Part shown: positions 1-52,398 of the stretch, in pieces
How positions within the stretch are numbered: the stretch's first letter is position 1
Layout of the letters: each line of letters begins with the position of its first letter
Source: an uncultured Erysipelotrichaceae bacterium
GTDB lineage: Bacteria > Bacillota_I > Bacilli_A > Erysipelotrichales > Erysipelotrichaceae
Direction of reading: 5' to 3'
Length of the DNA: 52,398 bases
NCBI GenBank assembly: GCA_944326095.1
Contig: CALVCO010000006.1
Coordinates: 1 to 52,398 of the forward strand
Position numbers and translations under genes: made by a program
Notes under the pieces: generated by a model
Database searches by the model: none
Told to the model about the DNA's origin: nothing
Seen by the model: the letters and a program-made list of their open reading frames with translations, nothing else

Positions 1-72
1 ATTCTTCCATATTCAAATGAATTACCAAAAGAGCTATATTCAAAAACAAAAGATCAGAAGAATCGCAAATAA
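1..72 (+). CDS. possible 3' end of an unidentified gene
   Basis: Frame 1 is open from the left edge for 23 codons and stops with TAA at 70-72. The tail is lysine-rich and hydrophilic. The stop lies inside the terminator hairpin that starts at 48, an arrangement also seen at other genes in this window, which gives some support that it is a real gene end. Nothing in the short peptide identifies a family. It could equally be non-coding. Confidence 0.3.
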   Translation: MLPYSNELPKELYSKTKDQKNRK

Positions 73-96
73 TGATGCGAAACCTCTGATCTTTTT
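48..96. terminator. bidirectional rho-independent terminator
   Basis: An 11-bp perfect stem (AAAAGATCAGA at 48-58 with TCTGATCTTTT at 85-95) encloses a second 5-bp stem (TCGCA at 63-67 with TGCGA at 76-80). T-rich runs follow on both strands. It can end transcription of whatever enters from the left on the plus strand and of the GNAT gene on the minus strand. Confidence 0.8.
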
Positions 97-105
97 ATAT
101 GTATT

Positions 106-537
106 TTATTTGACGCTTACGAATATAAAGCCGTTCTTTAAAAATAATTTTATTGCTGGATTGTTTATAGAGATATCATCATATAAAGTAGTAATACCAT
201 TATTTTTAGCTGCATTGCATAATAAATTTAAAGCTTTTGTTCCATAGCCTTTATGGCGATATTTTGCATGGATGATAATGCTTGAGATATAAATATTTCT
301 TTGATTGTCATAATAATAAGCTACTTCCCCAATGAATTTGTTTATTGATTTATCTAATATATATCGATAGTAGTGAGTATTAGTATTTAGCCATTTATTG
401 TACCAAGTTTGCCATTTATCTTTAGGAAAATCTATGGTTCCACCATAGTCTTTATTATATTCCATGGTATCTTGATCATTTAATAATTCTTGGCGAAACC
501 ATAAATCTTCTATAGTTGGTTTATATAGTGTTATCAT
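106..537 (-). CDS. GNAT family N-acetyltransferase
   Basis: This 143-residue protein has the GNAT fold signature. The acetyl-CoA binding loop is seen as YRHKGYGTKAL (about residues 93-103), and the C-terminal half has the usual NNPAIKLFLKNGF helix-strand motif. GNAT enzymes move an acetyl group from acetyl-CoA to an amine; the substrate cannot be read from the sequence. The N-terminal region looks like the RimJ/RimL-type subgroup of small cytosolic acetyltransferases. Its start overlaps the end of the upstream YfhO-like gene by 17 bases, so the two are probably translated from one message. A terminator follows at 48-96. Confidence 0.85.
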   Translation of the reverse strand: MITLYKPTIEDLWFRQELLNDQDTMEYNKDYGGTIDFPKDKWQTWYNKWLNTNTHYYRYILDKSINKFIGEVAYYYDNQRNIYISSIIIHAKYRHKGYGTKALNLLCNAAKNNGITTLYDDISINNPAIKLFLKNGFIFVSVK

Positions 538-3094
538 TTTTCTTTTTCTTTGAAATAATATAAATTATTCCAGTTAATACTATGGCGCTTATTGATACAA
601 TAATACCTTCTTTTAATAATGGTATTTGATAATCAAATTCAATATGATATGTACCTTCATCTAGTTTAAAGCCGATGAAGCCTAGTTGTACTTTTTCATA
701 AGTTATTTCTTCACCATTTACTTTTACAGACCATCCATCATCATATGGAATAGAAGTGAATACATAGTTGTGTTCATCGTTGATGGTTATATCAGCGCTT
801 ATATGATCGTTATTGAAGATAACATTCTCAAAGTGGGTTTTAGTTAATTCTTTAAAATCTTGAGAGTATGTATCATCTAATGGTTCTTGGTATAAACCTA
901 TTTGGGTACCGTAACCATAGACATCTTCTCCTTCGATAACTACTTTATCTATTGGTTCATAGATTGGAATATCAATATAATTGAATTGCCATAAATCATA
1001 AGTATTTACTACCTCATTATTTAAGTAGGTAGTTATTTTTACATTTGGAATACCATAGGTTTCAAAATATAATATGATATCTTGTACTGGTTCATTGAAT
1101 TGATATTCTCTATAAGTACTATCTGGTAGAATTGCTAGTAGTTCTAGATTGTTTGGTAGTTCATAAGTGGTATTTGGTGAATCTTCGGTTATTAGATATT
1201 CTTGCATTAGTTCATCTTGTTGTAGATAACTTAATTCACTTAATACTGATTTATTAATTGTTTTATCATAGGCAAATCCTAGTTCTATATAATTTTTATT
1301 TTCATATATTTTTAGACCATTTTCGTATTCATTGATTAGTTCATAACCATATGGTATAGGAAAAAATTCATCAAAAGTATAATAATATTTAGCGCTTAAT
1401 AGATTATATATTGTATTTCTTCCTACTAATTGAGGCATATTCCATGTTGATTTAAAACGATTTAAGAATTCTTCTTGATTAGTATTATATACTGATTCAT
1501 AGAAGGCAAAACCAGCATAACCATTGGCCATAGGTTCATTGGCACTTGTTACGGTAAATTTATCTTCTTCATTTAAATTTACATCATGTCTATCATACAT
1601 TATTCTATAGAAACCATCATCTTGAATAATATTACTAATTGATGTGGTGGAGATTGGTAGATCATATATCCAACTATCAATTGGTTTATTGTTTAAATAA
1701 TAGATAGTTCCTGAATAGATTGTTTCTAAAGATAGAATAAATAATAGGGCTTTTTTTGGTAATTTATTTTGAAAGAATAGTAAATATAGAATTATTAAAA
1801 TTATAATTATTATTGATGATAATGCTAGTTTTAATAAATTTCTATTAGTATTTAAATTGAAGAAGAAGGAGATAGCTAGCGCTATGATTATGATAGAAAT
1901 GGTAATAATTGAAGTGTAGATAAGATATTTAGAATTAATATTTTTATTATCAATTTCTTCAATTATTTTTACATTTATCATTACTGCTAATAGATAGAAC
2001 ATATAGAACCATCTAGTATCAATAGTTGCTTGAAATAGATAATAGAATATTTTAAAAGATAAAAAGATTAATAAAATAAGTGTAAATATTAAATAGCTAT
2101 TGCGAATAAATTTATCTTTTATTTTAAATATTAATGGACATAATAGAGGTGTTATGATTAGACAATATAGACTAGTTACGCCACTCCATCCCATGAATGG
2201 GAATTTATCTGTAGCAATAAACATATTGGCATCTAGTTTTTGCATTACTGGGGTAAAGAAACTAGTGATTACTTCATATAATTGTTTTAAAGTAATTGTA
2301 TCTGTTATGTTTAATGTTGTATTGGAAAAGCGTGGCATGCTTAATACTAGATAAGCACATGGTAATAATATAAAGGCACTAATTGCGATGCCTAGTAGTA
2401 CTAATAGAGTAAATTGTATGGCGGATATAATTGTTTGTTTTAAATTTAAATTATCTTTATTTACTATTAGATATCTAATTAAAGTATAGATAAATAGAAA
2501 TGGCATGAATTGATATAATAGGAAATAATGACATATGCCTAATATGCCTATGGTAATTGGAATGCCAATTATTTTTTTATCTTGAATGAATTTTTCAACA
2601 AAATATAATACTAAAGGATATAATACTAAAGCTTTAATTAATTGTTCAGCTTGTAGATAGAATATACCATAACCACCAAAGGCGATGATGAATGAACCTA
2701 TTAGTCTTGCTTTAGAATTATTAGTTAATTTAGATAGCCAAATGTGGGTAAAGATAAAAGCTAAACTGTATTGAAAGATGGTAAAGATTAAAAATAAATA
2801 TTTGATAGAATCTCTAGGTAATAGTAGAGATATCCAAAATAGTGGATTAGATAAGAAATAGAAGACATAGGAGAAGTTATTGGCTCCTAGTCCTAGACTC
2901 CAATTAAATTGATTAAGATTACCATTATGGAATTGAGTCCATCCTCCTAACCATAATTTATAAGTTAATTCATAGGAATCACCATGGGTAATAATGATAC
3001 CATTATTAAAAATAATAAATGGTAAAAACATTAAAATGGCTATTATTGTGATAAAAATATATAATTTATAATTGTTTTTTATTTCTTTTAACAT
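521..3094 (-). CDS. YfhO family membrane protein (GT-C-like, teichoic acid/glycopolymer glycosylation)
   Basis: This is a very hydrophobic 857-residue protein. Roughly a dozen membrane helices fill the first 460 residues, an extracytoplasmic soluble region of about 370 residues follows, and one last helix precedes a lysine-rich tail. This is the layout of YfhO (PF09586). In Bacillus and Listeria, YfhO-type proteins act with a GtrB/CsbB-like synthase and a GtrA/GtcA-like flippase to put sugars from lipid-linked donors onto lipoteichoic or wall teichoic acid. A gtrA-like gene is divergent immediately upstream and two gtrB-like genes lie further right. The start is taken at 3094 because AGGTGAT lies just upstream; a GTG at 3103 lies inside that ribosome-binding site. 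Family assignment is firm; the acceptor polymer is inferred. Confidence 0.88.
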   Translation of the reverse strand: MLKEIKNNYKLYIFITIIAILMFLPFIIFNNGIIITHGDSYELTYKLWLGGWTQFHNGNLNQFNWSLGLGANNFSYVFYFLSNPLFWISLLLPRDSIKYLFLIFTIFQYSLAFIFTHIWLSKLTNNSKARLIGSFIIAFGGYGIFYLQAEQLIKALVLYPLVLYFVEKFIQDKKIIGIPITIGILGICHYFLLYQFMPFLFIYTLIRYLIVNKDNLNLKQTIISAIQFTLLVLLGIAISAFILLPCAYLVLSMPRFSNTTLNITDTITLKQLYEVITSFFTPVMQKLDANMFIATDKFPFMGWSGVTSLYCLIITPLLCPLIFKIKDKFIRNSYLIFTLILLIFLSFKIFYYLFQATIDTRWFYMFYLLAVMINVKIIEEIDNKNINSKYLIYTSIITISIIIIALAISFFFNLNTNRNLLKLALSSIIIIILIILYLLFFQNKLPKKALLFILSLETIYSGTIYYLNNKPIDSWIYDLPISTTSISNIIQDDGFYRIMYDRHDVNLNEEDKFTVTSANEPMANGYAGFAFYESVYNTNQEEFLNRFKSTWNMPQLVGRNTIYNLLSAKYYYTFDEFFPIPYGYELINEYENGLKIYENKNYIELGFAYDKTINKSVLSELSYLQQDELMQEYLITEDSPNTTYELPNNLELLAILPDSTYREYQFNEPVQDIILYFETYGIPNVKITTYLNNEVVNTYDLWQFNYIDIPIYEPIDKVVIEGEDVYGYGTQIGLYQEPLDDTYSQDFKELTKTHFENVIFNNDHISADITINDEHNYVFTSIPYDDGWSVKVNGEEITYEKVQLGFIGFKLDEGTYHIEFDYQIPLLKEGIIVSISAIVLTGIIYIISKKKKNDNTI

Positions 3095-3118
3095 GTGTAT
3101 CACCTATTAACAGTTATA

Positions 3119-3142
3119 ATTATAGCTTAAATTTGTTATAAT
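3119..3142. promoter_or_regulatory. divergent overlapping promoters, yfhO-like (-) and gtrA-like (+)
   Basis: On the plus strand TGTTATAAT (3134-3142) is an extended -10 element 28 bases before the gtrA-like start. On the minus strand TATAAT (complement of 3119-3124) lies 25 bases before the yfhO-like start. The -35 matches are weak on both sides. The two -10 elements are only about 10 bases apart, so the promoters should compete or be co-regulated. Confidence 0.5.
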
Positions 3143-3169
3143 TATAAAGTCTTTAGGAGAAATTAGAAG

Positions 3170-3574
3170 ATGATAGATAAAATTAAAGAAAAATTTTTTA
3201 ATAAAGAATTTCTTACTTTTTGTTTTATAGGGGTAATTAATACTTTATTAGCGCAATTGATATATATCTTTTTAGTAGCTTATGATTTAATGGAACCAGG
3301 AATGTCTAGTATTGTTGGTGATGTTCTTACGATTGCGGTTTCTTATGTATTGAATATGAAACTTACATATCATGAGAAGATGTCTCTAAAAAGTGCGATT
3401 AGTTTTCCAATAAGTTATATACCTGGAACAATTATTAATGCGATTATTGTTTTAATTGTGGTAGATATCTTACATTTTCCAAAAATATTTGCGAAGGCTA
3501 TTTCCTTACCAATTACTATTCCTTTGAATTTTATTTGTGTTTCCTTAATTGTTAAATTGACGAAGAAAAAATGA
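3170..3574 (+). CDS. GtrA-like flippase
   Basis: A 134-residue protein with four membrane helices and the GtrA signature near the N-terminus (FLTFCFIGVINTLL). GtrA/GtcA proteins are thought to flip undecaprenyl-phosphate-linked monosaccharides across the membrane. They work with a GtrB-type cytosolic transferase and an outward-facing GT-C-type transferase. Here those partners would be the GtrB-like proteins at 15,748-16,707 and 21,548-22,492 and the YfhO, DUF6056 or DUF6020 proteins. AGGAGA precedes the start. The 3' end overlaps the next gene by four bases (ATGA), so translation is probably coupled. Confidence 0.88.
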   Translation: MIDKIKEKFFNKEFLTFCFIGVINTLLAQLIYIFLVAYDLMEPGMSSIVGDVLTIAVSYVLNMKLTYHEKMSLKSAISFPISYIPGTIINAIIVLIVVDILHFPKIFAKAISLPITIPLNFICVSLIVKLTKKK

Positions 3575-4761
3575 TTAAGAAGTTAATTATTATTTTATTA
3601 TTTTTAATTAGTGGTTGTAGTGATTCTAGTATCAAACCAGAAAATATGGAAGTAGTTAAGGATAGTCAAGATGAAACATATAATTATTTAAATCAATGGT
3701 TAGATAGTTTTATGCATGATCAGGATGAATTATTAAGTGAATATGATGGTAAAGCTATTACTTGGTATGTTGATAGTGGGGATGCTAGTATTGTTGATAA
3801 TAAGCTAATTAAAAGTGAAACAGCTGATGAATATGAAAAGATTAGTTTAAAGGCTATAGTTGATGATACGGCTTATGTCTTTGATAATATTTGTTTATTA
3901 GATATTATTCATGGTTATTTAATTAGTTATTTTAGTAATGATGAAGAATGTTTAAAATTAGCTTATACCTATGATGGATTACTATGGTATGAAGCAAATG
4001 ATCAAAAATGTGTAGTTAGTGCTAGTATTGGTACTAAACGTCTTAGAGATCCTTATATCATGCGTAATAAAGATGGGGGATTCTATTTATTAGGTACCCA
4101 AGGATATGATAATCCAGAAATTTATGTATGGGATAGTAGTGATTTAGTTACTTTTAATAATGAAAGATTATTAAAAGTAAATGAATCTACTAATGAAAAT
4201 AAAATGAGTGAAAAACAAGCATGGGCTCCTGAAGGTTTTTATGATCGCATCATTGATAAATATGTAATCTATTGGAGCTCACCACAAGACAGTGGTATGT
4301 ATTATAATTATAGTAATGATTTAAATGATATTAGTTATCCATCTAAATTGTTAGATCCAGGCTTTGTAGTAATTGATGGTACAATTTTTAAAGATGGCTA
4401 TGATTATAATATTGTCTTAAAAGATGAAAGAGAGCCAATGGAAGAATATAGTCAATTATTTGTTGGTTATAGTGATAGTGATTATCTAGGTTTTAATGAA
4501 TTTAATATGAATTATATTACGGGTCATCAAAGTGAAGGGCCATTTATTATCTATCGTGGTTATAATTATATTTTATATTATGATGATTATACCCGTTTTA
4601 AATTTAAAGCTTTATATTTTGAAAATTTTAGAGAACATGATTTTGAAGAAGTATTAGATAGTGAAATTATTAGTTCAGTAGGAAATGTTAAGCATGGAAG
4701 TGCGATTGCGTTAACTTATCGAGAATTTCTAAGAATAAATGAAGTATATAACATAGAGTAG
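3571..4761 (+). CDS. lipoprotein with GH43-like five-bladed beta-propeller
   Basis: The 396-residue protein begins with a lipoprotein signal peptide (LISGC; lipidated Cys16), so it should sit on the outer face of the membrane. Residues about 30-110 resemble a bacterial Ig-like module. Residues about 115-385 look like a GH43-type propeller: LRDPYI (Asp160, candidate base), VIDGTIF (Asp269), SEGPFI (Glu322, candidate acid) and KHGSAI (His375). All three catalytic carboxylates of GH43 appear to be present. GH43 enzymes mostly cleave or transfer furanosides and xylosides. A paralogue with the same propeller lies at 32,825-34,780. It overlaps gtrA and sits in a glycopolymer operon, so surface-glycan trimming or furanosyl transfer is a reasonable inference. 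It could also be a non-catalytic binder. Confidence 0.72.
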   Translation: MIKKLIIILLFLISGCSDSSIKPENMEVVKDSQDETYNYLNQWLDSFMHDQDELLSEYDGKAITWYVDSGDASIVDNKLIKSETADEYEKISLKAIVDDTAYVFDNICLLDIIHGYLISYFSNDEECLKLAYTYDGLLWYEANDQKCVVSASIGTKRLRDPYIMRNKDGGFYLLGTQGYDNPEIYVWDSSDLVTFNNERLLKVNESTNENKMSEKQAWAPEGFYDRIIDKYVIYWSSPQDSGMYYNYSNDLNDISYPSKLLDPGFVVIDGTIFKDGYDYNIVLKDEREPMEEYSQLFVGYSDSDYLGFNEFNMNYITGHQSEGPFIIYRGYNYILYYDDYTRFKFKALYFENFREHDFEEVLDSEIISSVGNVKHGSAIALTYREFLRINEVYNIE

Positions 4762-4770
4762 GAGGCAAAG

Positions 4771-6285
4771 ATGTTTAAGAATTATCGGATGAATCGTAAG
4801 ATCTTTATTTTATTGATGATCTTAATCTTTATCTTTTTTGGATTTATAACTTATTTAACTCCCTTAGCAGGAGATGATTGGGGATATGCCATTACGGGAA
4901 TGACTCAAAATCCTTTTATAGCTACCTTTAACCAATATTTTAATTGGTCAGGACGTATTTTAAGTGAGTTATGGGGTTATTTAATTGCGCCTAATAAGTG
5001 GGCTTGGAATATTATTAATCCTTTATTATTTACAGGTATATTCTTTTTTATCTTTAAGATAGTTGAACCTAAAAGAAATGTTATCTTTAGTTTTTTAGTT
5101 GTAATCTTTTTAATGTTATCAGTTAAAGATTTTGTGAGAATGCAAACCTATACTTGGATTATGGGTACTACTTATGTAATTCCTTTATTCTTACTACTTG
5201 TTTATACTTATTTATTAAAAGTTATGATAATTGATGGTAAATATCAAAAATGGATGATGGGTGTTGGTATTATCTTAAATATCATGATTTGTCTATATAT
5301 GGAAAATGCCGCGGCTGCATTAGTAGTTGCGAATATCTTAGCTTTAATTTATTGTTTTATTTTTAAGAAAGAATTAAGAAGTAAATTAATTATCTTTTTA
5401 ATTTGTAGTATTATTGGTATTTTAATTGTTCGTTTATCTCCTGGTGCTATTTATCGTTTAAATAATGAACATCCTGATTGGGTACAAATGAATATCTTTG
5501 AACAGATTAGTACTAATTGGCCGAATTTTTTACGTTTTACTTTTTTAGATAATAAATATTTAATATGTATCTTAAGTTTAGTATTATTTACTTTAGTTAT
5601 TATTAAAAAAGATCGTTATCCTTATGCAAGATGGCATATTGTTATTTTAGCTACCATTTATTTTTTAGGCTTTATTCAAAGTATTAGTGCTAATATCAAT
5701 AGTATTCTTAAAATTGATTTTTTGAATATGTTATATGATATTAATTATCCTTTTTGTAATATTATAATTAGTATTTTATTAATAGCTTATATTATAGCGG
5801 TTATTTGGACCTTATGTTTTTATTTAAATGATGATCAAAAATATTTAGGTTTATTTATTTTAATGGTAGGAGGTAGTGCGAATATTGCGATGTTACTTTC
5901 TCCCATATTTGATTCACGTAGTTCATTATATACTATTTATTTTTTAATTATGTTATGTGCTTTATTTATTAATGAGGCTACATATAATATTAGAGCTAAA
6001 CAAGTACTTGTATTAATTTTAATTGTTTTAAATTTAATGCAAGTAAGAACTTATGTATATAAATATATGTTAGTTAATCAAATTAATAATGAGCGTAATG
6101 AACAAATTAAATATTATCAAGATCATCCTGAAGAAGATGAAGGATGGTTTGTTAGATATCCTATTATGACTATTCATTCTGGAGATGTTGAAGATTGGGA
6201 TACTTTCCATCAACAGGTATTTAAACAATATTATGGTTTAAATCCAGATATGACTTTACATTTTTATTATAAAGATCAATATTAG
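4771..6285 (+). CDS. DUF6056-type multi-membrane-spanning protein (GT-C-like candidate)
   Basis: A 504-residue protein with about 11-12 membrane helices. The first extracytoplasmic loop carries LAGDDWGYA, the acidic loop motif typical of DUF6056 proteins and similar to the catalytic Asp loop of GT-C glycosyltransferases. A strong AGGAGG precedes the ATG. It sits between a surface lipoprotein and an acyltransferase in one plus-strand run. From fold and neighbourhood it is a candidate outward-facing transferase that uses polyprenyl-phosphate sugars, but no activity is established for it here. Confidence 0.7.
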   Translation: MFKNYRMNRKIFILLMILIFIFFGFITYLTPLAGDDWGYAITGMTQNPFIATFNQYFNWSGRILSELWGYLIAPNKWAWNIINPLLFTGIFFFIFKIVEPKRNVIFSFLVVIFLMLSVKDFVRMQTYTWIMGTTYVIPLFLLLVYTYLLKVMIIDGKYQKWMMGVGIILNIMICLYMENAAAALVVANILALIYCFIFKKELRSKLIIFLICSIIGILIVRLSPGAIYRLNNEHPDWVQMNIFEQISTNWPNFLRFTFLDNKYLICILSLVLFTLVIIKKDRYPYARWHIVILATIYFLGFIQSISANINSILKIDFLNMLYDINYPFCNIIISILLIAYIIAVIWTLCFYLNDDQKYLGLFILMVGGSANIAMLLSPIFDSRSSLYTIYFLIMLCALFINEATYNIRAKQVLVLILIVLNLMQVRTYVYKYMLVNQINNERNEQIKYYQDHPEEDEGWFVRYPIMTIHSGDVEDWDTFHQQVFKQYYGLNPDMTLHFYYKDQY

Positions 6286-6293
6286 AGGTTAAT

Positions 6294-8183
6294 ATGAATT
6301 ATTCAATTATTAGTAAATATCGCGGGCATATCATGGGTTTTGCGACCTTGTGGATTGCTTTGTTGCATGCTTCGATGTGGTTTCCTATTGAACCTATTAA
6401 TTGGTTTAAATTAATTGGTCAAGGGGGCGTAGATATCTTTCTATTCTTATCGGCTTTTGGTTTATATTATTCTTATCAAAAGGATGATAATAAAATTCAT
6501 TTTTGGAAAAAACGTTTCTTAAGGGTTATTCCTATATTTATTCCTTTAGCTTTACTTAGATGGTATTATAATGACTATTCTACTACGGATGGTTTATTGA
6601 TGCTTACAACCTTATTATTTTGGATAAGTGGTCAAAGGGAGACTTGGTATATATCGGCTATAGTGCCTTTATATTTAATTACACCTTTTTATTTAAAGCA
6701 TTTTAAAGGGAAAGAATTTAAGTATACACTTATTGCGATTATCTTAACTTTTATACTTAGTATCTTTTTCTTTAAAGGGCCTTATATTGTATTTTTTGCT
6801 AGAGTTCCGGTATTTTTCTTAGGTTTTTATGCTGGATATTTAGCCTATAATCAAGTAAGTATTACAAAGAAACATTGGTTGATGCATATAATAGCCTTTA
6901 TTGTAGGTTTTGGTATTTTAAGATGGGCCTTTGTTTATACTAATGAATATATCTTATGGGACTATGGATTATATTGGTATCCAATGTTATTAGCTGGTTG
7001 GCCTTTATGTTTATTATTAGCGAGTATTTTTGATAAATTAGATAAGTATCATGTACCAGTAATTACTAATGTGTTTGCGAAAGTTGGTGTAGTTACCTTA
7101 GAATTTTATTTATTGCATGATTTAATGCTTAAATTTATGACTAATATTCTTACTATTAATCCAATGTATTCAGCATATGGTATAGTCTTAAATGTCTTAG
7201 TAATCTTTATTACTTATTATATATCTTTATATTATCATAATGCCTTTAATTGGCTTAAAAAGCATATTACTAAAAAGATAATTATTTCCGGGGGAATAGT
7301 AATAGTTATCATTGGAATTATTATTTCTAGTATTATGATTGTTAGAAATAATGATAATAATCAAGTAGTTATTGAAGAAGGTACGACTTTTGAAGTTACT
7401 GAAGTAGAAACAAGTGAAGAATTAAATGAATTTATTTATATGTTTCCTGAAGTTACATATAAGACTACTAATGTTAATGAAATACCTGTCTTAGAAGCTT
7501 ATGTAGATGATGGTAATGTTAAACCCTTAGTATTTTTATTACATGGGGTAACTGGCTATAAAGAAACCTTTGGTTATTTATTAGGAATGTTTGCCCAAAA
7601 TGGTTATCATGCCGTAGCTTTTGATGCGATGAGTCATGGCACACGAAATGATGGAAGTCATGCTTTCTATGATATCGTCGAACAAACAGGAAAAGATACT
7701 GAAAACTTATTAGCTTATTTTAGTCAAAATGAACTAATCGATGTAAATAATTATGGGGTAGTTGGTTTTTCTATGGGTGGAATGAGTGCTTATTGGTTAA
7801 GTGCTTATGGTAAATATATGCCTAGTATTATTGCGCCAATTGCTTCCACTAGTAATTTTGAAGCTATTAAAGATTTATATTTAACTGATACTTATGTAGA
7901 AAATGGACAAACTAGTGAAGATACTAGTAAACATAGTGCTAATATTCGTTTATTACAAGATATTAATCCAATAAATAAAATTGAAAGATTTGCTAATACT
8001 TTTACTTTAATATGTCATGGTAGAAGTGATGAATTAATTCCATATACTATTGATGAAAATTTTTATTATCAATTAAAAGAAAAGGGATATAATGTCCAAT
8101 TAAATTTACTAGATTGTGGACATATTATTCCTAGTGAATTTGTACCTGTATTAATTAATAAATTCAATGAAGTATTAAAATAA
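6294..8183 (+). CDS. acyltransferase-3 / alpha-beta hydrolase fusion
   Basis: This 629-residue protein joins two enzymes. Residues 1-320 are a ten-helix acyltransferase-3 (OafA-like) module: a TM1 histidine (LLHAS, His25), GGVDIFLFLSAF (44-55) and the basic KRFLRVIP motif (73-80). These proteins carry acyl groups across the membrane onto glycans. A further helix (about 329-350) leads to an extracytoplasmic alpha/beta hydrolase (about 385-629). It has oxyanion HG at 417-418, nucleophile elbow GFSMGG (Ser493), GRSDELIP (Asp579) and CGHIIP (His610), a complete triad. So one chain carries a likely O-acyl transferase and a likely esterase. The start is the ATG at 6294 behind AGAGGT. The substrate is unknown; neighbouring MBOAT/SGNH genes support glycopolymer O-acylation. 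Confidence 0.85.
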   Translation: MNYSIISKYRGHIMGFATLWIALLHASMWFPIEPINWFKLIGQGGVDIFLFLSAFGLYYSYQKDDNKIHFWKKRFLRVIPIFIPLALLRWYYNDYSTTDGLLMLTTLLFWISGQRETWYISAIVPLYLITPFYLKHFKGKEFKYTLIAIILTFILSIFFFKGPYIVFFARVPVFFLGFYAGYLAYNQVSITKKHWLMHIIAFIVGFGILRWAFVYTNEYILWDYGLYWYPMLLAGWPLCLLLASIFDKLDKYHVPVITNVFAKVGVVTLEFYLLHDLMLKFMTNILTINPMYSAYGIVLNVLVIFITYYISLYYHNAFNWLKKHITKKIIISGGIVIVIIGIIISSIMIVRNNDNNQVVIEEGTTFEVTEVETSEELNEFIYMFPEVTYKTTNVNEIPVLEAYVDDGNVKPLVFLLHGVTGYKETFGYLLGMFAQNGYHAVAFDAMSHGTRNDGSHAFYDIVEQTGKDTENLLAYFSQNELIDVNNYGVVGFSMGGMSAYWLSAYGKYMPSIIAPIASTSNFEAIKDLYLTDTYVENGQTSEDTSKHSANIRLLQDINPINKIERFANTFTLICHGRSDELIPYTIDENFYYQLKEKGYNVQLNLLDCGHIIPSEFVPVLINKFNEVLK

Positions 8184-8184
8184 A

Positions 8185-8193
8185 TGTTATAAT
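8185..8193 (+). promoter_or_regulatory. extended -10 promoter element, internal to the acylation cluster
   Basis: TGTTATAAT immediately follows the fusion gene and lies 24 bases before the MBOAT start at 8217. The same nine bases recur before gtrA-like, upp, tagO-like and abiEi genes. No clear -35 is seen. It may give the first MBOAT-SGNH cassette its own transcription start. Confidence 0.45.
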
Positions 8194-8216
8194 AATTGAA
8201 GAAATGGGGATATAAA

Positions 8217-9584
8217 ATGGTATTTAGCTCAATAGCTTTTTTACTTAGTTTTTTTATGATGGCTATAATTTATTATTTTAGTCATATGTCTTTTAGAAAA
8301 GGGCTATTAGTATTATTTAATACCATTTTTTATCTTTTAATGGGTATTGAAGGTTATATTTATTTATTACTAATTACTTTAATTAGTTATTTAATAGCTA
8401 AATTAAAAAAAGTAAATTTAACTTATATTTTTATTATTATAATTTTATTATTTTTAGCTATTACAAAATATTTTAATAATTTAAATATTATTATTCCCGT
8501 AGGTATTTCCTTTTTTACTTTTAAAATAATTAGTTATTTATTAGATATTAGAAATAATAAATATGATCATGTAAATAATTTTTTTGATTATTACAATTAT
8601 GTTTTTTTCTTTGCCCAAATAATGTCAGGGCCTATTGAAAGATGTAATAATTTTATTAAGGGAATTAATAATTTAGATCGTCAATTAACCTATGAAGAGC
8701 TTAGAAATGGCTTTATTATGTTTATTTTAGGCTTATTTGAAAAGATAATTATTAGTGCTAGATTAAGTGAAGTTGCGAATAATATATTTGTTAATAGTCA
8801 TGATTTATATGGCATATATATTTTACTTGGAATATTTTTATATGGCTTACAGATATATACGGATTTTGATAGTTATAGTAATATGGCCATTGGTTTAGCT
8901 AAGATGTTAGGTATAAATACGATTAGAAATTTTAATGTACCTTACTTAGCTAAAAATCTAAGTGATTTTTGGAAAAGATGGCATATATCTTTAAGCTCTT
9001 GGCTAAAAGATTATATTTATATTCCATTAGGTGGTAATCGTAAAGGAACTATAAGAAGATATATCAATGTAATGATAGTTAGCTTAGCTAGTGGTATATG
9101 GCATGGGAATAGTGCTAATTTTGTTATGTGGGGAGCATTACATGGTATAGGTCAAATAATAGCGAATATTTTTCATATTAATATTACCAATAAAATAAAA
9201 GTAGATAATAAGCTATTAAAATTAATTGGTAGAATTATAGGAATAATTATTACTTTTATATTTGTTAATATCTGTTGGTTATTTTTTAGACTTGATTTTA
9301 AAGAAGCAATTATTTGTTTAAAACATTTATTTATTTTTGATAATTTTAGAATTGATTTAGCTATTTTAAATATTACTTATCTAGAATATATAATATTATG
9401 GCTATTAATTATTTTATTATTTATTAGTGATTTATTTAGATATTTTACTAATGGAATTGATGATTTTGGTAAATTGCCATTTGTTGTGAGATGGATAGTA
9501 TATTTTAGTATAGTATTTTTATTTGTATTCTTATTTCCTTATGGAGGAAATTATGTAACTGATTTTATCTATAGTAATTTTTAG
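8217..9584 (+). CDS. MBOAT family O-acyltransferase (cassette 1)
   Basis: A 455-residue membrane protein of the DltB/AlgI type. It has the MBOAT hallmarks GPIERCNNF, FDSYSNMAIGLAKMLG, FWKRWHISLSSWLKDYIYIP and the membrane histidine in SGIWHG. Such proteins move acyl groups through the membrane for transfer to teichoic acids or exopolysaccharides. The ATG at 8217 is chosen because GGGGA lies seven bases upstream; a TTG at 8196 is in frame but has no such site. An SGNH partner gene follows after eight bases, as in AlgI-AlgJ and DltB-DltD pairs. It is paralogous to the MBOAT at 11,481. D-alanylation is less likely because dltA and dltC are absent here. Confidence 0.9.
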   Translation: MVFSSIAFLLSFFMMAIIYYFSHMSFRKGLLVLFNTIFYLLMGIEGYIYLLLITLISYLIAKLKKVNLTYIFIIIILLFLAITKYFNNLNIIIPVGISFFTFKIISYLLDIRNNKYDHVNNFFDYYNYVFFFAQIMSGPIERCNNFIKGINNLDRQLTYEELRNGFIMFILGLFEKIIISARLSEVANNIFVNSHDLYGIYILLGIFLYGLQIYTDFDSYSNMAIGLAKMLGINTIRNFNVPYLAKNLSDFWKRWHISLSSWLKDYIYIPLGGNRKGTIRRYINVMIVSLASGIWHGNSANFVMWGALHGIGQIIANIFHINITNKIKVDNKLLKLIGRIIGIIITFIFVNICWLFFRLDFKEAIICLKHLFIFDNFRIDLAILNITYLEYIILWLLIILLFISDLFRYFTNGIDDFGKLPFVVRWIVYFSIVFLFVFLFPYGGNYVTDFIYSNF

Positions 9585-9592
9585 GGGTTATT

Positions 9593-10912
9593 ATGTTTAA
9601 GACGATATTTAAAGCTGGTTTTAAATTGACTATCTTAATTGGCTTCGCAATTTGCGTAGCTCTTTTAGCTTCTAAACTTAGTAGACCTTATACTTATGAA
9701 CAAGCGGATAATACAAAAAATAAGGTAGATGGTTTCTATGCTTTAAAGGATAATACAATTGATGTATTAGGTATTGGTACAAGTCATATCTATAGCGCTT
9801 TAAATCCTGGTATATTGGCATATTATACGGGACTAAGTTCCTATGATTTTGCTGGACAATGTCAACCAATGGAAATTACCTATACTTATTTAAAAGAAGC
9901 TTTAAAGACGCAAGATATTAAACTAGTAATATTAGATATTTTTGCATTGAGTGATGAAGCTAGTTCATGTCAAGTAAATGGAGCATATCGTGCTAATATT
10001 CAAGATTTAAAAGCTAGTAAAGAAAAATTAGCTGCTTATAAAAATATTTATGATCATAATTTATTAGAAAATTTCTTTGATATATCTTTATATAGTAATC
10101 GCTTAGCTGATTTAGATATTCCTACAATGCAAAAGATATTAACTTATAATCAAGATAAATATTTTGGTTATACTCCTGTATTACCATATTCAGATATTAT
10201 TTGGGAAAGGCCTCCGTTTGTTGCAAGTGAAGCGACTAAACCGATTGAAAGAAGGTGGCAAGCCTTTGTAAATATTGTAAATACTTGTAAAGAAAATAAT
10301 ATTTATTTATTAGTAATTAAGACACCATATTATATATCCCAAGAAGATGCGAATATTTATCGTAATGTATGGGATTATTGTGAAGATAATGATATCAATT
10401 ATATTGATTTTAATTATTTGATGGATGAATTAAATTATCAATATGAATTAGATGGTGATTTATGGCATGCAACAGTTCCAGGATCTTATAAGATTACTAA
10501 ATATCTTGCAGAATTCATCAATAATAATTATGAAATAGTAGCTAGTAATAATTATCAAGAAGAATATAAAAATATCTATACTGAAAGTTTACAAATGATC
10601 TTTAAGACTAATAAGCATTATTATCGTCTACGAGAATATATGGATTATTTTGATGTAAGTATCTTGATATATGATCGTGATCATTGGTTTAGTGAAAATC
10701 AAGATTATCTAGTATATCGTAAGGGTAGTGTCTATCCTGATCGTTATCTTAGTTTTAATAATCATAATGTTGAAATCAAAGAAGATCGTAGTGTATATTT
10801 TGATAATGAAAAGGTATATGAAGCTAATAATGAATTTTTAATGATAATAGTAGATGAGTTAAGTGGAAATATTTTAGATATTGTAAATGTAGATAACTTG
10901 ATAAGGGAGTAA
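9593..10912 (+). CDS. SGNH/AlgJ-DltD-like partner of MBOAT (cassette 1)
   Basis: This 439-residue protein has one N-terminal membrane anchor (about 8-28) and an extracytoplasmic domain. An SGNH-hydrolase-like triad is visible: Ser64 in IGTSH near the start of the fold, and Asp289 with His292 in GDLWHA. A tail of about 110 residues after the DxxH motif has no recognisable family. Proteins of this layout accept the acyl group from an MBOAT protein and place it on the glycan. Its paralogue at 12,872 keeps the same GxSH, CQPM and DxWH motifs. It follows cassette 1 MBOAT directly and is followed by a HAD phosphatase gene. Confidence 0.8.
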   Translation: MFKTIFKAGFKLTILIGFAICVALLASKLSRPYTYEQADNTKNKVDGFYALKDNTIDVLGIGTSHIYSALNPGILAYYTGLSSYDFAGQCQPMEITYTYLKEALKTQDIKLVILDIFALSDEASSCQVNGAYRANIQDLKASKEKLAAYKNIYDHNLLENFFDISLYSNRLADLDIPTMQKILTYNQDKYFGYTPVLPYSDIIWERPPFVASEATKPIERRWQAFVNIVNTCKENNIYLLVIKTPYYISQEDANIYRNVWDYCEDNDINYIDFNYLMDELNYQYELDGDLWHATVPGSYKITKYLAEFINNNYEIVASNNYQEEYKNIYTESLQMIFKTNKHYYRLREYMDYFDVSILIYDRDHWFSENQDYLVYRKGSVYPDRYLSFNNHNVEIKEDRSVYFDNEKVYEANNEFLMIIVDELSGNILDIVNVDNLIRE

Positions 10913-10917
10913 ATATT

Positions 10918-11472
10918 ATGAATGTATATGATTTTGATGAAACGATATATGATGGCGATAGTACCGTAGATTTTGTAAAATATTCTTTTATTCATCGTCC
11001 TAAATGTTTAATATGTTTACCTAAAATAGCTTTTATAGGTTTATTATTTGTTTTAAAGATAGTAGATAAGATGACCTTTAAAAAGACTTTATATAGTTAT
11101 TTTAAATATATAAAAGATATGGATGATTTTGTTGAAGAATATGTTAATAAACATATCAAAAATATTAAAAAATGGTATCTAGATAATCAAAAGGAAGATG
11201 ATTTAGTTATCTCCGCTTCTCCTTTATTTATCGTTAAAAGCTTTTGTGATAAAATAGGAATAAATAATTGTATGGCTTCTAATGTTGATCCTTATAATGG
11301 AAAATATAGTGGGGATAATTGTTGGGGAGAAGAAAAAGTAAGAAGGTTTAAAGAAGTTTATCCTAAGGGAGAAATTGATAATTTTTATTCAGATTCTTAT
11401 TCAGATACCCCATTAGCTAAATTAGCTAAAAATGCTTATATCGTAAAGGGTAATGAGCTTAAGAAATGGTGA
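10918..11472 (+). CDS. HAD-IB family phosphatase
   Basis: A 184-residue phosphatase of the phosphoserine-phosphatase-like HAD subfamily IB. All four motifs are present: DFDET (nucleophile Asp5, Asp7), ISASP (Ser99), Lys140 in EEKVRR, and DSYSD (Asp159, Asp163). A hydrophobic stretch at about 30-50 forms part of the cap and may touch the membrane. AGGGAG precedes the ATG. It sits between two MBOAT-SGNH cassettes, five bases after the first and eight before the second. A substrate such as a phosphorylated sugar or a lipid phosphate is possible, but nothing in the sequence decides it. Confidence 0.82.
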   Translation: MNVYDFDETIYDGDSTVDFVKYSFIHRPKCLICLPKIAFIGLLFVLKIVDKMTFKKTLYSYFKYIKDMDDFVEEYVNKHIKNIKKWYLDNQKEDDLVISASPLFIVKSFCDKIGINNCMASNVDPYNGKYSGDNCWGEEKVRRFKEVYPKGEIDNFYSDSYSDTPLAKLAKNAYIVKGNELKKW

Positions 11473-11480
11473 GGTAATAT

Positions 11481-12860
11481 ATGAGTGTTATATCATGGCA
11501 ATTTATCTTATTTGTGGGAATAGTTTTTATATTAAGTGCATTTGCGAATAATAAGTTAAGAAAACTTATTATTTTAATAGCGAATGTCTTTTTTATATTA
11601 TCTTATGGTAAATTAATACATCTTATTTGGTTAATATTATTGATTATCTATAGTTATATGATGTCAATAATAATTCGTAAAAATAAGAATAAATATATTT
11701 TAATTTTAAGTATTATTCCTTTAATAATTAGTTTAGCTTTCTTTAAATATTGTGGACTATTTGGCTTTACTAATATTATTATGCCTTTAGGTCTATCATT
11801 CTATACTTTTAAAATTATTAGTTATTTATATGATTTATATAAGAAAAAAGTTAAAAGAAGTGGATTATTAGACTATGCAATCTATGTGAGTTTCTTTCCA
11901 GTAATAAGTGCTGGGCCAATTAATCGCGCTAAAAGCTTTATTCAACAATTAAATGCTCCATATGTATTTAATTATCGAAGTAGTAAAAATGGTGCTGTAT
12001 TATGTGCCTTAGGTATGTTTCAAAAGATGGTATTTGCCGATTACTTAGGTATTGTATGCAATAATATCTTCGCAAGTGAAGTAAAAGGTATTAGTCTATT
12101 ATTTGGCGTTATATTATATGCTTTTTATATCTATATGGACTTTGATGGTTATAGTAATATCGCCATTGGTATTAGTAAATTATTAGGTTTTGAAATAGAT
12201 AGAAACTTTAAGACGCCATATTTAGCTACAAGTATTATGGAATTTTGGGATAGATGGCATATATCATTAAGCTCATGGTTAAAAGATTATATCTATATCC
12301 CATTAGGTGGTAATCGTAAAGGAACACTTCGTAAATATATCAATATCATGATTGTATTTATCATCAGTGGTTTATGGCATGGCTCTACCTTAGTATTTTT
12401 AATATGGGGTATAGGTCATGGTATCATCAATATCCTTGAAAATATCATTAAGAATATTTTTAAGAATGTTGAATGGCCAAGTGTTATAAGCGGTATTGGT
12501 AAAATTATTGGTATTATAATTAATTTTATGCTTGTATCATTCTTATGGATATTCTTTAGAAGCGCAAATATGAATGAAGCTATAAGCATTATCCAAAATA
12601 TCTTTAATTTTAATGGCTTAACTATTGATATAGCTACTATTGGTATAACAATTAAAGAATTATATTGGATAATGATAATAATTATTATCATTATCATTAG
12701 TGATATTTTACGTAATCATACTAATATGATTGAATGGTTAGCTAATAGGAATTTTATAATTAGATGGGGCTTCTATATCCTTTTAATCTTTATAACTTTG
12801 ATATTTGGTATATATGGTCCAGGATATAATGCATCTGATTTTATTTATGCAATATTTTAG
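11481..12860 (+). CDS. MBOAT family O-acyltransferase (cassette 2)
   Basis: A 459-residue DltB/AlgI-type membrane acyltransferase, clearly paralogous to the one at 8217. It has GPINRAKSF, FDGYSNIAIGISKLLG, FWDRWHISLSSWLKDYIY and the histidine motif SGLWHG. The block around WHISLSSWLKDYIYIPLGG is identical in both proteins, which suggests duplication rather than two independent acquisitions. GGTGAGG precedes the start. Its SGNH partner begins 12 bases downstream. Two cassettes could give two acylation positions or two acceptors. Confidence 0.9.
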   Translation: MSVISWQFILFVGIVFILSAFANNKLRKLIILIANVFFILSYGKLIHLIWLILLIIYSYMMSIIIRKNKNKYILILSIIPLIISLAFFKYCGLFGFTNIIMPLGLSFYTFKIISYLYDLYKKKVKRSGLLDYAIYVSFFPVISAGPINRAKSFIQQLNAPYVFNYRSSKNGAVLCALGMFQKMVFADYLGIVCNNIFASEVKGISLLFGVILYAFYIYMDFDGYSNIAIGISKLLGFEIDRNFKTPYLATSIMEFWDRWHISLSSWLKDYIYIPLGGNRKGTLRKYINIMIVFIISGLWHGSTLVFLIWGIGHGIINILENIIKNIFKNVEWPSVISGIGKIIGIIINFMLVSFLWIFFRSANMNEAISIIQNIFNFNGLTIDIATIGITIKELYWIMIIIIIIIISDILRNHTNMIEWLANRNFIIRWGFYILLIFITLIFGIYGPGYNASDFIYAIF

Positions 12861-12871
12861 TAGGTGATTCT

Positions 12872-14287
12872 ATGATAAAAAATATTTTTAAAATTTTATT
12901 TAAAGTAATATTAGTAATCTTAATACTAGTAGGAAGTTGGGTAGTTTTGACTCCTATTTTTCGTTATGATGAAAGTAATGAAGGAAATCAATTTAGAAAT
13001 CTACCTAATGATATTTTAGATATTATTGTCTTAGGTTCATCTCATGCCCAATATTCGATAAATCCAGCAGTTATATATACTGAAAGTGGTTATTATAGCT
13101 ATGTTTTAGGAAGTGGTTGTCAACCAATGAGTATGTCTTATCATTTCTTACAAGAAGCTTTAAAGACCCAATCACCTGAAGTAGTATTATTAGATGTATT
13201 TACTATAATGCCTTCACGCAGTGTTTGTTACGCCGATGGAATGTATTATAATGCAATTCAACAAATGACTGGTAAAAATCGTATAGAAGCAGGTCTAGCA
13301 ACCGAAAATGATGAAAAGAAATATGAATATACCTTTGATTTATTAATGAATCATAGTAAATGGAAACAAGATAATTTTCTTCAAAAAGAAGAAAGTGATG
13401 AATATAATAAAAAATTAGGTTATGTTAATCAACAACCTCAAGAATATGTTTTTAATCATTTAGTTCCATTAGAAAAAGGTGATACTCAAATCAATTTTAG
13501 AGAAAATGATTTACAAGCATTAGATGATATTATTAATCTGTGCACAAAAGAAAATATTCAATTAATCCTTTATAAATCAGCAGTAGATATTGATCAAGAA
13601 AATTATGATTACTTGCAAGCTATTTGGGATTTAGCTGATCAAAAAGGAATTGAACATGTTGACTTTTTAGCCCTAGCAGAAGAAATTGGTTTTACGCTAG
13701 GTATGGATGGTGATACTTGGCATAATAATACCTGGGGAGCGCAAAAAACTAGTAAATACTTAGCGAATTATATTAAAGAACATAATTATGTAACAAATCA
13801 TCAAAATAATGATGTATATGAAAAAATAGTTAATGATTTATGTGAAGATACAGCTAAATGGTTATTTGAAAATAATGTAGATATTTATCAATTATTAGAT
13901 TATGCAACTAAATATGATTTAACTATGATTGTTAAATATAATGGTTCTAATGTTACTTCTATTGGTGATTATGAAAATCAATTATTACAATCAACAGGCA
14001 TTGATTTTGATTTTATTAATAATCGTAATCAAAATTATTATGCGATTATTTCTAATCGTGAAGTAATTCAATCTAGTAATGAACCATTTGTTACAAGTAT
14101 TAATGGTACTAATGTTGAAATATCACCAGTAAAAATAACGGTTGGTAATAATACTTATGAAGATCTAGGTGAATTAGAAATAATATTCTGTGGTAATGAT
14201 TTTAGTTGGTTTAATGAAATGCCAATTGATTATGCGACTAGATTCTTCTGGAAAAATGGTTGCGATGGATGGAATTGTGGAGTATAA
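12872..14287 (+). CDS. SGNH/AlgJ-DltD-like partner of MBOAT (cassette 2)
   Basis: A 471-residue protein with one N-terminal membrane anchor (about 10-30) and an extracytoplasmic SGNH-like domain. The putative triad is Ser57 (LGSSH), Asp281 and His284 (GDTWHN). After the triad a region of about 185 residues, longer than in the cassette 1 paralogue, has no recognised family. AGGTGATT precedes the ATG. It is the last gene of the plus-strand acylation run and a strong terminator follows. The likely role is final transfer of an acyl group delivered by the MBOAT at 11,481. Confidence 0.8.
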   Translation: MIKNIFKILFKVILVILILVGSWVVLTPIFRYDESNEGNQFRNLPNDILDIIVLGSSHAQYSINPAVIYTESGYYSYVLGSGCQPMSMSYHFLQEALKTQSPEVVLLDVFTIMPSRSVCYADGMYYNAIQQMTGKNRIEAGLATENDEKKYEYTFDLLMNHSKWKQDNFLQKEESDEYNKKLGYVNQQPQEYVFNHLVPLEKGDTQINFRENDLQALDDIINLCTKENIQLILYKSAVDIDQENYDYLQAIWDLADQKGIEHVDFLALAEEIGFTLGMDGDTWHNNTWGAQKTSKYLANYIKEHNYVTNHQNNDVYEKIVNDLCEDTAKWLFENNVDIYQLLDYATKYDLTMIVKYNGSNVTSIGDYENQLLQSTGIDFDFINNRNQNYYAIISNREVIQSSNEPFVTSINGTNVEISPVKITVGNNTYEDLGELEIIFCGNDFSWFNEMPIDYATRFFWKNGCDGWNCGV

Positions 14288-14305
14288 AAAGAGTTAATAA
14301 ATAGA

Positions 14306-14334
14306 TACCCAAGGCTTTTAGCCTTGGGTATTTT
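14306..14334 (+). terminator. rho-independent terminator after acylation cluster
   Basis: TACCCAAGGC (14306-14315) pairs perfectly with GCCTTGGGTA (14321-14330) over a five-base loop and is followed by TTTT. It ends the plus-strand run. It also abuts the stop codon of the convergent DUF4143 gene, although the minus-strand T-run is poor. Confidence 0.85.
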
Positions 14335-15607
14335 ACAATATAGATATTTCTTCAAGTAAAAAATCTATTAGATTGCAGTGATAAAATCCGTTATTATCAT
14401 AAAAATTATGGGGAATATCCATACGGATTATAACCTTTTTAAAGAAATCTCCTGTTAGTTTTAAAGATTGTAGTTCACTTTCTTCTTTTTGTTCGGTATC
14501 CATTTGATATGCGGATTGAATATAGATACGATGGTCACCATCGTTTACAACAAAATCAATTTCTCTTTGTGTTCGGATATTTTTTATCCGTTGTTCAACT
14601 ACACCAACATCTACTGAATATCCTCTTTTTAATAATTCATTATATATGATATTTTCCATGATATGTCCTGGGTCATATTGTCTATAATTTAAACGAGCAT
14701 TGCGAAGACCTAAATCTGTATAATAATATTTATTAGGATAATCGAAATAAGACTTACCTTTTATATCGAATCTTTTTGCCGTTTCTATAAGAAAGGCATC
14801 CATGGTATGAGTTAAATAAGAGGATACTAAATTGTTATTAATTGATTCGTGGCGCATAGAAGTTAAAGCATTAGCAATCTTTGTTGGGTTGGTAAGTGAG
14901 CCAATCTGTGATGCAATATAATCTAAAATGGCATTTAAAATGTCTTCCCGTTCTAATTTGTTACGTTCTACAATATCTTTCACATATACTTCTTCAAACA
15001 AATTGGAAAGGTAATTTTTTTTATCTTTTTCGTCTTTTAAAGCAACAATGCGTGGCATGCCACCGTAAAGCATATATTGGTCTAATGCTGTTCTTTTTTC
15101 GCCACCAATATAGGTGTAGAATTCCTTGAATGATAGCGGATATACATGAATTTGGGTGGCTCTGCCACGAAACTCTGTTGCAATGTCTTTGGAAAGCATT
15201 TTGGAGTTGCTTCCAGTTACATAGACATCTAAGTTTTTATGGGCTTTTAGTTCATTGAGCATATCATATATAGTAACTTCAATATCATAATTTTCTTTAT
15301 CTTTAACTTTAATTGTGTTTTGCACTTCGTCAATAAATAAATAAAAATTTTCGCTTTTCTTATTATTAACTATATTTTCTACATAGTCACAAAGGGTAAT
15401 AGGATTACGAAATTTATAATTTTTTCGTTGATCAAGTTCCAAACGAATAATATTTTCTTCTTTTACTCCTTGAGATAGAAGATAGTCATTAAACAAATCA
15501 AAAAGAAGTACGGATTTTCCGCATCGACGTATGCCTGTGATAACTTTTATTTCGCCATTCCATATATTGTTAATCAGACGGTTCAAATAATAATCGCGTT
15601 TTATCAT
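14333..15607 (-). CDS. AAA ATPase with DUF4143 (first copy)
   Basis: A 424-residue protein of the AAA_14-DUF4143 family. Walker A is GIRRCGKSVLL (about 27-37), Walker B is LFIDEVQN, and VTGSNSKML follows as the sensor strand. The C-terminal half is DUF4143 with YGGMPRI and a nuclease-fold-like REIDFVV...YIQ segment in which the usual Lys is replaced. The family is common in bacteria and archaea, often as lone genes, and its function is not established. The start at 15607 follows AGAGGTGA; an upstream in-frame ATG at 15640 lies inside the promoter-proximal repeat. It has its own promoter flanked by two 34-bp repeats. It shares only the family pattern with the copy at 27,512. Confidence 0.85.
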   Translation of the reverse strand: MIKRDYYLNRLINNIWNGEIKVITGIRRCGKSVLLFDLFNDYLLSQGVKEENIIRLELDQRKNYKFRNPITLCDYVENIVNNKKSENFYLFIDEVQNTIKVKDKENYDIEVTIYDMLNELKAHKNLDVYVTGSNSKMLSKDIATEFRGRATQIHVYPLSFKEFYTYIGGEKRTALDQYMLYGGMPRIVALKDEKDKKNYLSNLFEEVYVKDIVERNKLEREDILNAILDYIASQIGSLTNPTKIANALTSMRHESINNNLVSSYLTHTMDAFLIETAKRFDIKGKSYFDYPNKYYYTDLGLRNARLNYRQYDPGHIMENIIYNELLKRGYSVDVGVVEQRIKNIRTQREIDFVVNDGDHRIYIQSAYQMDTEQKEESELQSLKLTGDFFKKVIIRMDIPHNFYDNNGFYHCNLIDFLLEEISIL

Positions 15608-15618
15608 AATATCACCTC

Positions 15619-15652
15619 TAACTTTTGCCATATCTGCCACAAGATATAGATA
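15619..15652 (-). repeat. operator-like repeat, copy A (downstream of the -10)
   Basis: A 34-bp unit that matches copy B (15693-15726) at 29 of 34 positions in the same orientation. It covers the transcribed leader between the -10 and the ribosome-binding site of the DUF4143 gene. The inverted-repeat character is weaker than in copy B. Confidence 0.6.
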
Positions 15653-15681
15653 ATTATACCTTTTTTGGCTCTTATATTCAA
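15653..15681 (-). promoter_or_regulatory. promoter of first DUF4143 ATPase gene
   Basis: Read on the minus strand, TTGAAT (complement of 15676-15681) is followed after exactly 17 bases by TATAAT (complement of 15653-15658). The start codon lies 46 bases downstream. One operator-like repeat lies on each side of the promoter. Confidence 0.75.
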
Positions 15682-15692
15682 TAAAGTATCTA

Positions 15693-15726
15693 TAACTTTT
15701 GACATTTATGCCACAAGTTAGAGATA
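15693..15726 (-). repeat. operator-like repeat, copy B (upstream of the -35)
   Basis: Contains a near-palindrome with arms AACTTTTGACAT and ATGCCACAAGTT separated by two bases; ten of twelve positions pair. It is centred 74 bp from copy A, about seven helical turns, so both copies would face the same side of the DNA. Confidence 0.6.
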
Positions 15727-15729
15727 AAA

Positions 15730-15757
15730 AGGCAAGTAGTTTGATTTCTACTTGCCT
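15730..15757 (-). terminator. terminator of the GtrB-like gene, overlapping its stop codon
   Basis: AGGCAAGTAG and CTACTTGCCT form a perfect 10-bp stem over an eight-base loop, followed on the minus strand by a T-run. The TAG stop at 15748-15750 is part of the stem. Confidence 0.82.
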
Positions 15758-16707
15758 GAATTATTTACATCACTATTGATATATTCTTGAACAAAATATA
15801 ATGGACGATTTTTTGTTTCATCAAAGATTCTTCCTAGATATTCACCAAGAATTCCTAGAACGATTAATTGGGCACTTCCAAAGAATAGGATTAATATTAC
15901 CATTGATGCCCATCCTCTTTCTAGATTAGGGTCATGAGTGAATACCATGAATAATACATATATGGCATAGCATAATGCGACAATGGCGGTGATGATACCA
16001 AGATATGTTGCCCAACGTAAAGGAGCAGTGGTAAATGAGGTTAGACCTTCGATAGCGTAATTTATCATCGTTTTATAATTATATTTGGTTTTACCTGCTA
16101 TTCTTGCATCTCTTTCAAATTCGATTTCGGTTGTTGGATATCCTACCCAACAGAATAGTCCTCTTGCAAATCTATGGGTTTCTCTTAATTTTTTAAAGCC
16201 TTCGACCGCTCTTCTTGATACTAGACGATAATTACCAACATTTTCGGGCATTTTTACCTTGCCACTTGAAGCAGAGAATACTTTATAGAACATCTTGGCA
16301 GTGAATTTTTTCATCCAGGTTTCACCATCTCTTGATTTTCTTTTAGCATTCACAACATCATAGCCTTCTTCATATTTTTTTAACATATCAGGAATGATAG
16401 ATGGTGTATCTTGTAAGTCAGCATCCATTAATATAACGACGTCCCCTTTAGCATAATCCATACCGGCCATTACCGCTATTTCATGTCCAAAGTTTCTTGA
16501 TAATGATACAAAGGATACTTTAGGATCTTTTTGACAAATATCTCTTACAATATTTGGGGTATTGTCTTTAGAACCATCATTGACAATTAATATTTCATAA
16601 TCATAATTAGTACATCCTTCTAATACCCCTTTGATAACTTCATAGAATCTTTGAATAGATTCTTCTTCATTATATGCTGGAGCTACTACGCTTATTACCT
16701 TTTTCAT
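15748..16707 (-). CDS. GtrB/DPM1-like polyprenyl-phosphate glycosyltransferase (first copy)
   Basis: A 319-residue GT2 enzyme. The N-terminal catalytic domain has VVAPAYNEE, VNDGSKD and the metal-binding DADLQD; two membrane helices lie at about 230-255 and 265-290. This is the GtrB/CsbB layout, which makes undecaprenyl-phosphate sugars on the inner membrane face for flipping by GtrA. The ATG at 16707 follows AGGAGGAAG; the longer in-frame start at 16767 has no good site. It is transcribed away from the plus-strand GT cluster. A second copy lies at 21,548. The sugar (glucose, GlcNAc or other) is not readable from sequence. Confidence 0.9.
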   Translation of the reverse strand: MKKVISVVAPAYNEEESIQRFYEVIKGVLEGCTNYDYEILIVNDGSKDNTPNIVRDICQKDPKVSFVSLSRNFGHEIAVMAGMDYAKGDVVILMDADLQDTPSIIPDMLKKYEEGYDVVNAKRKSRDGETWMKKFTAKMFYKVFSASSGKVKMPENVGNYRLVSRRAVEGFKKLRETHRFARGLFCWVGYPTTEIEFERDARIAGKTKYNYKTMINYAIEGLTSFTTAPLRWATYLGIITAIVALCYAIYVLFMVFTHDPNLERGWASMVILILFFGSAQLIVLGILGEYLGRIFDETKNRPLYFVQEYINSDVNNSGK

Positions 16708-16824
16708 ATCTTCCTCCTGAAAATTTATGCTATATATAGTATACTCTATAGGGAAAAATATATGCAAATTATAATTTTTTTTAAGTATTGTTAAAATTTT
16801 GATATACTTAAAGAGGTGATTAAC

Positions 16825-17787
16825 ATGAATGAACTTGTTAGTGTGGTTGTACCAATATACAATGTAGAAAAATATTTACCTAAATGTATTGATAGTATCA
16901 TTGGACAAACTTATAAAAATTTAGAAATTATTTTAGTTAATGATGGTTCTAAAGATCGTAGTCTAGAAATATGTAAAAATTATATGATTAGAGATTTTAG
17001 AATCAAAATTGTAGATAAGCCTAATGGTGGTTTAAGTGATGCTAGAAATGCGGGTATTAAACAAGCTAGTGGTGAATATATTTGTTTTGTTGATAGCGAT
17101 GATTTTATCAAAGAAAAAATGATTGAAGATATGTTAACAACCTTATTAAAGGCCAATAGTGATATCTGTGTTTGTGATATGGAATATCTTTATGATAATG
17201 GTGATTTGAAATTTGCTAGTGGTGGAGAGTTTAAAGAAGGTAGCGTTTTAGATAATCCTGATTTAATGATTATTAATAATAGTGCTTGTAATAAATTATA
17301 TTCATTATCATTATTTAATGATTGGTTATTTCCAGTTGGTAAATATTATGAAGATTTAGCTACTGTTCCGGTATTATTATATAAAGCTAATAAGATTTGT
17401 AAGGTTAATGAGCCTTATTATGTATATTATCAAAGAAGTGGTTCAATAGCTCATAGTGCAAATTCTAAAATATTTGAAATTTATGAAGCTATTAATAGAT
17501 GCTTAGAATATGTTAAAATAAATGGTGGAGATGCTAGATTAATTGCTAAACTTAATAGTTTATATATTATTCATGGCTTAGATTTGACTACTATTAGAAT
17601 TAAAGATTTTGATGATAAGTCATTAAGGGTAGAATATTTAAAAGAGAATATGAAATATTTAAATAAATATTATCCTAAATATGAAGAAGATGGTTATTAT
17701 CGGAATTGTAATTTAAAAAAGAAAATTATCTTTAAATTATTAAAGAAGGGAAAATATAACTTGGTATTAAAGATTTATGATAGATAA
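16825..17787 (+). CDS. GT2 family glycosyltransferase
   Basis: A 320-residue EpsJ/CpsJ-like GT2 enzyme: VVVPIYNVEKYLPKC at the start, VNDGSKD, GGLSDARNAG and the DSDD metal-binding motif, then a Tyr-rich middle typical of capsule transferases (EDLATVPVLL). It should transfer a sugar from a nucleotide donor to a growing lipid-linked glycan in the cytosol. The ATG at 16825 follows AGAGGTGATT; a GTG at 16816 is inside that site. It overlaps the next gene by 11 bases and begins the plus-strand polysaccharide run that extends to 22,492. Confidence 0.9.
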   Translation: MNELVSVVVPIYNVEKYLPKCIDSIIGQTYKNLEIILVNDGSKDRSLEICKNYMIRDFRIKIVDKPNGGLSDARNAGIKQASGEYICFVDSDDFIKEKMIEDMLTTLLKANSDICVCDMEYLYDNGDLKFASGGEFKEGSVLDNPDLMIINNSACNKLYSLSLFNDWLFPVGKYYEDLATVPVLLYKANKICKVNEPYYVYYQRSGSIAHSANSKIFEIYEAINRCLEYVKINGGDARLIAKLNSLYIIHGLDLTTIRIKDFDDKSLRVEYLKENMKYLNKYYPKYEEDGYYRNCNLKKKIIFKLLKKGKYNLVLKIYDR

Positions 17788-18931
17788 GCGAAAGATTCTT
17801 TTTGTAAATGATGAGATGCGAATGGGAGGCGTAGCTAGAGTTTTAAATACGCTTATTTTGTATTTGGATAAAGATAAATATGATATAGATTTATTGATTT
17901 TGCATCCTCATGGTACATTGATGAAAGAAATTCCTTTAAATATAAATATTATATATGGTACAAGTTTTTTTGATACGGTTGATGAGTCTTTAATTGAATT
18001 ATTAAGAAAATTTCAAGTTTCTAAATTGATTAAGAAGATACGCTTGTTATTTTATATGAAGACGGGTCTTATTAAAGGTAAGATAGTTAAAGAGCGTAAG
18101 AAGATTTTAAATAAACAATATGATGTTGAATTAGCTTGTAAAGAGGGCTTTTGTACGATTTTTACAGCTTATGGCAATAGTTTGAAAAAACTTAATTGGG
18201 TATTAACTGATTATAGTGTTTGTAACTATTCTAAAAATCATATGAAATTAGTTAAAGATGCTTTGGCTAATATCGATTTAAATATAGCGGATAGTAAGCA
18301 GGCGATGATTGCTTATGAAAATGTATTTGGTGTTAGTAATGGTACTGTTATTCATAATTTAATGGATGTTGAAAAAGTTGTGAATGGTATTAAAGATAAG
18401 AATGCTTGTATTGTTGATACGGATGGTATAAATGTTATAAGTGTGGCTAGATTTCATCCTCAAAAGGCTTTAGATCGTTTATTATACGCACATAAATATG
18501 CGATAGATAGAGGAATAGACCATAATCTTTATATTATTGGTAGTGGACCACAAGAAGGTTTATTAAGAAAAATAGTTAAAGATAATAATTTAAAAAGAGT
18601 ATTCTTTGTAGGTATTAAACAAAATCCTTATGCGGATATTGCTAAGTGTGATCTTTATGTTTTATGTAGTAAATATGAAGGCTTTGCAACCGTAATTAAT
18701 GAAAGTTTAATTGCAGGAACACCAGTATTATCTACACGTGTTAGTGGTGTTGATGAACAAATTATGGAAAAATGTCATGGTTGGATTTGTGAAAATAATC
18801 AAGAGAGTTTGAATATTGCTTATTATGAGGCTTTAAAAGATCCTAAACGTTTACATGAAATGAAAAAGGAATTAGAGACTTATTATTATCCAAATGATGA
18901 AATATTAGAACAATTTGAGGAGGTTCTATGA
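17777..18931 (+). CDS. GT4 family glycosyltransferase
   Basis: A 384-residue GT-B fold enzyme. The N-terminus has MRMGGVARVL (Gly-rich acceptor loop). The C-terminal donor domain has SVARFHPQKALD, IGSGPQE and the E-x7-E element EGFATVINE, followed by GTPVLSTRVSG. These place it in GT4, whose members use UDP- or GDP-sugars with retention. Overlaps on both sides (11 bases with the GT2 gene before, four with the membrane gene after) show tight coupling in one operon. It probably adds one sugar of the polymer repeat. Confidence 0.9.
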   Translation: MIDKRKILFVNDEMRMGGVARVLNTLILYLDKDKYDIDLLILHPHGTLMKEIPLNINIIYGTSFFDTVDESLIELLRKFQVSKLIKKIRLLFYMKTGLIKGKIVKERKKILNKQYDVELACKEGFCTIFTAYGNSLKKLNWVLTDYSVCNYSKNHMKLVKDALANIDLNIADSKQAMIAYENVFGVSNGTVIHNLMDVEKVVNGIKDKNACIVDTDGINVISVARFHPQKALDRLLYAHKYAIDRGIDHNLYIIGSGPQEGLLRKIVKDNNLKRVFFVGIKQNPYADIAKCDLYVLCSKYEGFATVINESLIAGTPVLSTRVSGVDEQIMEKCHGWICENNQESLNIAYYEALKDPKRLHEMKKELETYYYPNDEILEQFEEVL

Positions 18932-20511
18932 TCAAAAAGATTATTAATGAAAAGGTATTAATGTGGTCAGTTATCTTATTGATAGCTTTACAACCACTTA
19001 TTGATATGGATTATTTGCTTTATGATTTTCTAGATCAATTTGGTTTACCTAGAATTTCGACGATAGTTAGATTTATTATTATTCCATTATTGATAGTTTT
19101 AACTTTTTATTTAAAAGATAAAAATAAGAAAAAGACAGTTATTTTAGGGGGAGCTTATGTTCTTTGTTTAACTGTCTATTTTGCTTTACACGGAATGCAA
19201 GCTATAGATTTATATCCACGTTTAATGTTGACTAGTAATTTCTATTTTAATTGGTTTCAAGAACTTACTTATATTTTGACTTTAGTATTACCTTTTGGGC
19301 TTATATATTGTATTTATCATTTACATTTTAGTGATAAGATAATTCGTAATATTACTTATTTTATGTCTAGTATTGTAGCTATTCCAATTTTTATTGGCGA
19401 TTTATTTGTATTTGGTAAAAGTACTTATTATCAATATACGGTAGCTAATTTCTTTAGTTGGTTTAATGGCATATATGAGACATATCATCCTCGTGAATTA
19501 GCTAGTAAATTCTTTTTTAATGAGGGTAATACTATTGGTATTTTGATGTTTGCTTTATTACCTTTATTATATTATTTCTTTAGTAAGGCTAATAATAAAA
19601 AAGAGAAAATATTGGTTGGTATTCTAATTTTAATTCATAGTTTATCAATGCAAATATTGGCAACTAGAGTAGCAACCTATGGAGCTGTATTGATTCCGAT
19701 ATGTTTCTTGATCCTTTATTTATTTGATTGTTTTATCATGAAAAATCAAAAGATTAAGATTAATGTTGTAGCTTTAACTAGTGCATGTATTATCATATTT
19801 GCCGCTATTTTACCATTTACCCCAGCCGTAGAAAATCAAAGAGTAGATGCAGTAAATGATTTAGCCTTATTAGATAATGGGGTAGCTGATGAAGGTAGAG
19901 AACTAGTAAAAGATGGAGAAAATTTAGTTCCTGGTAGTAAAGAATATTTAGATTTCTATACTTATATGTTTGAAGAATATGGCATAAGAGGTAGATATGC
20001 TCAAAGTATTTCTAAAGAATATTATACTGAATGGTATAGTTATAAATTTGATCCTAAATATTGGACGGATGTTTTATTCTTACCACTTGAACAAAGGGTA
20101 GGAGGAAGAAATATCCAAACTTTATTCATGGATTATAAGTATGAAAATCTTACTTTTGAAGAAAAATTCTTAGGTATGGGATATTCTACTTTTATGAATG
20201 GTTCAATTCTTTTAGAAAAAGATTTTGTGCAACAAGTATATACTCTAGGATATGTAGGAGAAGTATTATGTTGTTTACCTTGGGTAGTTATTACTGGTAT
20301 TGGAGCTATACTTGTCTTAATTAAATGGAAGAAGCTAATTAATCTAGAAGTGATGGTACTAGCTATGGGGGTTGTAGGAATGCTAGGTTGCGGCTTTATG
20401 TCTGGTCATACTCTTGATCAATTTGTTACTTCAATCTTTATGGCAATGTTAGTTGCAGTATTGCTTAATAGAATAAAGGATGCTTATAAAAAGGAAGATA
20501 GTCATGAATAG
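18928..20511 (+). CDS. O-antigen ligase/polymerase-like membrane protein
   Basis: A 527-residue protein with about ten to eleven membrane helices and a large extracytoplasmic loop of about 120 residues between helices in the second half (about 305-420). This is the usual build of Wzy polymerases and O-antigen ligase-like proteins. A conserved-looking arginine in ATRVATYGA precedes this loop. It lies between GT4 and GT2 genes, so polymerisation or transfer of the lipid-linked repeat unit is the natural role. AGGAGG precedes the ATG, which overlaps the GT4 stop. No Wzx-type flippase is seen nearby. Confidence 0.7.
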   Translation: MIKKIINEKVLMWSVILLIALQPLIDMDYLLYDFLDQFGLPRISTIVRFIIIPLLIVLTFYLKDKNKKKTVILGGAYVLCLTVYFALHGMQAIDLYPRLMLTSNFYFNWFQELTYILTLVLPFGLIYCIYHLHFSDKIIRNITYFMSSIVAIPIFIGDLFVFGKSTYYQYTVANFFSWFNGIYETYHPRELASKFFFNEGNTIGILMFALLPLLYYFFSKANNKKEKILVGILILIHSLSMQILATRVATYGAVLIPICFLILYLFDCFIMKNQKIKINVVALTSACIIIFAAILPFTPAVENQRVDAVNDLALLDNGVADEGRELVKDGENLVPGSKEYLDFYTYMFEEYGIRGRYAQSISKEYYTEWYSYKFDPKYWTDVLFLPLEQRVGGRNIQTLFMDYKYENLTFEEKFLGMGYSTFMNGSILLEKDFVQQVYTLGYVGEVLCCLPWVVITGIGAILVLIKWKKLINLEVMVLAMGVVGMLGCGFMSGHTLDQFVTSIFMAMLVAVLLNRIKDAYKKEDSHE

Positions 20512-21463
20512 ACTTAGTGTAATCGTACCTTGTTATAATAGTGAAAAATATATAGGAAAATGTTTAGATAGCTTAGTAAATCAAACGATGAAGGATATTG
20601 ATATTATCATTATCAATGATGGTTCTACAGATAATTCCTTAAATATTATTAATGAATATGCGAATAAATATCCTAATATTAAAGTTTATACTAAAGAAAA
20701 TGAAGGAATAGCTGAAGCGAGGAATTTTGCTTTAGATAAAGTGGAAACAGCTTATTTTGGCTTTTTAGATAGTGATGATTATGTAGAGAGTACTATGTTT
20801 GAAAAGCTATATAACAAAGCTATGGAAACTAATGCTCAAGTTGTTGTATCTAACTTTAATTGGGTAGAAGAAGGTAAGCTTAGATTGGAAAAAGAAGGTC
20901 CATATGAAGCTCATCAGGATATGATGGTTAAATTGTTTGCTTCATTATGGAATAAAATTTATGATACTAATTTTATAAGAAGTACTAATATTCGCTTTCC
21001 TAAGGGTAATCGTTATGAGGATGCTTACTTTCTATATTGTTTAAGTGCTAAAGTGGAAAGATTAGCTTTTGTAGATGAAGCCTTTGTATATTATGTTCAA
21101 CATGGTAAAAGTATTACGCATACGAATAATCATGAAGTTAAAAATATGATTACGGTATTTAAAAAAATTGTTGAATATTATCAACAAATTGGAGAATATG
21201 AAAATTATCATGATGAACTTGAATATTTACATATTAAATTTTTCTTGGGTAATAGTTTTTTACGTAGTGCTAAAATTAAGGATCCTAAAGATCGAAAAGA
21301 GACTATTTTATTAGGTTGGAATTTATTAAATGATAAATTTCCTAATTGGGCAAAAAATAAATATTTAAATATTTTACCAGGTTTAAAAAATAAATATTTT
21401 AAAATTGTAAGAAGATGGAATATATTATTTTTTGCATGGTTATTTGGAAAATTAGAAAAATAG
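20504..21463 (+). CDS. GT2 family glycosyltransferase
   Basis: A 319-residue capsule-type GT2 enzyme with VIVPCYNSEKYIGKC, INDGSTDNS, GIAEARNF and the DSDD motif. The ATG at 20504 overlaps the end of the polymerase-like gene and follows GGAAG; the ORF runs further upstream from a poorer start. It is related to the GT2 at 16825 but not identical in its C-terminal half. It likely adds a repeat-unit sugar. An 84-base gap separates it from the next gene. Confidence 0.9.
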   Translation: MNRLSVIVPCYNSEKYIGKCLDSLVNQTMKDIDIIIINDGSTDNSLNIINEYANKYPNIKVYTKENEGIAEARNFALDKVETAYFGFLDSDDYVESTMFEKLYNKAMETNAQVVVSNFNWVEEGKLRLEKEGPYEAHQDMMVKLFASLWNKIYDTNFIRSTNIRFPKGNRYEDAYFLYCLSAKVERLAFVDEAFVYYVQHGKSITHTNNHEVKNMITVFKKIVEYYQQIGEYENYHDELEYLHIKFFLGNSFLRSAKIKDPKDRKETILLGWNLLNDKFPNWAKNKYLNILPGLKNKYFKIVRRWNILFFAWLFGKLEK

Positions 21464-21547
21464 TAACTTGTTAAGAATTAAGAAAAAATAATATATTTTA
21501 CTTTTTAAGTAATCTATAATAAAATATCAAAGATATGGAGGAAAATT

Positions 21548-22492
21548 ATGAGCTTGTTATCAGTCGTTGTACCATGTTATAACGAACAGGAAACAGTTTC
21601 ATTATTTTTTGATGCAACAAGTAAGATATTAGACCAGATGGATATGGATTATGAAATAATTTATGTCAATGATGGATCTAAAGATGATACTTTAAATGAA
21701 TGTATTAAATTATATGAAAAGCATCCTGAGGTTATAAGAGTAATTGATTTTAGTCGTAATTTTGGTAAAGAAGGTGCCTTATTAGCAGGTTTAGAAAATG
21801 CTAAGGGAGATTATGTAACGGTGATGGATGCTGATTTACAAGATCCTCCTAGTTATTTACCTTTGATGTTTGAAGAATTAAATAAGGGTTATGATGTTGT
21901 AGGTACTAGAAGGGTATCTCGTAAAGGAGAACCACCTATTAGATCATTTTTTGCTAGACAGTTTTATAAATTAATAAATAAATTTACGGAAGTAGAAATT
22001 GTTGATGGTGCAAGAGATTATCGTCTAATGACTAGACAAGTAGTTGATTCAATATTAGAACTAAAAGAATATCATCGTTTTTCTAAAGGCTTATTTGTAT
22101 GGGTAGGCTATAAGACGAAATATTTAGAATATGAAAATGTTGAAAGAGTAGCAGGCGAGACAAGTTGGAATTTTTGGGGCTTGTTGAAATATGCGATTGA
22201 AGGAATAATTGCTTTTACGGTTGCACCACTAAGAATGGCAACTTTTATGGGAATTATCATTTCTTTTATTGCCTTTTGTAGTTTAATATTTGTGGTTTGT
22301 AGAGCTTTAATATTTGGAGATCCTGTTAGTGGTTGGCCAAGTATGGTTTCCATTATGTTATTTTTAGGTGGTATCCAGTTATTAGCATTAGGTATTATCG
22401 GTGAATATCTTTCTAAGACTTATATGGAAGTTAAGAAAAGACCAAATTATATCATAAAGAAAATATATGAAAAGGGAGGAAAACATGACTAA
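21548..22492 (+). CDS. GtrB/DPM1-like polyprenyl-phosphate glycosyltransferase (second copy)
   Basis: A 314-residue GT2 enzyme with VVVPCYNEQE, VNDGSKDD, DADLQDPP, then RDYRLMTR and two membrane helices near the C-terminus (about 230-255 and 270-290). It matches the GtrB family, which makes polyprenyl-phosphate sugars for export. AGGAGGAAAATT-like purines precede the ATG. The two GtrB-like proteins differ in many positions, so they may load different sugars. It overlaps the downstream gene by eight bases. Confidence 0.9.
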   Translation: MSLLSVVVPCYNEQETVSLFFDATSKILDQMDMDYEIIYVNDGSKDDTLNECIKLYEKHPEVIRVIDFSRNFGKEGALLAGLENAKGDYVTVMDADLQDPPSYLPLMFEELNKGYDVVGTRRVSRKGEPPIRSFFARQFYKLINKFTEVEIVDGARDYRLMTRQVVDSILELKEYHRFSKGLFVWVGYKTKYLEYENVERVAGETSWNFWGLLKYAIEGIIAFTVAPLRMATFMGIIISFIAFCSLIFVVCRALIFGDPVSGWPSMVSIMLFLGGIQLLALGIIGEYLSKTYMEVKKRPNYIIKKIYEKGGKHD

Positions 22493-23231
22493 ACAAACAA
22501 AAAGAGTGCCGCTTAGTCCTGAAGAAAAAGCAAGAAGAAGAAAGGCCAAAAAAGTAAATAATAATATTACTTTTGGGATAATTATTTTATCGGTTGTGGT
22601 CATTGCTTTCTTCATATTTAATATTTTTTCAATAGGATTAAAGAAAAGTGAGAGTGGTAGTGGAACTACTTTAGCTGTGGATAAAGGTCAAAAGTTATCT
22701 AATGATCAATATGAAATTGGTAATAATCCTACAGATGTACAAAAGGAATATTTTAATGAATTATCTAATGCAGTAGAAGCTAATGATCCAGAAAAGATTG
22801 CTGAATATGTAGTTAAATCATTTGTTTCTGATTACTATACTTGGACTAATAAAGACGGTAATTATGAAGTAGGTGGAGTGCAATATATCTTTGGTACAAA
22901 ATTTACAGCTTTCCAAGAAGAAGCTAGATGGACCTTCTATTCAGATTTAGATTTATATATTACCCAATATGGAAGAGAAAATTTAATTGAAGTAGCTAGT
23001 GTAGAAACTTCTCAACTACAACCTGGAGCAACTTCAACAATCAATGGCGAAGAATATGAAGGTTATTATTTAGAAGCAAATTGGACTTATAAGGATTCTA
23101 GCGCAATCGATGTTAGCAAGTTCCAAAATAGAGCTTACTTTGTTGTCGTAAATAATAATGGACGTTATGAGATTACAGAGGTTCAACCTCTAGGAAATGA
23201 TCTAACAGGAGGTGAAACTGCTAATGAGTAA
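22485..23231 (+). CDS. single-pass membrane protein of unknown function
   Basis: A 248-residue protein with a highly basic cytosolic N-terminus (RRRKAKK), one membrane helix (about 29-50) and an extracytoplasmic domain of about 195 residues rich in aromatic and acidic residues. I do not recognise the family; the length and alternating pattern would fit a small NTF2-like or cystatin-like fold, but this is a guess. The ATG at 22485 follows GGGAGGAAAAC. It overlaps the GtrB-like gene upstream and the LCP gene downstream, so it is probably an accessory part of glycopolymer attachment or of the LCP machine. Confidence 0.75.
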   Translation: MTKQTKRVPLSPEEKARRRKAKKVNNNITFGIIILSVVVIAFFIFNIFSIGLKKSESGSGTTLAVDKGQKLSNDQYEIGNNPTDVQKEYFNELSNAVEANDPEKIAEYVVKSFVSDYYTWTNKDGNYEVGGVQYIFGTKFTAFQEEARWTFYSDLDLYITQYGRENLIEVASVETSQLQPGATSTINGEEYEGYYLEANWTYKDSSAIDVSKFQNRAYFVVVNNNGRYEITEVQPLGNDLTGGETANE

Positions 23232-25728
23232 TAATAAGAAATCATCTAGAATGAATCAAAATTTAACTTTAAATATTGTTTTAGCAGTTATTTTAGTGCT
23301 TGTAGATCTAGGTATGATGTATTTAATGTATACATTGACCTCATTCTCAAATTTAAGTAAATTAATATTTATTATTATAAATGTTGTTGTTTTAATTTTA
23401 TTATTAGCTTTAAATTTCTTATTTATCGCTACTATTAAATCACGTAAGAAAAGTTTATTTAATACAACAATAATCATTACGGTAGTATTAGCTATTTTAT
23501 CAGGATATGGTACTTATGCTTCATTTACCATTAATAAAAATGTAGATAAGATTGTAGTAACAGGTGAACAAACCGAAATGGTAGAAGCTGCAATCGTAGC
23601 TAAAAGTGGAATAGTTGATATATCTGATTTAGATGGTAAAAATATTGGTTATGTAAGTGGAGCAACTTATGCCGATATTGGTAAATCTAATTTGGATGCA
23701 GAAATTAGCGCAAATTATGTTGAATATGTAGATATCAATACATTATTTACTGATTTAGTAGCGGATGAAGTTGATGCCGCTATCATGCCTAGTAACTATG
23801 TAGGATTATTCGAAGTAGTAAGTGGTTATGAAGAAGCCTTGGCTAGTGTAAGCACAATTACTTCATATAGTGAAAAGGTAACTGTAAGTGTAGAAACATC
23901 AGATAAAGATATTACATCTGAACCATTCTCTATCTTAGTACTTGGAGTAGATGAAGGTAGATCAGATGCAAATATGCTAGTAACAGTTAATCCAATTAGT
24001 TTAACTATTACAATGACTTCAATTGCACGTGATAGCTATGTACCTATCGCATGTTATTCTGGTCAAGCAAGTGATAAATTAGGACATGCTAGAGTTCAAG
24101 GTATTCAATGTACGATTGATACGATTGAAAATCTATTAGATGTTGAAATTGACTACTACTTTGAAAGTAATTTCCAAGGGGTTGTTTCAATTGTAGATGC
24201 CTTAGGTGGTATCGTAATCAACAACCCATATGAATTCACAGGTCAAGACTCATCAGATGAACGTGGTCACTATACTGTATGGATTCCAGCAGGTGAAAAT
24301 GTACCAGTAAATGGTGAACAAGCTTTAGCATTTGCTCGTGAAAGACATTTATATGCTTCAGGAGATTTCCAACGTCAAGCAAACCAACAACATGTTGTTG
24401 AACGTATTCTACAAAAAGCTATGGAAACTCGTGACTTAAATAAATTATTAAATGTATTAGATGCAGCTGGTGATAATGTAACAACAAATATCACAGTAGA
24501 TCAATTCATTTCTTTATTTAATTACATTATAGAAAAAGCAAATCGTTATTATGACCAAGACAATATTATAAATATGTTTAATATCGTTGGCTCAAGAGTA
24601 ACAGGATATAACTCAAGTGTATGGTCAGAAGCTTCACAACTAGCAATGTCAATTGTAAGACCATATGAAGGATCAATTGTCGATAACCATGATTCAATCG
24701 TCAGAAACTTAGACTTAAATAGCGAAATTGATGCATTACCATATTTCTATTGGAATGCTAAGTTCGAATATATTCCACCAAAAATTTCAAATGAAACATA
24801 TTCTGAACAAATCATCCAAGCAGAAACACCACAATCTTATTGGTGTACAACAACTGGTGGTACATGGGATGGTTCAGCATGTGCATGTCCAGCTGGAGAA
24901 TTTGTTGAAAATAAAGGTTGTGTTCAAGACAGTGCTTCTAACTATACTGAAGTTAGTGCTTGTCAAGCAGCAGGCTTCATCTGGGATGAATCAACTAATA
25001 CTTGTGTAACTACATGTCCAGAAGGAACTACTTCTGATGGTAAATACTGTCGAGCTACTAAAGCAGATCCATCAACTTATACTAATGAAGCAGATTGTAT
25101 TAACAATGGTAATAAATGGGATCCAACAACAGGTAAGTGCTACGCACAATGTCCATCAGGAACAAATGATAATGATGGCGATGGTAAATGTAGTGCAACC
25201 CAAAAGAACCCAAGTGATCACAAAGATCAACAATCTTGTATAGCAGCAGGATTCAAGTGGGATAAAGCAAAGGGTACTTGTGTACAAACTTGTCCAAGTG
25301 GAACAACAGATAAGAGTGGTGTATGTGAAGTTTCAACAACTACAACTCCACCTACAACTAGTCCTAGTCCAACGCCGACGACTAGCCCAAGTCCTTCACC
25401 AAGTCCAAGCCCTTCACCAAGCCCAAGTCCTTCACCAAGCCCAAGTCCTTCACCAAGCCCAAGTCCTTCACCAAGTCCAAGCCCTTCGCCTAGTCCAAGT
25501 CCTTCTCAGGATCCAGTAGTGCCAAGTCCTAGTACAGAACCGGAAGTTCCTGTTGACCCACCAGTTGATCCAAGTCCAAGTACAGATCCTGGAAATGGAG
25601 AAAATACAACAGAAAATGGAACTAATGGTACAGAGGAAGTACCTGTAACAGCTTTTAACAATTTATTAAAAGATGGAATATTTAACAGAATTAGTTTGGT
25701 GTATAAAGCAAATAATTTGTTGAAGTAG
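23224..25728 (+). CDS. LCP (LytR-CpsA-Psr) glycopolymer ligase with PBP-like, Cys-rich and Ser-Pro domains
   Basis: An 834-residue protein. Three membrane helices fill residues 14-96. Residues about 106-225 resemble a periplasmic-binding-protein-like lobe (LDGKNIGYVSGATYADI, EVDAAIMP). Residues about 235-400 are the LCP catalytic domain with ILVLGVDEG, SIARDSYVP, VDALGGIVI, FARERH and DFQRQANQQ; its arginines and aspartates bind polyprenyl-pyrophosphate. After a helical segment come four Cys-rich modules (541-702, 16 cysteines) and a Ser-Pro tandem (about 713-760). LCP proteins attach wall teichoic acids or capsules to peptidoglycan. The start follows AGGAGGTGA; a GTG at 23212 overlaps that site. 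The long Ser-Pro stalk could span the wall. It overlaps the preceding gene and ends at a terminator. Confidence 0.9.
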   Translation: MSNNKKSSRMNQNLTLNIVLAVILVLVDLGMMYLMYTLTSFSNLSKLIFIIINVVVLILLLALNFLFIATIKSRKKSLFNTTIIITVVLAILSGYGTYASFTINKNVDKIVVTGEQTEMVEAAIVAKSGIVDISDLDGKNIGYVSGATYADIGKSNLDAEISANYVEYVDINTLFTDLVADEVDAAIMPSNYVGLFEVVSGYEEALASVSTITSYSEKVTVSVETSDKDITSEPFSILVLGVDEGRSDANMLVTVNPISLTITMTSIARDSYVPIACYSGQASDKLGHARVQGIQCTIDTIENLLDVEIDYYFESNFQGVVSIVDALGGIVINNPYEFTGQDSSDERGHYTVWIPAGENVPVNGEQALAFARERHLYASGDFQRQANQQHVVERILQKAMETRDLNKLLNVLDAAGDNVTTNITVDQFISLFNYIIEKANRYYDQDNIINMFNIVGSRVTGYNSSVWSEASQLAMSIVRPYEGSIVDNHDSIVRNLDLNSEIDALPYFYWNAKFEYIPPKISNETYSEQIIQAETPQSYWCTTTGGTWDGSACACPAGEFVENKGCVQDSASNYTEVSACQAAGFIWDESTNTCVTTCPEGTTSDGKYCRATKADPSTYTNEADCINNGNKWDPTTGKCYAQCPSGTNDNDGDGKCSATQKNPSDHKDQQSCIAAGFKWDKAKGTCVQTCPSGTTDKSGVCEVSTTTTPPTTSPSPTPTTSPSPSPSPSPSPSPSPSPSPSPSPSPSPSPSPSPSPSPSPSQDPVVPSPSTEPEVPVDPPVDPSPSTDPGNGENTTENGTNGTEEVPVTAFNNLLKDGIFNRISLVYKANNLLK
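24844..25329 (+). repeat. four Cys-rich protein modules within the LCP gene
   Basis: Four copies of a four-cysteine module, each with C...G..W....C.xxC-P-x-G......C spacing: Cys541/553/555/566, 581/595/599/610, 626/640/644/657 and 673/687/691/702. Copies 2-4 have CxxxCP between the middle cysteines, copy 1 has CxCP. Confidence 0.85.
25360..25505 (+). repeat. Ser-Pro coding tandem repeat
   Basis: Short tandem units of the type CCAAGTCCTTCACCAAGC, with synonymous changes, encode about 45 residues of alternating Ser and Pro. Copy number can change by slippage without a frameshift because units are multiples of six bases. Out-of-frame ORFs across this region are by-products of the repeats. Confidence 0.9.
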
Positions 25729-25735
25729 ATATATA

Positions 25736-25765
25736 AAAGGCCTTATAATTAAGAGGCCTTTTTTT
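25736..25765 (+). terminator. terminator after LCP gene
   Basis: AAAGGCCT (25736-25743) pairs with AGGCCTTT (25754-25761) and is followed by four more T. It separates the polysaccharide run from the DUF6020 gene, whose ribosome-binding site GGAG lies just after the T-run. Confidence 0.85.
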
Positions 25766-25781
25766 AACGGAGAAACTTATA

Positions 25782-27374
25782 ATGAGAATAATTTTAGCAT
25801 TTATTTTTGTGAATTACATTGGCTATCAAATGATAAATTATGGAGCGTTAAATATATTTAAGAGCCTTATCTTGTTAGGCACTTGTATTTTGATAAACTT
25901 CTTATTTAAAAAAATGCCAATTAAAAGATATAGGATTAAAAATCCAATAAAATTAGAAAAGTCTAATAAAAATTATTTTATTGTTGTATTTGTTACACTT
26001 TTATTGATTAATTTATTAATGTCATTTGTATTTTTTCCAGGTATATATGCTTATGATACAACATCATTATTATCGGAATGGAAACGAGGTTATTTATATA
26101 CTAATCAACCAGCAATTTATACATTATTTGTTGGAGCTGTTTTAGAATTAGGTTATTACTTATTTAATTCTTATCAAATGGCTGGATATGTTGTTACAGT
26201 TGCTCAAATTATTATTTTTGCATTATGCAATGCTTATTCTATATCTTTTATATTCAATAATTTTAAAGTTAATATTTTTATTAAAATTATTGTTTTAATA
26301 ATGTTTGGATTAATGCCATATAATAGCATATTAGCAGTTTCAATCACGAAAGATGTTATTTTTAGTGGTTTATTTGTAGTTTTAATTGTAATCATGCTTA
26401 AAATAATATATTTTGAAGAAAATAAGAATAGCTTATATATTGGATTAGGAATAATTAGTATTATTTTGATGCTACTAAGGAAAAATATGGTAATAGTTTC
26501 TTTATTGTTTTTGGTGTTGATAATTATATGCAAAAATAAGAACAAAATAATGCTTATTAAAACTTTAATAATTAGTTTAATAATTACTATTAGTCTATCT
26601 ACTTGTGTTGATTCTTTGTTTAGAAAAAGCGATTATGCACTTTATGAAACACTTAGTGTACCACTTAGCCAACTTGCAAAAGTAAGCGTAGATCATTATG
26701 AAGATTTTTCTGGTGAAGATAAAGAAATGGTTTATAAATTATGGGGGAAAGATCAAACTTATCTGAATTATAGTCCTTATTTATCAGATAATATAAAGCT
26801 TCCTAATTTTGAATTTTTATTAAGTGAATCTGATAATTTTCAAGAATTTGTTAATTGGTGGATTAAGATGGGACTTAAATATCCTAAATCTTATGTTGAA
26901 AGTTTTTTAAGTCAAAATGTTGGTAGTTGGTATATTTTTGATAAAACTCATAGTCAAATATATGATATTAAATATTATGAAGGTAAACCTGTTACAGAAT
27001 TTAATGGAGTTTATGGTTATTTACAAACTTTTTGTTTTGAAACAGAATATCCAATTTATGAAGATAGCTTGATGCCATCTGTAAGAGATACAATGGTTAA
27101 TTTTGTATCAAATAATCATTATCAAGATTTATCTGTAATTTGGATATTATTTTCTCCAGCGCTGTATTTTTGGCTGTTAATATTTAACATTTATTTCAAA
27201 AGATATGATAAGAAAATAATATTAATTATGTCATTTATGTTAATAACATGGATATCATATTTATTTGGACCATGTACTTTAGTTAGATATATGTTACCAA
27301 TAATGAATGGAACAATAATAATTACTTTGTTTAATTTGGGGATTAACAAAACCAAACCTACTATACATAATTAG
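25782..27374 (+). CDS. DUF6020-type multi-membrane-spanning protein (GT-C-like candidate)
   Basis: A 530-residue protein with about 12 membrane helices and the first-loop motif FFPGIYAYDT followed by TNQPAIYTLF. This resembles the G-x-x-x-YD...HP signature of DUF6020 membrane glycosyltransferase-like proteins, although the usual His before Pro is Gln here. It starts directly after the LCP terminator. It may be another outward-facing transferase of lipid-linked sugars, a third candidate besides the YfhO and DUF6056 proteins. Family assignment is moderate; no function is shown. Confidence 0.65.
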   Translation: MRIILAFIFVNYIGYQMINYGALNIFKSLILLGTCILINFLFKKMPIKRYRIKNPIKLEKSNKNYFIVVFVTLLLINLLMSFVFFPGIYAYDTTSLLSEWKRGYLYTNQPAIYTLFVGAVLELGYYLFNSYQMAGYVVTVAQIIIFALCNAYSISFIFNNFKVNIFIKIIVLIMFGLMPYNSILAVSITKDVIFSGLFVVLIVIMLKIIYFEENKNSLYIGLGIISIILMLLRKNMVIVSLLFLVLIIICKNKNKIMLIKTLIISLIITISLSTCVDSLFRKSDYALYETLSVPLSQLAKVSVDHYEDFSGEDKEMVYKLWGKDQTYLNYSPYLSDNIKLPNFEFLLSESDNFQEFVNWWIKMGLKYPKSYVESFLSQNVGSWYIFDKTHSQIYDIKYYEGKPVTEFNGVYGYLQTFCFETEYPIYEDSLMPSVRDTMVNFVSNNHYQDLSVIWILFSPALYFWLLIFNIYFKRYDKKIILIMSFMLITWISYLFGPCTLVRYMLPIMNGTIIITLFNLGINKTKPTIHN

Positions 27375-27400
27375 AGTATTTTAGTTTTTTAAAATATATT

Positions 27401-27422
27401 AAATTTCCGAAATCGGAAATTT
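27401..27422. repeat. perfect palindrome, copy 1, upstream of second DUF4143 gene
   Basis: A 22-bp perfect palindrome with arms AAATTTCCGA and TCGGAAATTT around AA. Its right 17 bases (27406-27422) are repeated exactly at 27445-27461. Confidence 0.8.
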
Positions 27423-27441
27423 TGACAGAAAAATATAAAAT

Positions 27442-27463
27442 AAATCCGAAATCGGAAATTTAT
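27442..27463. repeat. palindrome, copy 2, abutting the -35
   Basis: The core TCCGAAATCGGA (27445-27456) is identical to copy 1 and the flanks continue as an imperfect inverted repeat. It ends immediately before the TTGACT -35 element at 27464, the place where a repressor or activator would touch RNA polymerase. Confidence 0.8.
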
Positions 27464-27492
27464 TTGACTATTTATCCTTGCTTTGCTATATT
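27464..27492 (+). promoter_or_regulatory. promoter of second DUF4143 ATPase gene
   Basis: TTGACT (27464-27469), a 17-base spacer and TATATT (27487-27492). The expected start site near 27499 leaves a leader of only about 13 bases before the ATG at 27512. A second TTGACA at 27422-27427, between the two palindromes, has no good -10. Confidence 0.8.
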
Positions 27493-27511
27493 TTAGGTGA
27501 GGTGGTTATTT

Positions 27512-28729
27512 ATGATAATTCGCAAAAATTATTTAGATAAACTAATTTCATGGAAAGAGCATGATATCATTAAAGTTATTACTGGAATTAGAAGAAGTGG
27601 AAAATCTACATTGTTAAAACAGTTTCAAGATTATTTGAAAGATAATGGAATAATGGATGAACAGATTATTTCAATTAATTTTGAAGATTTAAGATATGAG
27701 AATTTGTTAAATTATAAAGCTTTATATGAATATATTGATGGCAAAATAATTTCTGGGCAAAAGATGTATATATTTTTAGATGAAATTCAAAAAGTTTCGG
27801 AATTTGAAAAAGTAGTTGATAGTTTGTATATTCAAGAAAATATTGATGTTTATATTACAGGTTCTAATGCCTATATGCTTTCTTCAGATTTGTCTACATT
27901 TTTGTCTGGACGTTATGTAGAAATTTCTATGTTGCCTTTATCTTTTAAAGAAGTTTATGAAGAAAAAGGTGGGGATAAAGAAGAAGTTTTTTATCAATAT
28001 TTAAAATATGGGGGATTTCCATATCTAACAACAATTTCTTTAAATGATGAGAAATTGGATATGTATTTGGAAGGTATATATAATACGGTTATTGTTAAGG
28101 ATATAGAGGAAAGAGAAAATAGGAAAAATAATGATCCAAATAAAAGAAAGATTACTAATATTGTGCTATTAAAAAGTATTGCTAAATACTTGGCTAGTAC
28201 AATTGGCAGTATTATTTCGGTTAAAAATGTTACAGGTTATTTAACTTCGAGTGGTAGAAAAGTTTCTTCAACAACTGTAGATGATTATATGGAAGCTTTA
28301 AAAGAAGCATTTATTTTTTATCCTGTTGAACGTTTTGATATATCTGGGAAAAAGATTCTTAAAACATTGAATAAATGGTATATTGTTGATTTGGGTTTGA
28401 GAAATTATATGTTGCCCAAAAAAAACTATGATTTAGGATTTTCTTTAGAAAATATCGTATACTTTGAACTACTTCGAAGAGGATATAGGGTTAATGTAGG
28501 AAATATAGAAAATACTGAAATTGATTTTGTTGCGCAAAAAAATAGTGAGATCATTTATTTTCAAGTTACAATAAGTTTGATTGATCAACAAACTTTTGAA
28601 AGAGAATTATTTCCATTAAAGAATATTAAAGATAATTATAGAAAATATGTGTTAACATTGGATAAATTTACAATTGGTAATTATGAGGGAATTGAAGTTG
28701 TTAATGCGATAGATTGGCTATTAAAATAA
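27512..28729 (+). CDS. AAA ATPase with DUF4143 (second copy)
   Basis: A 405-residue AAA_14-DUF4143 protein: Walker A GIRRSGKSTLLKQF, Walker B IFLDEIQK, sensor strand YITGSNAYML, then YGGFPYL and the C-terminal TEIDFVA...YFQVT nuclease-fold-like segment with Gln in place of a catalytic Lys. The ATG at 27512 lies behind GAGGTGG; an upstream GTG overlaps that site. It stands alone between the DUF6020 gene and the sugar-nucleotide operon, with its own promoter and two palindromes. The two DUF4143 proteins in this window are clearly diverged. Function of the family is unknown; autoregulation or self-nonself recognition has to be tested. Confidence 0.86.
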   Translation: MIIRKNYLDKLISWKEHDIIKVITGIRRSGKSTLLKQFQDYLKDNGIMDEQIISINFEDLRYENLLNYKALYEYIDGKIISGQKMYIFLDEIQKVSEFEKVVDSLYIQENIDVYITGSNAYMLSSDLSTFLSGRYVEISMLPLSFKEVYEEKGGDKEEVFYQYLKYGGFPYLTTISLNDEKLDMYLEGIYNTVIVKDIEERENRKNNDPNKRKITNIVLLKSIAKYLASTIGSIISVKNVTGYLTSSGRKVSSTTVDDYMEALKEAFIFYPVERFDISGKKILKTLNKWYIVDLGLRNYMLPKKNYDLGFSLENIVYFELLRRGYRVNVGNIENTEIDFVAQKNSEIIYFQVTISLIDQQTFERELFPLKNIKDNYRKYVLTLDKFTIGNYEGIEVVNAIDWLLK

Positions 28730-28815
28730 AAGCTAAGGTGCTAAATAACTTAATATGTAAGTATTATAGGCGTTTTTTATGATACAATTAATAAGGTTAA
28801 AGGAGATATTTTATT

Positions 28816-29715
28816 ATGAAAGGTATCATTCTTGCAGGGGGTAGTGGGACTAGATTGTATCCTATTACTAAAGTAACAAGTAAACAATTATTGCCAATAT
28901 ATGATAAGCCGATGATTTATTATCCCTTATCTACTTTGATGTTGGCGGGAATTAGAGAGATTTTAATAATTAGTACACCACAGGATTTGCCTAATTTTGA
29001 AAGATTATTGGGTGATGGTAGTCAATTTGGTGTTAGTTTTTCTTATAAAGTGCAAGAGGTTCCTAATGGATTGGCTCAGGCTTTTGTGTTAGGAGAAGAG
29101 TTTATTGGTCAAGATGATGTTTGTCTAGTATTGGGTGATAATATTTTCTATGGTCATAAATTTGGTACTACATTGCGTAGAGCGGCTAATAATAAGGGTA
29201 GAGCTACTGTTTTTGGTATTCATGTTAATGATCCTGAGCGTTTTGGAGTTATTGAATTTGATGAAACTGGTAAGGTTTTATCATTAGAAGAAAAGCCTGC
29301 TCATCCTCGTAGTAATTATGCGGTTGTTGGTTTGTATTTCTATGATAATAGAGTTGTAGAATATGCTAAGAGTTTAAAACCTAGTGCTAGAGGAGAATAT
29401 GAGATTACCGATTTAAATAAAATATATTTAGCAAATGGTGAACTTGATTGTGAATTGTTTGGCCGTGGTTTTACTTGGTTAGATACAGGTACAGTAGATT
29501 CTTTAGCACAAGCTAGCAATTATGTAAAAATCATTGAAGAAGTTCAGGGTATAAAGATTAGTGTTCCTGAAGAAATTGCTTATTATAATGGTTGGATTGA
29601 TGAAGAGGCAATGTTAAAGGCAGCTGATAGCTATGGTAAGAGTCCATATGGTGAACACTTGCGTAAAGTTGTGAGTGGTGCTGTGCAGACAACATATAAT
29701 AAAGGTGGTAAATAG
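28816..29715 (+). CDS. rmlA: glucose-1-phosphate thymidylyltransferase
   Basis: A 299-residue protein with the nucleotidyltransferase signature [16 protein letters not shown], then [25 protein letters not shown] and [12 protein letters not shown], all typical of RmlA/RfbA. It joins dTTP and glucose-1-phosphate to give dTDP-glucose. AAGGAGAT precedes the ATG. It opens a four-gene sugar-nucleotide operon with overlaps of one base between the first three genes. rmlC and rmlD are absent, so dTDP-L-rhamnose is not the evident product. Confidence 0.95.
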
Positions 29716-30599
29716 TGAAGGTAGTTTTTATTGGTTGTGGTTATTTAGGACATAATTTAAGCAAGGGCTTAATTGATAAATATGATGTGACAATATTAGG
29801 AATTGATAGTCCTTATGTTCAATATTCACCATGGTTTAGATATGCCGATGTCTTTGATATGGGTACAATGATTAATCAGGATTTACAAGATGCGATTGTC
29901 GTTGATACCGTTAGCTTGGTTGGTAATCGTACCACTAGTGATAACCCAGATAAATTATTGCGTAGTATTAAATATAAATATCAGGGCTTATTGGATGTTT
30001 TAAAGGCTAAAGGAGTTAAACGGTTTATATTTCTTAGTAGTGGAGGAACTATTTATGGGGATAGTGAAATGCCTATTAAAGAGGAACATGAATTGAATCC
30101 TAAAAGCTTATATGGTAAAAGTAAGATGATGCTTGAAAAATTAATTCAAGAGAGTGGCATTGATTATTTAATCTTAAGACCTTCTAATCCTTTTGGTGGT
30201 TTTCAAATTACTAATGGACAGGGAGTTATTCCTATATTAATTAACAAAGCTTTAAATCAAGAACCATTTGATATGTATGTAGATAAAAATAGTGTTAGAG
30301 ATTATTTCTATATTGATGATTTTGTAGATATTTTAGATAAATTAATTGAAAAAGATATTTCTAGAGAAATATTAAATGTTGGTTCAGGAGTTGCGACATC
30401 TTTACAAAATGTTATTGATTGGGTAGAAAAATATACTGAAAAAAATATTATAATCAATGAAGTTGAAAAAGATGAGACTGCTGTTAAGAGTATTGTTTTA
30501 GATATTAGTAAGTTATCTAATTTGATTGATCATCAAAATAAAGTTAGTTTAGAAGAAGGAATTAAATTAGAAATTCAAAGAATAGAAAGAGGACATTAA
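29715..30599 (+). CDS. NAD(P)-dependent epimerase/dehydratase (possible dTDP-4-keto-6-deoxyglucose reductase)
   Basis: A 294-residue extended short-chain dehydrogenase: Rossmann start VVFIGCGYLGHNL (GxGxxG), a serine-rich FLSSGGTIYG segment and the catalytic YGKSK (Tyr-x-x-x-Lys). The start is GTG at 29715, overlapping the rmlA stop and preceded by AAAGGTGG. It is between rmlA and rmlB, so it should act on the dTDP-4-keto-6-deoxyglucose made by RmlB or a product of it. A 4-ketoreductase giving dTDP-D-fucose is the reading that best fits the mutase downstream, but a C3 or C4 epimerase cannot be excluded. Confidence 0.82.
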   Translation: MKVVFIGCGYLGHNLSKGLIDKYDVTILGIDSPYVQYSPWFRYADVFDMGTMINQDLQDAIVVDTVSLVGNRTTSDNPDKLLRSIKYKYQGLLDVLKAKGVKRFIFLSSGGTIYGDSEMPIKEEHELNPKSLYGKSKMMLEKLIQESGIDYLILRPSNPFGGFQITNGQGVIPILINKALNQEPFDMYVDKNSVRDYFYIDDFVDILDKLIEKDISREILNVGSGVATSLQNVIDWVEKYTEKNIIINEVEKDETAVKSIVLDISKLSNLIDHQNKVSLEEGIKLEIQRIERGH

Positions 30600-31621
30600 T
30601 GAAAATTTTAGTGACAGGTGGAGCAGGATTTATTGGTGGTAACTTTGCTCATTATATGACTAATACTTATCCAAATGATGATATTGTTGTTTTGGATGCT
30701 TTGACTTATGCTGGTAATTTAGAAACTTTAGAGCCTATTATGAATAAACCTAATTTTAAATTTGTTAAAGGGGATATTCGTGATCGTGCATTCATTTATG
30801 ATTTGTTTGCTAAAGAGAGATTTGATGTAGTAGTTAATTTTGCAGCTGAAAGTCATGTTGATCGTAGTATTGAAAATCCTGGTATCTTTGTAGAAACTAA
30901 TGTTATGGGAGTTCAAGTATTATTGGATGCTTCTTTAAAATATAATGTTAAAAGATATCATCAAGTTTCTACTGATGAAGTATATGGTGATTTACCATTA
31001 GATCGTAAAGATTTAATGTTTACAGAAAAGACTCCATTACATACTTCTAGTCCATATAGTGCATCTAAAGCTAGTGCGGATTTATTGACTTTAGCATATT
31101 ATCGTACATATAAACTTCCAGTTACTATTTCTCGTTGTTCCAATAACTATGGTCCATATCATTTCCCTGAGAAACTTATTCCTTTAATGATTAGTCGTGC
31201 TTTGGCTAATGAGAGCTTACCAGTATATGGTAAGGGTGAAAATGTGCGTGATTGGCTTCATGTTCATGACCATTGTACAGCAATTGATTTAATTATTCGC
31301 CAAGGTAAAGAAGGCGAAGTATATAACATTGGTGGACATAATGAAAGAACTAATTTAGAAGTAGTTAAAACGATATTAAAACAACTTAATAAATCAGAAG
31401 ATTTAATTCATTTTGTTACTGATCGTCCTGGTCATGATTTACGTTATGCTATTGATCCTACAAAGATTGAAACTGAATTAGGATGGAAACCAGTTTATAA
31501 TTTTGATACAGGGATTAAACAAACAATTGATTGGTATTTAAATAATAAGAGTTGGTGGGAAAATATCATTAGTGGTGAATATCAAGAATATTATGCTAAG
31601 ATGTATAAAGATCGCCAATAG
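30599..31621 (+). CDS. rmlB: dTDP-glucose 4,6-dehydratase
   Basis: A 340-residue protein with TGGAGFIGGNF, AAESHVDRSI, STDEVYGDL and the catalytic YSASKA, followed by RCSNNYGPYHFPEKLIP. These are RmlB/RfbB hallmarks. It turns dTDP-glucose into dTDP-4-keto-6-deoxyglucose with NAD+. It overlaps the preceding reductase gene by one base. Usual length for the family is 330-360 residues, so it is complete. Confidence 0.95.
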   Translation: MKILVTGGAGFIGGNFAHYMTNTYPNDDIVVLDALTYAGNLETLEPIMNKPNFKFVKGDIRDRAFIYDLFAKERFDVVVNFAAESHVDRSIENPGIFVETNVMGVQVLLDASLKYNVKRYHQVSTDEVYGDLPLDRKDLMFTEKTPLHTSSPYSASKASADLLTLAYYRTYKLPVTISRCSNNYGPYHFPEKLIPLMISRALANESLPVYGKGENVRDWLHVHDHCTAIDLIIRQGKEGEVYNIGGHNERTNLEVVKTILKQLNKSEDLIHFVTDRPGHDLRYAIDPTKIETELGWKPVYNFDTGIKQTIDWYLNNKSWWENIISGEYQEYYAKMYKDRQ

Positions 31622-31636
31622 GAGGTTTTATATAAT

Positions 31637-32794
31637 ATGAGTTATGATGTAATCATTGTAGGTGCAGGATTTGCGGGTAGTGTTATGGCCCAAAAATTCC
31701 ATGAAGATGGTAAAAAAGTTTTAGTAATAGAATCTAGAAATCATATTGGGGGTAATATGTATGATTATATTGATGAAAATGGGGTTAATCGTCATCAATA
31801 TGGTCCCCATATTTTCCATACTAATAGTAAAAGAGTTGTTGATTACTTGAGTAATTTTACCGATTGGTATCCTTATGTGCATAAAGTGTTAGGTAAGGTT
31901 AATGGACATATTGTGCCTATTCCTTTCAACTTAAAATCTATTGAAGATTCTTTTGATGCTGAAAAGGCCGAAAGATTAAAGAAGGTTTTAGTTGATAGCT
32001 ATGGTATGGATAAAAAAGTTCCTATCTTAGAACTTAGAAAAAATAAAGATCCTAATGTAGTAGAATTAGCTAATTATATATATGAATATGTATTTAAGTA
32101 TTATACGATGAAACAATGGGGCTTAACGGTTGAACAGATTGATCCTAATGTTACTAATCGTGTTCCTGTTAATGTTAGTTATGATGATCGTTATTTTGCG
32201 GATACATATCAAATTATGCCTAAAGAAGGATATACTAAAATCTTTGAAAAGATGCTTGATGGTATTGAAGTTTGGTTAAATACTAAGGCTAATGATGTTT
32301 TACATGTTGATGTAGAAAATAAGAAAGTATATTTTCAAAATGAAGAATTTAAGGGTATTTTAATTTATACTGGGGCAGTTGATGAACTATTGGATTATCG
32401 TCTAGGAGAGTTACCATATCGTTCTTTACGTTTTGATATTGAAACGCATGATGGAACATATCAACAAGCTACAACTATTAATTATCCTACACCACATAGT
32501 CAAAACGCCTTTACTAGAATTACCGAATATAAATTAATGATGGAAAATTATCCTGAAGATAAGACTACCATTGCGATTGAATATCCTTTAGCTTATGATC
32601 GTAAGGCTTATGAGGGTAATATTCCTTATTATCCAATTTTTACAATTGATAATCAGGCTAAATATGATCGCTATTGTGATTTGCTTAAAGGTATTGATAA
32701 TTTATATTTATTAGGAAGATTAGCTGAATATAAATATTACAATATGGATGCAATAATTGACAAAGCATTAGATTTATATGAAAAAATTAGATGA
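31637..32794 (+). CDS. UDP-galactopyranose mutase family protein (Glf or dTDP-fucopyranose mutase)
   Basis: A 385-residue flavoprotein with VIIVGAGFAGSVMAQ (FAD site), the mutase signature QYGPHIFHTNSKRV, PIPFNL, and a C-terminal LLGRLAEYKYYNMD FAD-binding motif. UGM enzymes turn UDP-galactopyranose into the furanose. In Escherichia coli O52 a homologue (Fcf2) acts on dTDP-D-fucopyranose and is encoded with RmlA, RmlB and a reductase (Fcf1). The present operon matches that set. Sequence alone does not separate Glf from Fcf2. AGGAGG lies upstream of the ATG and the stop codon is inside the following terminator. Confidence 0.9.
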   Translation: MSYDVIIVGAGFAGSVMAQKFHEDGKKVLVIESRNHIGGNMYDYIDENGVNRHQYGPHIFHTNSKRVVDYLSNFTDWYPYVHKVLGKVNGHIVPIPFNLKSIEDSFDAEKAERLKKVLVDSYGMDKKVPILELRKNKDPNVVELANYIYEYVFKYYTMKQWGLTVEQIDPNVTNRVPVNVSYDDRYFADTYQIMPKEGYTKIFEKMLDGIEVWLNTKANDVLHVDVENKKVYFQNEEFKGILIYTGAVDELLDYRLGELPYRSLRFDIETHDGTYQQATTINYPTPHSQNAFTRITEYKLMMENYPEDKTTIAIEYPLAYDRKAYEGNIPYYPIFTIDNQAKYDRYCDLLKGIDNLYLLGRLAEYKYYNMDAIIDKALDLYEKIR

Positions 32795-32811
32795 GCAATC
32801 ATCTAATTTTT
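32782..32811 (+). terminator. terminator overlapping the mutase stop codon
   Basis: A perfect 13-bp stem, AAAAATTAGATGA (32782-32794) with TCATCTAATTTTT (32799-32811), over a GCAA loop. The TGA stop of the mutase gene is the end of the left arm. It may be leaky, since the next gene starts 14 bases later with no clear promoter of its own. Confidence 0.8.
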
Positions 32812-32824
32812 AAAAAGGATGTAT

Positions 32825-34780
32825 ATGAAAATAATAAAGATTTTTTTAGTATTACTATTAATGATTAATTTGGTTGCTTGTCAAAAGGAAACTAAGGCAA
32901 TAACTAATCTTGAGCAACCTTCTTTTGATAATGCTTTAATTGTTGAAGGAATGGTTGAAGATGCTTATAGTATTGATGAAAAGATAATTGAAGTTGGTAA
33001 TAAATTTAGTTTTAGTTATTGGTTATTAGTAGATGATATTGATAATAATGCTTCAATTATTAGTTTAAAAGATGATAATAATACTTATGAGCTTATAGGA
33101 TTTAATAATGATAATGGCTTAACTTTATTGAAAGATGGAGAAGTGATTATTAGTAGTGATATTTATTTACAACCTAATATTTATAATCAATTAGTTTTGA
33201 CATATGATGATAATTTAAAAGTATATTTAAATACTGAGTTAGTCTTTGAAACAAATATTGATAAGATGGAAGGTATGCAACTAATTATCAATGATGAAGG
33301 TATAGAAGGACAAATAGAAAAGATTAATGTCTATGAAAATATTTTAAATGAAAATGAAATTATTGATGATTATGAATATATGCTACCTTATGTATATTTA
33401 TATGATTTAAAATTTAATGATATGGATAATGTTAAAGAGGATTTTTGGTTATATCCAGAATTAATAATTGATGAAAAAACTTATCCAATTACTTGGACTA
33501 GTAATAATGAAGATGTTATTAAACCATATAGAAATCATGGGGTAATTACCTTTCCTGAAGTAAGTACGGATGTTATTTTACATGCAAGTGTTGTAGTGAA
33601 TGATATTACTTATGAACATGATTATAAATTTAGAGTAAATGCTAAAGATGATATACAAAGCTTATTACAAGGAGATGTTGATTATTTAGTAAATGAAATG
33701 GGTTATATAGCTAATAATGGACAATCATTAATTACTATGGGTAAAAATGGTAGTAATATCAGTTATGAAGTAATTGAAGGTAATGCTTATATTCAAGATG
33801 GTATTCTTTATAAAGATAGCCAAGAAGAAAAAGTTATGATTAAATTATCCGCAACCCTTACCTTAGGAGAATATAGTCAGCAAATTACTTTTGATTTATG
33901 TTTATTAGATGAATATGTTGGTTATATTATGAGCTATTTTATTAATAATGATAGTGAAGATGAAAAAGGGGCTTTAGCTTATAGCTATGATGGTTTAAAT
34001 TGGACAGCTTTAGATAATTATTTATTAAGTAGTGATATTGGTTCAACTAGAATAAGAGATCCATATATAGGAAGGGATAAAGATGGTAATTTTATTATTT
34101 TAGCTACTGAAGGCTTTGATAATCCCAATATTTATATTTGGAAAAGTAATGATTTAATTGAAATGAATGAACTTAGTTTGGTTAAAGTGGCTTATCCTAA
34201 TGAACATTTAAAACTTACGGGAGAAAGAGCTTGGGCTCCAGAATTTACATATGTTCCTAAAGAAGATTGTTACTATGTTTATTTTAGTGATCCTCTTGAT
34301 GAAGATAGTGGTAGTATCTACTTTGTTAAGACCAAAGATTTTATTAATTTTAGCTATCCTAAATCTTTACTTAATGTAGGTTATCCAATAATCGATGGTA
34401 CGATAATTTGTATTGATGGCATTAATTATATGTTCTATAAGGATGAAAGAGAAGGAGCTAAGACTATCTTTTATGCTAGAAGTAATGATTTAACATTAGG
34501 CTTTGGAAAAGCTTATGATAATAAATTTATCTTTGAACAAAAAGAAATTGAAGGACCTTTTGTCTTTAAGAATATTCATGGAGATAATTACTATTTATAT
34601 GTAGATAATTATCCTAATCAAAAATTCTATGTAGCAAGCTTTAATAATCTAGGAGAGAATGCAGATTTTAATTGGTTAAGTGAAGAGGAATATCAATTAC
34701 CTAGCGAACAAACTAGACATGGTTCAGTTATACCTGTTACTCAAAAAGAACTTGATAGAATTTTGCAAAATTATAGTTGA
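32825..34780 (+). CDS. lipoprotein with LamG-like, Ig-like and GH43-like domains
   Basis: A 651-residue lipoprotein (LVAC lipobox, Cys19). Residues about 35-185 look like a LamG/concanavalin-like domain, about 190-360 hold two Ig-like modules with ITWTSNNEDVI, and about 365-645 are the same five-bladed propeller as in the lipoprotein at 3571. The putative catalytic residues are Asp412 (RIRDPYI), Asp524 (PIIDGTI) and Glu576 (EIEGPFV), with His632 (TRHGSV). It could trim or transfer furanose residues at the cell surface; the furanose-mutase gene is directly upstream. The ATG at 32825 is preferred over 32819, which would touch the AAAAAGGA site. Confidence 0.75.
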   Translation: MKIIKIFLVLLLMINLVACQKETKAITNLEQPSFDNALIVEGMVEDAYSIDEKIIEVGNKFSFSYWLLVDDIDNNASIISLKDDNNTYELIGFNNDNGLTLLKDGEVIISSDIYLQPNIYNQLVLTYDDNLKVYLNTELVFETNIDKMEGMQLIINDEGIEGQIEKINVYENILNENEIIDDYEYMLPYVYLYDLKFNDMDNVKEDFWLYPELIIDEKTYPITWTSNNEDVIKPYRNHGVITFPEVSTDVILHASVVVNDITYEHDYKFRVNAKDDIQSLLQGDVDYLVNEMGYIANNGQSLITMGKNGSNISYEVIEGNAYIQDGILYKDSQEEKVMIKLSATLTLGEYSQQITFDLCLLDEYVGYIMSYFINNDSEDEKGALAYSYDGLNWTALDNYLLSSDIGSTRIRDPYIGRDKDGNFIILATEGFDNPNIYIWKSNDLIEMNELSLVKVAYPNEHLKLTGERAWAPEFTYVPKEDCYYVYFSDPLDEDSGSIYFVKTKDFINFSYPKSLLNVGYPIIDGTIICIDGINYMFYKDEREGAKTIFYARSNDLTLGFGKAYDNKFIFEQKEIEGPFVFKNIHGDNYYLYVDNYPNQKFYVASFNNLGENADFNWLSEEEYQLPSEQTRHGSVIPVTQKELDRILQNYS

Positions 34781-34957
34781 CAGATGAGTTAGTCAATGCT
34801 AACATATAGTTAGAATTAACTAACTGATGGTGACCTCCTTGTCTTTAGACACCATAATTGGTTGGTTAGTACTAAGCTTAAAGCAGTTTGTATACTTATC
34901 TTGATCAACTTTAAATCTTTCCTTTTAACTAATTATCTTTGCTTTAAGTACAAAAAT
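34781..34957. other. structured intergenic stretch, possible mobile-element remnant
   Basis: About 180 bases without a convincing gene but dense in inverted repeats: GTTAG/CTAAC (34788/34799), AGTTAG/CTAACT (34808/34820), ATGGTG/CACCAT (34827/34850) enclosing TGTCT/AGACA, the palindrome TTAGTACTAA (34866-34875), and CTTAAAGCA/TGCTTTAAG (34877/34940). On the minus strand 34 codons are open from 34921 down to a TAG at 34820-34822 with a protein-like lysine-rich composition and no start. This could be the tail of a lost transposase-type gene. I cannot name the family. Confidence 0.4.
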
Positions 34958-35000
34958 AACGGTGTTAATGTATATATAAATACAAACAACACCGTTTTTT
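34958..35000. terminator. terminator between converging units (hicB-like end)
   Basis: AACGGTGTT (34958-34966) pairs with AACACCGTT (34988-34996) over a 21-base AT-rich loop, with a run of T on the plus strand and a weaker one on the minus strand. It can end both the plus-strand lipoprotein transcript and the minus-strand hicB-like transcript. Confidence 0.7.
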
Positions 35001-35002
35001 AT

Positions 35003-35251
35003 TTAGATATGTTCAACTAGCATAATTACTTCATTAGGAAATAGCTGTTGTAAATGTTTAAAAGTAGAAGGACTAGTTGATGATGTTTTATCATGAAGAT
35101 AAAGATCTAAAGCTTCTTTAGCATATTGATATGCTTCTTCTAATGTATCTCCTTGGGTGAAGCAACCTGGTAAATCAGGGAATTCAACCCAATAACCAAT
35201 TTCATTTGAGTTGGCTTGATGAAATATTGCAGGATAGTTGATAGTAGACAT
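35003..35251 (-). CDS. HicB-like antitoxin, orphan
   Basis: An 82-residue protein with the HicB fold pattern: NYPAIFHQ strand, GYWVEFPDLPGCFTQGDTLEEAYQYAKEALDLYL and a short C-terminus. HicB proteins normally neutralise the HicA mRNA-cleaving toxin encoded next to them. No hicA-like gene (about 60 residues, double-stranded-RNA-binding-like fold) is seen on either side. The C-terminal DNA-binding domain of longer HicB proteins is also missing. The ATG at 35251 follows GAGGTG at good spacing; the ATG at 35257 is too close. It has its own promoter. Confidence 0.8.
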   Translation of the reverse strand: MSTINYPAIFHQANSNEIGYWVEFPDLPGCFTQGDTLEEAYQYAKEALDLYLHDKTSSTSPSTFKHLQQLFPNEVIMLVEHI

Positions 35252-35283
35252 ATACATACACCTCTTCTTTCTAGGAATATTTC

Positions 35284-35311
35284 ATTATATATGTATTTGC
35301 AAAAATAGCAA
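35284..35311 (-). promoter_or_regulatory. promoter of hicB-like gene
   Basis: On the minus strand TTGCTA (complement of 35306-35311), a 16-base spacer and TATAAT (complement of 35284-35289), 33 bases before the start codon. Confidence 0.6.
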
Positions 35312-35314
35312 TTT

Positions 35315-35337
35315 AAAAAGATGCTAAGCATCTTTTT
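35315..35337. terminator. terminator of the GT1-like gene, stop codon in the loop
   Basis: AAAAAGATGC (35315-35324) and GCATCTTTTT (35328-35337) form a perfect 10-bp stem with a three-base loop. Read on the minus strand it ends the GT1-like gene, whose TAG occupies 35324-35326. Confidence 0.8.
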
Positions 35338-36415
35338 GACTATCAATTATTTCTTTTATTTTATTTGATCCATCATACCTTTTTAATTCATTGGCTAAGT
35401 TTTGGATATTTGTTTTATATTTTGGATTATCTACTAAGGCTTTAAAGTCTTCATAGATATATTTAACATTAAATAGACTTTGACTTAATCTAAATGCACA
35501 ATTATTCTTATACATCATGCCAGCATTTGCTTGATGAGGATAGAAATTGTTAGTAATTATTATTTGAGGAATACGATATTGTAGTGCTAAGTATGTATTG
35601 ATATCTGAACCATCATGAATAAATACAGCTGCATCTTTTAGGGCTGATGTCATGATTAAATTATTATTTATATCAAAATTATAGGCATGGTATATCGTAT
35701 TTTGGCTATACATTTGAATATCATATGGGCCATAAAGGAATGATTCTTTTATGACTTTTAATTGTGTATTGTAATTGATTAAACTATTAGTTAAATCAAT
35801 TACAATCTTTTGTTTATAAGTACTACATATATCATCAATATCTTCACCTACAAAGGTAGTTTTACCATCTAGAGGAATTGGTTGTAATTCTTGGGTGGAG
35901 AAGATAAATTTATGTTCTAATTTAGCATATAATTCATTTAATGATAATACTTGAGGTAATTGATAATAAGATAAAAGACGATTTAAAGCATTGATAGCTT
36001 TTTCATTTATAATATTGCGATGAATATAATAATTATAAGTACCATAGCATTTGGTATTGGTTAAAAGGGCGGCAATGATGGCATTTATATTAAAATGAGT
36101 ATAGATGGCATCTGGCTTATATTCTTTGATAATTTCTATCATGTTATTAATTTCTTGGATGCAATTTATTTTGTCTAACATATTATATTTATATAGAAAT
36201 TCATCAAAGCTTTTAATTTCTAGTTTATTATTTTGATTTAGTTTAAAATTGGAATAATTTTTAGTTTGAATTAGATAAAAAGGGTAATTCTTATTATGAT
36301 ATTCACTTGATCCCATTATAGCTACATTATCAAAAGTCTGTGCTAATCTTTTTATTTTATAAGCACAGGATAGGTTCTTGCTGATGTAGTTTATTGGTGC
36401 GATTAATATTTTCAT
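35324..36415 (-). CDS. GT-B fold glycosyltransferase, GT1-like
   Basis: A 363-residue protein that fits the two-domain GT-B layout. The N-terminal region has a Rossmann-like start and KPDAIYTHFNINAI. The C-terminal donor site has IHDGSDINTYLALQYRIPQIIITN followed at a short distance by HQANA, the pattern of GT1/MGT UDP-glycosyltransferases in which a His-Asp-Gly turn contacts the donor phosphates. Acceptor unknown; it could be a lipid or a surface glycan. It is a single gene with a terminator at its end and is divergent from the pyrophosphatase gene. Confidence 0.65.
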   Translation of the reverse strand: MKILIAPINYISKNLSCAYKIKRLAQTFDNVAIMGSSEYHNKNYPFYLIQTKNYSNFKLNQNNKLEIKSFDEFLYKYNMLDKINCIQEINNMIEIIKEYKPDAIYTHFNINAIIAALLTNTKCYGTYNYYIHRNIINEKAINALNRLLSYYQLPQVLSLNELYAKLEHKFIFSTQELQPIPLDGKTTFVGEDIDDICSTYKQKIVIDLTNSLINYNTQLKVIKESFLYGPYDIQMYSQNTIYHAYNFDINNNLIMTSALKDAAVFIHDGSDINTYLALQYRIPQIIITNNFYPHQANAGMMYKNNCAFRLSQSLFNVKYIYEDFKALVDNPKYKTNIQNLANELKRYDGSNKIKEIIDSQKDA

Positions 36416-36492
36416 ATGGCTATTATATCATATTTTTATTTGCAAACTTTAATTTTGTTAGCTATCATAATTATATAAGGAGCTTTTTCAAA

Positions 36493-38109
36493 ATGGAAAG
36501 AGAAGTTTATGTTATCGGCCATAAGAATCCGGATTGTGATAGTGTGGTTAGTGCCATTGCCTTAGCTCATCTTAAACAACAAGAAGGATATAATTGTGTA
36601 CCAGGTATTTTGTCAGATATTAATAATGAAACAAAATATTTATTGAAGCGCTTTGGTTTTGATATTCCTAAGATGCTTTATAGTGCTAGATGTATGCTTA
36701 AAGATATTGAGCATGATAATGCGATTTTAGTATCTAAGGATATTACCATGAAAGAAGCACTTGATAAGTCCCTTTCTATGAAGAATAAGGGAGTTATTGT
36801 CATTGATGATGATAGACATTTATTAGGTGTAGTTTCCATGAGTGATCTTACTAGTTTATGGACTTTTGATGAAGAAGTCTTAGGTAAACTTATGAGTAAG
36901 GTAAAGTTTGCTAATATTGTAAAGACTTTAAAAGGTAAGATTTATTATGAAAATCCATCATTTAAGACTAGTGGTAATATTCAACTTTTACCTTCACTTA
37001 CTAATAGTATGACTATTGGAAAAGATAGTATTGTTATTGTAGGCAATAATCCTGATGTACAACGTAGTATAATTGCCAATGGTGCTAGTTTAATAATAAT
37101 TGCTGGTGAAGATTGGATTGATGGCGTTACTTTAGAACTTGCTAGACAACATGGAGTTAGTGTTATCTATGCGCCTTTTAGTGCTATGAAGGTTAGTCAA
37201 CTTATCTTCCAGTCTACTAGTATTGAAGAGATAATGAGTCATGATGTTATTAGCTTTAAGGCTAATGAATATGTAGAAGATGTTGTAGCTAAGATGGCAA
37301 AGACACGTTTTAGAATGTATCCTTTATTAGATGAAGATGATAGGGTAATTGGCTCAATTAGCCGTTATCATTTATTTAATTATGCTAAAAAACGCTTTAT
37401 TTTAGTTGATCATAATGAATATGCTCAATCGATTAAAGATTTGGAATATGGCGAAGTAGTAGAGATAGTTGATCATCATCGTTTAGGTGGTATTGAAACT
37501 AGTGTACCTATCAATGTAATTAGTATGCGCGTAGGTAGCTGTGCTAGTATTATTGCTAAGATGTATTTTGATCAAAATGTTGAATTATCAAGTGCGATGG
37601 CAGGAATATTGCTTGGGGCAATAATTAGTGATACCTTATGCCTAAAATCGCCAACAAGTACTGAATTGGATCGAAAGGTGGCAGATGAATTAAGTGCGAT
37701 TGCTGAAGTAAATATAGATGAGCTTGCTAAGGCGATGATTGAGGCTAATGATTCGATATTAAAGAAAAGTTATTTAGATCTTTTATATAGTGATTTTAAA
37801 GAATTTAGACAAGATGGTAAGAAATTTGCGATTGGACAATGTAGTTGTCGCTTTTATGAAGACTATAAGCAAATTAAAGAAGGATTTAAGCATTATCTTC
37901 AAGAAGTTTGTATGCATCAAGATTATGATTTAATTCTTTATATGTTTACTGATCCACTTGGTAAAGGTTCATATTTTTTAAGTGTTGGTAAATATGCTCA
38001 TATTATTGATGAAGGCTTTGATAATATTGATGAGATGGGTTTTGTTAAGGATGTTATTAGTCGTAAACAACAAGTTTTACCAATTATAGTGTCTTTATTG
38101 AAGGAATAA
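36493..38109 (+). CDS. ppaC: CBS-domain family II (manganese-dependent) inorganic pyrophosphatase
   Basis: A 538-residue enzyme. The N-terminal DHH domain starts YVIGHKNPDCDSVVSA (metal ligands His10, Asp14, Asp16). Residues about 70-310 are a regulatory insert of two CBS domains around a DRTGG-like domain (VSMSDLTSLW, ISRYHLFNYA). The DHH domain resumes with VDHHRLGG and GAIISDT, and the C-terminal DHHA2 domain ends with SRKQQVLP. It hydrolyses pyrophosphate. In characterised CBS-PPases adenine nucleotides bind the CBS pair and change activity. The ATG at 36493 follows AAGGAG; the ORF extends upstream without a site. Normal family length is about 545. Confidence 0.93.
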   Translation: MEREVYVIGHKNPDCDSVVSAIALAHLKQQEGYNCVPGILSDINNETKYLLKRFGFDIPKMLYSARCMLKDIEHDNAILVSKDITMKEALDKSLSMKNKGVIVIDDDRHLLGVVSMSDLTSLWTFDEEVLGKLMSKVKFANIVKTLKGKIYYENPSFKTSGNIQLLPSLTNSMTIGKDSIVIVGNNPDVQRSIIANGASLIIIAGEDWIDGVTLELARQHGVSVIYAPFSAMKVSQLIFQSTSIEEIMSHDVISFKANEYVEDVVAKMAKTRFRMYPLLDEDDRVIGSISRYHLFNYAKKRFILVDHNEYAQSIKDLEYGEVVEIVDHHRLGGIETSVPINVISMRVGSCASIIAKMYFDQNVELSSAMAGILLGAIISDTLCLKSPTSTELDRKVADELSAIAEVNIDELAKAMIEANDSILKKSYLDLLYSDFKEFRQDGKKFAIGQCSCRFYEDYKQIKEGFKHYLQEVCMHQDYDLILYMFTDPLGKGSYFLSVGKYAHIIDEGFDNIDEMGFVKDVISRKQQVLPIIVSLLKE

Positions 38110-38113
38110 GATG

Positions 38114-38122
38114 TGTTATAAT
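38114..38122 (+). promoter_or_regulatory. extended -10 promoter before upp and the atp operon
   Basis: TGTTATAAT lies 46 bases before the upp start and five bases after the pyrophosphatase stop. It is probably the promoter of upp and the following ATP synthase genes, which show no other clear promoter. The -35 match is weak. Confidence 0.55.
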
Positions 38123-38167
38123 TGTTAAAAAGATGTACAATTTAACTAATTAATAGAGGTGAATGAG

Positions 38168-38785
38168 ATGTTACATGTTATGGATCACCCACTAATTACG
38201 CATAAGTTGGCAATCATGCGTGATAAAGATACAAAAACTAAAGATTTTAGAGAAAATTTGGATGAAATTGCTGGCTTGATGGCTTATGAAATTTGTAGGG
38301 ATTTACCTACAGTTGAAGTAGAAGTTGAAACACCTATTACTAAATGTAAGACTAGAAAATTAGCTAAGGATATTGTTTTAGTTCCTATTCTTAGAGCGGG
38401 GCTTGGTTTAGTAAATGGTATTAGTTCATTGATACCTGCTTGTAAGGTAGGTTTTATTGGTATGTATCGTGATGAAGAAACTTTGCTTCCTCAAGAGTAT
38501 TTTGCTAAATTTCCTGATATGCATAAGGCTACGGTAATGGTATTAGACCCTATGCTAGCTACTGGTGGTAGTGCTGCTGCCGCTATTACTAATATTAAAA
38601 AGCGTGGGGCTAAAGATATTCGTTTAGTTTGTTTAGTTGGTGCTCCTGAAGGAGTTAAAAAGGTTCAGGATGCTCATCCTGATGTGGATATTTATCTAGC
38701 AGCTTTAGATGATCATTTAAATGAAAAAGGTTATATTGTTCCAGGTCTAGGAGATGCTGGAGATCGTATTTTTGGTACTAAATAA
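38168..38785 (+). CDS. upp: uracil phosphoribosyltransferase
   Basis: A 205-residue enzyme with [14 protein letters not shown] near the N-terminus, the PRPP loop [12 protein letters not shown] and the uracil-binding C-terminal segment [16 protein letters not shown]. It makes UMP from uracil and PRPP in pyrimidine salvage. The ATG at 38168 lies after AGAGGTGA; a GTG at 38159 is inside that site. The stop overlaps the start of the next gene by one base, coupling it to the atp operon, as in other Firmicutes. Confidence 0.96.
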
Positions 38786-38970
38786 TGAAAAACTTAGTTA
38801 AATATTTAAATTTGGGTATTGTAATTGCCTTATGCTTAATATTTGGTGTAGGTATTGGTCATTTAGCTGATAAATTATTTCATTTAGAAGTTGTTGGTAA
38901 ATTTATTGGTTTGATAGTTGGTACTATCTTGGGCTTTATGTATTTGTGGAAACTTAGTAAAAATGAGTGA
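38785..38970 (+). CDS. AtpZ/AtpI-type small membrane protein
   Basis: A 61-residue protein with two membrane helices and the spaced glycines (GVGIGHLADKLF, FIGLIVGTILGF) of the AtpZ/'ATPase gene 1' family found at the head of F-ATPase operons. These proteins help c-ring assembly or supply Mg2+ or Ca2+. It overlaps both upp and the next gene. Confidence 0.8.
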   Translation: MKNLVKYLNLGIVIALCLIFGVGIGHLADKLFHLEVVGKFIGLIVGTILGFMYLWKLSKNE

Positions 38971-39325
38971 TAGAAAAGATTATTTATATTGTTTATTAAT
39001 TGGTTTATTTTTGGCAATCATAGCTTATTTTTTTAATTTTACTTGGGGTAATGGTATAATCCTTGGAGTTGTAATGGGCTTATTGCATTATATCATCATG
39101 TCATTTTGTTTAAGTAGAATGCTTAAGATGACTAAGTTTTCTATAGGTTTATTCATTTTATATTTCTTTGCGAATATGGGTAATATCATCTTGGCATTAG
39201 CTATTAGTTGTTTATTTCCTGATATTTTCAATGTAATAGCTTGTGCTATTGGTTTGATATTACATAATGCATATATCTATGGCAAGACTTTATTTATTTC
39301 ATTGAAAAAAAGGAAAGGGGTGTGA
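38963..39325 (+). CDS. atpI: ATP synthase subunit I-like protein
   Basis: A 120-residue protein with four membrane helices arranged as in AtpI, which assists assembly of the c-ring. The ATG at 38963 overlaps the atpZ-like stop by eight bases. It is preferred over a longer reading from 38918 that would sit inside atpZ. It is weakly conserved, as is usual for AtpI, so the call rests mainly on size, helices and place in the operon. Confidence 0.7.
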   Translation: MSDRKDYLYCLLIGLFLAIIAYFFNFTWGNGIILGVVMGLLHYIIMSFCLSRMLKMTKFSIGLFILYFFANMGNIILALAISCLFPDIFNVIACAIGLILHNAYIYGKTLFISLKKRKGV

Positions 39326-40032
39326 GTTATAAGATTATGACGATTGTTATTCAGCCAGAGGTATTTTATATTATCACTATAACGGCTTTACTTTGTTTAT
39401 TTTGCGTTTTATGTAAGCGCTCTCTTAATAAAATGGATCCGATGGAAAAACCTAAAGGTTTAGGCTTTTTCGCTATTTGGATAGTCGAGACCGTGGATAA
39501 TATGGTAGAGTCTAATACTAATAAAAGTAAAGTTAAATTATTGGCACCATATATTGGTACCTTGGCGATGTATCTTTTAGTTAGTAATTTAATAGGTTTA
39601 TTGGGTTTGACACAACCTACAGGTAATTATAGTGTTACCTTAGCATTAGCTCTTATTACAGTTATTTTAAGAGAAAGGGAAGCTTTAAAGACAAATGGGC
39701 TGAAGGATTATATTAAAGGTTTATTTGATCCTATTCCACCATTTATCATTCCAAATTTGTTTGGGAAGATAGCGCCCCTAGTTTCTATGTCTTTACGTTT
39801 ATTTGGTAATATTTTGAGTGGTTCAATTATTATGACTTTAGTTTATGCATTTTGTTCGTGGTTGAGCTCATTAGTGCCATTTATTGGAGCCTTTAATTTT
39901 ATTGGCCCAATAATTGCCCCAGTATTGCATGCTTATTTTGATGTATTTGCGGGCTGTATTCAAATGTTTATCTTCATAACGTTGACGCAAGTTTATATCG
40001 GTAATGAACTTCCATTGGAAGAAAATAAATAA
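39322..40032 (+). CDS. atpB: ATP synthase subunit a
   Basis: A 236-residue membrane subunit. The essential arginine is in SMSLRLFGNILSG and the C-terminal helix has ILHAYFDVFAGCIQMFIF-like conservation (here VLHAYFDVFAGCIQ). It forms the ion half-channels that face the c-ring. GTG at 39322 is the likely start because AAGGA lies seven bases before it and it overlaps the atpI stop. An ATG at 39337 is an alternative without a well placed site. Confidence 0.95.
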   Translation: MSYKIMTIVIQPEVFYIITITALLCLFCVLCKRSLNKMDPMEKPKGLGFFAIWIVETVDNMVESNTNKSKVKLLAPYIGTLAMYLLVSNLIGLLGLTQPTGNYSVTLALALITVILREREALKTNGLKDYIKGLFDPIPPFIIPNLFGKIAPLVSMSLRLFGNILSGSIIMTLVYAFCSWLSSLVPFIGAFNFIGPIIAPVLHAYFDVFAGCIQMFIFITLTQVYIGNELPLEENK

Positions 40033-40059
40033 CAATATCAAAGGAGGAATTTTTAGATT

Positions 40060-40293
40060 ATGGATATTGGTAGAGGTTTAGTAGCAATTGGTGCGGGAAT
40101 TGCAGTATTCACAGGTATGATGACTGGTATTGGTCAAGGATTTGCCGCAGGTAAAGCTGTAGAGGCTGTTGGTAAAAATCCTGAAGCAGAAGGTAAGATT
40201 CGTACAATGTTAATCTTAGGTTGTGCGATTGCCGAAACATGTGCAATTTATGGTATGTTAATTGCCTTCTTATTAATTTTCGTTTTTAAATAG
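40060..40293 (+). CDS. atpE: ATP synthase subunit c
   Basis: A 77-residue hairpin of two helices with the polar loop GKNPEAEGK. The ion-binding carboxylate is Glu59 in AIAETCAIYG. Gln26 (GIGQGF) lies 33 residues before it, Thr60 directly after it and Tyr64 five after it. The same spacing and residue types (Gln32, Glu65, Ser66, Tyr70) bind Na+ in the Ilyobacter tartaricus c-ring. H+-type c subunits usually lack the Gln and the hydroxyl residue. Na+ coupling is therefore likely. AAAGGAGGA precedes the start. Confidence 0.97.
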   Translation: MDIGRGLVAIGAGIAVFTGMMTGIGQGFAAGKAVEAVGKNPEAEGKIRTMLILGCAIAETCAIYGMLIAFLLIFVFK

Positions 40294-40321
40294 GATATAA
40301 AATAAGGATAGGTAAGCAAAG

Positions 40322-40825
40322 ATGGAATTGAGTTTTGATGTTGCAGGACAATTGTTCCCAAATCTAAATACAATGATCATCCAATGGCTTTCTACAGGAG
40401 TATTATTATTTTTTGCCTATAAATTTTTATGGAATCCAGCTAGAGAATTTATTAAGAAAAGACAAGATTATTCTCAAAGTAAGATTGATGAGGCTAATCA
40501 ATTGAAGGATGAGGCTTCTAAGTTAAAAGAAGAAGCTAAAATGGAAATAAAACAAGCAGCTAAGACGGCTAATGAAATGTTAGAGAATGCTAAAAATGAA
40601 AGCTTGCAAGTTAAGGAAGATATTCTTAAACAAGCTAATTTTGAAGCTAATCAAAAATTAGAAGAAGCTCAAAAAGAAATTGCCTATGAAAAGAAGAAGA
40701 TGCAACAAGAAGTTAAACAAGAAATTGTAGAAGTTGCATTAGCAGCTTGTGAAAAATTGATTGGAGAAAAGAATCTTGAAGATCAAGATCGTGATGATGT
40801 TCAAGAATTCATTAGTAAAATCTAG
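40322..40825 (+). CDS. atpF: ATP synthase subunit b
   Basis: A 167-residue protein with one N-terminal membrane helix (about 15-35) and a long charged coiled coil (about 45-145) with many Lys, Glu and Ala. It is the peripheral stalk that holds F1 still against rotation. AGGATAGGTAAG precedes the ATG, and atpH starts directly after its stop. Confidence 0.95.
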   Translation: MELSFDVAGQLFPNLNTMIIQWLSTGVLLFFAYKFLWNPAREFIKKRQDYSQSKIDEANQLKDEASKLKEEAKMEIKQAAKTANEMLENAKNESLQVKEDILKQANFEANQKLEEAQKEIAYEKKKMQQEVKQEIVEVALAACEKLIGEKNLEDQDRDDVQEFISKI

Positions 40826-42893
<2,068 letters not shown>

Positions 42894-42895
42894 TT

Positions 42896-43729
42896 ATGGG
42901 ACAATCTAAACAAGCGATAAAGAGTCGTATTCGTTCGATTAATGCGACTAAAAAGATTACTAGTGCGATGGAATTGATTGCGAATGTTAAATTGCAAAAG
43001 CATCGTAATCTTATGAGTAAGAATGCGGAATATACTTTGATGCTTAAAAATACTTTAGGTAATATTGTGGCTAGTGATTCGCAAATTGAAAATAAGTTTA
43101 TTATTAAAAATGATAATCCTAATGAATTATTGTTTGTTATTACTAGTGATATGGGTTTGTGTGGTGCTTATAATATGAATTTGATGAAGCATGAAGCAAT
43201 TAATGAGGCTAGTCAAATTATCGTTATTGGTACGCATCAATATCATTGGTTAAAAGCTAGAAATTATCCGGTTATTAATGAAATTTGTAGCAGTGATAGT
43301 ATTAATTTTCAAGGAATTAAACGTTTAGCACAAAGGGCAGTAGATAAGTATCTTAATAAAGAAATTGGTAAGATTAGTGTCTTATATACTAAATTTATTA
43401 ATACAGTTAGTTTTGAAGTAGAAAAGGCACAAGTTTTACCTTTGATTCCTAGCGATGATTATGTAAAAGTTAAACAAGAGACTTTATTTGAACCTAGTGC
43501 TAATGAAATATTGGATGAACTTATTCCGATGATGATTAATAATTTAATATATAATCTATTATTAGAGAGTAAGACTAGTGAACAAGCTTCTAGGCGTTTA
43601 GCGATGGAAAATGCGACAGATAATGCAACAGAGTTAAATGATAAATTGGTATTAGCTTATAATCAAGCTAGACAAAGTGCCATTACTCAAGAGATTACCG
43701 AGATTATAAGTGGGGCAGATGCCGCGTGA
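42896..43729 (+). CDS. atpG: ATP synthase subunit gamma
   Basis: A 277-residue protein: RIRSINATKKITSAMELIANVKL at the N-terminus (rotor coiled coil), SDMGLCGAYN and the C-terminal ASRRLAMENATDNATELN helix. It is the central rotating shaft. It begins two bases after the atpA stop. Confidence 0.97.
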   Translation: MGQSKQAIKSRIRSINATKKITSAMELIANVKLQKHRNLMSKNAEYTLMLKNTLGNIVASDSQIENKFIIKNDNPNELLFVITSDMGLCGAYNMNLMKHEAINEASQIIVIGTHQYHWLKARNYPVINEICSSDSINFQGIKRLAQRAVDKYLNKEIGKISVLYTKFINTVSFEVEKAQVLPLIPSDDYVKVKQETLFEPSANEILDELIPMMINNLIYNLLLESKTSEQASRRLAMENATDNATELNDKLVLAYNQARQSAITQEITEIISGADAA

Positions 43730-43742
43730 TAAAAAGGAGTGA

Positions 43743-45521
<1,779 letters not shown>

Positions 45522-45532
<11 letters not shown>

Positions 45533-45716
45533 TTTTATAAAGAATTTTTTGATATATATTATTTCTTTTACTTTAGCAATGTTTGCATTACAAAGTGTTA
45601 ACTATGAGAAATTTATCAAAAAAGGCAGAGTAATTGAGGCTCAACTACTTTATATATTGATTGCGATGGCTTTAGGTTACTTAATAGCGCAATTTATTCA
45701 AGAAATTATTGCATAG
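45522..45716 (+). CDS. DUF1146 small membrane protein (YwzB-like)
   Basis: A 64-residue protein with two membrane helices around a charged loop (NYEKFIKKGRVIEAQLLYIL). It matches DUF1146, which sits at the end of atp operons in many Firmicutes. Function is unknown. A terminator begins at its stop codon, so it closes the operon. Confidence 0.82.
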
Positions 45717-45740
45717 ATGTCCGCATGGACATCTTTTTTT
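45716..45740 (+). terminator. terminator of the atp operon
   Basis: GATGTCC (45716-45722) and GGACATC (45727-45733) over a GCAT loop, followed by seven T. The G of the TAG stop is the first base of the stem. Confidence 0.88.
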
Positions 45741-45745
45741 AATGA

Positions 45746-45754
45746 TGTTATAGT
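45746..45754 (+). promoter_or_regulatory. extended -10-like element before yoaK-like gene
   Basis: TGTTATAGT, one base from the TGTTATAAT element seen before other genes, 16 bases before the ATG at 45770. No clear -35. Confidence 0.4.
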
Positions 45755-45769
45755 AAAAAGGGGATGTTT

Positions 45770-46429
45770 ATGAGTCAAAAGAAGATACAAATGTCCGAAT
45801 CTTTTGCTTTAGCTATTCTTTTAGCTATTGTTGGAGGTTTTTTGGATGCTTATACATATATATGTCGTGATCATGTATTTGCGAATGCGCAAACTGGTAA
45901 TATTGTACAAGTAGGTATTACTTTGGCAAATGGTAATTGGCTTGGTACTTTGCGTTATATTATTCCTATATTATCTTTTTTTGTTGGAGTATTAATAGTT
46001 ATGTATGTGCGTGATCATAATCGTACACCTTTACATTGGCGACAACTTATTTTAGTGGCTGAAAGTATTATCTTTATTATCGTTGCTTTTTTGCCTATAG
46101 ATAAAAATTTTAATATGCTAGCTAATGTTTTAGTATCTTTTAGTTGTGCATTGCAAGCGGAAACTTTTAGTAAAGTATTGGGTAAACCTTTTTCTTCGGT
46201 AATGTGTACAGGAAATTTAAAAAGTGGGACTGAACATTTATATCATGCTTTAAAAGATCATGATTATTCTAGATTATATAAAGTGAAAGATTATTTTTTA
46301 GTAATTTTATTTTTTATCATTGGTGCTTTTTTAGGAACGATACTTACAGCTAGGATGCAAGAAAAAAGTATTTTGTGTACATTGGTTGTCATGATTGGAG
46401 CAGTTGGTTTGATGTTTAGGGAAAACTGA
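45770..46429 (+). CDS. DUF1275 (YoaK-like) membrane protein
   Basis: A 219-residue protein with about six membrane helices, the N-terminal GGFLDAYTYI motif, AQTGNIVQVGI and MCTGNLKSG, all typical of DUF1275/YoaK. Function of the family is not known; a small-molecule transporter has been suggested by topology only. The ATG at 45770 is used because GGGGA lies too close to the ATG at 45764. Confidence 0.85.
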   Translation: MSQKKIQMSESFALAILLAIVGGFLDAYTYICRDHVFANAQTGNIVQVGITLANGNWLGTLRYIIPILSFFVGVLIVMYVRDHNRTPLHWRQLILVAESIIFIIVAFLPIDKNFNMLANVLVSFSCALQAETFSKVLGKPFSSVMCTGNLKSGTEHLYHALKDHDYSRLYKVKDYFLVILFFIIGAFLGTILTARMQEKSILCTLVVMIGAVGLMFREN

Positions 46430-46458
46430 TAAATGATATTTTTTAAAGAAGGCTAATA

Positions 46459-46467
46459 TGTTATAAT
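46459..46467 (+). promoter_or_regulatory. extended -10 promoter of tagO-like gene
   Basis: TGTTATAAT, 29 bases before the start codon at 46496. AGAAAGGTGGGA follows as ribosome-binding site. Confidence 0.55.
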
Positions 46468-46495
46468 ATTAAAAGTTTAGAAAGGTGGGACAATA

Positions 46496-47563
46496 ATGAA
46501 TTTAATTGAAGGCGCATTTCCTTTTTTTGTTCTACCTTTTGTTTTAAGTTTAATATTAGTTCCTATATGCAAAAAAATTGGTTTTAATTTAGGTGTCTAT
46601 GCTCAAGAAAATAATCGTACGGTGCATCATGGTAAGATTGTTAGAATGGGTGGGGTTGCCATCTTTGTAGCATTCATGGTTTCAATGGCAGTATTTGTTA
46701 AAGCTGATACGACTTTGAATGCTATATTGATTGGAGGATTAGTAGTATTTGCTGGGGGTATCATCGATGATATCTATGATTTGAAACCTATTTATAAATT
46801 ATTATTTGAAGTTGTTGGTGCTTTGATAGCTTTAATTGGTGGGCAGCTTTATATTCAAACTTTCTATTTACCATTTGGCATTGAATTTAATAATTTAATT
46901 TTTAATTTTTTAATATCTTTTATTTGGATAGTAGGTATTACTAATGCGATAAATTTAATTGATGGACTTGATGGTTTATCTAGTGGTATTAGTTTTATTG
47001 TTTGTTGTGTTATTGGCTTATTAGGCTTCTTTTTGGGAAGAAGAGATATATGTATCTTAGCCTTAATTTTAGCTGGTTCTATCTTAGGCTTTTTACCTTA
47101 TAATTTTCATCCGGCTTCCATATTTGTTGGCGATTGTGGAGCTTTATTTATGGGTTATATGTTAGCCTGTGTTTCACTTTTAGGTTTTAAGACAGCAGCA
47201 GTAGTTACTTTAGCTTTACCAATTTTAATGTTATTTATTCCTATTAGTGATACTTTATTAGCTATTGTTAGAAGAAAATTAAAAGGTCAAAAGATATCGG
47301 AAGCAGATAGAGGCCATTTACATCATACTTTAATGTTTAAAGTTGGATTAGGTCATCGTAATACTGTTATAGCCTTATATATTGTTACAGCTTTATTTGG
47401 ACTTAGTGCTTTAGTTATTTTCTTTAATGAGAGCCTAGGTATTATGATGATAATAATATTATTAGTAGCTTTTGAAATATTTATAGAAGCTACAGGGATG
47501 GTTAATGATAAATTTCATCCTATTATAAGTATATTTAAAAAAATATTTAGAAAAAAAGGATAA
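46496..47563 (+). CDS. MraY/WecA/TagO family polyprenyl-phosphate sugar-1-phosphate transferase
   Basis: A 355-residue protein with about ten to eleven membrane helices. Family motifs are HHGKIVRMGG, the metal-binding DDIYDLKP, NAINLIDGLDGLSSG, GDCGALFMGY and the His-rich loop RGHLHHTLM. These fit WecA/TagO, which move GlcNAc-1-phosphate from UDP-GlcNAc to undecaprenyl phosphate and start wall teichoic acid or polysaccharide synthesis. MraY is less likely because the gene is not in a mur cluster. It can supply the lipid-linked primer for the island at the left of the window. Confidence 0.92.
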   Translation: MNLIEGAFPFFVLPFVLSLILVPICKKIGFNLGVYAQENNRTVHHGKIVRMGGVAIFVAFMVSMAVFVKADTTLNAILIGGLVVFAGGIIDDIYDLKPIYKLLFEVVGALIALIGGQLYIQTFYLPFGIEFNNLIFNFLISFIWIVGITNAINLIDGLDGLSSGISFIVCCVIGLLGFFLGRRDICILALILAGSILGFLPYNFHPASIFVGDCGALFMGYMLACVSLLGFKTAAVVTLALPILMLFIPISDTLLAIVRRKLKGQKISEADRGHLHHTLMFKVGLGHRNTVIALYIVTALFGLSALVIFFNESLGIMMIIILLVAFEIFIEATGMVNDKFHPIISIFKKIFRKKG

Positions 47564-47569
47564 ATGCTT

Positions 47570-47602
47570 AAACCTTCTTATATATAACATAAGGAGGTTT
47601 TT
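47570..47602 (+). promoter_or_regulatory. terminator-like hairpin that contains the next gene's Shine-Dalgarno
   Basis: AAACCTTCTTAT (47570-47581) pairs with ATAAGGAGGTTT (47589-47600), 12 pairs with one G-U, over a seven-base loop, and ends in a run of five T. The right arm holds AAGGAGG, the ribosome-binding site of the PemK/MazF-like gene at 47603. The hairpin can act as terminator of the tagO-like gene and hide the toxin's ribosome-binding site in read-through transcripts. Confidence 0.75.
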
Positions 47603-48169
47603 ATGAATTATAATTTGGTTGAGCAAGTTTTAGGAGGACACTTGCCACAAGGAATATTTGTTAAAGATTATGAATGGCATAACTATCTTAATTCTAAAAG
47701 AATAGTATATGATGGCATTGACCAAAAGAATGCGGATTTTAATATGATATCGGAAGCTAATTGGTTATTGCGTAAAGATCGTTTATCCTGTGAAAAATTT
47801 GGGGTTAATGTAGAAGTTGGTAATATTTGCTTTATCGATTTTGGGCAAGCATATTTAAATGAAATTGGTTATCAACATTTTGGGCTTATCATGTCCTTTT
47901 GTCAAAAGAAGGCTTTAGTAGTACCAATGACAAGTAATAGTATTCAATATGCCCATGCTTATGATCCTAAAGATAATCCTAAGGGTAAACAAAATTTATT
48001 TCGTTTAGGTTATATAAATGGAATGAATAAGCCTTCGGTTTTGTTTTTGAATGATGCAAAATATATTAATACGGCTAGAATTATTGATGTTAAAGCATTT
48101 ATTAATCCTAATAGTAATTTATTTAAAGCAATTAAGAAACAATTGATGCAAGTTATGTTTAATTTATAG
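47603..48169 (+). CDS. PemK/MazF-like toxin
   Basis: A 188-residue protein. Residues about 65-185 have the PemK/MazF fold: VEVGNICFIDFGQ, HFGLIMSFCQKKALVVPMTS, LGYINGMNKPSVLFLNDAKYINTARI and a C-terminal helix. MazF enzymes cut mRNA at short sequences. The N-terminal 60 residues are extra to the minimal family. No antitoxin gene is beside it, so it may be a stand-alone or regulatory variant. Its ribosome-binding site is inside a hairpin, and no clear promoter is visible. It stands between the tagO-like gene and rpmE. Confidence 0.78.
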   Translation: MNYNLVEQVLGGHLPQGIFVKDYEWHNYLNSKRIVYDGIDQKNADFNMISEANWLLRKDRLSCEKFGVNVEVGNICFIDFGQAYLNEIGYQHFGLIMSFCQKKALVVPMTSNSIQYAHAYDPKDNPKGKQNLFRLGYINGMNKPSVLFLNDAKYINTARIIDVKAFINPNSNLFKAIKKQLMQVMFNL

Positions 48170-48198
48170 TTGCGAAAATATGAAAGTAATGATATTAT
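48170..48198 (+). promoter_or_regulatory. promoter of rpmE
   Basis: TTGCGA (48170-48175), a 17-base spacer and TATTAT (48193-48198). The -35 starts right after the toxin stop codon. A leader of about 55 bases is expected. Confidence 0.65.
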
Positions 48199-48200
48199 AT

Positions 48201-48254
48201 TTAGGCATTTAAGCCTTACTTTAAACACGCATGTTTGTTTAAGGCGGAAGGGAG
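48201..48254 (+). promoter_or_regulatory. candidate L31 autoregulatory leader
   Basis: Two competing helices share one strand: AGGC (48203) with GCCT (48213), or GCCTTA (48213-48218) with TAAGGC (48240-48245), the latter extended by ACA/TGT pairs around CGCA. The long form comes within a few bases of the GGAAGGGAG ribosome-binding site of rpmE. Structured leaders of L31 genes are known in Firmicutes; a match to that family was not computed here. Confidence 0.45.
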
Positions 48255-48260
48255 ATTAAA

Positions 48261-48464
48261 ATGAAAAAAGGAATTCATCCAGAATATCACAAGTGTAAAG
48301 TTATCTGCACTAGCTGTGGTGCTGAATTTGAATCAGGTTCAACAAAGAAAGAAATTAAAGTAGATACTTGTTCAAATTGCCATCCATTCTTTACTGGAAG
48401 ACAACGTTTTGCGGCTGCACAAGGTCGTGTTGAAAAGTTCAATAAGAAATATGGACTTAAATAA
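48261..48464 (+). CDS. rpmE: 50S ribosomal protein L31 (zinc-binding type)
   Basis: A 67-residue protein: [11 protein letters not shown] start, CTSCG and [10 protein letters not shown] zinc-ligand pairs, and the basic C-terminus EKFNKKYG. The four cysteines mark the C+ form used when zinc is sufficient. The C- paralogue (YtiA type) is not in the window. Confidence 0.97.
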
Positions 48465-48489
48465 TAAGGATGCAAATCCTTATTTTTTT
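48463..48489 (+). terminator. terminator of rpmE
   Basis: AATAAGGAT (48463-48471) and ATCCTTATT (48476-48484) over a GCAA loop, followed by five T. The stem begins on the rpmE stop codon. Confidence 0.85.
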
Positions 48490-48504
48490 ATATGAGGGAA
48501 AATT

Positions 48505-49113
48505 ATGAGTTTAATGTATAATCAATATCGCCCTGGATGGGTAGAAGTAATTGCTGGATGCATGTTTGCAGGTAAGACGGAAGAATTAATTCGTCGTATT
48601 AAAGTATTAGAATTTGCTAAAAAGAAGATTATTGTATTTAAACCAAAAATTGATAATCGTTATAGTGATACTATGGTTGTTTCTCATGCTGGAAGTAAAG
48701 TAGAATCAATTGTAGTAGAAAATGCTAAAGAAATCTTAGATTATTTAAAAGGTGATGAAGATGTAGTAGCAGTTGATGAAGTTCAATTTTTTGATGAAGA
48801 TATTGTAGAAGTTTGTGATATACTAGCTAATGAAGGAAAAAGAGTTATTGTAGCTGGTTTAGATACTGATTTTAGGGGCGAACCATTTGGTATGATGGCT
48901 ACTTTAATTACTAAGGCGGAATTTGTTACTAAATTAACTGCAGTATGTAATCGTTGTGGAGCTCCAGCAACTAGAACGCAACGTTTAGTAAATGGTAAAC
49001 CAGCTAATTGGAAAGATCCTTTAGTATTGGTTGGGGCTAGTGAAGCATATGAAGCTCGCTGTCGCCATTGCCATGAAGTAATTGATAAACCTAATAAATT
49101 ACAAAGGAGGTAA
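48505..49113 (+). CDS. tdk: thymidine kinase
   Basis: A 202-residue type II thymidine kinase: P-loop [14 protein letters not shown], Walker-B-like [22 protein letters not shown] lasso region and two zinc pairs (CNRCG and CRHCH). It makes dTMP from thymidine and ATP. It is followed after five bases by prfA, an order that is common in Firmicutes. Confidence 0.96.
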
Positions 49114-49118
49114 TAGAA

Positions 49119-50189
49119 ATGGATGCACTTACTAGTAAACTTCAAGAATATGAAAATCGTTATAATGAGATTAATGATTTAATGGTTAGTGATGATATCA
49201 TTAATAAACCAAAAGAAATGGCTAAGCTTGCTAAGGAACAGGCTTCTATCAAACAAATTGTTGATGCTTATCAAGATTTAAAAAATATTAATAATAATTT
49301 GGAACAAGCACATGAAATGCTTAAAGAACATGATGAAGAATTAAAAGAGATGGCTAAGATGGAACTAGAAGAACTAGAACCAAAGAAGGCTGAGCTTTTG
49401 GAACATATTCAATATTTATTAATACCTAAAGATCCTAATGATGACCATAATGTTATTATGGAAATTAGAGGTGGTGCTGGTGGCGATGAAGGTAATATCT
49501 TTGCAGGTGACCTTTATCGTATGTATTGTAAATATGCTGAATCTAAAGGCTGGAAAGTTCAAGTATTAGAAGCTAGTGAATCAGAAGCTGGTGGTTTCTC
49601 CCAAATTATTTTTGCTATTAAAGGTACAGATGTTTATAAAGAATTGAAATTTGAATCTGGAGCACATCGTGTTCAACGTGTACCAAAGACCGAAACTCAA
49701 GGAAGAATTCATACATCAACCGCTACGGTATTATGTCAACCAGAGGCTGAAGATGAAGATATCGAAATTCCAATGAGCGATTTAACAATTGAAACACATA
49801 GAGCTAGTGGAGCAGGTGGACAACATATTAATAAGACCGATAGTGCAGTACGTATTGTCCATGTTCCTACAGGTATTACTGTAAACTGTCAAGAAGGTCG
49901 TAGCCAAATTGAAAATAGAGAAACAGCTTTGCGTTTAATTAGATCTAGAGTATATGAAGAAATGCAAAGAATTAAAGAGGAACAAGAAGGTAAAGAAAGA
50001 AGAGCTAAACTAGGTACAGGTGATCGTTCAGAAAAAATAAGAACTTATAACTATCCACAAAATAGAGTTACTGATCATCGTATTGGTTTAACAATTACCC
50101 AGCTTGATCGTATTATGGAAGGTAAACTAGATGATATTATTGCTGGGCTTTTAGCTCAAGAACAAAAAGAACGTTTACAAGAGGCTTAA
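49119..50189 (+). CDS. prfA: peptide chain release factor 1
   Basis: A 356-residue class I release factor. The catalytic GGQ is in GAGGQHINKTDSAVR. The stop-codon-reading segment VPKTETQGRIHTS contains the PxT-type motif of RF1 (recognises UAA and UAG). AAAGGAGGTAA is an excellent ribosome-binding site. prmC, which methylates the GGQ glutamine, follows after two bases. Confidence 0.97.
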   Translation: MDALTSKLQEYENRYNEINDLMVSDDIINKPKEMAKLAKEQASIKQIVDAYQDLKNINNNLEQAHEMLKEHDEELKEMAKMELEELEPKKAELLEHIQYLLIPKDPNDDHNVIMEIRGGAGGDEGNIFAGDLYRMYCKYAESKGWKVQVLEASESEAGGFSQIIFAIKGTDVYKELKFESGAHRVQRVPKTETQGRIHTSTATVLCQPEAEDEDIEIPMSDLTIETHRASGAGGQHINKTDSAVRIVHVPTGITVNCQEGRSQIENRETALRLIRSRVYEEMQRIKEEQEGKERRAKLGTGDRSEKIRTYNYPQNRVTDHRIGLTITQLDRIMEGKLDDIIAGLLAQEQKERLQEA

Positions 50190-50191
50190 TA

Positions 50192-51046
50192 ATGACAACA
50201 TTTAATGAAGCTATTCATACGGCTAAAAAGGCTTGTGAAAAGGAAAATATTCCTGCTGAAACAGCTATGAGTTATTTGTTTGAGATTGCAAATATGGAAA
50301 AATATAATCTATATATGCATCTAGATGAACAAATGCCTGAAGAATTATATAATGAATTTCAATCAGGATTAGAAAGAATATTAAAACATGAACCTTTGGC
50401 TCATGTTTTAGGTTATTCATGGTTCTATGGTTATAAATTTAAAATAAATGAAGATGTTTTAATTCCTCGTTATGAAACAGAAGAATTAGTAGCCCAAATA
50501 TTAGCACGTAAGGATCAATATTTTAAAGATCAACAAGTTACAGCAATTGATGTAGGAACAGGTAGTGGCGCTATTGCTATATCTTTAAAAAAAGAAGAAG
50601 ATAGCATTAATATGTATGCTAGTGATATTAGTGCTAAAGCCATAGAAGTTGCGAAAGAGAATGCTTTAAATAATGATGCCAAAGTTGAATTTATTGTAGG
50701 CGATATGTTAGAACCTTTTATTGAAAGACAGATGAAAGTAGATATTTTAATTTCTAATCCACCATATATTCCAAGTGGTGAAGATTTAGAAACTGAAGTA
50801 GTTGATCATGAACCTCATGTGGCTTTATTTGGGGGAATTGATGGAATGGATTTTTATCGTATTATCTTTAAAAATTGTCATAAATTATTAAAAGAAAAAA
50901 GTTTTATGGCTTTTGAAATAGGTTATAATCAATTTCCTACTTTAGAAAAAGAAATAAAAAAATATTGTCCTGAAGCAACATATGAAATTGTTAAAGATAT
51001 CAATGGTAAAAATCGTATGTTATTTGTATATTTTAACCTTGCTTAA
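50192..51046 (+). CDS. prmC: release factor glutamine methyltransferase
   Basis: A 284-residue SAM-dependent enzyme with VLIPRYETEELV, SAM site AIDVGTGSGAIAISL and the substrate-binding NPPYIPSGE. It methylates the GGQ glutamine of release factors. The N-terminal helical domain (1-75) is normal. Its stop codon lies in the loop of the following terminator. Confidence 0.96.
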   Translation: MTTFNEAIHTAKKACEKENIPAETAMSYLFEIANMEKYNLYMHLDEQMPEELYNEFQSGLERILKHEPLAHVLGYSWFYGYKFKINEDVLIPRYETEELVAQILARKDQYFKDQQVTAIDVGTGSGAIAISLKKEEDSINMYASDISAKAIEVAKENALNNDAKVEFIVGDMLEPFIERQMKVDILISNPPYIPSGEDLETEVVDHEPHVALFGGIDGMDFYRIIFKNCHKLLKEKSFMAFEIGYNQFPTLEKEIKKYCPEATYEIVKDINGKNRMLFVYFNLA

Positions 51047-51060
51047 AGCAGGGTTTTTTT
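51035..51060 (+). terminator. terminator of the tdk-prfA-prmC unit
   Basis: AACCTTGC (51035-51042) pairs with GCAGGGTT (51048-51055, one G-U pair) and is followed by a T-run. The prmC TAA is in the loop. Confidence 0.85.
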
Positions 51061-51128
51061 ATTATAAAGTTTAGGAATTATTTAATTTTTGATTTATTTA
51101 TATTATTAAATAGGAAATATTAATGCTA

Positions 51129-51137
51129 TGTTATAAT
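51129..51137 (+). promoter_or_regulatory. extended -10 promoter of abiEi-like gene
   Basis: TGTTATAAT in the 140-base gap between prmC and the antitoxin gene, 51 bases before the start codon. The rest of the gap is very AT-rich without other visible signals. Confidence 0.5.
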
Positions 51138-51187
51138 ATATTTAATACACAATTGTTAAAAATGTGTACTAAAAATTGGAGGGACAT

Positions 51188-51793
51188 ATGAATAAAAAGG
51201 AAGTTGTAAAAAAGATAATAAAAAATAATGATGGCATTGCTAAAACAAAATGTTTTGTTGCTGAAGGGATTACTAATTATGAAGTGTCTAATATGTGCAA
51301 AGAAGGATATCTAGAACGTATAAGGCATGGATATTATCAACTTGCTGAGCAAAATAACATTATAGAAGAACAATTACTTTCTTCATTGCTTCCTGAATGT
51401 ATAATTTGTGTGGAATCAGCATTATTTTATTATGGATATAATGATTTTTCTTCACGAAAATGGTCAATTGCTGTACCTCGAACCTTTTCGCGCACAAGAT
51501 TACATATTGATGTTTTTACAACAAAAGTATATTATGTTCAGCCTACAATGTTTGATTTAGGAAAGACAATTGGTAATTTTAATGGTATAAAGCTTTCGGT
51601 TTATGATAGAGAACGTACAATTTGTGATTGTTTTAAATATCGTAATAAAATAGATAGGGAAATGTTTAATAAAGCAATTAAATGCTATGTTAAAGATAAA
51701 AATAAAAATTTAAATAATCTTTCTATTTATGCTAAAAAAATGCATGTTTATAAGAAAATGATGGAAGTAATGGAGGTGTTACTTAATGATTGA
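51188..51793 (+). CDS. AbiEi-type antitoxin (type IV toxin-antitoxin)
   Basis: A 201-residue protein with an N-terminal winged-helix domain (TKCFVAEGITNYEVSNMCKEGYLERIRHGYYQL, split here over about residues 17-49) and a C-terminal AbiEi domain with LPECIICVESALFYYG, SVYDRERTICDCFKYR and YAKKMHVYKKMMEVMEVLL. AbiEi proteins repress their own operon and counter the AbiEii nucleotidyltransferase. The ATG at 51188 follows GGAGGGACAT. It overlaps the abiEii remnant by eight bases and seems intact. Confidence 0.85.
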   Translation: MNKKEVVKKIIKNNDGIAKTKCFVAEGITNYEVSNMCKEGYLERIRHGYYQLAEQNNIIEEQLLSSLLPECIICVESALFYYGYNDFSSRKWSIAVPRTFSRTRLHIDVFTTKVYYVQPTMFDLGKTIGNFNGIKLSVYDRERTICDCFKYRNKIDREMFNKAIKCYVKDKNKNLNNLSIYAKKMHVYKKMMEVMEVLLND

Positions 51794-52322
51794 TATTTCA
51801 GCTTCTGTGCTAGCGCGTTTAAAAAATGAAGCTGTTAAAAATAAAAGAAGTTATCAAGTTTGTTTACAAATTTTTTTGTCAAGAAGAATTTTTACGAAGA
51901 TTACAAAAATCAAAATATTCTGAAATTTTTGTACTAAAAGGAGGTTTGTTTTTATATTCTCTAACAAATTTTGACAGTCGTATTACAGTAGACGTAGATT
52001 TTTTACTTAAGCAAGTACCAAATACATGCGAAAAAATAAAATACATTCTAGAAGAAATTATTGTTACTCCTACTGGTAATGATTTATTGCAAAAAAATAT
52101 GCTGGAATTAGTGCATCTATTATTGCGTGTATAAAGAATACAAGAACGCCATTTACTGTTGATTTTGGTGTCGGTGATGTTATTTTTCCTAAACAAGAAA
52201 AAAGAAAGATTCCAACGCAGCTTCCTGAGTTTTATTCACCAATTGTGAACACCTATTCTATTGAATCTACAATTGCTGAAAAAATAGATGCTATTTTGAG
52301 TCTTATGGAATTTTCTAGTCGA
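51786..52322 (+). pseudogene. broken AbiEii/AbiGii-type nucleotidyltransferase toxin
   Basis: Starting at the ATG at 51786 the frame encodes SASVLARLKNEAV, then stops at 51923 because of a seven-T run at 51871-51877; with six T the reading continues FCQEEFLRRLQKSKY. Frame 2 encodes VLKGGLFLY and the catalytic-type VDVDFLL, reaching TPTGND, then a junction near 52083 where roughly 13-15 residues expected in the family are missing and the frame shifts again to KKYAGISAS, NTRTPFTVDFGVGD and YSIESTIAEKIDAI. The family pattern ends after MEFSSR at 52322, where a mobile-element-like sequence starts. It cannot make a full toxin. Confidence 0.85.
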
Positions 52323-52398
52323 GTCAATAACCCACCACTTATAGAAGTGGGAGCTTGAAAAAGCTCTTGTTGATTAGACAAAGTACTTTAAGTACTAC
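52323..52398. mobile_element. end of an IS200/IS605-type element (partial, runs off the window)
   Basis: Starts exactly where the abiEii homology breaks. Three hairpins follow closely: CCACTT/AAGTGG, GAGCTT/AAGCTC with GAAA loop, and AGTACTT/AAGTACT. Chained small hairpins with no terminal inverted repeats are typical of IS200/IS605 ends. Read on the minus strand it ends CCACTTCTATAAGTGG then TGGGTTATTGAC, which resembles a right end where the TnpB guide-RNA scaffold finishes. If so, tnpB lies to the right on the minus strand. Confidence 0.6.

What the first reader, a model, noticed from the sequence alone, without database searches (positions are those of the whole stretch)
27401..27492. Second DUF4143 ATPase gene has a different pair of palindromes abutting its promoter
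A 22-bp perfect palindrome (arms AAATTTCCGA/TCGGAAATTT) and a second copy that shares 17 bases exactly lie directly upstream of TTGACT-17-TATATT. The motif is unrelated to that of the first DUF4143 gene, but the plan is the same: lone gene, own promoter, two inverted repeats. Two diverged family members each with a private palindrome pair suggest self-specific recognition, like a set of mutually insulated genetic elements. This may be an undescribed self-regulating or self-marking system.
Basis: partly seen in the sequence, partly recalled or inferred. Interest (0 to 1): 0.65.

Follow-up and report, generated by a model that had tools for sequence, protein, structure and literature searches.

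The report
Self-recognising ATPase gene with private operators
A very common but uncharacterised bacterial ATPase gene carries its own private DNA "address" in front of it, and the protein's DNA-reading helix and that address change together from gene to gene, so the protein almost certainly reads, and probably switches off, its own promoter.

Summary
Two copies of TCCGAAATCGGAAATTT lie 39 bp apart, directly upstream of TTGACT-17-TATATT and an AAA_14+DUF4143 gene. In the 1.6-Mb genome nothing else matches within two mismatches.

It is general. 181 non-redundant upstream regions, mostly of the window's DUF4143 subfamily, exceed 447 control regions in inverted repeats (p=6e-18) and direct repeats (p=3e-10). 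In the window's clade the copies are phased: about 40 bp apart, centred near -90, -50 and -10.

The operator co-varies with the protein. The strongest column is residue 254, at the start of the predicted winged-helix recognition helix: H/K/R gives G, N gives T, D gives C at half-site position 6. The rule was noted first, then tested on 24 unseen genes: 71% of half-sites correct against 28% expected (0 of 20,000 shuffles). K, H and N were 30/30; E works in only one subclade.

DNA homology between relatives usually stops at the operators and at the stop codon.

Most likely a self-recognising autoregulator, probably an autorepressor. The family is PADLOC's unvalidated defence candidate PDC-S01. 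I found no description of these operators or code. Binding and repression are inferred; selection for insulation between paralogues was tested and not shown.

The parts
27401..27422 (.). distal operator copy (dyad centre 27411.5, about -88 from the predicted start of transcription)
   Evidence: kept in 79-82% identical relatives at the same place
27440..27461 (.). promoter-proximal operator copy (dyad centre 27450.5, about -49), abutting the -35 box
27464..27469 (+). -35 box TTGACT
   Evidence: sequence; consensus match only
27487..27492 (+). -10 box TATATT, 17-nt spacer
   Evidence: sequence; consensus match only
27495..27505 (+). ribosome-binding site AGGTGAGGTGG
   Evidence: sequence
27512..28729 (+). 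AAA_14 + DUF4143 ATPase gene, 405 aa, PADLOC PDC-S01 family
27584..27607 (+). Walker A codons (GIRRSGKS, residues 25-32); Walker B DE at residues 90-91
   Evidence: G25, G30 and K31 in all of 341 relatives, S/T at 32; D90 in 340 and E91 in all
28160..28384 (+). winged-helix domain, residues 217-291
   Evidence: AlphaFold2 model, mean pLDDT 89.5
28265..28306 (+). recognition helix with specificity residues S252, S253, T254 (residues 252-265)
   Evidence: covariation with operator bases
28433..28705 (+). PD-(D/E)XK-like domain (residues 308-398), catalytic Lys replaced (E336, D338, Q351-V-T353)
   Evidence: domain naming by motif pattern and by PMC12988326
14333..15607 (-). first DUF4143 gene of the window, same plan, different operator
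15622..15643 (.). operator copy of the first gene, next to its RBS
15696..15717 (.). operator copy of the first gene, 74 bp further upstream

Best explanation
The gene is a self-contained autoregulatory unit. The ATPase binds, presumably as a dimer through its winged-helix domain, to two private palindromic operators spaced about four helical turns apart and phased to its own promoter, and most likely represses that promoter. The residues at the start of the recognition helix (252-254) read the inner bases of each half-site, so each family member recognises its own operator and, once diverged, not those of its relatives. Shown by sequence analysis: the operators, their phasing, their uniqueness in the genome, their co-variation with the recognition helix including on unseen genes, and their inheritance as one unit with the gene. 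Inferred: physical binding, dimerisation, repression rather than activation, control by ATP or a signal, and any role in phage defence.
For: Enrichment over neighbouring control genes (IR p=6e-18, DR p=3e-10; 61% against 21% of regions beat all or nearly all of their own shuffles). Spacing pile-up at 39-41 bp (41 of 80 genes with strong direct repeats; controls flat); extra copies of a gene's own site occur almost only at +/-40 and +/-80 bp (50 of 51, none in shuffles). Phasing to the promoter at about -90, -50 and -10. Motif unique in its genome for four genes tested in three genomes, allowing for one extra copy beside its own gene and two 2-mismatch sites in a 4.3-Mb genome. 55-63% identical relatives from other phyla or classes keep TTCCGAwwTCGGAA. 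Covariation: T254 with half-site position 6 z=12, T254 with 5 z=6.8, S253 with 7 z=6.3, S252 with 5 z=5.9, the four highest of all column-position pairs. Hold-out: accuracy 0.71 against 0.285, 0 of 20,000. 114 genes: H254 gives G 27/28, K 17/18, R 7/7, N254 gives T 18.5/19; operators permuted only within 50%-identity clusters, 0 of 5000. At 40-60% overall identity, pairs sharing residues 252-254 have half-site identity 0.73-0.86 against 0.45-0.63 for pairs sharing none. Homology stops at operator and stop codon.
Against: No binding or expression data. Repression is only the likelier sign: the commonest proximal site is at -50, beside the -35 box, where an activator could also sit. The rule does not hold for E254 in the ETLYNY subclade, where the CG step lies one base inward (4 of 14 half-sites right for E in the hold-out), and D, P and Q failed in the hold-out on one or two genes each. 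Site calling keeps only genes with a clear dyad and a partner site; others were left out. Some genes (for example L040) show no clear site.
Confidence: 0.82

Rival explanations
1. The same self-recognition, but the protein activates its own promoter (positive feedback) or does both, like R-M controller proteins.
For: The proximal site is centred at about -50 with another at -90 in most of the clade, positions compatible with contact to RNA polymerase.
Against: About a quarter of the clade has a site centred near -10, and in other subclades sites cover the -35 box or sit between promoter and RBS, which fits occlusion better.
Confidence: 0.2
2. The operators are read by some other host transcription factor, and the ATPase gene is merely its target.
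For: Palindromes next to promoters are usually bound by separate regulators.
Against: Operator bases follow the recognition-helix residues of the gene's own product, out of sample and within clusters. The motif occurs nowhere else in the genome. The 79-82% relatives share operator and gene but not the neighbours.
Confidence: 0.03
3. The palindromes are recombination or transposition ends of a mobile one-gene element, and the protein acts on them as a recombinase or nuclease.
For: Homology between relatives ends at the distal operator and the stop codon even at 90-94% protein identity, so the unit changes genomic context. The protein has a PD-(D/E)XK-like domain.
Against: Copies lie on one side only: 5 of 112 genes have one within 600 bp after the stop. 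The sites are phased to the promoter. The catalytic Lys is absent in 327 of 341 relatives (Q-x-[A/S/T/C]). No shared end sequence was seen in 13 pairs read by eye.
Confidence: 0.06
4. The inverted repeats are terminators, attenuators or RNA structures.
For: Inverted repeats near gene boundaries are often terminators.
Against: They lie upstream of the -35 box, come in copies 39-41 bp apart and vary with the protein's helix; no Rfam family matches.
Confidence: 0.01

Closest known systems
PADLOC PDC-S01 (AAA_14 + DUF4143; COG1373-type ATPases)
   Same: The window protein matches one PDC-S01 model over its full length (E=4e-154). PMC12988326 calls it the fourth most common defence (candidate) across prokaryotes, an ATPase fused to a PD-(D/E)XK-superfamily member, with experimental validation pending for most such candidates.
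   Different: The passages of the papers that mention PDC-S01 say nothing of operators, DNA specificity or autoregulation. In the window's family the Lys of the nuclease motif is missing.
Controller (C) proteins of type II restriction-modification systems
   Same: Small autoregulators that bind operators upstream of their own gene, with motif groups that follow protein groups (for example PMC3758141, PMC4041747, PMC5282649).
   Different: C proteins are small helix-turn-helix regulators that control a neighbouring restriction enzyme (own knowledge and the cited abstracts). Here a lone AAA+ ATPase carries its own winged helix and appears to control only itself.
RptR, repressor of a phage-defence island (PMC12255303)
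   Same: Represses a defence promoter by binding three repeats with a palindromic core.
   Different: A separate small regulator of a multi-gene island with one conserved site (TAGCTA), not a diversifying self-specific family.
SSO1545 (2fna), PABY2304 (2qen) and Orc1/Cdc6 (2qby)
   Same: Best Foldseek matches of the model to solved structures: AAA+ ATPases, Orc1/Cdc6 being origin-bound initiators.
   Different: TM-scores are 0.46-0.49 or less, so related folds and not close homologues; the sequence search found no solved relative at E up to 1.
IniR of mycobacteria (PMC5760070)
   Same: A regulatory ATPase whose AAA+ domain was likened to SSO1545 and which binds a promoter.
   Different: It activates another operon, with a different DNA-binding domain and a MalT-like sensor.

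Membership tests
AAA_14 + DUF4143 ATPases / PDC-S01 | full-length match to family models | tested here: met
   PF13173 E=1.6e-35, PF13635 E=1.9e-17; PDLC04787 E=4e-154 over residues 1-405
AAA_14 + DUF4143 ATPases / PDC-S01 | intact Walker A and B | tested here: met
   G25, G30, K31 and E91 in all of 341 relatives, S/T at 32, D90 in 340
AAA_14 + DUF4143 ATPases / PDC-S01 | anti-phage activity | not testable with these tools
   candidate only; no test of this family found in the passages read
active PD-(D/E)XK nuclease | D...(D/E)xK catalytic triad | tested here: not met
   D338 kept, Q351-V-T353 instead of E-x-K; Q in 327/341 and Lys in only 13/341; distant DUF4143 proteins do have E-x-K
autoregulatory DNA-binding protein | operators at its own promoter, phased to it | tested here: met
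autoregulatory DNA-binding protein | specificity residues co-vary with operator bases | tested here: met
autoregulatory DNA-binding protein | binding and change of expression | not testable with these tools
   needs EMSA and reporter assays
type II R-M controller protein | small HTH protein beside a restriction enzyme gene | tested here: not met
   405-aa ATPase; most annotated neighbours are polysaccharide genes
transposable element | repeats at both ends and a recombinase | tested here: not met
   sites on one side only; no recombinase domain
mutually insulated paralogue set under selection | paralogues in one genome differ more than expected from their divergence | tested here: not met
   0.44 against 0.49 half-site identity, p=0.55, 14 same-genome pairs in all; low power

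The most novel reading that the evidence does not exclude
DUF4143/PDC-S01 ATPases are a large class of mobile one-gene units built on self-recognition: each protein sits on its own private operators as a held-back sensor, and release from them, for example when an invader disturbs the DNA or triggers ATP-driven assembly, both frees the protein to act and switches its gene on. The rapid change of operator and helix would keep co-resident units independent.
Probability: 0.15. Interest if true: 0.92.

Novelty: new variant of a known kind. Interest (0 to 1): 0.76.

Why it matters
PDC-S01 is among the most abundant gene families called as defence in prokaryotes (PMC12988326), yet its mode of action is unknown. 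Finding that members carry private, promoter-phased operators, and that part of their DNA specificity can be read from about three residues, gives this family a first molecular activity that can be tested directly. It would also supply a large natural set of co-evolved regulator-operator pairs. It also warns that at least this branch has lost the usual nuclease lysine and may act through DNA binding and not cutting.

Tried and rejected
Terminator or RNA element: rejected by position and by no Rfam match. Read by another host factor: rejected by covariation. Transposon ends: one-sided, phased sites. Selection for insulation: tested, not shown. A display in which the repeat scorer was given lower-case letters under-scored inverted repeats; statistics use upper-case runs. 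An alignment with a placeholder fragment (A1) was not used. The second structural aligner was closed, so Foldseek is the only fold comparison. NCBIfam and PHROGs gave no useful match. The padloc label was not checked by scanning the neighbours of other copies, so defence-island context was not measured.

Full report
OBSERVATION. Copy 1 (27401-27422) is a 10-bp inverted repeat around a non-palindromic AA; copy 2 (27440-27461) shares 17 bases exactly and starts 39 bp later. Three matches within 3 mismatches were found in the window against 0.27 expected. In the genome (1.6 Mb, 99% complete) the motif occurs nowhere else within two mismatches. The gene encodes 405 residues with AAA_14 and DUF4143 domains. 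The window's other DUF4143 gene has a different pair, which also has no second home in the genome.

GENERALITY. The genome holds five DUF4143 genes. The four with upstream sequence all have a private repeat or palindrome at the promoter. Among 181 non-redundant genes, mainly of the window's subfamily, inverted and direct repeats in the 150 bp before the start exceed those of 447 upstream regions of neighbouring genes (IR p=6e-18, DR p=3e-10; 59% against 21% score 14 or more). The difference grows when only AT-rich controls are used. Of the strong direct repeats about half (41 of 80) are spaced 39-41 bp; other subfamilies use 72-87, 32-33 or 23 bp. When each gene's own site is used as the query in the window's clade, further copies lie at +/-40 or +/-80 bp in 50 of 51 cases and none appear in shuffled sequence. 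Against a crude sigma-70 promoter model the site centres pile up at -90, -50 and -10.

SELF-RECOGNITION. Relatives at 79-82% identity keep CCGAAATCGG. Relatives at 55-63%, from several classes and phyla, mostly keep TTCCGAwwTCGGAA, and two (L155, L160; 59-62%) have switched to TTTTGCT/AGCAAAA or a close variant. In 65 genes with a clear dyad, mutual information (APC-corrected) between protein columns and half-site positions ranked T254-position 6 first (z=12), then T254-5, S253-7 and S252-5. In the AlphaFold2 model (mean pLDDT 89.5, pTM 0.90) these residues lie at the start of helix 253-265, the recognition helix of a winged helix. I wrote the rule in the notebook before fetching new genes (R/K/H to G, E/D to C, N to T, Q to A). 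On 24 unseen genes, each under 80% identical to the training set and to each other, the training table predicted 71% of half-site bases against 28.5% for shuffled residues (0 of 20,000). K, H and N were right in 30 of 30 half-sites; E was right in 4 of 14; D and P failed on one gene each. The Q rule, which the automatic table did not score, also failed on both its genes. One filter changed between the two looks at the hold-out: the identity cut-off to the window protein went from 0.42 to 0.40 when more genes were added. Over all 114 genes under 90% identity the table is H to G 27/28, K to G 17/18, R to G 7/7, N to T 18.5/19, D to C 4/5, E to C 8.5/18, and N or H at 253 to G at position 7 in 18/24. 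Permuting operators only among proteins of the same 50%-identity cluster never reached the observed agreement (0 of 5000), and residue 254 has the highest partial correlation with operator similarity of all columns after correction for whole-protein identity. At 40-60% overall identity, gene pairs sharing residues 252-254 have much more similar half-sites than pairs sharing none (0.73-0.86 against 0.45-0.63). This is the pattern expected if each protein reads its own operator.

THE UNIT. DNA comparison of the window with its two closest relatives aligns from 27400, the edge of the distal operator, to 28723, three codons or so from the gene's end, and not beyond. Over 127 pairs at 72-94% protein identity the homology ends at a median of 77 bp upstream of the start codon and 6 bp before the end of the stop codon. 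The sequences read by eye show unrelated flanks even at about 90% identity, although a few pairs (for example L081/L087 and L293/L285) do share long flanks. Operators, promoter and gene therefore behave as a compact unit found in many contexts. How it moves is not known.

MECHANISM. Most likely an autorepressor, probably a dimer on each palindrome and cooperative between the two. Sites near -10 in about a quarter of the clade and over or after the promoter in other subclades fit occlusion; activation from -50 is not excluded. The ATPase motifs are conserved, so ATP probably controls the state of the protein (inference). The PD-(D/E)XK-like domain keeps D338 but has Q-V-[A/S/T/C] where an active enzyme would have E-x-K, in 327 of 341 relatives, whereas distant DUF4143 proteins have E-x-K. 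The window's branch is therefore probably not a standard nuclease.

KNOWN AND NEW. The protein belongs to PADLOC's PDC-S01, an abundant defence candidate; the passages read leave it uncharacterised. Searches for DUF4143, COG1373 and PDC-S01 in the held literature found no account of these operators. Subscription papers and preprints are not held, so absence there is not shown. Autoregulation with co-evolving operators is a known principle, for example R-M controller proteins; the ATPase family, the phased private operators and the residue-base rule appear to be new. I therefore rate it a new variant of a known kind.

LIMITS. Everything rests on sequence. Site calling favours genes with clear dyads. 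The relatives come mainly from one bacterial phylum, with some from others. Selection to keep paralogues apart was not shown. Defence-island context was not measured.

Noticed in passing
L017, L025, L034, L160, L204, L224 (upstream of DUF4143 genes of the E-x-K kind): Distant DUF4143 subfamilies with an intact E-x-K motif have tandem direct repeats 32-33 bp apart; L011 and L015 have them about 23 bp apart. They may follow a code of their own.
   Followed up: partly
L038, second gene downstream of the window's orthologue: A second, very different DUF4143 gene has its own repeat pair (ACTCCCCATAAAAATCTG twice) upstream.
   Followed up: no
G010:C5:136-158 (downstream of the gene in L090); L284 just after the stop codon: A few genes have an extra, imperfect copy of their operator just after the gene (5 of 112).
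   Followed up: partly
genes with ETLYNY in the recognition helix (L064, L244, L362, L380, L387): With E254 the C-G step sits one base further inward than in other E254 genes, so the rule needs a register shift. Unexplained.
   Followed up: partly
L002 and relatives (first DUF4143 gene of the window): This subclade has two copies 72-87 bp apart that flank the promoter, one upstream and one beside the RBS, suggesting a loop or a double block.
   Followed up: partly
G011 (3.9 Mb, one contig): A relative with 21 DUF4143 genes, a natural test bed for cross-talk.
   Followed up: no
window 14333-34780: Both DUF4143 genes sit within a polysaccharide gene cluster (glycosyltransferases, O-antigen ligase, sugar-nucleotide enzymes, UDP-galactopyranose mutase).
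   Followed up: partly
L230 (G041:C1:3023741-3024580): A 72% identical relative is interrupted by a stop codon, so the gene can decay.
   Followed up: no
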